This document shows, piece after piece, positions 1-64,000 of a DNA stretch of 64,000 nucleotides; the stretch's first letter is position 1, and every line of letters begins with the position of its first letter. This stretch comes from Isoetes taiwanensis. Lineage: Eukaryota; Streptophyta; Lycopodiopsida; Isoetales; Isoetaceae. The notes beneath the pieces were generated by a model, which was not told the DNA's origin, did not search any database, and saw only the letters and a list, made by a program, of their open reading frames with translations. The DNA lies in contig JAJEKV010000002.1 of the NCBI GenBank assembly GCA_021234155.1, positions 21,541,726-21,605,725 on the forward strand. Direction: 5' to 3'. Both the position numbers and the translations under genes were made by a program.

Positions 1-340
1 ATTGGTGAATAGAGATGGGTATAGCCAATGATAAGCACAAAGGCCTCTCTGTTTAGGCTCTTCAACACAATATTTTTGATACAAGCCCTTTTAATCATGT
101 TGGCAATGGAAGTCGAGTAAATACTTGATACTTTAATACATCTCTAGATGGATGCAAGAAAGCGCCAAGCATGAAGGCATTGAGCGTATATTTTTGCTTT
201 GAGCAGGGTACAGATCAACCTTTGAGATTGAAGTTTACTGCATGTTCTATGTAGGTCATTTTTCCAATTCCACTTCCCATCTTTCATCTAGTTAGTGTAC
301 ATCTGATGCTTTTTAGAGAGAGCAAATTTTAAGAACGTCC
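1..340. other. no gene seen
   Basis: AT-rich DNA with only short unsupported ORFs. I see no recognisable gene, RNA or repeat boundary here. Confidence 0.5.
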
Positions 341-440
341 TGAGAACAGAGGTCCCAGTCGCCCTTGAGCTTAGGTGCAATGTTAGTTGAGAACAGAGGT
401 CCAAGTCGCCCTTCAGCTTAAATGCAATATTAGTTATCTT
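341..440. repeat. tandem duplication, about 48 bp x2
   Basis: A unit beginning gagaacagaggtcc occurs twice back to back (around 341 and 389), each followed by a shared 'gtcgccctt..agctta' stretch and a similar 'tgcaat(g/a)ttagtt' end. A few substitutions separate the copies. The DNA on either side, to about 790, holds nothing else I recognise. Confidence 0.8.
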
Positions 441-792
441 TGGCTTCTGCATTTCTATTATAACTACAGCTTCAAGAAGCTTCAATGCAACTAGGACTTG
501 AGGCCCTATGCACATAACACTTCTCACAAGGAAACCATGGAAAAAATTAGTGGCTATTAATAGCCAAATGGCGATTTTTTAGGGGGTCTAGACAATTTTT
601 GCGGCGAATTTTATGAAAGGAGCTTTCTTTTAAAAAATTAAAAAATAGCCATATCTAAAACAAGTACTTCAGTATTTTCTTAGGATTAGCCAAACTATTT
701 CCCCCCTTTTCCTTAAAGAAAAATGGATTAGCGTTTCTTTATGTTACAATAATTACATATTAAATCATTAATAGCCAAACAAAAATGAATTC

Positions 793-910
793 CTTTCGAG
801 GCAGGGGTTTTTTAATCCTAGTAGTAATGATTGTACTAGCCCATTGTATGGGTCCCATGACCTATTGGTCTTCGTGGACGTTAAAAAAACTATTCTATTC
901 TATTCTATCA
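793..910 (+). mobile_element. LINE 3' tail fragment with (TATTC)n end
   Basis: About 118 bp matching the 3' end of the GC-rich LINE at 8.2-11.2 kb and 32.3-38.1 kb: the 3' half of the U-rich hairpin (ggggttttttaatcc), then the terminal hairpin with GTCC/GGAC stem (gggtcccatgacc ... gtggacg), then a TTAAAAAAA stretch and a short (TATTC)n tail. It is 5'-truncated inside the hairpin. The tail type differs from the (TTCC)n tail of the copy at 38 kb, so the tail is probably made or copied at insertion. No coding sequence remains. Confidence 0.8.
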
Positions 911-1896
911 TTAGTGATTGTAATTTTTCAAACTATGTATTTCTATTACATATACCATATATGCATCTTCAAAAAGGAATTGTAAGAGATGGCCAATATC
1001 TCTCTAGATGCCCGAGTTGGTTGCATAATATTTTCCCTCGAGGGATAAGTGCAATTTGAATTTAGAGAAAGTGTCATTGCATTGAATGTTGTTCAGATCA
1101 TGGATATTATAAGTTTTGTTGTGAGCTTTTGTTAAAAGGTTTTTAATATTATTGTATATTTCTTGATTGTTGATTATTATTTGTAATTGTAGTACATATA
1201 TCTAAAGCTACAGAATTTACATTTTTGTTTTTTTCAGTTAGAAAGAATACCCAAGTGAAAGTTTATAGTACTTAATCCAAAAGTTTCGCGAAGTCCAAGT
1301 ACATATAAATGTCATGGTAATAATAACTTTAGCCAAATATACATCATAAAGTACTGTAAAATTTTGAAAAATAGCCAAATCATTTTTTATGGAAAAATAT
1401 ATAGCATGCTTAATTTTTTCCCTGAAGGAAACTCTTTGAGGTTTCAAAGAAATTTCTCAAGCATTTGATTTGTTGATCTCAACGGCAATAATTATTACTT
1501 CAACTAGACTTGACAAAATGCTCTTCTCCATGGTGAAAGTATCAAGTTCTTAAACCTCATATATTATTTGTGTACATCTCCATGTTCTCTGCTTTTCTCA
1601 TGCATGTCAAACTTATGCAGCGAAATAGAGGTCCTGAATATGACTACAAGAATCGAACACTTTCATCTCTATCTCCTATTTGCGGCTTTTCTTATTCTTC
1701 AAAATTGTTCTGCTTATTCTTCAGCATTGCTCTGTAAGTGTATATCAGATTATTTGAGTCATCAATGGTCTATTCCAGTTTGTTGACTGACTGGATTGCA
1801 TGCTTGCCCTTCTTCCATATTTGCGGACTTGATTGTTCTTGATGCTGCCCTTCTTCAATATTTGCAGACCTGGTTGTTCTTGATGCTTTCTTTATG
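911..1896. other. no gene seen
   Basis: AT-rich sequence with scattered short ORFs that have no recognisable motifs. Near 1800-1880 there is a degenerate duplication of a 'tgcccttcttc.atatttgc.gac' unit. Confidence 0.5.
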
Positions 1897-2688
1897 TTAA
1901 AAAAGATCTAGCCATTCTATTATACAGCTGCAACAGAGATTGCGATCAATTTAGCTATGTCCACTAAGACTACAGAGAATCTCAAGTCAGATATATCCTC
2001 CACACCTTTTCCACTATTTTACTTGACAATATCTCTGCTGTTAAAGTACTATGTTGTGCCTACACAACGGTGCTAAAATATGTTTTTCTTTTGGGCAATC
2101 TCAAAAATTCCATCGATGCACTCAGAAGTATATTGCACTCTAGCCCTTGGTCATGCCTTTTATTTATGTTGTAGATCAATGGATGCATGTACTTATGCAA
2201 TCCGATCATCTAATAGACGTATGGAATGCATCATTGTGATGATTGTTATAAATCTTCTTGCAAACTCATACATCTATGCTTCTGATTGGCCTTTTTCAAA
2301 ATCTCTTGCTATGTTTGATATCTTTCTTGCATGCTATGCCATGGGTTAAATGTTAATTTGGTCGATATATTGTTCATATAATGCAAGAATATATTGCTCA
2401 TATGATTCAAGTATATAATTGATGTTCCTAATGATGCGTGATTTACTTTTCAGTCTATCCTTGAGTTGGTCTGTATTTTGGCTACATATGTAAGAATAAT
2501 GGGAACTTGAAATTTCAAGGACTGTTGTGAGTAGATTTGAATGGTTTGCATGACAGTTTGGAGACTTGATGGATGCATGTCTTGCATCTTATTGGGCTAT
2601 CTTCTTATTAAATCCGAATGATGGTCTGATAGCTTAAACCATGCTCAAAAAGATCTCAAAAATGAGGGAAAAAACACCACTAATGGGA
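1897..2688. repeat. repeat A, copy 1 (about 790 bp)
   Basis: This segment is nearly identical to 5112-5902, in the same orientation. Both copies begin with gttaaaaaa(a)gatctagcc and end with ccactaatgggattt. Differences are scattered point changes and small indels. I recognise no protein domain in any frame. Copy 1 is followed directly by the foldback element at 2689, copy 2 by family B sequence. Confidence 0.85.
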
Positions 2689-3109
2689 TTTTTTTTGCAA
2701 CACAAACCATTAACATCCAACATATAAAAATTAAATCCCCCCTAAAACCCCCTGTGGTTTGGGTGCATATTCACACGGGGGGTGACTCCGGGCATCGAGA
2801 GCTATTGGATGGGCATATTCATGAGTTATGCTTTGATTTGGACCGTAGATAGCGATCCTCGTTTGTGGGGTATGCTCGTACAAGTTTTTTTATACTGTAT
2901 AGCAAGACTTGTGAAATACTATAAGATTTGGCGCAATATACTTAATGGTGTTGATTTCAAACATGTATTATACCATTTTAGGCAGTATAAAAAGGGCTCT
3001 CGCTACCCTACGTCACCCCCGTGTGAATATGCACCCAAACCACAGGGGGTTTTAGGGGGGATTTAATTTTTATATGTTGGATGTTAATGGTTTGTGTTGC
3101 AAAAAAAAA
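2689..3109. mobile_element. foldback/MITE element with 98-bp inverted repeats
   Basis: The left arm (2689-2786) and right arm (3012-3109) are reverse complements over about 98 bp with only length differences in the T/A run and the G/C run. Each arm runs from a T8-9 tract and tgcaacacaaaccatt to the cacggggg(g)tgac end. A 225-bp centre (2787-3011) has no coding motif. Long arms and a short non-coding centre fit a non-autonomous foldback or MITE DNA transposon. The plus-strand ORF across the right arm is incidental. I could not define a target-site duplication. Confidence 0.8.
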
Positions 3110-3147
3110 TTTTGGCCCCTTCGGGGCCTTTAGAAACGTCCCCAAGA

Positions 3148-3225
3148 TGAATATGCACCCAAACCATAGGGGGTTTTAGGGGGATTTTAATTTAAAAGTG
3201 TTTTATGTAATGGTTTGTGTTGTCT
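3148..3225. repeat. diverged extra copy of the foldback arm
   Basis: Starting at gaatatgcacccaaacca this segment repeats the right arm of the adjacent foldback element in the same orientation, with more divergence toward its end. Both the right arm and this copy are followed by a gccccttcggggcc hairpin (about 3115-3131 and 3239-3255), so arm plus hairpin was duplicated together. Confidence 0.7.
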
Positions 3226-3259
3226 AAAATTTGTTTTTGCCCCTTCGGGGCCTTGGAGA

Positions 3260-4360
3260 TGGACAACATAACAACAAAAAATGATATATAGCAATTGTGG
3301 AGCCTCAAAAAAGGTCAACAGGTTATTAAAGAAGAGTTATCAATGGAATAAAGAACATTTGTTAAGAAGATGACCGTTAGGTCATGTCATGGGGATTGAA
3401 CCCAGCATATCCTTGTGCTTTATTTTAAAACTAACAACTTTGAATCAAACAATTTAAACTTAATGACATGAAGTTTCAATAATGCAAATGTGTTTTGCTT
3501 TAGCACTAAGGCTGAGTCCAACCATCTAAACTCAATGAATGTGAAGCTACATAAAACTAAGCATTTGCTTGATAATAAGAATTTAATTTGAAACAGCTTT
3601 AAGCAAAGTGTGAACCTGCTCATTGCAACACGCCAAATTATATATGTTTCAAGCTTTCTTGCCAATTCTAGTCCCTAAACATTAGGCGGCCAACAGATAA
3701 GTCATGACTAAGATCCAAATGCGAGATGCATTAGTGAAAGGACAGAAAATAAAGAGGCACAAACAAAAATTTTAGAATTCAAACCAGAAAAAAACTAGAA
3801 TTGATTTGAGGCTTTCATCACCTGTAGCTTTTGAATTTGATCACAATAAAACAAATAGGACATAAGTAAAAGTTACCATAAAGATAGAGCAGATTGATCC
3901 CATTATTCTGAAAGTCATAAAGTTTGCAACACCCATACACAAACATTTTTCAACTGGAATTTAACAACAGCCTTTGGCCTCCATGGATTCTTGTGGTGAG
4001 AAACCAAAGTGGGAAACTTTTCTGCTTGTTAGCACAAGGATCTAGAAGCCTTGGAATTTGCTTAATAACTGCCTCGAAATCTAAAAATGCATGGTAATTT
4101 TTTGCAAGCTTCATTCGGAATGAGCCATAAAACAATATCCAATAGTGCAATCCTGTATTAATCAGATGGTAGGATGTGAAAGCCTACCAAACCCGGCCGA
4201 AAAATTGCTGTTTTAGCATAGATAACTTAACCAAACATATCCATATCATACACTATCAAAAAAATCTCGGAGAGAGCCATCTCAAACAGAGCTCTGGATC
4301 AAAAGTTATAATAAGAAATGTGTTGCCGGCGGGGAAACTACACTACATGCGCCCTTCAAG
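3260..4360. other. no gene seen
   Basis: AT-rich DNA without recognisable coding sequence. On the minus strand near 3390-3405 there is a tRNA-like B-box string (GGTTCAATCCC) but no convincing A box or tRNA fold. Confidence 0.45.
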
Positions 4361-4563
4361 CCCTTCATGTGCCCATTATGCACCACACACACACAAAAAA
4401 GAGGGCTTTTGTTGTGAGCCATTGGTTGTTGACCATTGAAAAAAAAGGGCTAAAATCAATGGCCCTTCATGTGCCCATTATGCACCACACGCACAAAAAA
4501 GGGCTTTTGTTGTGAGCCATTGGTTGTTGACCATTGAAAAAAAAAGGCTAAAATCAATGGCTC
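4361..4563. repeat. tandem duplication, 102 bp x2
   Basis: A unit starting cccttcatgtgcccattatg is repeated at 4361 and 4463. It includes a run of CA repeats, 'gggcttttgttgtgagcc' and an A-rich end. The copies differ by small indels. Confidence 0.85.
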
Positions 4564-4679
4564 AGAAATGGTGCACTCTAGATGTACGTATTAGTACATC
4601 CATTTGAATACATCACGAAATCATAGGAAAACCTTAGTGAAAAGCGTACAAAAACACAAAAAACTCCCTGTTATTGTGC

Positions 4680-5108
4680 TAGATATAGCAAAGTATAATA
4701 CAACACATTGTTGTAGTTCCAGATAGACTCCAGATATTGGTATTCTCGAATAAGGACTCGCATGAAAACAGACAAAAGCTCCCGATAGCCAGGCTTTTCA
4801 TTCATCTCAGCAGTTTTTCTACAATGGTATAGAGTGGGTAGCTGCACATCGCAGGTTACCCAAAAAATGAAAAACATAGAGAATATCCAGTTATAACACC
4901 TGGACCCCAAATAAAATTGTGTGCTACAGATATTGGCTAGTGTACCTGCTGAGAGCTTATCGCCGGGATTAAAAAACCGCGCCCTTTTGGGTTTTTGAAG
5001 AAAAACCCTAGCGATAAAATCTCGGCAAGGGGCTTGGACAACAGAAGGCTGCTAAACGTTCCCACAAAAAAAAAAACCCACACTCCACAGAAAACACCGA
5101 AGTCATGC
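4680..5108 (-). mobile_element. family B repeat, copy 1 (truncated)
   Basis: Near-identical to 5917-6345. It contains the shared start (ggtattctcgaataaggrctcgcatg), the U-rich hairpin at 4956-5018 and the 'caaggggc(t/g)tggacaa' block. It stops at catgcat, where repeat A copy 2 begins, so the right-hand third of the family is missing. Orientation is given so that the U-rich hairpin reads as RNA on the minus strand. No coding sequence. Confidence 0.75.
4956..5018 (-). ncRNA. ENE-like U-rich hairpin (family B copy 1)
   Basis: On the minus strand a lower stem TTATCGCTAGGG / CCCGGCGATAA encloses an internal loop of TTTTT on the 5' side and TTTTTTAA on the 3' side, then a weaker upper stem, an A-rich 5' bulge and CCC..GGG. 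This is the layout of an ENE (element for nuclear expression), which clamps poly(A) as a triple helix. The upper stem here is partly degraded. Confidence 0.5.
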
Positions 5109-5111
5109 ATC

Positions 5112-5902
5112 GTTAAAAAAAGATCTAGCCATTCTATTATACAGCTGCAACAGAGATTGCGATCAATTTAGCTATGTCCACTAAGACTACAGAGAATCTC
5201 AAGTCAGATATGTCCTCCACACCTTTTCCACTATTTTCCTTGACAATATCTCTGACGTTAAAGTACTATGTTGTGCCTACACAACGGTGCTAAAATACGT
5301 TTTTCTTTTGGGTAATCTCAAAAATTCCATCGATGCACTCAGAAGTATCTTTGCACTCTAGCCCTTGGTCATGCCTTTTATTTATGTTGTAGATCAATGG
5401 ATGCATGTACTTATGCAATCCGATCATCTAATAGACGTATGGAATGCATCATTGTGATGATTGTTATAAATCTTCTTGCAAACTCATACATCTACGCTTC
5501 TGATTGGCCTTTTTCAAAATCTCTTGCTATGTTTAATATCTTTCTTGAATGCTATGCCATGGGTTAAATGTTAATTTGGTCGATATATTGTTCATATAAT
5601 ACAAGAATATATTGCTCATATGATTCAAGTATTTCCTAATGATGCGTGATTTACTTTTCAGTCTATCCTTGAGTTGGTCTGTATTTTGCCTACATGTGTA
5701 AGAATAATGGGAACTTGAAATTTCAAGGACTGTTGTGAGTAGATTTGAATGGTTTGCATGACAGTTTGGAGACTTGATGGATGCATGCCTTGCATCTTAT
5801 TGGGCTATCTTCTTATTAAATCCGAATGATGGTCTGATAGCTTAAACCATGCTCAAAAAGATCTCAAAAATGAGGGAAAAACCACCACTAATGGGATTTA
5901 TT
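5112..5902. repeat. repeat A, copy 2
   Basis: Second copy of the 790-bp segment at 1897-2688, lying between two family B copies. No domain recognised. Confidence 0.85.
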
Positions 5903-6190
5903 TCGCTAAATAGTCCCAGATAGCAAAATATAATACAACACATTGTTGTAGTTCCAGATAGACTCCAGATATTGGTATTCTCGAATAAGGGCTCGCATGA
6001 AAACAGACAAAAGTTCCCGATAGCTAGGCTTTTCATTCATCTCAACAGTTTTTCTACAATAGTATAGAGTGGGTAGCTGCACATCGCAGGCTACCCAAAA
6101 AATGAAAAACATAGAGAATATCCAGTTATAACACCTGGACCCCAAATAAAATTGTGTGCTACAGATATTGGCTAGTGTATCTACTGAGAG

Positions 6191-6253
6191 CTTATCACCG
6201 GGATTAAAAAACCACGCCCTTTTGGATTTTTGAAGAAAAACCCTAGCGATAAA
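6191..6253 (-). ncRNA. ENE-like U-rich hairpin (family B copy 2)
   Basis: Same architecture as the hairpin at 4956-5018 and 62050-62112: a lower stem of about 11 bp, a TTTTT / TTTTTTAA internal loop, an A-rich bulge and CC..GG. One arm has changed so that a G-U pair replaces a G-C pair. The upper stem is weak. Confidence 0.5.
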
Positions 6254-6390
6254 ATCTCGGCAAGGGGCGTGGACAACACAAGGCTGCTAAACGTTCCACC
6301 AAAAAAAAAAACCCACACTCCACAGAGAATACCGAAGTCATGCATTGCCCTGGACCTGCACATCACCAACAAAAAAACCAATAGAGAAAA

Positions 6391-6510
6391 AACCTCGAAA
6401 AGCGAGGGGCTAGTCACACGTACCATGCGACAAAAAACAACATTTACACCTCGAAAACGCGAGGGGCTGGTCACGCATGCCACGTGACAAAAAATAACAT
6501 TTACAATAAT
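6391..6510. repeat. 57-bp tandem duplication with CCTCG..CGAGG hairpins
   Basis: Two units within family B copy 2, each holding cctcgaaaa(c)gcgaggggct, then a tcac(a/g)c(g/a)tRcca stretch and acaaaaaa(c/t)aacatttaca. Each unit carries a short CCTCG/CGAGG hairpin. Confidence 0.75.
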
Positions 6511-6719
6511 ATACACATTAAGGGAGGCTGGATGGAAGTCACGGGAACTGCTGAAAGAGAAGAAAACGCCGATGAGAAGTCGATGAAGAACCTGCAAGAA
6601 ACGATCCCCAAACGAACCAAGGCCTCAGAAAATGCATGCATGATGCATGCATGCGACAAATGCATGCTTGCCCATTCGAGAATACCGATCCGATGTCTCG
6701 GATTGATGGCATTATGATG

Positions 6720-8235
6720 GGATAAGATGTGGTACTATCCCAGAGTTAGATTGTTATATTTGACGAAGAAATGTAAAGAAGTGAGAAACATCGTTCATGG
6801 CATTCTGCAAAAGAGGCATCATCAAAAGTAGGAATTCGTAGTTACATTGCTATACGTAATTTTCAAATTCTGATCTTTAATACCATATCAAAATAATTAT
6901 TATCGCATAGGCCAACACTAGCATGGAAATTAAATAGGTGCAAATATTACCCAGACAAACACTATATTTAGGACTATGTTGTTTAACAGTTTTCTTTGTG
7001 CATAAGAGGTGTCATATCATGGATGACACCTCTTACAAAGATTACAATATGTTGGCCCCTTTTTTTTCCTTGGATGAATAGATACAATGTGAAATAGTTT
7101 GAAGAAATATTTTGCATCTTTGTGGAGAAAAATTGTAATAGAAGATTTATTCCTCAAGGATTAAAAAAAAAAAAAATTGCAAAAATATGAAGGATCCAGC
7201 TATATATCATGCTAGAAATAAAGGCATATTGGAACATTTACATAAAGAACCACATAAAGACAATAATAGCTAGGATCTTTAATGTTAGCTTATTCAACGT
7301 GGCTACAACACTATCTCAAGGAAGCAAACTTTCATTTATCAATGGCGTAACTATTTGCGTAGACGTAGATGAGCAAAACATAATTCTCTCTCATCTTTCT
7401 TTCTTTCTTTTTTCCATTTTTTTTTTAATAATCAAAAGGTGAAAATGGGCATCTTTAACCTTACCTGGATTAGCAAGTCCAGGAAGAAAGTCTATCCATT
7501 TCGTCAATACGTACCGTACCCTGTTCCTAAGTAGACTAACAATGTAGTACTATTTTAGATTTCCAAATTAATGTTTTTTGGATAGTTGTCCTCAATTCAA
7601 CTATATGCTTCCATAAAAGGAGGAGGAGGAGGAAATTAAAGACCAACAAACCAATATGTATTTTGAAGCAATCATATTTCATCTCCCTTCTCCTAGCCCC
7701 TTTCAAATTTAGCAAGGAAGGAAGGAAGGAAGGAAGGAAGGCAATGTGCATGTGTCTACTCCTTCATGGTTGCCTATATCAAAATTGTATTTACACCCCG
7801 CCACGCTGGGCACCTGTTACTAGTTTAATATATTCTCATTGCTTGAAAAATTGAGTGGATATCTACATGTAATCCTCAGGTAATAATATATGACAATTAA
7901 TTAACTAATTAATGCTATCTACACCTGTTTCGTTTGCATTGTTATGTAGTTACCAGTGCACACACAATTGCCTTACAAATAATGTCTAGCATTGCAAAGC
8001 ACCCGGAGGTCCAGTTCGAGAAAGGAATCCTCATTGAGTTTAATTCCCTCAATATGGTGACTTATAGTTCCCTTTAATATCCATTAATTAGAAGTGTGGC
8101 GTTAAGTTTTGAATCTATTGTCAAATAGAATTGAATAGAATCGACACATTAGATTAACAAGCTCAACATTTGCAGTATGTTATGGTGAAGGTTGAGCCCC
8201 AAGCTTTAGCACCAAGGTTTCAAGCTTCATCGAGT
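6720..8235. other. no gene seen; (GGAA)n microsatellite at about 7716-7741
   Basis: AT-rich DNA with short unsupported ORFs and a short (GGAA)n run. The sequence beside that run does not match the LINE tails found elsewhere in the window. Confidence 0.5.
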
Positions 8236-8332
8236 CATTCTAATAGGAATAGAATAGAATAGAATATGATTTTATCGTCCACGGAGACTAACTGGCCTAT
8301 GGGACCCAAGTACAAAGAGAGAGCAGCAGGCG

Positions 8333-8399
8333 TATTACTACCAGGATTAAAAAACCCCCGCCCCGAAGGGTTTTCGGGGGAAAAACCTTAGTAGCAATA
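8333..8399 (-). ncRNA. ENE-like U-rich hairpin in the LINE 3' UTR
   Basis: Minus-strand RNA: lower stem ATTGCTACTAAGG / CCTGGTAGTAAT, U-rich internal loop TTTTT / TTTTTTAA, upper stem CCCCCG / CGGGGG, an AAAA bulge, then CCC-TTCG-GGG closed by a UUCG tetraloop. The lower stem differs in sequence from that of family B but still pairs, and the tetraloop is TTCG instead of GAAA. This indicates selection on RNA structure. Confidence 0.65.
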
Positions 8400-11238
8400 A
8401 GGATGCTGACATACCGCATGATTATATACATAATCACAAGTACAACCGAGGTTAATGTCGGGGTGGGGGCATAAGCGAGTCCACGTATCCATTACCTCCC
8501 TGGAGGTCTGATCCCAACAAGCCCTCTGGTAGTGCTTAAGAATTAGCTCATGCAAGGCCCGATGGGGCACAACTAACCGAGCATACCGAGCTGGATATCT
8601 TTGATGCGGGCAAAGACCTTCGAGGGCGTGACTTTCATCCTCAATGGTGCCCTGTTGGCGGCAAAGATGCTCAAAACACTCGTCTCACGCTGCTCTCGAA
8701 TCCATCTCCATGTCTCAATGTGGAGGTGGTGTGCACTGTCGCGAATGGAAGCAATCACCCTGCGCTTTTTCATGGGTAGATGGGTGCGAGGTAGTGGTGT
8801 GGGCCCCTCGTGAGCATGGGATTAACTTGTTGTCGATAATTTGCCACCTTGACATGCTTGGCCATGAAGCAAGCATCCAAATGCTTTGCTTCAAGGCGCA
8901 GCGTTCCGCCGGTGTATGCACCGATCCACATCGTGTGCTGCACATTCCATAGCGAGAACCACCGGGCTTGCTTAGCGGGCTTTGAGTCGGCTGCGGGCCC
9001 ATCGCCCTTTGCCAAAGCAAGGTTGGGCAGCCGGGCTTCATCCATAGCCACCACCTTACGGAAGTAAATAATGTGGCGTTCACCAAAGCAGCCCTCAGTA
9101 ATGGAAGGAAGCCTTTGTCTCCCGGAGCAAGATCGATATGGGACCGTGGACTTCACTCCCGAACAAAGGGCCAAGAAGGCCTTCTCGTACTGCTCTAGAT
9201 CGTTCCAAGTGGTGAGGGATATCACCGCCCCCCCACTTACGCCACATAGAGGAGGACCGGTTCAACCAAGGCCACGAACAAGTGTGCTGGTGACCCCATG
9301 CATCTGGCTCGCCTTTGTGATTTGTTGTTTTGCATTGCATCTGGGGGCTTTCCACCTGCAGCGGTGACCCGTAACGATGGTGTGGTAGTAGAAAACTCAA
9401 TGCCCAAATACTTATAAAGATCGAGCCACCTCCACTACCTGCCTACGGTAAGTGAATGAGGGAAGGCGTGGGTGCGGGATGATGGGACCAAAGCTGACAC
9501 CCTTGTCTGGCCAAGTTAACTCTCATGTCGGTGAATTGGGCGAAAGTGTCCAAAGCATCCGGTGGCGTTGCATGTCCCTGCAGGGTATATATGCGAAAGC
9601 AGGTCAACATCATCGGCATATATGAGTTGCGGATTATGTGGTGCATCATCGGCGCCTCTCCCAGGTGCTCGGCTAGCCATTCTTCTAGGCTGGTCAATGT
9701 ACAATTAAGATGTCGGGGATAGAGGGCAGCCCCGGCGCACCCCAATGCTACTAACAAGCGGGCTCCCCGATAGTGTGAGAGAAAACGGAGCAAGCCTCAG
9801 ATAGTGCGTATATAGCATTACGCAAGTCGGCGGGGGGTCCATAGTCGTCTCAATATGTCCCACAACTTATCGAGGCAGCGTGTCAAAAGCCTTTTGCGAA
9901 ATCCACAAAGCAACGGTCATGTATTCTGGCGTTGATTCCGGCTATCCTCTATGAGTGTTCGCAGAGTGAAGATATGGTCAATAGTAGAATGCCTGGGCGG
10001 AAGCTTTGCTCATGCGTGAGAGCCCGCGACTTCTCCATCCTCGCCCAAAGTGTCGGGCCGGCCGCTCAAGAATCCCGGCAAGCAACTTGGCAAAGCGGAA
10101 TCCGACCATAATGGTGCGATAGTTGGTTGGGCCGTGGGGGTCCCCTACTCACCGGGTAGTCCGGGAGGGGGGGGAAGCCTTCTTGCAATGCCCCGTTGAA
10201 GAGTCTTTGAATTAAAGCACCATTGGGGCCCGCCCACTTGAGAAGCTTCAATCGCATACCATCCAAATCTGGCTTTCCCTTCAGATTAGGCGTTTGGAGC
10301 CCATTATGACATCCCTTCAAGAATGACCCGATTGCAGCTAAGCCTGCGGAGAATGCTTGGTGCCCGGCTTCCCATTGGGTCATACAATTTTTGCAAGTAT
10401 CTCACCCATTGTTAGGGTAATATTTCACGTGGGTTGTGCGGGCTTACTCAAGACCTTTCTCCGGAAAGGTCCTAGGGTGGCGGTCTAGTAGACCAAACAT
10501 ACATTCTTTGGTGCTCATTAAAGGTACCGGCTTTCTTGGTCTTGAGGAAGGCGGTATTGAAGGGCGACTTCTTTGAGGGCGAATGGTGGGGTCCGGCACT
10601 TGGCGGGGCCATCGTTTGACTCCTCGACATTAGATCATCGAACCCGGTGATTGCGGGGAAGGTGGTTGCAGCCCACGTGGATCGTCGAGGCGGCCTCTCC
10701 CAAAGCATCATGTCCCCTACCCTCGAGGAAGATTTTGGATTGTTGGGCCGTCTGCTTGTTGAAGTGTGTTTCTGCGGCCTCCGGCAGCTCATGCTCAAGC
10801 ATCCTCGCATAGGACGCCGCATGATCATAGTTCGGGCCTTAACCGTGGTACATGGGGTGTTGGGGCAATGGGTGCTTTCGGTTGGCTGCCAATCTATCTG
10901 CAAAAACGGTGATGGTGGGACTCTACTTCCTCGTCCGGCCACTGTCCGGACAATCAAGCGAGTGATCAAGTGTAGGCATTGCTCGTCCGCTAGCACGTAA
11001 TCCACCGCGACCGGTGCCGCCCCCGGTTCTCCACGTCTACAAGTGAAGCGGGTGGAGGGGCGCACCGCATGCCGACCATTGCAAATGACCGGTCAAAGAT
11101 CTTGCCCGGCAAAGCAATGCCGGCCATATCGTGTCACATGGCTGTCATCTGACGCCCTTGGCCAAACCATCTCTGCGGGATCCATTTGCAACACATCCTC
11201 AGCTAGAGGTGCGAATTTTGGGATCTGCTCTGCCCCTG
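8388..11238 (-). pseudogene. LINE endonuclease/reverse transcriptase pseudogene
   Basis: Decayed ORF2-like coding sequence. The end of an apurinic-type endonuclease is seen on the minus strand around 11200-10900 (SDDSHVTRYGRH, then VDYVLADEQC). RT-like sequence follows, for example KWAGPNGALIQRLFNGALQEG near 10250 and a YADDVDLL-type active site (frame-shifted) near 9600. The C-terminal block with IASIRDSAHHL lies near 8745. Reading frames change many times and stops are frequent, so no functional protein can be made. The clade is not clear; the microsatellite tail argues against a typical plant L1, whose tail is poly(A). Confidence 0.8.
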
Positions 11239-11330
11239 TGCGTTGCTTACAATGTTATCTTTGACTACAAGGCTTCAAAACTTTGATTCAACTTTCGTGA
11301 GCATATATTAAATGTTCACACCATTCTAAA

Positions 11331-11425
11331 CTCGCAAGAATAGCATTCAGGAGGAGGGTATACCACACAATGTTCTCGCAAGAAGAGCATTTGGGAGGGG
11401 GGTATACCACATACTGTTCCAGATT
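11331..11425. repeat. tandem duplication, about 50 bp x2
   Basis: The unit ctcgcaagaa.agcatt..gaggagggtataccacac occurs twice with small differences. Confidence 0.7.
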
Positions 11426-11429
11426 CATA

Positions 11430-12100
11430 CAGATTGGAGAGCAGTCGTCTTCAATGGAGAACACATCTCAGGAACACAATTGGTAAATGATCTTGAGAGG
11501 TGTTTAAGAAAATACAAATGTATACATGAGTGTGAGACTACTCGGGAGGAAATAGTTTGGGGGATGCTCATCAACTCTAGTGGTAAGGGATCATCCTCAA
11601 TACAATGTACAAGCTCGAAGGTTGACTATGTAGCTAACCCCCCTCCTTCAAACCTGTACAGGAGGGTGTCTACTTGTTATATAGTCACATAATTTTTACT
11701 CAATGTACTTAGTATAATAGAATTCTTTATCCTTAAAAAAAAAAAGCGGGGGTTGGTCTAGTCGATGTGGATGATAAATCTCCTTGCTCCCCTACGCGGG
11801 CATCTTTTTATTTTTTTTCTTTTTTCTTTTTTTTTGTACAAAACATGGGTGATGATAACCTAGCATCACATCACATGCCATCAAAAGATCTGAATTGTAT
11901 GTAGCTCTTACTTGTTGTTAGTGCTAGGCGATACCTTGGCCCACTTTCTTATCTAAACATATATAAAGCAGTTGGGTTTTTTGTTTGAACCTAATATTTT
12001 TTCGCCAGAAAAAGATGTGAGCTTGCCACCTGTCCTTGAAAAAAAAAGCATAAAAAATAATGGCGACAGGCTTTCTTGCTTCCGAAGCAATCCCCTGCTC
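11430..12100. other. no gene seen
   Basis: AT-rich sequence with T-rich and A-rich runs. No supported coding region. Confidence 0.45.
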
Positions 12101-12105
12101 TACTC

Positions 12106-12193
12106 TATGCATTTGCCGGAGACTTTGTAGCTGCGATGGCAAATCCGTCATGCATTTGCCGGAGACTTTGTAGCGGCGATGGCAAATCCGTCT
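12106..12193. repeat. tandem duplication, 43 bp x2
   Basis: The unit tgcatttgccggagactttg followed by tagc(t/g)gcgatggcaaatccgtc is repeated directly, with a single base difference. Confidence 0.85.
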
Positions 12194-12199
12194 CGGTTA

Positions 12200-15180
12200 C
12201 TGCTTCCCGAGAAGGGTTGCTGCTTAACTTGAGGCATTGAAGCATCATTCCCACCTTAAAAAATAAAACACCACCAATGCGGAATCAAGCAAGAACTCGG
12301 GCGAAGCGGAATTGGGGCTCCAATTTTTCACGGAACCAAGTAAATAAACCTGGATTCAACAACCCAAGTGGTGCCAAAAACTAATGAATCGGGTAGAATC
12401 GGACAATGGCAAAATCTCGGACATAAAATTTGGTTGCCATTAACCCAAACAAATTCGCCTCTGTGACAATTGTCAAATTGAAAACAGAGTAATTCCAAGC
12501 AACCGAAAAACCGGATTCAAGCCCCAATGCAAAGCGGACCCAATACGTAAATCGATCCGCGTAGGGGCGAAAGAATGAAAAAAGAGGAAATGGGCCAATC
12601 GGACGCCGTTTTCCAATCAATCAAGGAATAAATCAACGCAGGAATGGGATGAATCGAGAGATAAAAAAGGATCGGATCGGAAAAATGAAGCGGAATCTGC
12701 GGCGATGGGTCCGATCCTTGGGAAAAAGGGCAACATAGATCGGCATCGATGGCTATAAGCGGATTCTAGTCGGGCCATGGCGAGAAAACAAAGGGTTAGG
12801 ATGAATTAATCCCTTTTTTTTTTTTCCTTGGGGTTTCTTAGATTCGGGAATATTGCCAAGCAAAGGATCCAACCATCGATTCGGCGGGAGCGATTCGGCC
12901 TTGTTTGTGCACCAAGCCACGTGATTACCACGCGATTCATAGGATTAAAAGAGTCCGATATATATAGCGAGGACTTCATCAAAGTGGTTATTTTGATTGA
13001 AGCGGTAAACCACGGCCACTGAATCCAAGCACCCTTTCCTCTTGCCAAATCCGAGACCCCAAGAGGCCCGAGGGGCGGTTTCGTTTTTACCCCCCTTCCC
13101 TTCATTCAACTTCAATTATTCACTTTGGTATGAAAGTTGAAATTTAATTTATCATGAATGATAAGGTTCTAAGATGCTAACGAACTACATTACACATTTT
13201 TTCTCGCAGATAGAAAACCGATTCCATGTCAATCTATATCTTTGGAATTTCAGATTTTCAAGTCATCATCAATAACGGAAGCAAGAACTATTCACACCAC
13301 TAATAAGCTTAGTGACCTTGTGCTTTATCCGGACTTGATGAACCGGTTACAAATACAACAGAAGAGCTACGTGGTGTCTCCGGACAACTACGGGCATCTT
13401 TCAACCTTTCAATCGGAAAAGCCATGGGAACCACCGTTTTGCTTTCTTGGTGTGTTCTTAGACCGGTGTTTGTGCTTCTCGGGTGCATTGGTGGGCTTAA
13501 TGTATCTCTGCTTTTGCGGTTGACAAACATATCTAAAGTTGCGATCTTGGAGGTATCATTTACATCAACCAAGATTATTAGCAAAGGCTGGAACATTTGT
13601 TCAAGAAACTACCCCTCTTACTTTTTATGTTTGGTAATTCTTTTGAACAAATGATCTTTCTAAAAATGACAATAATGTCATGTTTTCCTTCTTCATCTGT
13701 GTGATTCGTTTTCGGATCAAAGGAGACCGGAAGTACAGTCGATGCGACATCACCGCCAAAACAAAAGGGCGCCTAGTGCCTCTATCGATTCAATTCTCAA
13801 AGCCCGTGTTTTCTTTCCATTCATCGCATTAACGATCTTGGGGGCGGGGATAAGGCGGTGATTCCTCGGTTTGTATTTGTAATAATTTAGTTGCATAAAA
13901 TTTCCTCATATTTACCTGTTTCTTTCAGGTTCAGAGAAATAACTCAAAAACAACATATTACTCTAAAATCCTGAAACTTCAGTAGCATAAAACAATGACG
14001 TTGCTGCAAAACGAGACATTTTGGTAAATCAATAAAATATAATCCAAAATATAGAAAACTCTTAGAAATTTATCAAGATCACATGGTCAGGTACTCAAGA
14101 CAAGGCAACAAAATGCAGGTTCAAATCCTACATGTTCTAGCATGCATAGACGAGTTGGGGAAGAGAAACGTTCGCGGCGGCCGTAAGGCCGCCAATAATT
14201 CTTTGTATTGTCTTATTTTGTTTATATATATAGTGCATAACAACACTTCAATAGTGGGTGACATATTAGAATCACTTCCAATGGCTTCCATTCTCATTTT
14301 TGACGTCTTCAAAAGAATCATGTTTGAGAGGACATGTGTAGAGGTGTCACCATGCAGCATATGTTGATACTTATTCCATGGATTTGTTTTTATATGTCCC
14401 CTTTTCTGTAGACAGTTAAGTATAACCTAATAGAAATCAGCAAGTCATTATGTGGCCTGGAGAAAGAAATGCCAACTTGAGTAGCAGACTATTAGGGCAT
14501 ATATGTTGAGAACCACAAGTAAAGATACGTAAAGGTTGAGATTGGTATCACTTTAGATGAAGTGAGGGATTATTTACAAGAGAAGGAAGGGAGACAGGTG
14601 GTGGTTGGCGAGGGGTTGAACTCAGTGGGCAAATCTATAGGGACCCAGTGCGCCAACTTCGACGAGAGAGGAGAGCAACCAACACAACAAGCACACAATG
14701 TGACATATATGATAAGACCGAGAGCAAAAGAAGTGTCGGCGTAGAGGGCCCGAACAAGGTTGGTATAGAGGAAACTGTGCCTTGAAGTAGACAATTGGCC
14801 TAAAAGACTTGAATAGAATGAAAGCTTCAATACTGCTGGGAAGCATGCCTCTTTGCTATTAACGGGGGGTTAAAGAAGCAGAGCATGAGCAGTGCTTGAA
14901 TTGGCGAGTAGTGGTGGCTGGGAGATGTAAAAAACTCGTTTGGTGCTGGGTAGATGCAGAAAGAACATTAACAAACATGAATAAAAGTGGTTGATTTTAT
15001 TTTAAAATTAGGCCTGGGTTGGTTGATGGTGGAAGTGTTTAATTTTGATTTGGATTCAATTTTCTTTTATGTCCACTATAGGAGATGCTAAGTGTTGGCA
15101 AAAAAAAGATTATTGGACCATTGGATTAGAACGTAATAAACGTGGGATTTTTTATTTAACCATTGGGATAAAAAAAGGCA
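12200..15180. other. mostly non-coding; SINE-like core at 14161-14215
   Basis: Apart from the short core listed separately I see no supported gene. The ORFs around 12.4-13.6 kb and 14.1-14.8 kb overlap each other on both strands and have no recognisable motif. Confidence 0.45.
14083..14240 (+). repeat. possible SINE with GC hairpin core
   Basis: A tRNA-like B box (ggttcaaatcc at about 14118) lies upstream of gagaaacgttcgcggcggcc, a ggcggccgtaaggccgcc hairpin and a T-rich tail. The core from gagaaa to the ttgtatt tail is shared with the minus strand at 60713-60767. A tRNA-derived SINE is one reading, but the A box is weak and only the core is shared, so this is tentative. Confidence 0.4.
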
Positions 15181-15184
15181 GCCC

Positions 15185-15310
15185 CGACGGGAGGCCGTCA
15201 GATTGACGGGCGGAGCGTCAACGTCATCCGACGGCCGTAATGTACTGTTGGTCCCACGTTTTGAGGTGCCCGTCAACCTGACGTTTTAGTAGCCCGTCAA
15301 CCCGTCCGCT
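15185..15310 (+). promoter_or_regulatory. cluster of TGACG/CGTCA motifs upstream of the BAG gene
   Basis: In about 125 bp there are several repeats of gccgtcagattgacggg, agcgtcaacgtcatccgacgg, cccgtcaacctgacg and cccgtcaacccgtcc. They give multiple TGACG cores on both strands, about 600 bp upstream of the BAG start codon. TGACG is the known core of as-1-like elements bound by TGA-type bZIP factors. That this cluster controls the BAG gene is inference. Confidence 0.4.
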
Positions 15311-15886
15311 TGAAGAATCCGTTCATTTTTCTGCCCTTTTTTTCCCCTTGCTTTCGAGCTTCCAGCTATGGCGCAAAAGGCAGGTGCCTGCCTCACAGGC
15401 TAGTCCGGCGGCCCTCCTCCACCATATCTAAGCCTTCAATTTTATTCCAAATATTTTCGTTTCCGTTTTCGCCTTCTCGGTCTTTTTTTTGCCGCCTTAA
15501 ACACGCCAGGGCATTTCTCGAATTCGCAAGCCCTATTTCTGGCCTAAATTTCACCCCCAAGCTTCTTCCGGCTCTCCGATTGAAGGAAGTTTTGCTACGT
15601 TGAAGCAGTGATTGATTTATGGTTTTAAATCTCTGCTAGCATTGTTGATTGGAAAAGGGACTGTCTGGATTTTTTTAAAGCCCAAAAGGGCAAATCATAT
15701 CTATGTTCCTTTTGCTTTTTGCTTGGCACCAGCTCGGATAATCGATTTTATCAGAGTCGAACAGTGAAAATCTACAGGGATTTCGTGTAATGATTTGCAC
15801 CTGGGTTGAATAGGGCAGAAGATTCGCAGGATTTTTTGCATTGGCATTTGAATAGCGAAATTTTTGTATTGGGCATTGAAGCATAG

Positions 15887-17225
15887 ATGAAGAAATCCGG
15901 CTATGCAGAGCTTTCTTCAGGAAGCGGAAGTGCTAAGGCTACACCAGAACAGGTAGATTTTGAATTAAGACCTGGAGGGATGCTGGTTCAGAAAAGGGAT
16001 GAGAAAAACGATTCTGTAAATCAAGGCCCCACAATCAGAGTTAGAGTTTCGCACGGTCTCGAATCACACGAAATTCATATTTCTTCCCATGCTTCCTTCG
16101 GTAAGCTTTTTATTCTGTATTACAGTGCCTGCATTGGATTAAACAGCACTTTTTTTTGGATTAAAAGGCAATTTTTTGTATGAATCGAGAAAAGTTCTGT
16201 TAGATCTTGTAATAGCTTGTGTAATTGGTAAGAAGTTATTCCTAGGCAATATTAGAAGCAGATCTGGAGAGGGTTCCAGCGGATCTGGTGCAAGAGGATA
16301 ATTTATGCTGATAAAGGTGAAAAATTTGTGCAGGGGAGTTGAAGAAATTGCTTGTTCAGCCAACTGGGTTAGAACCAAAGGAGCAGCGTCTGTTGTACAG
16401 AGGAAAGGAAAAGGAAAGCTATGACTACCTCCATCTTGCCGGAGTTAAGGATAAATCCAAAATTCTTCTTGTAGAAGACCCTGCAAGCAGAGAAAAAAGA
16501 CTAGATGAACAGCGGAACAAGGAGAGAATTGCTAAGCAATCTAAAACCGTAGCCTCAATCAGCCTGGAGGTCGATAAGCTTGCCGACCAGGTTAGAATGA
16601 ATCAAATCTTCATATTTAGGTCTAAAAATCTGCGTTTCTGCGCTAGAATTTGTCTAAAAATGTTCCTTTCTGCAAAAAAATTCCAGTTGTCTAGCGTAGA
16701 AGAGGGGATTAATAACGGAAATCGAGTTTCCGACAATGAATTTGAGACTTTGATTGAAAAACTCATGACCCAAGTGCTAAAACTGGATGGAATTGAAGCG
16801 CTTGGAGAGGCCAAGCAACAAAGAAGGCTTCAGGTACTCTATTTTTATTCCATTTTTAGCATCTATGCTCTGTTTTTAGCATTTCCGCTCCTTTTTTGGC
16901 ATTCTAGACTATCTGTTTTGATTGTTCAGATTTGGGCATGAAGCAATAAAGCATTATTTGATGGGATTTCTGTCTGAATCAGGTCAGAAGAATACAGCGA
17001 CTTGTGGAATCAGCAGACGCATTAAGAATTCGAAACAGAAAGCCAAATCCAGCTGATACATTGGGAATTTACAGCAGAAATCCGGCACAGCAGAGCACCA
17101 AAATTGATTCTTTTGACGGAGTAGTATCTAAAGCACAAAAATCCCGCTCTCAACCTGCCGTAGTTGAAGCCATAGCCAGCGAATGGGAAAGGGCTTTAAG
17201 CAGCGAATGGGAAAGCTTTGATTGA
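15887..17225 (+). CDS. BAG-domain co-chaperone (ubiquitin-like + BAG), 4 exons
   Basis: Exons 15887-16100, 16334-16590, 16687-16833 and 16983-17225 join in frame with GT-AG introns to give 286 aa. After an N-terminal tail of about 45 residues comes a ubiquitin-like domain (about 48-120; IRVRVSHG at its start, then QRLLYRGKE and YLHLAGVKDKSKILLVED). A helical BAG domain follows (about 125-220; KRLDEQR, ISLEVDKLADQ, LMTQVLKLDGIEALGEAK, VRRIQRLVESADALR). The tail is polar and ends SEWESFD. This is the architecture and size of plant BAG1-4 proteins, which bind the Hsp70 ATPase domain as nucleotide exchange factors and affect stress and cell death. The exon count also fits that group. The start codon is the first ATG of the open frame after a pyrimidine-rich leader. 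No frameshift or premature stop is seen, so the gene looks functional. Confidence 0.93.
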
Positions 17226-18005
17226 AGAAAAAATCTTATCGAAGAACTTTTTTGCTGGAGAAATTCTTCCTTGGTGCCTTGGAAATACTGCCTGATCGAT
17301 CCTGTTGCTACTACTCTAAATTATTTCTGGTGTGCTGCACTGTTTTTTTGTTCTCAGATTCAAAATTTCCTGTGTAAGATTATACAGCTCCACCTATTCC
17401 TTGCCGAAATGAAGCAAGAAAATAAGCATGAAGTAGCTGCTGTTCATATGGCCTGTGGATCATATGAATTTTTTTTCTAGTTTGTAAAGAAAAATTATGG
17501 AAGAGGACCTGGATTCCTTGATGGTTTAAAAGCTTTGAATATTGTGTGTGTGTGTGTATATGAATGAGCTTTTAGGTTTTGTAGTTAAGCAAAATCATGT
17601 GTGGCACCTTAGATTTCTTTCTTAGATCTAAAGCAAGGTCTTGAAAGGAAAGGGATCATTGGGATGAACAATTGGTAATAAGGGTGCTCCTTAGTATTAT
17701 CCTATGCTTCTTAAAATAAAAGCGTGTTGGGAAACTTTTGTAGTTTTTTTTTAATAAACTTCCCACTAATCTAGAATTCTAATCCGCTAATCTAGAATTC
17801 TAATCAGCTACTTCTGAAGGACTATGAAGAAAAACCCCCACTTTGGAGCAGGAAAATTCCCTCTAGTGAAGTTCCTTGGGAAATTTCTTGCTCTACATTG
17901 CAAAATTCTACTTTTGAGGGACTATGAAGAGAAATTAGAGCAGGATTTCTTGCTAATTTCATATTACCATTCTAAATTTCAAATTTGACCGAACAGATGC
18001 TATTG
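17226..18005. other. 3' flank of the BAG gene; (TG)n and short duplications
   Basis: This presumably holds the 3' UTR (aataaa-like string near 17716). A (TG)n run lies at about 17545-17557 and a 20-bp direct repeat of ctaatctagaattctaatc at about 17767-17806. No other gene. Confidence 0.5.
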
Positions 18006-18007
18006 AT

Positions 18008-18155
18008 TGAACCCCAAGATTTCTCAAACCATATGTCAAATGGTCAAACCAAATGAAATGAGATTACATGTTCATCTTTAAACCCCAATATTTCTCAAAC
18101 CATGAGGTCAAATGGTGAAACCAAATGAAAAGAAATTACACGTTCATCTTAATTT
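18008..18155. repeat. tandem duplication, about 75 bp x2
   Basis: The unit with aaccccaa.atttctcaaacc, gtcaaatggt(c/g)aaaccaaatg and attaca.gttcatctt is repeated with scattered differences. Confidence 0.75.
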
Positions 18156-18159
18156 CTCC

Positions 18160-19985
18160 ATTTTATGAGCGTGTAACATTGATTTCTCTAAGAAATGGAG
18201 ATGACCTTTTCCCAAGAGGACTCCAATGTCACATTTATGATGCTCCATTAAATTTTCAAGTTAGAAACGTGAATTGAATTGAATTGTCTCATGTGTCTAG
18301 AAAATGAATAGGCAAATTGAAATGAATTGCCTTGCACCTAAGATTCAATGACCATGTTGACCACATAGCAATGTGTGTGGAGTGCTCGAGATTTTAAGGA
18401 TAGGATATGCCCAAAGAGTCCAAAAGACATGCCAGCTTTTGGAATCTAGCCTGTTATAATTTGTGGAACCATTTGTGGAACCAAAGAGCATAAAAAGGAG
18501 GGGTTGTTTGTAATAATGTATTGAGCATTGTGTCAGACAACATGTGGTTCGTATCTTTGGCCATTTGTTGGACAACTTTATATCCTATCAAACTCTGTTT
18601 CTACATCCTCTCACATGCCAGCTCATTGTCTTCTTGCAGTTGCTCATCATTCAGTTCATCGCGTACCTTTCGCTGGGCTAGTTAATTTGACACCAACAAC
18701 AATTATTTTCATCACCAACTCAAAATTTTCATCACATTGATAATTGACCCATTGGTTCTCTCCATCCTTTCTTTTGGCCCAATGCCATCCATGCAGCTTT
18801 GGCTTGGTCAGCAATCGTCGCAATCTTGTCTCTTGGATGACATAAATTTTGTTTCCTTTTGGAGTGAACATGTGCATAACACCAACTACTCGATTTTGCA
18901 ACCTACGAGCAGATGGAGGCGAATGTCCATGTTGCAATAGTAAAATGTTAATACCCATTGAGACCATATGATGCAAGACCATGATAGAGCGAGTGAGAAT
19001 GTCGATATATCCACTTCAACATGTGTAGTTAAAAGAGGAAAGAATGCATCAACAAAGGTAGATTTATGTTTTAAGCAACAATCTTAAGTATCTTGTGCAG
19101 CCCATGGTTTGGAATGTACACTACAACTAACATACCATGTGCATTCCCCATATCCCCAACTACAACTAACATTCTCCATGTCTGTTTGTTTTTTTATTTA
19201 TTTTTATTTAATTATTTATTTATCTATTTATTTATTTTTTTTTTTGGGGGGGGGGGGATGGGGAATGCACCGACACAATCTATAATAAAAGTGCGCATGT
19301 ATGTGACATGGTGATATGTGTGGACAAGACATAGACCAAACTTCATATGTTCATTTTTTTTCTCTTTTATGTTATGGGGTAAATTCATCAGTACATATAT
19401 TTTGCAGCCCTACTGATGTGATCTTTGCATGCGTATTACGAAGTACACCTTAGAAGTATATTTCTCATGTTTATGATAGTTGAGCACAAGGAATTCTTGG
19501 TGTACATACTATATTCTCACACTGAACAAGAAAGATTGGCACGCTTTGATGCTTGCTATTGAAGACCTTAAATTGCCATCGACAAGGTCATAGGTTTGAA
19601 CTTAAATAGTAAAAAGCCATTGCGATGGTGGCCAAATGGTCACTATCACTCAAAGATGCGAAGACCCAAAAATTACCATTGGGTGGACGAAGCAAGGGAG
19701 TGCAAGTATGCTCAATTTAGTTCTATACCAAATTGAGGGATTCTAAAGGAAACAAATCTTGCTCAGTGATCCCTCGCCTGTCCCCCGCATGACCCATTTT
19801 TGCCTTTCTATTATGTCGTCCTAACATGTGAGCTGCATTTGGTCGTACCTTATACACTTCAAGTATTTCGAATTCTTCGGACTCCATGACCCACTATAAG
19901 TATTTAAAACTGATATCCTCCTCTAAAATCTCCATTCCTTAAACCCAAAGTTAAGGGATCCCAATGAGTACTGCTCATCCTGCTA
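18160..19985. other. no gene recognised; T/G-rich run near 19180-19262
   Basis: A minus-strand ORF of 108 aa (18656-18982) has no motif I know. It overlaps an equally good ORF on the other strand, so it is not called. A (TTTA)n-like tract is followed by a G run at about 19240-19258. Confidence 0.45.
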
Positions 19986-19991
19986 TACAGA

Positions 19992-21330
19992 CTAATAAAA
20001 CCAATGTGGCGTGGCTATGACCAAGAACAGTTGGGCGTCTGGAAAAACATCAGAAACGCCCGTGGACGGATCATCTGTGTGGATGCATGAGAGATAATCA
20101 GGCACAACATGAGATTTTCCAGCCTTGTGAATGATTTCAAAAGGAGTGAACTCTTGCAGAAGCAAGACCCAATGAGCAATGCGACCCGTGGGTGTGGCTT
20201 TGTTGATCAAATAGAGAAGAGCTTGATGATCAACAAAGAACTTGATCTTGCTGTCCAACAAATAATGACAGAAACGTTGGACACAGAAAACTAAGCCCAA
20301 TGCTTCCCGCTCCGTGGCAGAATAATTGCACTCCGCAGGATTGAGTTTTCGGCTGGTATAGCGGATAGGTTTATCCATGTGCTCATCATATGCTTGAGAG
20401 AGGACAGCACCAATAGCAAAAGCCGAGACATCCACATGAACATGAAAGGGCTTGTCCCATTGAGGGGGAACAAGGACTGGTGTTTGAGTAAGCAAAAGCT
20501 TCAGCTTCTGGAAGGCCGCCTCTGCCTGGGGATTCCAAACCCAAGAGGATTCGTCACCCGTGAGTATATGAATGGGATCAGCAATGGCAGCGAGTCCAGG
20601 AATGAAGGTGGCATAGTAATTGACCTTACCCAGGAAGGAGCGTGTCTCTTTAGTGGTGGATGGTGCATGTGCCTTCAGCACACAACTGATTTTGGCAGGA
20701 TCCGTGGTGATGCCTTCTTTACTAACCACATGACCCAAAAGGACACCCGAGGTGATACAAAAGGTGCATTTTTTTGGATTGAGACTGATTCCAGACTCAT
20801 CACATTTTTGAAAGACGAGCTCTAACTTCTCCAGGTGATTATCCATGGAACTGTAGGCTGAAAAATCATCTTGAAAGATGTGAAGAAAGGGACGATCTTT
20901 CATATAGTTTTGAAATACAAAAAGCATGATGCGTTGAAATGTGGATGGAGAGTTTGATAGCCCAAAAGGGACCACCTTAGACAAAAGTGCCCCACGGTGT
21001 GGTGAAAGTGGTTTTGAGTTGATCTTCCTGTTTGATGGAGATTTGATTGTATCTTGAAAAGCCATCCATGAAGGAGTACATCTCGTGACCAACGACCTCT
21101 TCCAGAACCTGGTCTATGAAGGGTAGCGGGAAATGATCTCGTTCCGTGGCCTGATTTAATTTCCTATAGTCCACGCAAACTCGGATTTTTCTATTGTGCT
21201 TTAGAGCGATGACAATGGGGCTCACCCACTCTGAATGTTTGACCTCATAAATCAAGCCAGCAGCCAAAAGCTTGTCGATTTCAGCTTTGACGCGGTCACG
21301 ATAGTTGGGGTTGAGCCTGTACTGTCATTG
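19992..21330 (-). pseudogene. gypsy reverse transcriptase and RNase H pseudogene
   Basis: Two overlapping frames cover RT. One (21267-20977) has VSPIVIALKHNRKIRVCVDY and DHFPLPFIDQVLEEVVG. The other (to 19992, 366 aa) has VVPFGLSNSPSTFQRIM, an F-Q-DD active-site box (HIFQDDFSAYS, normally Y-x-DD), GKVNYYATFIPG, then RNase H with HVDVSAFAIGAVLSQ, ATEREALGLVFC and FFVDHQALLYLIN. A frameshift near 21000 separates them. Coding ends just after RNase H. Confidence 0.85.
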
Positions 21331-23494
21331 CTAGATTGGGCATGCATCAGGTTTGGTGGGAATGGTCAGTTCCCCTAACTCTTTTTTGATACCCCGAAGG
21401 TCTTTATAGCTCCATGCAAAGATATGTTTGAATTTTTTGAACAAAGTGATAGCGCGAGCCTTATAAGTTGGCGGAAGATTGGCAGCCAGGCGTACGGGTT
21501 GATTTTCTCCAAGATCGACGACTTCCACATCAGGAGTTTGAATGTGTGGGACAACGTCCGTGTCCTGACCAACATGAGCAGGTGGTTGGAGCATCACGGG
21601 AGGTGCTGCATTGTGGGTAGTAAAGAAAAGAGGCTACTGAGTGTCATCAAGCAAAGGTTGCTTCATGACAACGTGAACATCCACAACCTCAGAAGGAGCA
21701 TCCAAGTCTGAAAAATGATCAACCCGGAGCCAGGTAAGGGTCAAGCAGAGCTGCCACAGCCTGGTCCTGATCAAGTGTCATCTCACCTCAAGGATCTGCA
21801 TACTCAGGGTAGGAGAAGAGAGGAAGATTTGCAGGTCGAGCTTGAATGTGATAAATGTTTTGAGCCTCTTCAGAATCACTATCGGAAAGAGAGGGTTCAG
21901 CATGTTCAACAGAAATTAGCTTGCCCGTTTCCAAATCCATAGTGGCATTGAGAGTGCCATCAGTGATGACGAGTTGACCAATGGCCCAATAATGAATGCT
22001 CTTAGCCTGGCGGAGAAAGGGACGGCCTACCAGCATTTCATAATCACCCGGATCTTCACCAGCTTTCCAAACACCAAATTCCAAGGGGAATTTAAGATCA
22101 CCAATACCGATGCGGAGAAGAGGGGTGATACCTTGAGCGTGATATGGCCATTAGCCAACTTGATGTCATAGGGGGCACGATAGAGTTGCTTGATGCCCAA
22201 TTGCGTCCGAAGCTTATCGGTAATGAGATTGACAGCACTACCTCCATCAATTCGGACGTGATTGATCTGTTGATTGCCCACCATGGCATACACCGTGGGG
22301 GTTGAAGTAGCCACCGCGCCTACCAAAACAGTGGGTAGGGGCAACTGGTCTTTGAGAGCAGGACAGAGCTTGAGAATAGTGGCAAGACTCAAAGGAACCT
22401 TGATTTTGACGAGCTCTTTTTGAAGTTCCAGGGGAACATGAGAAAATGGATCAGCAGGATCCAGAGGGGCAGGAGTCTGAGGCAAGGAAGTGGAAACCTC
22501 CTTGAGAAGCTCCACCTCTGCAGCAATATTGGGATATGACTGAGAGCGTGGGCTTTTGGACGAGGAAGGTGTCTCCTGACGCTGCTGAGCACGCGTGGTG
22601 GCATGAACATTAGCTAGCGTGCAGCCTTCAGCAGCTTGCATAAGCTTGAGAATACTTTGTTGCACCTTGGGCATGACATGGGGCATGAGTTTATCGAGAT
22701 CAGGCATGAAATGAACCTTTTTTGGGTCCTCGTATGGAATTGTGTCGACAGCAAATGCGGGTTGCGTGTCGTGAGGTATGATAGTCAAGGGACGTGACGT
22801 CTTGGTCTGGCGAGAAACCAAACTAACCCAATTGGACTGCTGTACCGAAGGATTGAGAGCCTGATAAATTTCTTCTTGAGCTTGTTGATCCAGAGGAGTA
22901 GAGGACGACGCTGCTTGCTGAGGGCGCTGGTGTTGAGGGGGCCGTGGTGGCTTTCTCAGAACAGGGTGTGGGCCTTGTTTGCCATTGGCGACCCATAATT
23001 GATAAGCCGTGAGTCGGACTGATGCAGTTTGATTTGTACCTGGAAGTTGAACTTGGACTTGAGGAAGCTAAGGGTATGCCGTGGTGGTATGACCTCATTC
23101 TTGGCAGTGATAACACTAAGCCTTGGAAGGATCAAAAGGTTGACGGGGTGACCCCTAGATTGTTGCGGTTGTTGAGCTTGTGGATATTGCTGAGGCGAAT
23201 ACGATTGTTGCAGCTGTGGCGTGGTTTGCACCTGGAAAACAATTTTCTGTCTGAAGGGTGTAAGATGTGAACGTGTACACTCTTCAGTGGCATGATTGCA
23301 CATGTTGCATCATTTACAATGAGGAGGACCATTGGTGGAATTGCAATCATTGGCAAGATGACCTTGATATTTACAGATGTGACAGGGTCTTTTTTTATTG
23401 GTGGTGTACAATAAAGCAGTCCAGGACATAGGGTGCTTAACGGGTGCTGATTGCCCTTCAAGCTACCCTTCATTGCCCTTCCCTTGCCCTTCAT
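21331..23494 (-). pseudogene. gypsy nucleocapsid knuckle and aspartic protease pseudogene
   Basis: Near 23390-23330 one frame reads CHICKYQGHLANDC, a perfect CX2CX4HX4C nucleocapsid zinc knuckle. From 22821 to 22027 a frame of 264 aa carries the retropepsin-like segment with VRIDGGSAVNLITDKL (active-site region IDGGS in place of the commoner DSG/DTG). The linker into RT (NLPPTYKARAITLFKKFKH, FAWSYKDLRGI) is at 21500-21380. Frame changes separate the blocks. Confidence 0.75.
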
Positions 23495-23598
23495 TGCCCT
23501 TCAAAAAATATTAGGATGTTCTTTAGTTATGTATAACATAATGAGCATATTAGTAATGTGAAGCCCCGATCACACATGTTATCTATGAAGGTGCTGAT

Positions 23599-24812
23599 TT
23601 AGTGCTTGAATTTCGTTTTTTTGTACACCACCAGCAAAAAAACACTCGACACCAGATCTGAGTGCGTTGAGGGGCAGATTGTTGAGGCTGGACCGCATTC
23701 TGAGGAACCATGACGGGAGGCATTGACTGAGTGGTTGACTAATTCGATAGCCTGCTCCAAATTCTTGGGATGGAGGTACTCAGTCATGAAACGAATGGCA
23801 GGAGGAAGGCCTTGCAGAAACCAGACAAGAATCTGGCTTTGCATGGGGTACTCCTGGAGCTTGCTGACCAGAATGTGAAGGCGATCCGCGAAATCATGCA
23901 CAAACTCCGTGGGCTGTTACTGTAGATCATTGAGTTGCTTTAGCAGTAGTTGATCATCATTCGCCATAATGGGAGAGAAACGCAGTCTTCACCTCTTGCC
24001 AGTTTTGTTTCCAATGGCTTTTGTTGGCCATGAGCCACTGATGTGGGATGCCTCGCAGCGTAGTGGAAAAAATGTGGAACTTGAGTTGAGGTTCGAGCAT
24101 GGCCATTGAGGATAGCCAACGCCTCAAATTCCTCCATGTGAGCTTCTGCACTTTGATCCAGAGGCTTCCCTTTAGTATTTTCGAAGGTGGGATACGTCAG
24201 CTTAAGATTTTGAACAGGAGATGGAGGCGGACCTTGCGCATATACAGGTGGAGCATAAGCGGGAACATAGCTTTGTGGCACAGCCATGGGCTGGGAATAA
24301 GGCGGTATAGGAACAAAAAACCCGGAGGGCCAGAGAGAGGAGCATCCTGTGGCGAAGGACCATGGGAGCCCTCCTCATTAAGCTTGAGATCAGTAAGATT
24401 ATAGACAGGGAGGGCCTGTTGAAAAGATGGGGAGGTCAGATATTCATGGACGTGGGGAGGGCCAAAAGAGACATGTGGATGGCCCATCCCTGCAGGGGGA
24501 GAAGAAGGTTGCAAAGGCAGAGGGGTGTGACCTGAGAGGATATGAATATAGGTGCTTTCCGGAGTTTGGAAATAATGAGGAGTGGGCTGGACCGGTGTAT
24601 GATTTGGCGACTGGGATTGAGAGCAATGCTTATATACAGAATCAACACGAGGAGTAGGCGGTGCCGACTGAGCTCTTGAGCGGACACGGCCTCCCTCAAT
24701 ATCATAATCAGTGTCGTACATGTCTCAAGCAGCTTCGCGACGCTGATGGCGCTCCAATCGAGCCGCCGTTTGGCAAAGGAGTTCTTCAGGAGTGAAAGCA
24801 CGAGCAGACATA
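23599..24812 (-). pseudogene. gypsy gag pseudogene
   Basis: The likely start (MSARAFTPEELLC) is at 24812. The frame is soon broken by TGA at about 24724, resumes at MYDTDYDIEGG, and runs through a proline-rich segment to a capsid-like region (TYPTFENTKGKPLD; YPMQSQILVWFLQGLPP; MTEYLHPKNLEQAIEL). Several frame changes occur between 24150 and 23900. This is the structural capsid protein of a Ty3-type element and is no longer intact. Confidence 0.75.
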
Positions 24813-24949
24813 GTGAAAAGAAAGAAAGAAGAAAGATTAGACCCGGCAGCATCGACATTGTTTAGGGTCTGGGGTTTGGGATCTTTTGTAAGACAGCCCT
24901 CCGTGAGAACCCTTGGATCAAGCAGGAGAATCCTGGCTGAGTGTCACGC

Positions 24950-25395
24950 AGATTTTGCAAAGAACAGAAAGAAGGAAACAGGAAAGAACAAACAACAAAC
25001 AGTGAAGAAAATAAGACTCCCTTGATATCACTGAGTGTACATGAGCTCTCGAAAATAGAGAGAAAAACTAGAGACAAGGACTGAAACTCATCTAAAAAAC
25101 TGAGTTCTATCTCTACCCATATATATATATAGTACAACGGCCATGGGCCCAAAGTAGGTGTTTGGCAGATCTTGCTACCAACTCCTAGATCAAAGCTTGA
25201 TATCCCGGAATTCTGGCGGTGCCTTCTTTATGTGCCTAGAATCACGCTATTCATGGACTGAACTTCTGCAGGGCCGGCATTTATCTGTTCTCTGTCTCTT
25301 CTTTGGCGTGGTCTTCGGCGGGGGTCTACTCCCCGATGGTTGACCTGCTCCCTTATTCCTACTCTGCTCCGTGGTCTTCATGAATAGTTCTGTAC
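24950..25395 (-). repeat. candidate 5' LTR of the minus-strand gypsy element
   Basis: It lies directly upstream of gag and contains a TATA stretch followed by a CT-rich leader. The ends are inferred from position only, because no partner LTR is present. A TGTACAG start at about 25395 is possible. Confidence 0.35.
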
Positions 25396-25599
25396 ATAGT
25401 TAAATAGTGCTTGAATCCAGGACCATGCTGGCTAAACTTGTAGACAAGAAAAGAGGCAATGCTCAAGTGTTTCGACATCTGAAGTCAAAGCAGACATATT
25501 ACAGAGTTGCGTGAATCATAGTGATAGCGAACGCATTTACACACAAATATCTATGTAAGACCTGCCACCAAAGTATAGAAACTTTAGGATGAAGCAAGT

Positions 25600-28500
25600 T
25601 ATCTCAAAGCCAGAACCATGTACGAGCTCGCCTGGGTTCTGAGAGCTGTAGTTGCCATCCATTTGGCAATGGAAGAGAACACGGAGTTAAGAGAAGATGG
25701 TATATGAAGCGGACAAAGTACTTGCCTTTGTGAATGTCCTTGTGACAATCCCATGGCACCCCTTCCATGACACCAACTTCTACTATGAGAGGCAAGTTCT
25801 CTGCTACCTTCTCCCGTACATTTACATCCCAACGTGAGAGTAAGAATTTTGCTTGAAATGCCAGCCATGACAAAAGACGACCACCTTCATACCATACTTC
25901 AATGGAGACGACACCTGCTAGGGCCCACCGTCTCTGGATAAGGGGAGAACAGATGCAATAAGTGGAGGTGCTAAAGGGTCTGGCGGCAATTGCACCCACC
26001 AGCACAGAATATCTAGAGAATGGGTGGATGAACACGACCAAAATAGATATCTGACTGCATCCCATGCTGCCAATAATTCTCATAAGAAAGGAGATGGATT
26101 TGGAAAAGGCTCAAGATGATGAAATAGAGTCCAGGGAAGAATTGGTTTGACTGCCTTCTTGCCTAGAGGAGTACAATGACCAAGAGATTGTTTGAAAAGG
26201 CGAAGGCCAGGAGAGTCATCTTCACCATTCATGATCCTCCATATGAATTTTGAGACGGACATTACTTTGCAGTAAGAAGTACATTATAGCCATGCCACCT
26301 TCCTGCATAAGGAGGATGCATTTAGACCAGACCATCTTAACTACAACACCCTCCTTTGTGCCAGCCCGTATGAAATTTCGGACTATTGCAATGAGCTCCT
26401 ACACTTTAACCTGTGGGGCTAGCAACAAGGAAGCCGTATAAACATGGATATTGCTAAGCACAGATTTAGCAACTGTAATGCGACGAGCGAGAGATAACTT
26501 TACAGTTGACCACCAGAATAGGTGTTTCTCCAAATCCTCATGCTACTCTTGCACCAACATAAATGCCAATAGAAATTCCAGGTAGCTTTGTGGCCTGTCC
26601 ATGAGCGAGAAGCTTCTATGAATAATCATGAAGACATGTCAGAATCAAAGTGTCCAATGTCCATAAGGCCATGCCCTTTTGATAACCCGCCAATACACCA
26701 GAAGCCAAAGAGAATGCGTCTAAGAGGAGTTTTGCAGCTTCATGGTTCTCAGAGTTAGCGACCATAAAGAGGAACATGTCATCGGCATATTGATTGCAAA
26801 CTTCTTGTGTACCATCCTCTATAGCGAGACCTTGAAGGATCTCTTCTCCTGATACAACATCAAATAACTATGACAATGACTACATGACAATTATGAAGAG
26901 AAGTGGCGCTAAAGAGCATCGCTGATGAATACCTCGACAAAGTGAAAAGACCGCTGATGGCTCACCATAAAAGAGAATAGCAGCTCGAACAGATACATGC
27001 AACTTCATGACGTCTGATGTGAATTGCTCCCCAAATCCCAATATGAGCATACACAAGCACATGAACTCCTAGCTGACACTATCATATGCCTTCGCAAATC
27101 AAGTTTGAGATACGTAACAGGATGATTTTGCCGAGGTGTCCAATAAATCCTCTCATATGCAGCAACTACATTATTAAGAATGCGTCTTTTTGGGAGAAAT
27201 CTCTTGATTGAGTTGTAGAAATAGACTCAGCCAAAATACCCTTCACTCTCTTTATATATTGATGATAATAAAGTGATGCATCGCCAGTCTGCAATAGTCT
27301 GGGGATCTTTGATCTTGGGGATGAGCAAGATGGCACCTGTATTCAAAATTTTGTCCAAGGCAATAGATCGACGAAAGTCACAAAAAATGTCAAATACATC
27401 TGGCTCCAGCCACTCCCAATATTTTTGAAAGAACTCAATTGGTATACCACCCAACACTGGGCACTTTCCCTTTTTAAGTTTAAATATTGCTGAACTCAGA
27501 TCAGCAGTAGTTATAGCAGCATCCACGGATAGATGTTGCCCTTCAGAAATAACGGAGGATATCCTAGACAGAACTGCATCTCGTATTTCTGACTGAAAGA
27601 GCAAATGTTTCTCAGCAAAAAAATACTTGAAATTAATTATGCAGATGTTACTTGAGCTCTGTCGGCTGTGAGACTTAGCCATCTGACAGCCGCAAGGATG
27701 TACGTGACTGACAATATTCGATGCCGCTTAGCTACACGGAAGAAGAGGCTCGTACAATGGTCTCCATCACGGAACCACTGCAGGCCCAATTTGGCCTTTG
27801 CCTGTTGGATCTATTCCTCTTCCAAACCTTGAATTTGTGCTAGTATGTGATGCCCATAAATGCCTGGGAGAAGAACCTGTCGAGAGAGAAGAAGACCCTA
27901 ATACAACATATCTAGTAAAGCACGATCTACTGCTGTTGATTGATGGCCCATTGTTTTGCAAAAGATTTAACTGCTACGAGTGCATCCACTATGCTGGCCA
28001 TCCCTCGACGTTGGCTAAAGATGACTGTCCAAATGCCCTTGAAAGCCTCTTTGAAGGCTGCATCATTTAAGAATTTTACATTTAGGCAAAAGCATGTCCG
28101 CCTCGTGCAGTGTTACAGTAGATATTCATCTGAAAGAAACTGTAGATAATGATCTGAAAATGAGTTGTCTCTAAGGCAGGGCTGAAAAAGACTTGGAAAT
28201 GCCAAAACTGCATTCCAATAAGCCCTATCTAGCCGACAGCTTGCACGACCCCCACAATCTGATGATTGCACCAAGTGAAGGCAGCTTCACCATCTAACTT
28301 AATAGATTGCAACCACGGAGAAGAGGATGCAATTGTTGAGTCTCAAATCTCAGACACAACATTAGACATGGCTCCTTATCGATCCTCTTCTATTACGACC
28401 ATTTTGAAGTCTTTCCATGAAATCTCATGATCCATACTAAGCATCTTGAACCATAAAGATGCCCACAATGAAGCTCTTTGGTGAGGCCTGTTATAAGCGT

Positions 28501-30300
28501 AAACATTCATAAGACCATACCAGGCTTCATAGTCCTGCCACAAAAGAAAATCCCCGCCGCCAAAGAAATCCACCTCAGTGAAAGTGGCTGACAATGAAGG
28601 TTGCCAAGCTATGGTAACTCCCGCACTAACTGAATCAACTGCTGACCAACATATTGAAATGTTGACTTCATATCCGTAAGCTTTGTCATATCCTCCTTGC
28701 AACATTTTTGTTCTTATAGACATACAATCTGGACATCCAACTTAGACAGATAAAAAGATATCTGATTCCTCTTAAGGGGGAAAGAGGCCACCCCCCGAAC
28801 ATTCCATGAAACTAACCACATTGATGTTCTGAAGAGGTTGGATAGAGCAAAGGGTTTCCACCGGTACCTCCAGAGCAGTAATGGCCATATTCTCAACCTG
28901 GCATGATGCAGCAATCTTGAACCATATTAGCCCACTAAAATGGTGAGAAACAACCATGATAGGGACCAATGGGAGGAAATATGACCCACGACTTATGTTA
29001 TGGTAGATACTGGGACACTGTAGAGTTAAGACCTTTTGCTATCTTTTGAGGTTGGCGAAAAGCAGATGGATGCTTAGGCGAAGGATGGAAACCTCGACGA
29101 TCATTATCCATGTATTGACTATGAGCCGCCTCTGCTTATTCTTGCATCTTTTGAATCTCCTCCAACTTCCGCATACGCTACTCAGGAGCAAGCAATGAGA
29201 AAATCGCATCTAGGTTGACACTGGAGTGGTTTGCAAGTGGTTGGGAAATATCCATGGGTGTTGGGCCATAGCAGCAGGATGAGGTGCAATAGATGCAGGA
29301 GCCAAGTGGTGGGGTGCAAGAAGTTTACGATACTGGAGAAAAGTAGGTGCCTCGGGGAGCATAAGAGCCAGCGCAGGGCCATTGAGTAATCAAAGCTTGA
29401 AGAAAAAGAACGTGGTACCAATTTAGACAACAATTTTTTGAGGCATATTGCGATCAATGTGTCTTTTAACATAAAACTTGGTTAGGCCAATCGTGATAGA
29501 GTGCTGAAGACGCAATCCTATCTCATTTGCAATGGCTGCAATAAACTCTGAATCTTATATTTCTAGAGGAAGTTCCTCAATGGCAATCAAGAATGGAGCC
29601 CTAGAGCATCTGGTTTGCCGGAAAAGAAACGGGAACGTATTGCTGATACAAAAGAAAATGTCTCCATAGAGGGTCAACATAACGTTCAATGAGCTGGGTG
29701 ACTGGCTCAAGTGAACCGAATATGAGAAGAAAACATTGTTGATCTTTTGCTATGAGCTTGATGGACTAATAGGCTGGAGGTCCCAACTTACAAAGATGCC
29801 CAAACAACCAGTCCCCATACACTTCAAGCCCATGAATGGGCCAATGAAATGGCACACCACCAACCATGGAATAAGCTGCTCCATATGACGTCGATGGGCC
29901 TCATGGTTAATCTGCACGACTGGTGACCCAAAATGCTCAAAGGCCGCTCGATGCTCCTACACTTCATAAAAGATCCCCTCTGGTGGAAGTTGTACATCTA
30001 TGAAAGTCCGTTTAGCATACAGTTGCTGGAGATAGGATGTCACCTAGTATCCACCATAGTGGATATCGCCTCTAACAAGCGAGAGGATGTAGCAAGAGAA
30101 GACAATCCTTTGCACAACCGTCCAGAGAAACAAAAACCTAGAAGGTGCTACATGACCTCCATAGCAAATTGGAGGTGCATGAGACAATGCTTGTCCCGAG
30201 AGACCTCCAACATGTGTTGGAAGTGCCGAGTCCCCAAATCCATCTCCAACGAGGGCTCCCAAATGTGTGGGAGGCCCAGCTCCTTGTGTGATTGAAGCTT
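25600..30300 (-). mobile_element. L1-like LINE, heavily decayed
   Basis: On the minus strand the order is an ORF1-like region (30300-29000, no intact frame), endonuclease (SWNVRGVASFPLKRNQISFY at about 28820), mid-region (28723-28376), RT (27682-26880) and a C-terminal part (26262-25604). Every domain sits in a different frame with intervening stops. The endonuclease and RT wording is that of plant L1-type LINEs. No poly(A) tail is evident at the left end, so the 3' boundary is approximate. Confidence 0.75.
26880..28914 (-). pseudogene. L1-type endonuclease/reverse transcriptase pseudogene
   Basis: The endonuclease N-terminus (WNVRGVASFPLKRNQI, LDVQIVCL) is at 28830-28720 and a SAGVTIAWQPSL segment at 28640. 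RT fingers (AIFKLKKGKCPVLGGIPIEF; NTGAILLIPKIKDPQTIADW; ITLLSSIYK) are at 27500-27240. The palm-adjacent RGIHQRCSLAPLLFIIVM (normally RGxRQGxPLxPLLF) is at 26935-26880. Enzymatic residues between these blocks are lost to frameshifts. It would have nicked DNA and primed reverse transcription when active. Confidence 0.75.
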
Positions 30301-30679
30301 TATATGTGATGACTCCATAAGAGGAATTCTTTGCATAATCACAGAAATAGAAAGGATCACAGGCCTTAGGGAAATACTAATCTAAGGGATTTAGCTTCTA
30401 TATATTACAAGGTAATTTTGGAGAATACTTCAATTACAACAGGTCTCGTAAAATCAGAGGGTAATAGTTCATTAATACACGATATATCTGACATCAAAAG
30501 ATGTGTTTTGGTGAGAAGAATTCAGCAAGCATAGTGTAGGTCAAACAGAATTCTGGTCTCAAGATCTCAGCTTTCAAATTTTGCTACAGTAGAAAGGTTT
30601 TCCTTATGTAAATGTGTCATTTATGGACATGTCCCAAAATGACTATACCTAGTCCACTCCATCCGCCCCTCCTGTACAT

Positions 30680-31750
30680 ACTTTACACAATAGGCTGACA
30701 AGTCTTGGGACTCGACGCCTCCCGGGTGCATAGCCAAGGGGCTACTTCTGGGTTGCATCTCCCCAGTCCCAATGAGGCAGGAGGAGATCACTCCCTCCAG
30801 AGGCAAGCATTCCCATCACAGGCGGCTAGAGGGCCACTGCCCGTCTACGACTTGAACCCCATGGAATGTAACGCATCACCCCAGAGGTGTCGAGCCCATG
30901 CCTTGCCCACACGCAGTGGCAAACCATCAGGCCTAGCCCGCTAAGATTCCTGGTAGGCTTTACACACCAGAGGGATCAATCTGCAATGGGACAAGTCCCC
31001 CTTATCTGCTGGTCTAGCCCCGCCACTCACAGCCAGGCGAGCTCTTATGCACAGGCCGCATTAACTGGGAATTAATGAAGCTATCTAGAATCATCTACTA
31101 CTGAAGGTTTGAGGGCCTCTACCCCCCTTTCCAATACAAGAGAGCATAGGATGGAACATCATCATTATCAAAGAACTGAAATACTGAATAATATCTATTC
31201 TATCTACCTAAACATACATGGTTAGGTTCATTCTTTAAGGCTGGTGATCTTAGAATCTACAAGGCTGCTAAGACTGATCTAACATACTATCCTAGCTCAT
31301 TGCCAGACTAAGAGTCGGTTTTGCACAACGGAATCGCAGGTTACCTGATCCTTGGCTTGCTCCAGCTCCCCGAATTGCATCCATGCCTTTGTTCATGCTG
31401 AAGACATCTGCTCCTGAGAGAACTGTTATGCAAATGCGGCTCACTGGCGCCTGGCAATGCGGAATAGCAATTCGGCTTGGCCAGAATGGCCCAAGGAAGC
31501 TAAAATGCGAAACGGGAAAAGGTTTAGAGTTTCCCCTTTTGTTCCTTTTACATGACCTTTTAGGTTTAGGTTATAAGGGACCAATGGGGCTTTGCCATTT
31601 GGCAAAGGGGTTTAATTGCATATGTTTAAGCGCAACCCTTTACGGCTCTCAAGTACTTGTCAAGGGTGACATGTACGCATGGCGTGGTAGTATAATATAT
31701 GTATTCAGATCGTATATTATGCTGGAACGTCAGAGGTTGTGTAAGATTTG
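30680..31750 (-). repeat. LTR copy, possibly solo, of a gypsy/chromovirus family
   Basis: The reverse complement of 31750-31620 matches 44106-44230 (attatactaccacg, gtacatgtcacc, gacaagtacttgagagccgt, aaagggttgcgc). The rest (31640-30680) matches 48140-49065 in inverted orientation over about 900 bp. The first match lies just after a purine-rich tract at the 3' end of the chromovirus at 40.6 kb, which is why I read this as LTR sequence. No internal element sequence adjoins it. ORFs within it are incidental. Confidence 0.6.
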
Positions 31751-31764
31751 TTGCAATGCATAAA

Positions 31765-32335
31765 TAATACATTTATACAAGAGTGTGTTGGAAAAATAAA
31801 TTTATTACATTTACATAGTATTTACAAGTATTGGAAGAAATTGTATATAGAAATTGTGCGCGCGCAAATGTAAAGCTCCAAAGAGTTGTTGCTCTTGAAA
31901 TAAAGGAAATATTCATGTTTGCTTGAACGAAAAATATTGAAGATTGACAATATAGAAATATGAACAAGGTACTTCCATTCTTTATGAAATTCGGAGAGGA
32001 ATTGTGCACATAACTGCTTCTTGCTATACTAAAAAATTTCTTGATTTTAGAGCATGGTTTGCTGTCGACTTTCTTGACAACCATGTTTGAATTTACATTC
32101 GGTTGCTCTTATCCATTATGTGTATAATATATATCAAACAAGGTTGCATTTGAAACGGGAGTGTTGCACAGCTCCCGTTTCAAATATTCCCTTAAAAAAA
32201 CATGTCATGCTCCTAGAAGTGACCTTTTTGGCCGAGGTTAAGGATTTTCTAAAGTTAATTTTTTTCTTACATTTTGGCTTCTCAGCAGGTGTGCACTTTC
32301 CTTTGGGCAATGTTCAATAATTACAAAATTCTATA
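31765..32335. other. no gene seen
   Basis: AT-rich DNA between an LTR copy and the start of the GC-rich LINE. A short inverted pair, gaaacgggag/ctcccgtttc, sits near 32152-32181. Confidence 0.45.
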
Positions 32336-32944
32336 CATAGGATGTAAGCTTTCCTTTACAGCGCCCTCACAGCGCCCAGCTCCCTCTCTCTAGCGCCCTC
32401 ACTCCCCTTGCATAGACCCCCTTGATTTGCCCCTTTCTGGCTTTCTCTCTCTAGGGTTTACAATCTCTCTCTAGACCCAAAACCCCCAAACCCCCAAAAG
32501 GCGCTCCACCCGCCTTTCCGAGCCCCCAAACTGGATTCTAAGCACCCTTGAGGCAGCCAGAGACCCCTCAGACTTTGGAGCCCTCAAAACCCCCACACCT
32601 GCGGTAGTTGGCATGCAATAATTGTGAGTGATGTTCTATTCTAATCTATGAGAAGCGATGGCGATGGATTAGAAGCGGTGGCATGTTAAATGGTGTCGTG
32701 TTGTACAAAGCTTTAGAAAGACCTATGAGAAGCAATGGCGTGATGGGTCAAAGTCAAAGTCAAAGGTGGTGGGCACCCCTACCCAGGGTGTTCTTTGGGC
32801 TCGCTAAACGCACCAGACACCCCACGCCCACCACTTAGGGTTTAGTTGACTAGCCCAAAAGGTGCTCTGCCAGCGTTCTTGAGTCCCCAAATTCAATTCT
32901 AGGCACCCTTTCCATGGCCGGAGACCCCTCAAACTTTGGGAGTC

Positions 32945-33582
32945 ATGGCCACAGAAGATGGGCCGGCCTGGGAAACCCAAGGCGAGGGCCCGCCGCACAA
33001 ACGGTCCCGATCAGCCATCATGGACAGGGGAGAGTCATCCTCCATGAAGAAGGAGGCTCGGGCTAAGGCTAAGGCCCCTCGCCCCGAGGCCGGCCCGCCG
33101 GAAGGGATTAATTGCTTTCGGACCACATAGGAACTCCACGCCTCTAAGCAGAATTGGAGCCACGCCAAAGCGGGAATGGAGGCTAACGGTGCTTTCGTAT
33201 TGAGGCTAACAAGGATCACCGGCCGGGCATGGCAGTGGAGATGGACTCCTCGGCATCCCATGTGCTCAAAAGGCAAATCGGGGTCGAGAAGAACCGTATC
33301 ACAGGCTTGGAGACCCGCACGCTGCATGTGGAAGATGGCCTTGGCCTTGCACACGCCGGAAGCGGCAAAGAAGCCGTGCAGGAGGTCGCCGACATGCGGG
33401 CCGCCCTAGACTCCCAGGGTTCATCACTCGGACACCATGACACGGGAGAGGGGGCCGCAATGCAGGAGGCGATGGTCCTTGGCTCGGCCGGTCCGGTCGG
33501 AGGTAGAGGCAGCCACCACCATGGCACGGGGAGCACAGGCTGCTCTTGCGCAGGCAGCCAACCCGGCCGGGATCTTGAGTAA
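32945..33582 (+). pseudogene. LINE ORF1-like remnant
   Basis: The first part (ATG at 32945) is charged and basic (HKRSRSAIMDRGESSSMKKE, ARAKAKAPRP) and ends at a stop near 33128. The second (from 33229) has GVEKNRITGLETRTLHVEDG and EAVQEVADMRAALDSQGSSL, which could be an amphipathic or coiled-coil segment. Its position upstream of the endonuclease fits an ORF1 nucleic-acid-binding protein, but there is no diagnostic domain. Confidence 0.4.
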
Positions 33583-34597
33583 GATGGAACAGCAAGCCCG
33601 GCCCTCGGCGCCCGTGTCTTTGGGGCTCGAGCACGCTCTCGCTACTCGAGCACGGAGCTCCGGGGGTTGCGGGCAACCATCCACGAGGCGAGCGGGGTCT
33701 CCCTACAGGGTTCATAGTCATTAACGCGGCCCGGTCGCGGGCAGGAGATGGCCAAGCGGCGAGGGCTCTGCAGAGAGCTGTGCTCCCGACTTCCGCGAGG
33801 GGCGAAGCGGCGGCTCGGACGGCTATCGCCACGGCCTCCGCCCGGCGCCCGCCCCCCTTCGCTGCCCGGCTCTCCAGCCCTCCCGCGCCATCCCGGCCAC
33901 ACTCCGGTCCTCCCGCCATCCCAGCCACCACCACCACCCCGGCCGGGGACCGGCCTTAGCCCACCTTGGACCCGCGGTAGCGGAGAACTCGGGGCCCTTG
34001 GCGGGAGGAGGCCACAATCGGTAGTTGAGGCATGCGAACAACGAGGGGAGAGTCGCCCACAACATCGAACACACATTTCGATCGGATGACATTCCGAGGC
34101 AGTTCACATTTCTCGAGCAGCGGCATGGGGCTCGGCGCCCGGGCGTGACTTCATTGTCATATTCGCGGTTGCGGATGCAGTGCGTGATGCCATATTGCGC
34201 CCGAGGCCGGATGTTGAAGGGACATCCACATGCGTGGGCCGGGACCTCACACCCGTCTGCGGCCGGGAGAGCCGCGGGCGAGGGAGCTTGTCGGGGGTCG
34301 GAGGCATTAAGCCAGCGAAGTGCCGCGGGATTGGTTGGCGGGATGCACATTTCCGGCTTGACAGACACGCTCTGCTGCGGACCAGCGGCCCCAACCCGGT
34401 GCCGCAGCGGCCACCTTCTGCTTCTACTACCACGGCCCCCCTTCTCCACACTCCCTACTCACGCTCCTGCTCCCTCGCGGCCCCGCCCCCTCGACCACAT
34501 CTTTGCCTCCGCTCCATCTACTTCTCCTCGGCCTCTGCTTCCCGTCCTCCCCATGACTCGGGCTGCGCATACCATCCCTGGCGACAAATAGGAATTG

Positions 34598-37395
34598 TGC
34601 CTCGGGTGGTCTCATGGAATTGTCGAGGCTTCCCTTGGCGAAGGGGCGGTCGAACTTCAGTGGCGGCCCGTTATGGATCTCATCTTCCTCATGGAACATG
34701 GGAGCATCTTTGAGCCACGAGGCTACGATTTCTTAGGGTTACCAACATTTTCGGTCTTCAATACACATGCGGGGACGCCCGGGGTCATGGTGGAGTGGCT
34801 TGCTACTACCGGACAACCTTGGCACATTGATTTACCCTCCGGAGACGGGGCGGACACAACCGGTGCCACGGGTTCGTATTGCATAATACCGGTGGCAACC
34901 CTCTTTTTACGGCGCTGTTATTTCCCTCCCAGCTTGACGGCACCTTCTATCGCGGCCACCCGATGCGGATAGGATGGACCCGTATGTCGATCTATATGAT
35001 GACATACTGGCGGCATCGGCGATTGGGTAGGGTCGTCCTTCTTGGAGATTTCAATGCGGACGGGAGTAGAGCAGCCCATGCGACTTGACCCGGCGACGAT
35101 GTCCCGCAGCCTACGCCCCATGAAGTAGCCCGCCACGCGGGTCGGATGACAGCCGGTCACTTTCGCTTTGCGCATGGTTGCTCTGCTATGTGGCATTTTT
35201 GACTTGATAATTTGCAATGGCCTTTCCACGGTGGCGATTCACCGCAAGTGCACATGCGAGGCGGGGACAATCGGGGGAGGGTCTAGTGTGGTGGACTATG
35301 TGCTTGTAGTTGCGCCAAGATATGCATCTCATCGGTCGTTTAGGGTGGGCGCAGACGTCGGGATGAGGAGGTCGACTCGGATCACCTCCCACTTTATTTG
35401 GACTGGTTTGGCGAGCCGCCAGAACCCCCACTATGCCACCCCTCGCCAGTCCTCGGTTGAGACTTCGATTATGAGGGAGGACTACGCCGAGATGCTCATG
35501 GGCGCCTCGCGGTAATTGCAGACCTCCACACTAGAGCAACAGACGGACCAGACCCGGTGACCGCTATTACGGGATGCGGCGGACGGAGTGCTTTGGCGGA
35601 ACCAGCGTCGCCGCCGGGGGTCAGCAACATTCCCTAAAGAGCCGATGGTTTGATGCGGTTGTAAAAATAGCTGGCGGCTCCGTCACATACGGATCCGTAC
35701 CACCCGCGAGGCCACCACCGCGATCTGCGCCCATCCGGAAGGACACAAAGGCGCGGTACCTTGCCAAGCATCGGGGAGATGTTGACTCTTTGGACACTCA
35801 TCCTCGAACCTTTTGAAGCAGAGAGTGCTTGAAGGCCAGCCGACTACGGGGGACATCACACCCGGTAGTGGGAACGATACTTGCAAAGACTCTATGACCC
35901 GCCCGGGGGCAGCGTACGCCCATACCCCCACAGGATGGCCCCCATTGGTTCGTGGACGAGGATGTTGAGGAGGGCCACGCAACGGCTAGCTAATGGGAAG
36001 GCGGTGACCTCGATGGTATGCGCAGCCGAGTTACTCAAGTGGGCGTGGCAGCCGCTTGTGCCGGGTCCCTCACTACCCTGTTCAACGAGCATTGCGGGAG
36101 GTTTCCCCGACAATGGACCACAAGCGGGGTTGTTCCCATTCACAAAGGCGGGCGACCCACCTTTGTCCGGCCAATTCACCGGACGATCATGGTCGGATTC
36201 AAGATTTGCCAAAGCTGTTGCCGGCATTCTCGGCAGCGATTGACCCGGGCAAGAAGCGGCCGGATGTGCGAGCCCCTCCGCAGGCGGGCTTTCGACCCCG
36301 CCACTCAGCGATTGACCATATCTTCTGGCTGCGGGCGATTGAAGACGGTAGGAATCATCAATTTGGACTTGTATTCTTTGCTTTGTGGACTTCGCAAAGG
36401 CTTTTGATACGGTCCCGGGAAAAGCGTGGGCTGAAGCTGCGTCAATCGGGGCTCCCGCTTTGTGCGTAATGCCATATACAAAGTTGTATGAGAGTTGTTT
36501 TGGCGGGATGCGTGAAACCCGCCAAGCATTCACCAAGTAGTATCGAGTCGGCGGGGGTTGCCCCCCCTCGCCAACACTTTTGGCCTCTACATTGATCGAT
36601 TAGAGCCCCCGGCTTCTGCGAGCATGGGGGATGGCATACAGCTTTTGCACCAGGTCATCCGCCCGGCTCATCTATGCGGACGATGTTGGCTGCCGCCCAC
36701 ACCCGAAGCTATGCGGTCTCACTGGATGCCCTAGACACATTTTGTCGCTGGACATGCGGCGTCAATCGGCCAAGACCGGTGGTTCTCATATCCTCTTCAC
36801 GTCACCCCATGCCTCCCCGCACTCACATATCGGGGGCGGACTGTGGGACGCCACGCCCACCTACAAGTACCTAGGGGTGGAGTTCCCCTCCTCGCTCTGG
36901 CGGGAGGCGTCTATCCGCTATGGGTGACAAGAAGGCCGGAAAGCGCTTTATGCCATTGAACAACAAATATCGTGAAGCAGTGAGCTATATGATTGGGGCC
37001 ATCGGTCACATCTCATTCGCACCGGTCGAGCCTTGTCCTTACATGCGGGTCGAGGTTTGGGGCCCGGGCGTCTCTTTGGCGACACTGGAATGACTTGGGA
37101 GCAGTGCGAAGGCATTTTTGCACGGGCACTTGGGGTGAAACCTTGGTCCCCTATCGGTCTTTGCAGAAATCGGATTCTTGCCGCCACCGGCAACCCTTGA
37201 TAGACACATCGCCTATTTTCGTAAAGTGGTTACTATGGGTGATGCTCGCGGCCCCGCACTGGCTTACTTCGCGGGCCATGAGTCCGCGGCGGCTTAGGGC
37301 CCGTTGGAGGGTAAAGAGATCGGTGGTTCGCCCGGATGGAACGCAACGTGAGAACGATGCGCATACCGGGGCCGACCCGATCGTGGACTGACTGG
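34598..37395 (+). pseudogene. LINE endonuclease/reverse transcriptase pseudogene
   Basis: The endonuclease starts with VVSWNCRGF at about 34598, then VVLLGDFNADG at 35035 and SSVVDYVLVVAPRYASHRS at 35280. RT shows TTLFNEHCGRFPRQWTTSGV and VVPIHKGG (36080-36150), PQAGFRPRHSAIDHIFWLRA (about 36280), DFAKAFDT-like sequence in another frame near 36390, and LIYADDVG at 36667 (the Y-x-DD catalytic site, intact). A C-terminal segment with ASIRDSAHHLRDRGGR is at 37547. Many frameshifts. It is the same family as the minus-strand copy at 8.4-11.2 kb. Confidence 0.8.
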
Positions 37396-37928
37396 GGAGT
37401 ACCTAGATGCTTGTTTCCTTGGCAAGCTCGGGACCCCATTGCTCTAGAGCAGGTCAAAATGGCCCATTACAAGGAGCACATCAACCCGTGTTAGCGGGGC
37501 CCACAGCTCTACTGCGTTCCGCCTTGCCCCCGAAAAGCGGACTCATTGCCTCCATTCGCGACAGTGCCCACCATCTTCGAGATCGAGGCGGGCGGGTGGA
37601 TTGGGGAGCCCCGCCAGACGTGCTCTGTCGGTCGGTCAAGCGGGTGCCATTGAGGATGAGTCTCACACTTTCGAGTTGCCCGGCGTTTCGGTCGGATCAG
37701 GGCGGATCACGCCCCTTAGTACGGCCGGACATGCCCTTGCATTTGCTTGATGAACACACCGTCGATGCGTGCCCCGGGGTCATACATCCAGAGGTCTTTG
37801 GACTGCGAGGAGGTCACCTTTGCCCCCCACCGGGCTGTCCGTGACTAGGCACTAGGGGTGGTGCATGATCAGATATATTGGGATGTTTCGCATTTTATAT
37901 GATTAGCACGGTTTGTTGGCCAGGTGAT

Positions 37929-37992
37929 TCTTTGCCCACGTTTTTCCCTCGAAAACCCTTCGGGGTGGGGGTTTTTTAATCCGGGCAGTAAT
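37929..37992 (+). ncRNA. ENE-like U-rich hairpin in the LINE 3' UTR
   Basis: Plus-strand RNA: lower stem TGCCC / GGGCA with flanking pairs, internal loop TTTTT / TTTTTTAA, upper stem CCCTCG / TGGGGG (with G-U pairs), an AAAA bulge and CCC-TTCG-GGG. It is the counterpart of 8333-8399; the lower stem sequence differs but still pairs. Confidence 0.6.
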
Positions 37993-38051
37993 CCGCTTGC
38001 TGCGTTTTTGTATTGGGTCCCATAGACCGATTGGTCTCCGTGGACGATAAA

Positions 38052-38082
38052 AGTACCTTCCTTCCTTCCTTCCTTCCTTCCT
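38052..38082. repeat. (TTCC)n microsatellite, LINE tail
   Basis: Direct (ttcc)n run immediately after the LINE terminal hairpin. It is read as the 3' tail of the element. Confidence 0.85.
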
Positions 38083-38189
38083 TTTGTATAACATCATAGC
38101 TGAAAAGAGCAAAATTTACAGCTGATTATACAATCCATGAAATGAAGACCTCAAAAACATCCTAGTTTAAAAGAATTAATAACAGTAGA

Positions 38190-38475
38190 ATTAATTTGAA
38201 TTTAGAATACATCAGTTTTGAAGGAAAAGTTAATGTTAACACTAGAATGCTTCAGAGAACAAGTGTAACTTCAAAATCATAATGTTCATGATTGTTTCCT
38301 TTTCTGTCACTTATTAGCGGAATATGTAATCTAAGAAAGCAACACCTAAAAAATACCAAATTATGATAAATAAATAATAATAATATTAAATTGAATTTTC
38401 AATATCAATTTTGGAAGATAAGTTAATGATAACATCAAAAATATTGCACAGAATGAGTCAAAGGTCAAGTCATAA
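38190..38475. repeat. diverged duplication near the methyltransferase 3' end
   Basis: About 95 bp starting aatttgaatttagaatacatcag (38194) recurs in diverged form at about 38388 (aaattgaattttcaatatcaa). The two share 'gttaatg.taacac/tc', cagagaa or cagaatga, and 'tcataat.ttc'. The second copy overlaps the C-terminal coding region of the methyltransferase pseudogene. Confidence 0.5.
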
Positions 38476-39021
38476 TCTTCCGCATTTTGTGTGCCTGTAG
38501 TTGCAGTGTTTTCCTCGACCATTTTCTCCGGTTCAGGTGACTTAACATGCGCCTTAGTAGTAGTGTCTTCAGTTTCGACTACTAGAGACACTTCATTCAG
38601 CTCTGCAAAAGTGATCTCATCCCATGCAGTCAATCTCATCTTAATGAAGTTTACAGCCTCCTTGTCTATATCTACTGCCACACAGTTGCAGCCCTTCTTA
38701 AGTGCACGGGCTATGGTAGTACCAGAGCCCGAGAAAGCATCAAGTATCCAGTCTTCTTGACGTGAAAACATGTCAATTAGATAGTTGATTAGCTTCTGGG
38801 GCTTCTAATAGTGATTGAGAATTCTACCCTGTGCACTTGGGTTCTACAGCTTCTGCAATACCACTGGAAACTCTAAGACATTCCAGAAGTCAGAGCAGCC
38901 AGAATTGTTGAAGTGCTCCATTGTCCTTTTGCCGTCGAAGCTCCAGTAGACAACATGTAGGTATTCTACCTTGCTTAACAACTTGGGGCCTCCAGCATGA
39001 TAATTTATATTGGTTTTGTAC

Positions 39022-39122
39022 CTTTGAATGAAAAGTGTAGTTAGCAATCTAGCAACTACGATATAAGTTTACTATTCTAGAATAGCAAAGGAAACAAGAT
39101 GTATTCCAGGATAAGAACTCAC
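39022..39122 (-). other. methyltransferase intron with palindrome copies
   Basis: GT-AG intron of 101 nt (GTGAGTTCTTATCC ... TTCAAAG). Splicing joins GTTTG to GTAC so that the frame reads ENLVWYKTN. It carries CTATTCTAGAATAG (39072-39085) and an imperfect GTATTCCAGGATA (39101-39113) close to its donor end. Confidence 0.7.
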
Positions 39123-40154
39123 CAAACCAAATTCTCGTAGCCTGCTTGAGCAGGGGATCCGAAATGATTTTTGAAGCTAGCTTCAACCATCCCTACTTGC
39201 ATATTGGAGTGGAACACCATAAACCGCTAGTTCTTAGCCATTGTTACCTTCTTTAGACCATTGATGAAGCTGTTGAACTCAGTGTTTCTAAACGGGAGGT
39301 CGTCATAACCGTTGTCTTTGATTTTGAAGCCGTAAGGTATGTCAGTGATGATACAAGTAAAATTTTGCGACTTCACAGTTTCCACCAACTTAGTGCAGTC
39401 GCCTTGAACAATAGAAAAAATATTATCCTGGTTGAACAATGTGAACTTCTCATAGTCGGCGGGAGCCACCGCTAAACTCCTCCTGTCAGCCAAGGTTCTT
39501 TCTTCCGGGGCAAGCTTCAGCAGGTGCATGAATCCTTCAGGAAGGTCTTTGTTTTTCTTCTTGTTCTGAACGTGCATTTGGAATTAGTTTATGGCTGAAA
39601 AGCTCAAGAAGTGACGAAGGATGACAAAATAAAAAATATATCCAGCCTTCAAAATTGGGAGCGTATTGAATCATATGCTCGCCGGAAATGGCCACCGGGT
39701 AGAGCTCCTTGCATCTTTTTCAAGTTTGCACATTCAATTGTTCCATCAAGCATGTCTGGCATGCAATGATGTTCTTTTGGTTGTTTTAATCAAAAACAGG
39801 TAAACAAGTTACGTATTACGGAATACACTTGAGTTAGAAGATGCAAAGAAAACCAAGCAGAAGGCATTAACGTATTCCAGAATACACTGAACTTACTCGT
39901 ATTCCAGAATACACTGAACTTACTTGTGTAATTCCTTAGACATCTCTTTTAAGGTAAACTCCTTGTCCACCACCTTTCGGAACAGCCTTTCAAGTATAGC
40001 AGTATCGATAAAGCCCTGCAGCTCCCTCCAAACTGTAATAGTCATTTTTTTTTTTGGGGATGTCTGTGCCTTTTTTCTTCTCAGAGGCTTTACCTTTGCT
40101 TTCAAGTTCTCCACGTTCGAAGGCAGTAAATATTTCATTTTGCAAGTTCCAGAT

Positions 40155-40276
40155 CTGCACAAAAACAACTTAAAGTCAGCAATGTGTATTCCGGAATACA
40201 CAAACCGAGTAACTTTGTAGATAGAAAAACGAAAACCTTGAGAGCGAGAGCTATTCCAGAATACAATTGTTCTTAC
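40155..40276 (-). other. methyltransferase intron with palindrome copies
   Basis: GT-AG intron of 122 nt (GTAAGAACAATTG ... TTTTTGTGCAG). It has one 14-bp palindromic motif near its donor (40251-40264) and one near its acceptor (40186-40199). The ORF reads through the intron by chance. Confidence 0.65.
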
Positions 40277-40635
40277 CCTGTCGTCCCTGAAGGCCAGTTG
40301 AAACCAATTATCGTGGCTAATTAAAGAGTGCCTCTTGTTAGTTTCATCATATTTGAGGCAACACTCAATAGCGCACGCTTCTTTCAGTTCCAAAGATTGT
40401 GCAGGTTTCTTAAGATCTTCACCATATTTTTCTTTAAAAATCAAGTATTCCTTGTGCATGAACCTTATTTTATCAACATAGCTCATTTTGAGCTTGTACT
40501 CGTTGTCGGCATTATGTGTATTGGCCACAATTTTTGCCTTTTTGTCAGTCAGGCCACAATACACCGCACAGAGAATAGACAGATATCTCGAATTAAGCAA
40601 CTTCCACTTTACAGAGGAATCGAGTGTGAAATAGC

Positions 40636-43417
40636 ACAAAGCCAACAAGTAAAGCGCCCTACAGAATGTCACCTCAGGAATTGACAGAATTGAAGAAGCA
40701 GTTGCAGGAGTTGCTAGACCTAGGGTTTATAAGACCTAGTGTTTCTCCATTTGGAGCGCCAATACTCTTTGTCAAGAAGAAGGATGGAAGTCTCAGAATG
40801 TGCATTGACTATCGTCAATTGAACAAGCACACCATCAAGAATAAGTATGCGCTACCTCAATCAGATGATTTGATGGATCAACTGCAAGGAGCAAAGGTTT
40901 TCTCCAAGATAGACTTAAGGTCAGGCTACCACCAAATCAGGATCAAGGAAGAGGACATCCATAAGACTACATTCAGGACGAGATATGACCATTATGAGTT
41001 CACAGTGATGCCATTTGGATTGTCCAACACTCCAGCAATTTTCATGAGGCTCATGAACGATGTTTTTCGCGAGTTTCTAGACACATTCATCATAGTTTTC
41101 TTTCATGACACTCTAATCTACAACAAATCCTTAGAGAAGGAGGCCTAACACTTGAGGAAGATACTTGAAAAGTTGAGGAAGCATCAGCTTTATGCGAAAC
41201 TATCCAAGTGTCACTTTGCAACAGAAAGAGTAGAGTACTTGGGGCATGTGATCACAGAAGAAGGGATTTCCACTGACCCGACAAAGATTGAAGTAGTAAT
41301 TGATTGGCCGGCACCAAAGAATATCCATGAAGTCAAGAGCTTCCTCGGCTTAGCAGGATATTATAGGAAGTTCGTCAAGAACTTTGCAAAGGTAGCAGCA
41401 CCACTGATGGACCTCACCAAAGCAGAAAAGATAAAAGATTGGGCGAGTCATTGGCAAAGGAAGGCCCATGCAGCATTTAAGATGTTGAAGGAAGCTTTAA
41501 CAACTGCGCCAGTCTTAGTGTTGCCTGATCCAGAGAAAGATAAGTTGGTGGCAACAAATAGCAAGATTGCAACAGGAGGGGTCTTGATGCAGGAAGGGAG
41601 GGTGGTAGCATATGATTGAAGGAAGATGAACGACACCGAAGCGCGCTACCCAACCCATGACCAGGAGTTGCTAGCAGTGCTGAGAGCATTGAGAATTCTA
41701 TTGGGAAGGAAGTTCCAATTGGATACTCAAAGTCTACAATATGTCTTCATCCATCCACATCTCAACTTGAGGCATAGGAGGGGATGGAGTTCGACTTTGT
41801 CATTGTGTACAAGCCGGACAAGCTCAATGTGGTTGCGGACATGCTCTTAAGGAATCCCTTGACGATGAGAGTCCACACCAATGCCATATCAATGCTCACC
41901 AGTGAGTTTGGCAAGAAGATAGAAGAGACATTGCCTCTAGACCAAGATTTCAAAGAAGCATGGGCAAGCCTTTCTAAAGAGGCAAGAACGGACAAAGAGA
42001 GGGAAACCTTCAAGCATTTTAAGAAGGAAGGTAACCTATTGTAACATAAAAATAAATTGTGCGTACCAGAGTCATCAAGAGTCAGGAAGTTGATACTCCA
42101 TGACACACACAATAGCCCAATAGCCGGACACGCAAGTTTTATGAAGATCTATTTTAAGATCAGAAGCAGCTACTTCTGGCCCAGCATGAAGAAACAGATA
42201 GCCAGGTACATTCGCGAGTGCCAGCTATGTCAGCAGACAAAGGCGGAACAACTCCGAATCCCTAGGGCTTTAGGGCCATTGCCTGTGCCGAATGCGAAAT
42301 GGGAGGTAATACGCATGGACTTTATCACAGGGCTCCCGAGAATCGTAAGGGGCAAGGATGCCCTAATGGTGGTGGTGGACAAGTTGTCGAAGATGGCACA
42401 TTTTGTGCCATGTAGGACCACAGACACGGCTTTAGACACCGTCGTATTGTTCACCAAAGAGGTCTTTAGACTCCACGGGATGCCGAGAGAAATAATCTCG
42501 GATAGAGATTCAAATTTCATGAGCGCATTCTGGCAATATTTGTTCAGCACGATTCAGACGAAGCTCTCCATGAGTACGGCATATCATCCTCAGACAAATG
42601 GACAAACGGAGCGCACAAATCGAATTATAGAGACATGTTGAGAAACTATGTCTGGAATAAGCAGTCTAAATGGGATGATTTTATTCACTTGGTGGAGTTC
42701 ACCTATAATAGCACCAAGCAAGAATCTTCTCAGATATCGCCCTTCATGATAAATTATGGGTATCAACGCTTGACACCAGATACGTGGCACAATCCAGTGT
42801 CCAAAGAGGAAGTCTCTCAGCAGATGTTATCGGATATGCATCAGTTAGTCAAGGAGGTGAGAGGATATCTCCTAGCAGCGAGAAGCAGGCAGAAAAGCAT
42901 AGCCGATAAGCACAGAATGGTAAGAGAATTCCAGGTTGGGGACAACGTATGGCTGAAGATCAAAGTCAAACAAGCGAAGCTCCGCATCGGCAATTGCAAA
43001 AAACTTGCTCCAAGATGGGCTGGGCCATTCAGGATAACCAAAAGAGTAGGTAGCCAATCCTACAAGTTGGATCTGCCAGCGCATCTCGAAATCCATAGGA
43101 TCTTCCATGTAAGTCTCCTGAAGAGGCACACTCCTAATTCAGAGGAAGTATTAAAGACAACAGAGTTACTGGAAATGACAGACGACCAGCTTGAAATCGT
43201 TCCAGAGGTTCTTCTTGACAGGTCCTATAAGAAGACAAGAAGATCCCAATTTCTCCAATACCTAGTGAAATGGAAGCACTTACCTGTGGAAAACGCTACG
43301 TGGGTACTACAATCAAATTTGGAGAAGCAGTACCCCCAATTCATGGAGCAATGCAAGGGTCGGCTCGCCACCAAAGTAGTCGACACTGAACCGATAGGTG
43401 AGTATAAGGTAGATTAA
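40636..43417 (+). pseudogene. chromovirus pol remnant (RT, RNase H, integrase, chromodomain)
   Basis: RT (40666-41140) has [19 protein letters not shown] and [12 protein letters not shown], but the Y-x-DD box reads FFHDTL, so catalysis is lost. A stop follows KEA at 41146. RNase H (41440-41850) is interrupted by TGA after VVAYD. Integrase shows the HHCC zinc finger (HDTHNSPIAGH ... CQLCQQ, 42096-42240) and DDE motifs (MDFITGLP, SDRDSNF, AYHPQTNGQTERTNR). A short deletion at 42640 shifts the frame into MLRNYVWNKQSKWDDF. The last frame (42635-43417) ends with a chromodomain (FLQYLVKWKHLPVENATWV, LEKQYPQF), as in plant chromoviruses, where it steers integration to heterochromatin. Confidence 0.85.
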
Positions 43418-44100
43418 GAAGTCTACTTCCATCCCACGGAAGTAGACGAACTTGAGATAAGAGGTCATTCAGGCATGCATTGATAGGAAAGCACCTCTAG
43501 TCAATGCCTACTTCGGGAATGACGCTATCCTTCACGCCAAAGGCAACTAATGGTGTAGGTATGAGTGATCATCTTAGGTATGATAGGGCGCTGTCTCCAC
43601 GACCAAGATGGAAGAAACATCATCTTCCTACGCCGGGAGATTAGCCTTGCATCCATATAAATTGTAATTAATGGGTGGTTCCCTAACAACCAACTTTAAA
43701 ATAATTGAATGTATACTGACGTAGTGTTGGACCTGCAGGCCAATAGGGGAGTCTAATGGCAGCAAGAAGGTCGCACTGCGAAGATTTGCAACACATGTTT
43801 TGTCATAATGTGTTGCAAGGAGACAAAATGGAACCTTAATTAGAGAATTTTAGAAACTATATTAATGATAATGGTGTAAACCATAAAATTTTGTGAATAA
43901 TAGATGATAAAGAGGGTGAAAGACCCCCTTGCCATAATATGATATTGAACAAGGATGTGTCATGAAAATTAAACTTAAATATTACCTTGGCGTAATTGTC
44001 TTGTAAAATTATATGCATCAAATGCATTGCAGGGTATGCAGGTTTCCAAGGTGGGGAGACGCGTGATGCTACGGACATCATCAATGCAAGGTAGGGAGAT

Positions 44101-44235
44101 TGTGACATTCTAGCATAACATACGCTCCAGATACGTATATTATACTACCACGTCACACGTACATGTCACCATGACAAGTACTTGAGAGCCGTAAAGGGTT
44201 GCGCCTAGGGGGCAACCTCATATGTTGCACATGAA
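44101..44235 (+). repeat. LTR start, 3' LTR of the chromovirus (partial)
   Basis: Begins TGTGACATTC after a purine-rich tract. About 130 bp match the LTR copy at 31620-31750 in inverted orientation. After gggttgcgc the two diverge, so only the first part of the LTR is recognisable. Confidence 0.55.
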
Positions 44236-44526
44236 TATTGAACATACTAGTAATGGTGCCCAGTGTTGCTGGGCATACTTTGGGAGGCTGTAAATGTTTT
44301 AGCCACAATGAGAAAAGCGTGCAGTATAATTCAACATTTGTACCTTTTTATTATAACGAAAACTTTCCAAAGGTTTAAGAACGTTTAAGAAGCCTATCGC
44401 CTTCATGTTAGATGGTTTTGTATCGGTATCTCTGATAGCTTTGAGTAGAACATTGTGATGCTTGTTCTTAGCAATTATGAGTGGAAGTAAAATGTTAATC
44501 TAAGCAGGTTTGAGGTGAGGTTATAA

Positions 44527-45029
44527 TCAAAGTCTCTGTGAAGTGGCGAGGAGTTCCAAGGTGCATTCTTCGAGTATCTCTACCAAGTCTTGATTGAATC
44601 CTGGCTGTTGGCTCTGCATATGTTGGTCATCACTCTCCTGGTTTTGTGCTTGTTGCTCTTCAGTCTCCAGTTGTTTGTCTTCTTCAGTGTGATAGGACAA
44701 CATGACATACATTGTCCAATATGCAATCCAACGGACCTATAGATTGTAGCTTGAAATGCATTCAATTGTGGGAGGGTGATGTCTGGGCATTCATCTAAGT
44801 TCGCATCGAATGACGTCATTGAACCATGTAAATCATCGATTGATTGCTCTAATTGAGCAATGTGTTGGAGCACATCGTCTGTATCATTTTTTGTAGGAAT
44901 CTGTAAAACAAAAGCATGATGTTAAATGGATACATTTTCTTGGATGCAACAGAAAATATGTCTTACCCTAGGGTTGATAATGATGCCAAGATTTTTGGTA
45001 CCTAAGTTGTGTTCATTATTGTCTTCCAT
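44527..45029 (-). CDS. small unrecognised two-exon gene (possibly frameshifted)
   Basis: Exon 1 is 45029-44967 (MEDNNEHNLGTKNLGIIINP plus R). A GT-AG intron (44966-44901) leads to exon 2 from 44900 (IPTKNDTDDVLQHIAQLEQS). That frame continues with IDDLHGSMTSFDANLDECPD to a stop near 44580. A second frame from 44712 (YHTEEDKQLETEEQQAQNQE, ending LELLATSQRL) looks equally protein-like, Q/E-rich and acidic. A 1-nt frameshift near 44720 would join them. A TATATATG box lies at about 45085-45092, upstream of the start. I do not recognise the product; the first half could be a short coiled coil. It may be a real small gene or a decaying one. Confidence 0.4.
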
Positions 45030-45084
45030 CTTTGGCCTAAGATACAGCTAGGACCTAGATCCTCTACAAATATAAGGCTTGGAG

Positions 45085-45092
45085 GTCATATA
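45085..45092 (-). promoter_or_regulatory. possible TATA box of the small gene
   Basis: CTTATATATGACC on the minus strand, about 60 bp upstream of the ATG at 45029. The motif is common in AT-rich DNA, so support is only its position. Confidence 0.3.
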
Positions 45093-45217
45093 TAAGGGGC
45101 AGAAAAAGGCAGTAGGTGAAAAGGTTAAAAAGGCAATGGACTTTAGAGAGAAAGTTCTTTAAGAAGAAGCCTTTTTATCCACATCACACATCATTCCACC
45201 CTTTCTTTTGATACGAT

Positions 45218-45316
45218 CTAACAAATTTACCTATTTCCCGATCTAACAAATTTATCTATTTCCTTCTCTATATGATGATCTAACAAATTTATCTATTTCC
45301 TTCTCTATATGATGAT
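45218..45316. repeat. tandem repeat, about 37-bp unit, 2-3 copies
   Basis: The unit gatctaacaaatttatctat followed by ttccttctctatatgat recurs. The first copy is partial (gatctaacaaatttacctatttccc). Confidence 0.8.
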
Positions 45317-45319
45317 ATA

Positions 45320-47560
45320 TTTTGCAACACTGCTAATAGCTAACTAAATTAATCAAGCATAGTTGTAGTTGTTGGAAAAGAACATGACAATATAATTATT
45401 CAAGTATAAAGTAGTTGTTGCAAAATTATTGAAGTATAAAGTTGTAGTTGTTGGAAAAGAACATGGCATTGGAAAAGGACAATTAAATATTTAAATGTAA
45501 AATTGTAATTGTTGCAACAGAACATGGCAATGCAGTTGAATATGTAGATCTACTGCAATCATTTGTTTGCCACCTTGCATAATTCTTGTAGTTCTAAGCA
45601 TTCTATAAATCTACCGAAAGCCTGCCAATATAGCATTCCCTCCATGCAAAGAGATCTTTGCACTGATTAAATTTACCCAAAGCCTGCCAATATAACAAAT
45701 CGAGGAACGGTCAATTTCCAAGGAGAAGTTTTTAAATTCTCATTACCATTGTGCAACCTAGATTTGATAGAGAAGGGCCATGGTTTTTAGAAAATAATGC
45801 AAGCTTGAGTACCTGATGTATAAGGAATGGCAGAAACCATGCATATATGGGCCTTCATATTCCACTTTCATGTTATGTTGATAACCTAGACACATACAGA
45901 TTCACTCTATATTACATCACATTTTGCCACCAAAGATAACAAAAGCAGTTATGCCACGGCACACTGCATCAAATTATTCTATATGGTGCTAGACTTAAAT
46001 ACCAGCTGTTCATAAACAGGCTGCAGCTGAGAGTGGGGGTGGTTAATTCGTGCTGCAGGATAATGTTCTCCAACTCTGAAACCAACCTTTTTATCAAACT
46101 TCTTTAATATTTTACATATTCCAGTTGTTCAGTTCAAGATAATGTATAAGCATTAGGAGTTCCCTCCCAATTTTACCTATACAGGAAGTAGAAAGGACTA
46201 TAAAAACTGGTAAACTCAAGGAAACTTATTGAGAATAACTTCTTCTCAGTATAAATATCCACAGTTGGAGTGAAACCTGTATTCTTCAAAGATATCAGGA
46301 TTTATTTGGGTTTTTCAGCAATCATTACATGCCTTTAATAATGCCTCTTCATGTCTCTCAATAAGATGTTGTAACTACTTCTGGGCAAGAAGTCCTTTTT
46401 GTATCAAGAAAAGGACAACTTTTAGACCTGATAAAAGGAGACTATAAAAATTGAACCAAGCCATAGCACTACAACAACACTGCACTGGGGAGCAGAACTC
46501 CAAAGGAAAGATTGTCCAGTATATACGCAGTAGGAGCAAATTCCTAAATAAAAGAAAACAAATATTTTGAACAAATGAGCAAGATAAGACTCATGGGCAT
46601 GATTTCCTGATCATACCTTTAAAGTTGAGTGTTATCAAATCTTCTTTAACCGTCGAAAAAGCAGACTTTTACTAATTTCTGTCTTGGCAATCCTGGAAGG
46701 ATTAGAGCTAAGGAACAAACAGTAGAAAATTTACAAAATATGATACCCTTCCTCATATAGAGCTTAAGAGCTTAATTTACAGGTAAGTACTTACATCAAA
46801 TTGCCCATGCAAAGGTTTGAAAATTCGATGCCCTTCGTACTTCAAGTTATCTTTGAAGCTTTCAAACCGTTTTACCACACTTAGAAATGATTAGAACTGG
46901 GATTGATAGATATAAACAGGGCCATTTTGTTCTAGAAAATCAAGCCACAATGAAACAAATACCTCTGTGATTTTGCCTGGTATGTCCAGGCAAAAGAATA
47001 TCATTATAATAAAGCTGAAAGCCGAATCAATTAGGTCAAAACTTCAGCTTCAAGCAACTGCCACAACTCAGCAGTAAACTCCAGCAGATAAACATGCCAA
47101 AATTTTGCAGTAAACTCCATCAGACAGTCGTCCACAATAACAAAATTCACAGACTGCTGGAGTTTTAGCCTGATTAACCCAAACAGTAGATAAAGAATCT
47201 AAATGTATTTTGCTTAGGCCGAGTTTGTAAGTCCAAAAGAAAAATATACCTACAGGCATAAATCGAATTTGCTGAAATCGATACTGGAAAGACTGAGTTT
47301 GTTGAAATTGACTTTGCTGAAGATTGCATTCAAGAAACAAAGTAGAAACATAGCATTTACATACTTTCAGCAACTATAGACAGAGCTCCACAATTCCCGT
47401 GTCTGCACAAACATCTCTGAACCAAAGCGCTTCAAATTTCCGGCCGTCTTGGACCCTAAATATTACACTGCTTTTTATCTCTTCAACTGGCAGAGAAGAT
47501 TGATTCGAGCTTCGGTAAGAACATTGGCAGGTCAGGTGCGGAGCGAACTAACCGCTGAAG
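45320..47560. other. no gene seen
   Basis: AT-rich non-coding DNA. Weak repetition of aagtataaagt.gtagttgt and gaacatggca at 45400-45540. No domain-bearing ORF. Confidence 0.5.
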
Positions 47561-47564
47561 AAGA

Positions 47565-48044
47565 TTTCTGCAACACGGCCACCATGCTCTCGGAGATCCG
47601 GTGCCTATAACTTTTTTTTTTTTTTAAAAACTGTGTCAGCAATATATTAAAAGAATGGTAATGTTACAAAGCAAGTGAGGAGGAAGGAGAACTGCCCCAA
47701 AGAGACAGTGATACCTCGACACTCCACAACAACTGCAACTCTACTGCTGTACAAACTGGCCATCACCATCTACCACACCCAAGAAGTCCCGCCAAATGGA
47801 AAACTTCCGCTCTACTAATCCCGGGAACACCAAAAAGCTTTGAAATAGCTTGTACCTGAGTCGAGGAATCAGAGAGGCTGCAGGCTGCTGAATCCCCTGA
47901 AAGATCCACAACCGCCGCCGCTTCCAAATCAACCACACCAACCAAGCCACGCACAGATGCAAGGCTTGCTGTCCTATAACTTTTACTCGAGATAGTTAAG
48001 TTGGAAGAACAAGCCAGATGATGCCCTAAATCCCTAAATCGCAT
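47565..48044 (-). pseudogene. ORF with an N-terminal-like sequence split by a LINE insertion
   Basis: If the inserted LINE (47616-47984, including one target copy) is ignored, the minus strand reads MRFRDLGHHLACSSNLTISS and continues in frame across the target site as KSYRHRISESMVAVLQKSSS before a GTTAGT donor-like string or a stop. It is rich in R, S and hydrophobic residues with few acidic ones, which could suit an organellar presequence. No homologue recognised. It may be a first exon disrupted by the LINE, or chance. Confidence 0.3.
47616..47972 (-). mobile_element. 5'-truncated LINE with poly(A) tail and target-site duplication
   Basis: The left end is a T14 run (poly(A) on the minus strand). 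The right part encodes VAWLVWLIWKRRRLWIFQG, resembling the C-terminal region of plant L1 elements. The 12-bp string cctataactttt flanks it at 47604-47615 and 47973-47984. A perfect 12-bp duplication with an intact A-tail marks a fairly recent L1-type insertion of about 360 bp. Confidence 0.85.
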
Positions 48045-48139
48045 AGAGCGAGAAGAGAAAGGATATTTCGACTGTCCAAATTTTTAATCAAATCTTGGCC
48101 GTCGGATCTAGGGCTGGGTCCAGCACTTACAGAATAACT

Positions 48140-49065
48140 TTATAATATAGGATGCAATTAAACCCCTTGCCAAGTGGCAATACCCCATTTGGCCCCTTCT
48201 AACCTAACCCTAAAAGTTCATGTATAAGGAACAAAAGAGAAAATCCTAAACCTTTTTCATTTTCGCATTTTGGCTTCCCTGAGCCATTCCGGCCAAGGCA
48301 AGCTGCCATTCTGCATTGCCAGGCGTCGCTGAGCCGCCTTTGCATAATAGATTCCTCAGGAGCAGCCGTCTTCAGCAAGAACGAAGGCATGGACGCGATT
48401 CGAGAAGTTGGAGCAAGCCAAGGATTAGGTAAACTGCGATTCTATTGTGCAAAGCCGACTCTTAGCCCGACAATGAGCTAAGATAGTATGTTAGATCAGT
48501 CTTAGCAGCCTTATAGGTCCTAAGATCACCAGCCATAATGAAGGAACCTAACCATGTATGTTTAGGTAAGATAGATTAGATCTTATTCAGTATTTCAGTT
48601 CTTTGATGATGATGATGTTCCATTATATGCTCTCCCTGTGTATGTGGGAAGGGGGGTAGAGACCCTGAAACCTTCAGTAGCAGATGATCCTAGATAACCT
48701 CATTAATTCCCAAGGGGTTGTCCCATCACTGATTGATCCCTCTGGTGTGTAAAGCCTACCGAGGATCTTAGTGGGCTAGGCTTAATGATTTGCCAGTGCG
48801 TGTGAGCAAGCTCGACACCTCTTGGGTGATGCGTCACCTTCAATTAGGTTCAAGTCAAATACGGGCAATGGCCCTCTAGCCGCCTATGATGGGCATGCAT
48901 GCCTCTGGAGGGGAGGAGACTCTCCTCCTGCCTCATCGGGACTGGGAAGATGCAACCCAGCAGTAGCCCCTCTGGCTACGCACCCGGCAGGCTACGGTCC
49001 AGTCCCTAGACTCTTCAACCTACTCTACAAATTGTGCACGGGAGGGGCGGATGTAGTGGACTACT
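48140..49065 (+). repeat. LTR-family copy (inverted relative to 30680-31640)
   Basis: From ggatgcaattaaacccc to gggcggatgtagtggacta this block matches the reverse complement of 30680-31640 throughout, with scattered changes. It lacks the first 130 bp of the LTR. No coding sequence. Confidence 0.75.
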
Positions 49066-49344
49066 AGCCATGTTTCTATGCCACCCATCCATTCTTATGA
49101 ATTCCGTCTGCAATGACTTCTGGAGGCCCAAGCCGTCAGTCCATACCCTGGAGTCTGAGCCATTGGGTAGGATTCCCCATATGATAATGTTATTGATGTG
49201 CTATTATATGGATGATATAGTGTAGTCACCCTTCAAGGTGACTCTATTGATATATTGATGTCGTGTGCTTATGTTTACTCACGCTTCTGCAGCTAGGACG
49301 GTCCCGAGGGAAGACGGGGCAAATGACCCATCCATTCTTCCTCA

Positions 49345-50100
49345 TCGATCCATTGTCAAGGATTGGTGTCAAGTGGATGGCCCCTGTCAGTTTGGCTACC
49401 AGGGGGATAAACTCCACCTTCTGATACGATGGGAGCATCGTAGAAGAAGTAGGGGATGCCACAATAATTCTTAACTAGAAAATCCCAGGCATTAATTGAC
49501 GCCTCACTAGCACCACTATTTCTGGAGTTTTCTGTGCTGCTCTCACCTTCTTCAATATTTTCTCCAATGACTAGATCCCACAGATCTTCAGCCAGCAGTA
49601 CATCCTTCATTCTTTCTTTCCATGCCTGAAATCGAGCTTCTCCATAAATACCTCAACTCCATTGAGTAAAGAGGAACCAAGTCTAGTTGCCATCTAGCTC
49701 TGATACCAATGTTAAAGAATGTGTAAGCAAACAACTTGTAATAATTTCCATGCAATTTGATTGACAACTAACTCAAATAACTTTCACAAGTTATATAAGC
49801 AGCATAAATACTTTAGAACTTAGTCAATACAAATTACAATGCTATTGACCAATATTTCAAAGGCATTGATCACTTAAGGAATAACCATTCCCCTGCAAAC
49901 GAATTCACCTTCAATCCGTGCAATGCATGGGCATACAATTTTGTTTATTTATAGATCCGATCCTAACCGCTTGCAGTCGATATCGAATCAGTCCCACTTT
50001 GGTCGCCTGTGCTATAGGATCACAATAGCATTCTATTCGACCCCTTTAATTTTAACTATACATAACATATAGTTCTCCTTTATAAATAACCATGCATTCA
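49345..50100 (-). mobile_element. Ty1/copia 5' end fragment (LTR, primer site, gag start)
   Basis: On the minus strand: candidate LTR (from about 50100 to 49710, right boundary not seen, TATATAA-type box near 49788), an initiator-methionine tRNA primer site TGGTATCAGAGC (49708-49697), then gag coding ARFQAWKERMKDVLLAEDLW at about 49640-49580, in the usual copia gag style (W..W..RM...L....LW..V). The sequence diverges into unrelated DNA after about 49450. The rest of the element is absent. Confidence 0.75.
49697..49708 (-). promoter_or_regulatory. tRNA-iMet primer binding site
   Basis: TGGTATCAGAGC on the minus strand, next to the LTR end (…TAACA on the same strand). Confidence 0.85.
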
Positions 50101-50355
50101 TATGCATTTCATTATCAACCATTGTATCAACCTTCTAAGCATTGATATATTTTCAATCTCGCCTCTAGATTTCTTGCCCTTAATTTTGCATCTTCCTTTA
50201 ACCACATTGACCTTACCTTTATATCTAACATTAATAAATCTAACACCGACCGAGGGGGTCTTCCCCTCAATGCCCTCTGGAAGCCACAAAGCTACACCAG
50301 AAGACACATCCAATAGAAGAACCCTTTGGAGCCTACCCAGAAGCGACATGCTACT

Positions 50356-50409
50356 GGGAGGGAGGGAGGGAGGGAGGGAGGGAGGGAGGGAGGGAGGAGA
50401 GAGAGACAT

Positions 50410-50462
<53 letters not shown>
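50356..50462. repeat. (GGGA)n and (GA)n microsatellites
   Basis: A (ggga)n run of about 40 bp is followed, after agagagacatgtag, by a (ga)n run of about 50 bp. Long ORFs on both strands here are translations of the simple repeats. Confidence 0.95.
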
Positions 50463-50463
<1 letters not shown>

Positions 50464-50937
50464 AAAGCACGACCAATGGGAAAAAATCCGAGAGGAAACC
50501 CCACGGAAAAAGAGAGCAAACGAGAAAACATACACAAGAGAGAATATACACAAGAATATAAAACGCAGGATCGAGAATTCATCAAGAATCATCAGAAGCT
50601 ACATTGCTACGCTGAGATAGAGAGAAACACATAGGTCCGACCGCAAAAATATCTCCAAGAGAGAATATACACAAGAATATAGACAAGAAATAAGGGGCCG
50701 CCCAAAAAGAAATGGCCCTAACAGAGTGGAACAACCAATGTAAAGCCCAACCCAGATATGGGGGGGCGAGGGGGGGACTCCGCACAACAAAGAATCCAGC
50801 TCAGAGGAAACGTCGATGAAGGAAAGCAAGCAACAGAGTATATATAGATGACAAATCCAAAATGAGAGCCCGCCTATAGAAAGCACAGGCCACAGAAAGA
50901 GCGGATCCAAAACTAGCATGACGCCAAAACAGACGTC

Positions 50938-50997
50938 CCTTTCCCTAGAATAGTGGTTCTCTGTATAAGAAGAGAACCATGGCATTCTAGGGAAAGG
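50938..50997 (+). ncRNA. near-perfect 60-nt hairpin
   Basis: CCTTTCCCTAGAAT (50938-50951) pairs with 50984-50997, and TGGTTCTCT (50954-50962) with AGAGAACCA (50971-50979). Only a 2/4-nt internal loop interrupts the stem, and the apex is 8 nt. The related copy at 55525-55550 has the left arm but not the full right arm. It could be a small-RNA precursor or a local inverted duplication. Transcription is unknown. Confidence 0.5.
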
Positions 50998-53122
50998 TCC
51001 TTGCACAACAACAACCGACACAAAGAGGAACCTACCTCCAAACTCCTCTCGCAGGTCGAGACTATGGGAGACAAGGCGGGATGCCAACGCAAGTAAAGGG
51101 GAAGGAGCACAAGAAACCCCTGGACAACTGCAATGCATAAAGTAAAAAATGTATAAAAATGAACGCAAATAACAACGACGACCACCACCAAAGCACAGAA
51201 AACAAAATTATAGAATCAACGTACCAACAAACTACATAGAACACCCAACGACAAAATGCTTCTGAAAGCAAAGACAAAAATACCCAACCTATATCATCCA
51301 TGCATAACGGATTCAAGTAAACTTTCATGCAAGAGCAGCCATCCAGAGAACAGATGAAATCCAGAGCAGAATGGCTAGAATACAAGACATCAATAGAAAG
51401 ATAAGATTACAGAGATAAAAGAGGATAACGAGACAACAAAGATAAGAGAGCATCAGGACAAATGAGGCAGAAAGGGCAAGCAATAGTTCTAGAGTACTAT
51501 AGGGGATGGCTTGGTGAGAGCAAAAAGGGCAACCAAAACAACCAGAGTAAAATGGAAGGAAGAGGAAACCCAGGAAAATGGAGCAAAAAGGGGAAAGGAA
51601 GAGACAGAAACAAAGGAGCAATGAAGAAGTCGAATGAGCAAGTAAAGTTGGAATCTGATCCATGAGTGCATAACATGGAGGGACCAAAGGAACAATGCAA
51701 AGGAACATAAAAAAGAAGGACACAATGTAACCCGTGATAGGGAAACGAAGCTATAGGAACAACAGACAAGGTCATGACGACGTCAACAACGTAAAGATCT
51801 TAAATGACTAATGAACCAGAAAACACCACACTAGCAAAAGAAACTATAACCTGAACTAACCTAACCAGCAATAGAAAAGGAGCCAGAGACAAAGAATCAA
51901 AGACGGAATGATGCAACTAGACTAAAAGAGAACAACATCAACCAAGTTAAACTGAACAACGAGCCGAAGGAACTCAAAGAAGGAAACAATGCAACCATAA
52001 CAAAATAAAGAAATGATATTCTGTGGAATGGTCCTGATATCACATATGTCAACCCAAGGTCAATGCAACGAATGAAACAAAATGCACAAATAAGGAGCTA
52101 GAGTGCATAGATAGAGAGTTGATGGGGAACATGGAGCAAGCAGAAGAACACAGAAAGAGAGCAAGGAAGGAGAGACAAAACACCAGAATAAAAAGAAGTA
52201 ATGAAATAAGAAAGATAAATAGAATAATGCAACTAAGAAGGTAAATGGGGCAAGTAACGAGTGCTACAGCACCGGAAAACGAAAAAACATAAAATGAACC
52301 AATGGAACAATGTGGTAAAAGATGGAAAGGGAATTGTGCTGGAGTACCAGAACACCAAAATGCATAAAGAGAACAAATGAAACAATGCAATGAAAGCTTG
52401 AAAAGAAATTATTTGGAGAAAAACAACCAAAACCACGAAACAAACTCGGATAGGTAATCAAATGAGAAAGTCAAATGAGCTTGTATGGCATGTGTGGGAA
52501 GGAGCACATAACAATGCCAAATGGGTAGATGGGACAAACAGGAACTAATATAGAAAATGGGTGGCTAAACAAGACCGGAGAGGAGGGAATCAATAGTAAA
52601 ACTCAAAGACAATGAACAATAGAAGCCCCTAGTTGGCCAACTGTGACTAACCCAACAGCCATAAATATAAAGAAACGTAACTAACTAGCCAATGTAACAA
52701 AGATGTATCTCTTAGCATTTTTGATCAAAAGTCTCAACCAAACAAATAACTTGCAATAGATGCTTATCTGGAGAGAGCTCCCTGGCCTAGAGGCTAACAT
52801 GACCAACACACGTATGATCTAATTCATGCGAACAATATCTATAGACAATAGACATCATGAAATGTAGATATAGGAGTTGGAAGGACAAAGAAATGATTAT
52901 GGCAAAATGACAAAAAACCAAACACATGGCATCATGTGCATATTAATAACCCAATCCATGCGCTTTCAAAATTTTCTCTGAAAAAAGGTCAATCGTAGCA
53001 AACCATGTGAGGATCCAAGTAAAAACAATGCATTAGGATAACAAACCAAAATGAATCTAACGGCGCATACGACGCCACATGGTGCAAGTCCTAGCACCTT
53101 ATGTCCAATGAGCGAACATAAT

Positions 53123-53372
53123 AGGATAATGCGGGATCTGAGCTAATGAGATACTACAACATGTAATGTCAACAAATGTTAACTCTAGGAAACCACCACA
53201 GTGAGATAACGAGAAACCATAATCAATTTGACGACTACATAACGCATAGGATAATGAAGGATCTGAGTTAATGAGAGACTACAACATGTAGTGTCAGCAA
53301 ACGTAAACTCTAGGAAACCACCATAGTGAGATAACGAGAAACCATAACCAATTTGACGGCCACACGACGCAA
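53123..53372. repeat. tandem duplication, 125 bp x2
   Basis: The unit beginning aggataatg.rggatctgag starts at 53123 and 53248. Both copies include actctaggaaaccacca and gataacgagaaaccata. Confidence 0.85.
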
Positions 53373-54489
53373 ACCCAAATCCTAAACGTTGAATAATGCA
53401 ATATACCAAGGTTCTGGGAAATGATAAAACAGTAAAGTTCATGTAATTCGTTCGATGTAACCCTCAATAACTCAAGAAATTCCAATTCTACGATGACAAG
53501 AAAAATGCTGATAAAAATGCATCATGGTGTCAAGTTTACAAATCTATAAAATCTAACGCTATCATAGGAAAAGGACAACAAATGCATTTAATAAGAGAGT
53601 CCATGTGAACGACCAACAAATGAAACATGACTAGGGAGATATAATGCATGTTTGCAAAGATCACCAAGAAACGAGAATACTATTTATTTTGGATATAAAT
53701 GATGAATGAGACTCCGTACTGACCAACCAGATTTTCATGAAAACAAAATATATAATCTAGCACATGATTGTGAAGGTGATCAATAAGAATATCAAAGCAC
53801 GAACATGTAGTGGAAATAGATCAAAGAAAAATACCGTTGTCTAGTTTATGCCATATAAACACGAAAGAAACTCAAGAAAAAAGCAAAAAAATATTTGGCC
53901 ATTCGAGCAAATCGAACTAGCAATCACAAGTTACAAACCACGAAAGCTAGCTACAAAGCCAACAACAAATTCTTAGCAAGACCAAACAAATAATACATTT
54001 AAATGGGCATGCGATACCAGGACCCAGTATCCCCTAACAAAAACTTCTCAGAAAACGGCGGCCACCAAAGCTGACACAAATTGGGCATGTCGCCGGAGAA
54101 ATGGATGGAGGTTTCACATAGGTAGACGAGAACTTGAAGGATACAAAGAACCTAGACCAAACAGAGCATATCAGCTTGAAATTCAGAGAGCAATGGACGG
54201 GTCATTTCACAATCCCAGGAGCCAGCAGTTCTAGTGCAAAATCGGATTCTAGTGCTCGAATTCTAGTACTCAAGAATGCTGGTTCCACCTGTATAGAGCC
54301 AAAAAACCTCTTAGATCGAATTCAAAATAATTCATCACCACAGGCCTTTAAGAAACAGAATAGCAAGAATTGAGTACACATACTACGATCAAGTATGACA
54401 AGAATCAGAAGAAAACGTAAATCGACAACTACAAGAATGAATATCTAGATAAGAACAAAAAGCATTAATTAAAACAAACTATCACAATA

Positions 54490-54570
54490 TGCTCTACCTT
54501 GTACAAGACTCTGCCTATGACTAAGAACACATTTCTACCTTGTGCAAGACTCTGCCTAAGAATAAGAAAG
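54490..54570. repeat. short tandem duplication, about 48 bp x2
   Basis: The unit ctaccttgt.caagactctg followed by cctaaga/tga is repeated, with small differences. Confidence 0.7.
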
Positions 54571-54713
54571 CATCTTTAACGACAAGCTAAGAATCCCAAT
54601 CCCAACATACTTAGAATCACCAAACCATCTAGGAAAGGAAAAAATAAGAAGACAACAAAACCGATTTCGCCCAGCTTGGCGATGCTGGGGCAGTTGGATA
54701 GGCTGGGTGCAGA

Positions 54714-55163
54714 TCAAGGAGGGCCTACGATGGGAATAAAGAAGGCAAGAGAAAGGCAGAGGTAATTGCAGCCATGGTACATAAGGAAAGAAAAGGCTGA
54801 AAAAACAACAGAGAACAGAAGGCCAGAGAGCTGAGGGGACTGATAGCAAGGCCGATCTGCAATGAAGACCCAGGTTAAGAATAAAAAGTGAATGGGGCGG
54901 CTGACAGATCAGCGGGATGTCCATAACGGACATACAGGTCAAGGAGGGCCTGCGATAGAGAAAAAAAGGCAAGAGAAAGGCAGAGGTAATCGCAGCCATG
55001 GTACAGAAGGAAAGTAAAGGCGGAAAAAACAACATAGAACAGGAGGCCAGAGAGCTGAGGCGACTGATAGCAAGGCCGATCTGCAATCAAGACCCAAGAT
55101 AAGAACAAACGGGGAATGGGGCGGCTGACAGATCGGCAGGATGCCCATAACGGGCATACAAGA
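54714..55163. repeat. tandem duplication, 225 bp x2
   Basis: A unit beginning tcaaggagggcct at 54714 and 54939. It includes gcagccatggtac, ggccagagagctgagg, gatagcaaggccgatctgca and gggcggctgacagatc. The copies are about 90% alike by eye. Confidence 0.9.
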
Positions 55164-55661
55164 TGAAGAAACACAGACATAAGCAATCTAGGAAGGAGAT
55201 AAGAGGCAAGCGCAGATAGATTTATTAAGGGATCGGCTCATTAGGCCAGTACCATCGACCCATGAGGTGCAGGCGCCACCCTAAGACCAATCCAATAGAT
55301 GCATGAGCAAGCAGCAGTACATGTGCTAGGAATTGATGAAGTGGGAAACTCCGCACAACAAAGAATTCAGCTCAGAGGAAACGCCGATGAAGGAAAGGAG
55401 CAAGCAACAGAGTATATATAGATGACAAAGCCAAAACGAGAGCCTGCGCTATAGAAAGCACAGGCCACAGAAAGAGTGGATCCAAAACTAGCGTGGCGCC
55501 AAAACAGACGTCCCTTTCCCTAGAATGGTGGTTCTCTACCATGGCATCCATTTTTTATATTCCAGCAACCTAAGCAACGTGCTCAAACATATTGGCTCCC
55601 GCTGTATTAACCATTGTGCTTTTTGGATTCAACTAGACTGTTAAGAGGTAGCATGTATACT

Positions 55662-55713
55662 CTTGGAAGAAACTATAGTAGGGAACACTTGGAAGAAACT
55701 ATAGTAGGGAACA
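55662..55713. repeat. 26-bp tandem repeat x2
   Basis: cttggaagaaactatagtag followed by ggaaca is repeated directly at 55662 and 55688. Confidence 0.9.
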
Positions 55714-56111
55714 CTGGGATGTGCATAATTATCAGGGTAAGTTTGTCCACTGTCTATAGCTGATAGGTAAGTTTGTCCAGCCTATCCCAAATACTTCTGT
55801 AAGCAATTTTGTTAATTGTAACTAATCAAGAATAGATCGGACCTAATTGTATAACATTGACAAATCCATTGGATAATTTCAAATGCTACATGTGAGAAGG
55901 GAGTAAATCTTCCCATATGTTGTGACTACTCTCTCGATCATCTTTATCTTTCTTGCCCCTTAGACAAAACTTACTTGTTTGTAGAGTTAAATTCATCAAT
56001 GCACCTGCTGCTAAATGCGGATGAAGAAGAAGATGATAATATGAACGAGGAAGAGGATGAGGAATTGTGAAAACAATGTTCATATTTATGATGAGGATGC
56101 AAAGTCACTAC

Positions 56112-56405
56112 CTTCCTAGAAGTTGTTTTCTAAGATCCATAAGCTCCGCAACACTCTTTCCTTCCCTGATAAACTCGAGAACTTGCAATCATCAACATAT
56201 ATCCAAATTAGATTGGGCTTGATGCTAACATTAGAAACGAAGTATTAGTTTTAAAAAAGGAAATCAAATATCCATGTACCTGGGTAGCAATAAGTGCAAC
56301 GACCTCAGGATAATTGAGAGGAAGACCTCGAGCTAGTCTTTTCTATGCAAGAAAGCCTGCCTCATGAAGCCCACGCTTGTCAACTTCCCTTGGATAGAGC
56401 CTCAT
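56112..56405 (-). pseudogene. urease N-terminal (gamma-domain) fragment
   Basis: The exon 56405-56280 reads MRLYPREVDKRGLHEAGFLA, then TAG, then KRLARGLPLNYPEVVALIAT plus Q, with a GT donor at 56279. The exon 56182-56112 reads VLEFIREGKSVAELMDLRKQ plus LLG and a split R, with a GT donor. This is the start of the gamma-subunit domain of plant urease, the nickel enzyme that hydrolyses urea. The TAG sits where ureases have Gln (LAQKRLARG), so CAG became TAG. The second exon is preceded by GCAA instead of the expected CAG acceptor. No later urease exon (beta or alpha domains, nickel ligands) is visible to the left before the repeat block. It is a broken 5' fragment, unless the rest lies beyond a very long intron. 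Confidence 0.85.
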
Positions 56406-56508
56406 TTTAACGGGACTGAAATAACACAAGAATTTAAACTGACCAATCGAGCAACAAAGAGAACAAAAGTGGAACGCTCTGAAACTGTGGCCTGACCTCC
56501 ATCGCCTT

Positions 56509-56574
56509 AATTTTCTTAAAAGGGAATAGTTCCGGAGTAATAATTTTCTTACAAGGGAATAGTTCCGGAGTAAG
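56509..56574. repeat. 33-bp tandem duplication upstream of the urease start
   Basis: aattttctta.aagggaatag followed by ttccggagtaa occurs twice directly (56509 and 56542), in the presumed 5' leader region of the urease fragment. Confidence 0.85.
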
Positions 56575-56849
56575 ACGGGAAACTTTTTGTGGTCTGCATC
56601 CATCATCGCGATAGCTGGAGCGCAAACATGGTACAAATTAGCGACCAACAGGTGACCGACAGTTTTCTGGCTTTGCCAGTTTGGAGGGTTTTTGGCATAT
56701 TCTAGCATATACTTAAAATATACTAAAAACCCACATGGAGAGGATTCGCCCCCTTGGAGCAACCCAAAAAAAGACGAGGATGCTAGAAAGTTTCCAAAAG
56801 CTTTTCAAGTTTGAAGCTTATCGAAATTGGACATAGGCAAGAACTTTAT

Positions 56850-56960
56850 CCACGCGGCAAATAAGAGGCTATTTTCACATTCAAAGAATCGGGACGCCAC
56901 ATAACCAATAAGAGGTTTATTTTCACATTAAAAAATCTCGACGCCACATAACACTATAAG
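56850..56960 (+). promoter_or_regulatory. GH3 promoter region with tandem repeats, CCAAT and TATA boxes
   Basis: A unit of about 48 bp (cgccacataaccaataagag ... ttttcacatt.aaaaatc) occurs twice plus a partial third copy, ending in cactataagaag (TATA-like, about 56952-56960). A ccaataag string lies at 56904. The TATA-like box is about 80 bp upstream of the likely start codon of the GH3 gene. The same interval lies between the divergent urease fragment and the GH3 gene. Confidence 0.5.
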
Positions 56961-57036
56961 AAGGATGGCTTGCCCACGCTCTTTACCGCATTTCAAGAAC
57001 CCTTTTCATAAATCCGTTTGTACCAGAGCTCTGGCT

Positions 57037-59614
57037 ATGGAGATTATGCCTGCAATGCTGCCCCTCTTCTGCCTTTCCCTCCTCGCCGGAGCTCTGGCAC
57101 TTCCTCTTTACAAAGACCCTTCCCAGCCTGTCGAATCCCGTGTCGCAGACCTCCTCGGCAGAATGACTCTTTCAGAAAAAATCGCCCAAATGACCCAAAT
57201 CGAACGCGTCAATGCCTCCCAGGAAGTGATCCGTCGTTATGGAATAGGTCCCCCTTCCCGCTTTTTTTTTGGTCTTGTCTAATTAGGTGGCGATTCGTTG
57301 TTTCTTGGTTGCTCTAAATCTTTTCTTTCAGGAAGCGTCCTAAATGGAGGTGGAAGCTGGCCTGCTGCAAATGCCGCACCTAATCAATGGTTAGATATGA
57401 TAGATAGCTACCAAATTGGGGCTAGTCATACTCGTTTAGGCATTCCGGTGATATATGGAATCGATGCAGTACACGGGCATAACAATGTATATGGAGCAAC
57501 AATTTTTCCTCACAATATTGGGCTTGGGGCGACAAGGCAAACACTCAAATCCTGATTAGCTCGAATGTTTTTACAGAAAAAGAAAATTCTTCGTACATGC
57601 CAGAAATTTAACATTGAGAGGCAATCTTTTTGGCTTGATCCAGGGACCCAGTGTTGGTGAAAAGGATAGGCGCTGCAACGGCCTCGGAGGTTAAGGCTAC
57701 TGGAATACCATACGCATTTGCTCCCTGTGTGGCAGTAAGCAAACTGTTCTTTGGTTCAAAATTAAAGATTGACGGGCTAAATTGTGGTTTATTTTTTGTT
57801 GACCAATGGCAGGTTTGCAGGGATCCAAGATGGGGAAGATGCTATGAGAGCTATGGCGAGGACACAAACCTGGTTCGGAATATGACCTCTCTCATTGATG
57901 GTCTGCAAGGAACAGCTCCTTCTGATCACCAATCTGGGGTGCCTTATGTTGCAAAGTAAGTAAAGGCGTTTTCTTCTCGAGCCGTTATTTGTTTAAAACC
58001 CCGTTATGATCTTGATAAGAATCTTCTGTTATCTTGATCAGTAAAGTGCCCTTGTTGATCTAATCCATTTCTCTATTTGTATCCTAGGTGTAATATTCCT
58101 ATGTGATGCTGTGCTGATCTCGTTTAAACCCTAAACCCTAGTTACTTTTTTTATTCTAAATTCTTTTATGGGCGTTGATCAGAGGAAAGATAGCAGCCTG
58201 TGCCAAGCATTACGTTGGAGATGGAGGTACAACTCGGGGAATTGATGAGAATAATACATTGGCTTCCTATGATGACTTGATGCGGATTCATATGCCTCCA
58301 TATTATGATGCTCTTAAGAAGGGTGTTTGCACTATCATGATCTCTTATTCTTCTTGGAATGGAGTGAAAATGCATGCCAACAGGCAGCTCATTACTGATT
58401 TTCTTAAAGGCAGGCTTGGTTTCAAAGGTTTTACTATTTCAGATTGGGAGGGTATTGACAGAATTACCAATCCTTCTGGTTCTAACTACTCCTATTCGGT
58501 TCAAGCCTCTATTAATGCGGGCATTGATATGGTAGGACTATGATTCTTTCAGCCTTTGCAGTAAATCGTACATGCTATATTGTCATATACCCTGGAATGA
58601 TTTTATTATGCAGATCATGGTTCCTTTTGATTACAAAAGATTTATGAACACTCTCACGGACTTGTTCCAAAGGGGCATTGTCTCTATGGACAGAATAAAT
58701 GATGCTGTGACTAGAATATTGAGAGTGAAATTTACGCTGGGTCTTTTTGAAAACCCTAGACCTCAATACAACCTTACTTACCTAGTGGGAAGGGAGGTAA
58801 AGTAGTTTAACTTTCTTCTATTGCTGATGTTTCTGAAATGACCAAGAAAATAACAAGTTGCATCCTTGATCAGGAGCATAGAGAAATTGCGAGAGAAGCC
58901 GTTCGCAAGTCTTTGGTTTTGCTCAAGAATGGCAAGGATGGACCTCTATTGCCACTCAGCAAGAATGCAAACAAGATTTTAGTTGCAGGAAGCCATGCAA
59001 ATGATATTGGTCTGCAGTGTGGAGGGTGGACCATAACCTGGCAGGGAGGCAAGGGGCCAATCACTGCAGGTAAAAACAGAATATTTATTTTTGTGACTTA
59101 AGAACATGAGGCATGAAGTTCTTATATACCCTTACATGCAGGAACAACCATTTTAGAAGGAATCAACAAAGCTGTTGGATCTGACAAGGTGGTGTACAAC
59201 AGTAATCCTGATTCTTCATTTGTGAAGTCGCACAACTTCGCCTATGGCATTGTGGTAGTGGGGGAGAATCCTTATGCTGAATATGATGGAGATAATACAG
59301 TCCTAACACTTCCTGAAGAAAGCATTCAGACCATTGAAAATGTGTGTGGCTCTCTGAAATGCTTGGTCATACTTATTAGTGGAAGGCCTTTGGTCCTTCA
59401 ACCACATTTGAATCTGATAGATGCCTTTGTTGCTGCTTGGTTGCCTGGTTCGGAAGGTGAAGGCATTGCAGATGTGATCTTTGGAGATCATGATTTTGTG
59501 GGCAAGCTCCCACGTACTTGGTTTAAGAGTGTGAACCAGCTGCCTATGAATGTAGGAGACCACAATTATGATCCTCTCTTCCCTTATGGCTTTGGTCTTT
59601 CTATGAGAGGATAA
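57037..59614 (+). CDS. GH3 beta-glucosidase / exo-1,3-1,4-beta-glucanase, 8 exons
   Basis: Exons 57037-57247, 57332-57536, 57644-57734, 57813-57955, 58183-58531, 58614-58796, 58874-59069 and 59142-59614 join in frame to 616 aa, the usual length of plant ExoI-type enzymes. A signal peptide ([20 protein letters not shown]) implies secretion to the cell wall; an in-frame ATG 24 codons earlier (56965) would spoil it, so 57037 is preferred. The (beta/alpha)8 domain shows [56 protein letters not shown] and [11 protein letters not shown]. The nucleophile Asp lies in [11 protein letters not shown]. The second domain has the acid/base Glu in [14 protein letters not shown] and ends [26 protein letters not shown]. 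These exohydrolases trim glucose from (1,3;1,4)- and (1,3)-beta-glucans. Intron 2 has a GC donor; the other six are GT-AG. The gene appears intact. Confidence 0.95.
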
Positions 59615-60105
59615 ACCAAATTCCTTTTCTCTCATCTTGGCTTGCTTCATTGATAATCCCAATACCATAATTGCTTGTCCCCTTGGGATGCATTGCAGTG
59701 TATAAACATTGGAGGCACATTTGCCTAAGTCAAATTTTATATAATGTCAACCTAGTATTTGCAAATCTGACCCAATTAAGGGTGTGATTTTACCTTGTTG
59801 TTCCGGTTTTTGTAAGCATCAAACTTGTTAAAATGACCTGAAATAAACTTAAATCATTTTACTTCCAAGTCATGTAGCATTGTAACGTATTATCAACGCC
59901 ATAGCTCTTTAACACTTCCCTTGCTATCTTTGTTTTTCCAATGACTTCATTGCCTTCCAAGCTTGTTTGACTCAGTTATGAAGACTACATAGCAAATGGT
60001 GCAACCTTTTGATTTTATTAAAAAAAGAATATTTGATGGTTTTCGAAGGACGGGGAAAATATTTTATGCCTTTTCACATGACAGGAAGTTCTCAAATTTC
60101 AACCT
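59615..60105. other. 3' flank of the GH3 gene
   Basis: This should include the 3' UTR. A gaaataaac string at about 59838 is a possible polyadenylation signal. No other gene. Confidence 0.45.
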
Positions 60106-60109
60106 TTCA

Positions 60110-60319
60110 TATGCCAGACAAAAATTTAAAATGCTAGAATCCAAATTTTTAACAAAAATAATAGAAAATGCACGCTATATAATAACATACCAAAAAAGAG
60201 TACATGAGTAAGATTATGCCAGACAAAAATTTAAAATGCTAGAATCCAAATTTTTAACAAAAATAATAGAAAATGCACGCTATATAATAACATACCAAAA
60301 AAGCGTACATGAGTAAGAT
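60110..60319. repeat. perfect tandem duplication, 105 bp x2
   Basis: tatgccagacaaaaatttaa ... gtacatgagtaagatt is repeated at 60110 and 60215 with almost no change (agag/agcg), so the duplication is young. Confidence 0.95.
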
Positions 60320-61285
60320 TTTGAAACACAAATTGATCAATCAACAATTGGCATTGCTCTTTTATCTTTAGCTTCATACCAATCCTTAAAACATGCTTGC
60401 CAATCTATGGATTCAAGTGGTGCATCCCATAACGACACTAGCATAAGTGCATCAAGTATCTCTAGGTTCATACGAGCTCTTGTAGCACTCTAGGTTGTGA
60501 AACATTCAACATGCAAGCAATCCGCTTATGACAGTGCCTCTTCCCCAGCCCGCCAAAATTTCTACTAGTAGTCGGTTACCTGCCGGGCCAAATTTCTTGA
60601 ATGAATGCCATTGGTATTTCGCAATAGTAAGTTTCATAACTGATTGAATAGTTCAATGGTTAGTTGGGTGATAATTATTTATTGTTAGAACCATTGACTT
60701 GGTTCTAATTTTTTAAATATACAAGAAATTTATCGGGGGCCAAGGCCGCCGCGAACATTTCTCTCCACCGAATATTGTTAAGTTGAAACAATGCCAATTC
60801 TAGACATGTGAAAGTTAAAGTAATTGCATTGCTCATGCCTATGCTGGTGTACGAAGCAACTACAGGGTGCCGAATTGTATCACAAGTTACTATTTTTGCT
60901 TGCTCTGGCTCTTCTAGTCGGAAGGTGTTTGATGCAGTAAATTGCCATTGCGTCGCCAGCTGGCAAAGCGAACTCCAGTGCGTCGCCAAGCTGGCAATTG
61001 CAACCAGATCCGCCTGAAGGATCAACCGTGAAATGCTTCAATTTTAATTTTAAGCTTAGATTTGCACGAAACAATTTACAGCATGGCAGTTCTGCTTTGA
61101 TCCAAGCTAGATCCAACTAAATCTTTGTTAAATCCAAGTCGAATCCATTTCAAAATACTGCTGTCAATTCTTAAAGACAATATCTTTTGCTTGAATTAAG
61201 TAGAACATCTGAGATCTTGTGAAATCACTCCCAAGAAGAGAATCCATGAAGGAAACAGGGCTTTCAGATCCTGACAGTGGCATGG
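60320..61285. other. no gene seen; SINE-like core at 60713-60767
   Basis: AT-rich DNA. The minus strand at 60767-60713 (gagaaatgttcgcggcggcc then ttggcccccgataa and ttcttgtat) matches the SINE-like core at 14161-14215. Confidence 0.5.
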
Positions 61286-61288
61286 CGT

Positions 61289-61847
61289 GTAAATCTTTTG
61301 CAATAAATCAGTCCTTCGGCTTCATTTAATGCCTAAAGGTCGACGTCACTGTAATAAATGAGGTGTCAACGTCACGAAATCCTCCCTAATAAATAAGCAT
61401 GTATACGTGTCTCGTCCAAGTAACTTTGAAGGGAGAAAATGTGTGAGAACAAAAAAATGATTATATAGGTGTCATAATTGTCTGTCATAAATGCCTGCAA
61501 TGAATGAGTCTATACACGTGTCATGTTGCAGTAATTTTCAAGGCGTGTAAATCTTCTACAATAAATCCGTCCATAGGCTTCATTTAATGCCTAAAGATCG
61601 ACGTCACAAAATCTTCTATAATAAATGAGATGTCGACGTCATGCAATCCTCCCTAATAAATAAGCATGTATACGTGTCTCGTCCAAGTAATGTGTGAGAA
61701 CAAAAAAAATGATTATATAGGTGTCATGATTGTCTGCCATAAATGGGTCCACAATAAATGAGATGTCGACATCACACAATCCTCCCTAATAAATAAGCAT
61801 GTATACGTGTCTCGTCCAAGTAATGTGTGAGAATAAAAAAAATGATT
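61289..61847. repeat. complex tandem array rich in ACGT motifs
   Basis: Units of 100-260 bp recur. The modules are cgtgtaaatcttytrcaata, 'ggcttcatttaatgcctaaa', '(g)tcgacgtca', 'cctccctaataaataagcat', 'gtatacgtgtctcgtccaag' and 'aaaaaaatgattatataggt'. The last modules reappear at 62909-63005 beyond the inserted family B copies. Many ACGT cores (GACGTC, TACGTG, CACGTG) are present. Confidence 0.8.
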
Positions 61848-62546
61848 CTAGAATGGGGCTCGCATGAAACCAAAAAACCGCCCGAATAGGCTTCTCATTC
61901 ATCTCAGCAGATTTTCTACAATGGTGGACAGTGGGTAGCCGCACACATGCGAACTACCCACAAAAAATAAAGGGAAAATCCAATTATATCATTTGGACCC
62001 CCAAAAAATACAATGCTAATAGATGAGTGGCTGATGTACCTGTCGAAAGCTTATCACCGGGATTAAAAAACCCCGCCCTTTCGGGTTTTCGAGGAAAAAC
62101 CCTAGTGATAAGCCTTCGGCAAGGGGCTTGGACAAACGTAAGGCATAGAAATCGCTCCCAAAAAATCCCCGCATGGAGAAGTCGAAACAGATGTCGCTCG
62201 CCAACCTGTACCTGCACATCACCAACACAACAAACGAGACAACACAAACATACTAGAGAATAGCATCACCCAGGGGGTGGAAAAAAAGCATCACCCAGCG
62301 GGTGGAAGAAAAACATGATAAACAGAAACTTGTGCACAATACAATAAACAAAGAAGGGGCGGGAGGGTGGGTTCAAAGAGAATAAGGTATTGCTGAGAGA
62401 AGAGGAAGCGCCGATGAGACGTTGATGCAGAACCGCACCTAAAATAGCGAAACCCCAACCAGAGAGGGCATGCACCGCATGCATGCATGCAAGACAGGCA
62501 TGCTCGCCCCATCCTAGAATGTCGATCCGATGTCTCGGATTGAAGC
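61848..62546 (-). mobile_element. family B repeat, copy 3 (full length)
   Basis: It is flanked by GATT at 61844-61847 and 62547-62550. The ends are imperfect inverted repeats: CTAGAATGGGGCTCGCATG (61848-61866) against CATGCTCGCCCCATCCTAG (62499-62517). The U-rich hairpin (62050-62112), the GCATGC palindrome block (62476-62502) and the terminal ATCCGATGTCTCGGAT hairpin are all present. Short ORFs are not supported as genes. Confidence 0.75.
62050..62112 (-). ncRNA. ENE-like U-rich hairpin (family B copy 3)
   Basis: Minus-strand RNA: lower stem CTTATCACTAGGG / CCCGGTGATAAG, loop TTTTT / TTTTTTAA, upper stem CCTCG / CGGGG, AAAA bulge and CCC-GAAA-GGG with a GNRA tetraloop. It is the best preserved family B version. 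Compared with the LINE hairpins the stems differ but pair, and the U tracts, A bulge and AATCC are constant. Confidence 0.65.
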
Positions 62547-62550
62547 GATT

Positions 62551-62908
62551 CTAGAATGGGGCTCGCATGAAACCAACAAACTGCTCGACTACCAGAGAAC
62601 TTCCTTATCAAACTAGAATCGAGGACGAAGGTCACAGGACGAAGGCTAAAGAAGGGCCGAGGCCGAGAAAGGGCCAGAAACGCCAAATGGGCCAAACCAA
62701 GCAGGAAGAAGCCCCTCTCCTGCCTGGAAAGAATTCAAAGAGAATAAGGTACTGCTGAGAGAAGAGGAAGCGCCGATGAGATGTTGATGCAGAACCGCGC
62801 CTAAAATAGCGAAACCCCAACCAGAGAGGGCATGCGCCGCATGCATGCATGCAAGACAGGCATGCTCGCCCCATCCTAGAATGTCGATCCGATGTCTCGG
62901 ATCGAAGC
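62551..62908 (-). mobile_element. family B repeat, copy 4 (internally deleted)
   Basis: It shares both ends with copy 3 (ctagaatggggctcgcatga at the left; gcatgctcgccccatcctag and the terminal hairpin at the right) but lacks the centre with the U-rich hairpin. It is bordered by GATT at 62547-62550 and 62909-62912. It stands in tandem with copy 3. Confidence 0.75.
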
Positions 62909-62914
62909 GATTAT

Positions 62915-64000
62915 ATAGGTGTCATGATTGTCCGCCATAAATGCCCACAATAAATGAGTCCACATATGTGTCATGTTGTGGTAATTTTTAAGGAAGAAAA
63001 TAGGTGAGAACAAAAATAGGACACTGCTTTATATAGAAAGAAGCTGGGGTGGTCTTGGCTGGATGCATTTCGAAGAGCTAAGAGATGAAAGAGAGTAGAT
63101 TTGTTTTTAGGGATGGCAAATTACAGACACTCCAGACACCCAGGTCTTTTAAGAAAGCCAGACGGTAGGGTTCCTGTATCTCAACACATTCCCTAAAGCA
63201 ATGAACTAAATGCCATGCTCTTTGATGGTGCACAGCTATGGCTAAGGAATCCAGAACTGGCTCAAGGAATTTAGTTATAGGTATGTTCTCAACTCCGTAG
63301 CCATAGTCGATAGGCATAACAGATTCGGGCTTTTTGTGTTCAGAGAGGCGACAAAATCTTAAAGCAGTGAATTGCGCACATCCCGATCATATATATTACT
63401 AAAACTTGCAGGAAGGAATGTAGCAAATGGATTTTCGGCCACAAGAGTTTATCCCAGCTATTGGATCGAAACCAAGAAACATCCACAGGTCTGTGTCCCT
63501 GATTTATTGGGCTCTTCTAGAAGTTAGATTTGTAGCAGGAATGACAAAGGCTTATTAAATGTACAAGTTACCAAATCACAGTAACATTTCCACGTATGCA
63601 TCATGACTAAATCATCTTGGAGTACCAATATACTGAGAGATATTAAATGTTAAACATGATAGGCAAGTCACGCTCTTGCTATGGAACTGCTACAAAAGGA
63701 GCCATGGCTTAAGGATGTGTAGCCCCTGTTGGAGAAGGTATGTTTGTTTGTAGATCGTTTTACGTTTGGTTTTCTTTTAATCTGCATTATTCTCCCTTGC
63801 ATGTGGTCTGTATTGGCATGTGTAAGCATGTGGAATTTGGATCATAAAACTTTCAGTGGTTTCATGTTGTTGTTATCATATTATCTACTTCGATATGAGA
63901 TTTGCACTGGTTTGATTGAATTTAGATTATAATTTTTTTACTCGGTTCAGGTTAATCCCATTGTATATGTTTAGATCACGAAATTTTCATTGGGTTCATG
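62915..64000. other. no gene seen
   Basis: After the resumption of the ACGT-rich array (to about 63005) this is AT-rich sequence with short ORFs lacking motifs. The window ends in non-coding DNA. Confidence 0.5.

Follow-up and report, generated by a model that had tools for sequence, protein, structure and literature searches.

A hairpin with a U-rich internal loop closed by G-C pairs recurs in transposable elements of Isoetes taiwanensis, including LINEs with microsatellite tails. ENEs have been described in viral RNAs, in a few lncRNAs and in plant transposons, where their presence is already established; in the sources consulted, the transposon cases worked out are an LTR element and a hAT element. 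The question raised by this locus is whether the hairpin is likewise a clamp for poly(A), or whether it serves the LINE reverse transcriptase (RT), a host protein or no function at the RNA level. The stretch of DNA analyzed, referred to as the window, is 64 kb (64,000 nt) long, and a first-pass annotation had proposed the first two of these roles for the hairpin.

Copies of the hairpin in the window

The core pattern searched was GTTTTTC-N-GGTTTTTTAATCC, which includes the U tracts. Full cores are located at 8344-8386 (-), 37940-37982 (+), 4966-5006 (-), 6201-6241 (-) and 62060-62100 (-), with the 3' half of the core only at 806-818 (+), and the copies listed in the first-pass annotation (8.3, 37.9, 4.97, 6.2 and 62.1 kb, and a 3' half at 0.8 kb) were all recovered (Table 1). 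The 13-nt 3' part of the core is identical in all six sites, and 100 shuffles of the window gave no full core. Both the U5 and the U6 tract are present in all five full window copies, which were found without the search pattern.

In the sense RNA of the 8.3-kb copy a long lower stem is followed by a bulged A, a GG/CC clamp, an internal loop of U5 against U6AAU, an upper stem, an AAAA bulge and an apical CCC-UUCG-GGG. Each of the parts that had been described as shared (GG/CC clamp, U5 opposite U6AA, GC upper stem, AAAA bulge and CCC-tetraloop-GGG) is present, the lower-stem arms that had been quoted do pair, and the tetraloop is TTCG in the LINE and GAAA or AAAA in family B, as had been read. 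The hairpin is real.

Table 1. Hairpins, tails and coding remnants of the elements in the 64-kb window
Feature	Position	Strand	Remark
3' half of hairpin, 5'-truncated LINE copy, group F3	792..830	+	
3' end of F3 copy	852..909	+	terminal hairpin 852-879, A7 883-889, (TATTC)n tail
ENE-like hairpin, family B (partial copy 4685-5110)	4952..5022	-	decayed upper stem
ENE-like hairpin, family B (copy from 5920)	6187..6257	-	decayed upper stem
Microsatellite tail (TATTC)n, F1 LINE	8244..8267	-	
A4 run 3' of F1 terminal hairpin	8270-8273	-	
3'-terminal hairpin of F1 LINE (GTCC..GGAC, inner stem)	8277..8305	-	candidate RT-recognition hairpin
ENE-like hairpin, LINE group F1	8328..8402	-	lies in 3' UTR of decayed LINE
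Parts of F1 hairpin		-	bulged A 8388/8389; U5 8381-8385; AAAA bulge 8371-8374; UUCG loop 8364-8367; U6 8349-8354
Decayed LINE ORF fragments	8388..11092	-	endonuclease-/RT-like motifs by eye; give sense strand
Decayed LINE ORF fragments	34592..37844	+	stitched RT query from here matches RVT_1 proteins
ENE-like hairpin, LINE group F2	37924..37997	+	decayed copy
3'-terminal hairpin of F2 LINE, then A-run	38017..38045	+	
Microsatellite tail (CCTT)n, F2 LINE	38056..38083	+	
ENE-like hairpin, family B	62046..62116	-	GAAA tetraloop, best-preserved window copy

Genome-wide copies and element families

Exact cores number 8,640 in the genome (1.66 Gb, 1,110 contigs), while a control search with the reversed pattern gave none. 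The loci examined are the first 50 among the matches listed (about 100) of these 8,640 cores. Sorted by eye, 32 of them are LINEs, 13 belong to family B, two each to families C and D and one to family E; the 32 LINE loci comprise groups F1 (4), F2 (4), F3 (13), F4 (8), F5 (1) and F6 (1) and one unplaced copy. Since B1 and B2 are subfamilies within a single family and the single-copy E may be a diverged C, the ten (sub)family representatives analyzed below are not ten independent families.

The hairpin is carried by LINE 3' UTRs and by at least three other element families, and by blastn families B, C and D do not align with the LINEs outside the hairpin. Lower stems from different families nevertheless look related (for example CATTACTGCAAAGG, TATTACTGCTAAGG and CATTACTATTAAGG), which we take to indicate descent from a single ancestral module, by inheritance or by transfer between elements, and not convergence.

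Several arrangements of these elements were noted along the way. A pair of direct repeats of about 800 bp (96.5%) occupies window positions 1899-2698 and 5116-5906, and its right copy lies between two 426-bp segments of family B (95.8%), at 4685-5110 and 5920-6345. In families B and C (window 61845-62915 and loci L097, L104, L105 and L117) a 5' hairpin (in B, for example, GATCCGAGACATCGGATC) is combined with termini resembling TTCTAGAA, and portions of their copies are arranged head to tail. Locus L100 carries two family B hairpins in opposite orientation, at 1134-1203 (+) and 1487-1557 (-), approximately 350 bp apart. A sequence related to the lower stem but shortened (TTCTCATTAGGGTTTTTATATCCCGATGAGAA), lacking the U6 tract and upper stem, scored 30.8 bits at L089:133-174 (+), and a weak model match at window 3942-4020 was discarded because it has no U tracts.

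Covariation and strand

The first-pass annotation had stated that lower stems differ between copies while pairing is kept, and this holds for the five window copies as well as for the first 50 genome loci. Among the window copies, five of the 12 lower-stem pairs are changed on both sides (7 of 500 shuffles had as many, and slid partners gave 0-1) and 91.7% of lower-stem cells pair (1 of 500 shuffles), with a number of pair types not above that of shuffles (147/500). Pairing across genomic copies was assessed with the ten representatives, from whose shuffles the decayed F6 (L118) was left out. Here 93.1% of lower-stem cells pair against a shuffled mean of 79.3%, a level reached by none of 2000 shuffles, and sliding the partner by one to three columns lowers pairing to 27-62%. 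The lower-stem covariation score is 246 versus 60 (0/2000 shuffles), and in seven lower-stem pairs both sides have changed, against an average of 4.2 in shuffles (30/2000); pair types were again not above shuffles (680/2000). The upper and apical stems, from whose counts the 6 of 50 loci with inner lengths other than 24 or 26 were left out, are 96.5% paired (14/2000) and have three pairs with changes on both sides (50/2000), their pair types not exceeding shuffles (1547/2000). Shuffle counts of this kind are not strict probabilities, as the representatives are not independent.

Over all 50 genome loci, the 1028 pair cells consist of 864 Watson-Crick pairs, 98 G.U, 18 A.C and 48 others, and the sense fold is lower in energy than the antisense fold in 48 of the 50. 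The excess of G.U over A.C points to the LINE sense strand; we infer the transcribed strand of families B, C and E from the hairpin alone. That the structure exists and has been under selection at the RNA level is close to certain. A repeat copied passively, or acting at the level of DNA and without RNA function, would fit with the copies examined lying in repeated elements, with hairpins that are recognizably homologous across families, and with single-copy antisense folds as good as the sense folds for family B at 4.96 and 62 kb. Against this, the compensatory changes and the bias of G.U over A.C point to selection on the sense RNA, and we regard such a passive repeat as very improbable.

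Constant features of the hairpin

Some of the invariance among the 50 loci is due to their selection, since both U tracts, the -1/+1 pair, the first upper pair and the AAUCC stretch belong to the pattern. Outside of the pattern, G at -2 and the bulged A at -4 are found in 50/50 loci and the AAAA bulge in 42/44, while the tetraloop is TTCG in 25/44 and GAAA in 14/44 (together 39/44). The -2/+2 pair is G-C in 50/50 and the second upper pair C-G in 44/44, one side of each being set by the pattern.

A bare U-loop clamp would not require the AAAA bulge and the bulged A to be as constant as they are, which hints at another partner. If the hairpin were a structured RNA to which a host protein binds, for export, retention or processing, and the U tracts mattered less than the AAAA bulge, the bulged A and the stable tetraloop, this would account for the constancy of the two A features, neither of which was searched for. 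No such protein partner is known, and the five full window copies, whose stems and loops differ, all retain the two U tracts intact, as an ENE would; the host-protein explanation is accordingly judged unlikely.

Fold energies and chance controls

RNAfold z-scores are -3.04 (sense) and -0.28 (antisense) at 8.3 kb. For family B they are -3.33 and -3.05 at 4.96 kb, -3.06 (sense) at 6.19 kb, and -5.41 and -4.89 at 62 kb. The antisense values at 4.96 and 62 kb are about as good as the sense ones, so the z of a single copy distinguishes the strands at 8.3 kb and not for family B. The 37.9-kb copy (z -0.68) folds no better than its shuffles and has a different minimum-energy fold; compared with the intact relative L103, which has the full fold at -46.2 kcal/mol, it lacks one G below the U tract.

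A scan of the window for ENE geometry, devised after the hairpin had been seen, gave two sites (8.3 and 62 kb) against an average of 0.075 in 40 shuffles, one of which also reached two. Both stem thresholds are passed by these same two of the five window copies, the others being decayed in one stem. Among 66 core matches in viral (11) and prokaryote (55) contigs, 14 passed for the upper stem, three for the lower stem and none for both.

The loop itself was compared with competing folds in 12 sequences. The open U loop ties with the best fold in three (F2, F4 and F4b). In five others (F1, B1, B2, C and D) UU-AA pairing is better by 1.4-2.1 kcal/mol and shrinks the loop to U3/U6, as it would be predicted to do unless binding of an A-run pays for the opening. 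Another fold is better by 1.6-1.7 in F3 and F5, and in the decayed F6 and E the hairpin with an open loop does not form (2.7-2.9).

LINE 3' ends and the probable site of RT recognition

The LINE copies carry a second hairpin of the form GTCC-GACC-loop-GGTC-GGAC, which adjoins the tail in the three window LINE copies and in 30 of the 50 genome loci. The window's family B copies lack its sequence, and among the 50 loci none of the 18 that are not LINEs gave a match to it within 160 nt of the core. Its single-copy fold energy is unremarkable (z +1.0, -1.2 and -1.5); its support comes from position and sequence conservation. From the core to the end of this terminal hairpin there are 47-70 nt in 30 loci, and from the core to the tail 72-77 nt in the five checked. 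Between terminal hairpin and microsatellite lies an encoded run of A4-7 in 29 of the 30 LINE loci with a recognized tail.

No poly(A) was seen at the LINE 3' ends examined, and 20/20 F1 copies end in (TATTC)n. Over their final 131 nt, at least 40 F1 copies (the best 40 among 1,806 candidates) share 97-100% identity. In 20 F1 copies the shared stretch extends back over 0.4 to 5.9 kb, which is what 5' truncation of LINEs would produce; the identity of their 3' ends was rejected as a sign of constraint because the copies had been chosen by that same stretch. Two loci, L071 and L112, have LINE tails without the hairpin and with other sequence directly before them, and are very short 5'-truncated copies that retain no more than some tens of terminal bases. 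The first-pass annotation had considered the microsatellite tails odd. The tails are real, yet they are not unusual: in the part of the source available, a table of 29 green-algal LINE families has 22 ending in non-A repeats, two in (A)n and five in none (PMC3747384).

The coding remnants are poorly preserved. Pfam searches with ten LINE fragments gave no RT family and only a sub-threshold DUF2784, and a 46-aa translation of the LINE 3' end had no matches. The stitched RT query gave five distant RTs, the one named match being from the fern Adiantum (27% identity). Elsewhere in the window, the first five named matches of a Gypsy RT/RNase H ORF at 19992-21113 (-) are liverwort and fern proteins (42-47% identity), with more distant matches also in animals and seed plants.

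The ENE-like hairpin had also been proposed as a possible RT recognition hairpin. More broadly, it could be recognized by a LINE-encoded protein for reverse transcription or RNP assembly, the other families being mobilized in trans through it. Stringent LINEs, as described in the available portions of two reports, need a 3' UTR stem-loop that partner SINEs share (PMC4176376, PMC5135761). F1 and F2 have bodies that blastn can no longer align, yet their hairpin and tail still share about 84% identity (in the window, 86% over 117 bp), and one of the two family D copies ends in (TATTC)n as the LINEs do. That copy (L121, downstream of 1541) lacks the LINE tail sequence and may be LINE-dependent or related; the other (L113) has a different end. 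However, it is the second hairpin that abuts the LINE tail, L121 has a similar GTCC..GGAC terminal fold with its ENE-like hairpin 476 nt upstream, and families B and C do not end in a LINE tail. The stem-loop of stringent LINEs is found at the extreme 3' end, ahead of the tail repeats, a place held here by the terminal hairpin and not by the ENE-like one. Because of this match in position we assign RT recognition to the terminal hairpin, which is the better candidate, and the recognition role proposed for the ENE-like hairpin becomes less likely: possible, but improbable on present evidence.

A putative poly(A) clamp

We modestly favor the reading that the hairpin is a cis-acting RNA clamp of the ENE type that stabilizes transposon RNA. 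The ENE interpretation of the first-pass annotation stands as far as geometry is concerned, namely a U5/U6 internal loop with G-C on both sides in a transposon RNA; triple-helix formation, poly(A) binding and RNA stabilization are extrapolated from that likeness. U-rich stretches face each other across the stem-loop in all five full window copies, the helices are backed by covariation, and G-C pairs directly flank the U loop with three exceptions among window copies, these being a C-C at -2/+2 at 37.9 kb and the decayed upper stems at 4.96 and 6.19 kb. The loop is unequal, with U5 versus U6AAU. It is not a double ENE (dENE) with two stacked U-rich loops, as there is one U loop and the second irregularity is the AAAA bulge. 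Rfam searches of the window gave no gathering matches, with four sub-threshold bacterial sRNA matches at the hairpin, and four family loci gave one sub-threshold SNORD96 match only.

If the clamp operates as an ENE, the U5/U6 loop, closed by G-C on both sides, would take up an A-run as about five U.A-U triples. The A-run gripped would most likely be the poly(A) tail of a Pol II transcript, and slower decay from the 3' end would leave more transposon RNA for copying. For the LINEs, such a clamp would work ahead of reverse transcription or independently of it, and copying would begin elsewhere, at the terminal hairpin and the microsatellite tail. With such a start, poly(A) would leave no trace in the genomic copies. 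A different version, which we consider doubtful, is that the module moved between kinds of transposon and in LINEs grips the encoded A4-7 run; the resulting intramolecular triple helix would protect a non-polyadenylated LINE RNA end and hold the tail ready for target-primed reverse transcription.

Comparison with known systems

The closest systems are the plant transposon ENEs of Evade/Copia93 in Arabidopsis and the hAT element TWIFB1 in rice. The rice ENE structure 7JNH is presumably that of TWIFB1. It is described in PMC12707130, as far as the available text of that source goes. The accessible parts of the reports give both elements a U-rich internal loop closed by G-C within a transposon RNA, as here (PMC12501189, PMC10855403, PMC12707130). 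Evade has four U-rich tracts and TWIFB1 a double-domain ENE, whereas the Isoetes hairpin has a single U5/U6AAU loop, to which a constant bulged A (below the clamp) and an AAAA bulge (in the upper stem) are added, and is also found in microsatellite-tailed LINEs. For Evade, the same partial text reports that changes to the U loop and to neighboring G-C pairs abolished triplex melting, and that deletion of the ENE lowered RNA stability and mobility (PMC12501189).

The ENE of KSHV PAN likewise has a U-rich internal loop with G-C clamps, a likeness by description and not by sequence; from the descriptions available, PAN is a viral lncRNA with a poly(A) tail, unlike the LINEs here. The MALAT1/MEN-beta triple helix combines a U-rich internal loop with a downstream encoded A-rich tract, forming nine U.A-U triples and one C+.G-C, and its 3' end is made by RNase P and Z, according to the portions seen of PMC11411715 and PMC10855403. 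In the LINEs the encoded A4-7 run lies some 47-70 nt downstream and its engagement is putative. ARAGORN found no tRNA in the window, and no Rfam match to a MALAT1-type tRNA-like 3' end was obtained in the sequences tried. The 3' stem-loops of stringent LINEs (UnaL2, ZfL2 and a plant L1 lineage) also lie in the LINE 3' UTR and vary in stem sequence. They are placed at the very 3' end in the parts of the sources available (PMC4176376, PMC5135761, PMC3747384), where the elements studied here have their second hairpin.

What appears to be new is a single-domain ENE-like module, with a constant bulged A and an AAAA bulge, that is common to LINEs without poly(A) tails and to other element families of one genome and covaries between them. 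No report of an ENE in a LINE was found among the titles and abstract openings listed from the open-licence PMC literature. Tycowski et al. (2016) reportedly catalogued some 200 ENEs in non-metazoan transposons, and that catalogue may contain some from LINEs.

The occurrence of one covarying module in these LINEs and in other element families, with thousands of exact cores in one genome, makes it testable whether poly(A) clamps help retroelements that apparently do not use poly(A) for priming, and by what routes transposons exchange RNA stability modules. The many natural variants of the hairpin amount to a ready-made mutational scan of an ENE.
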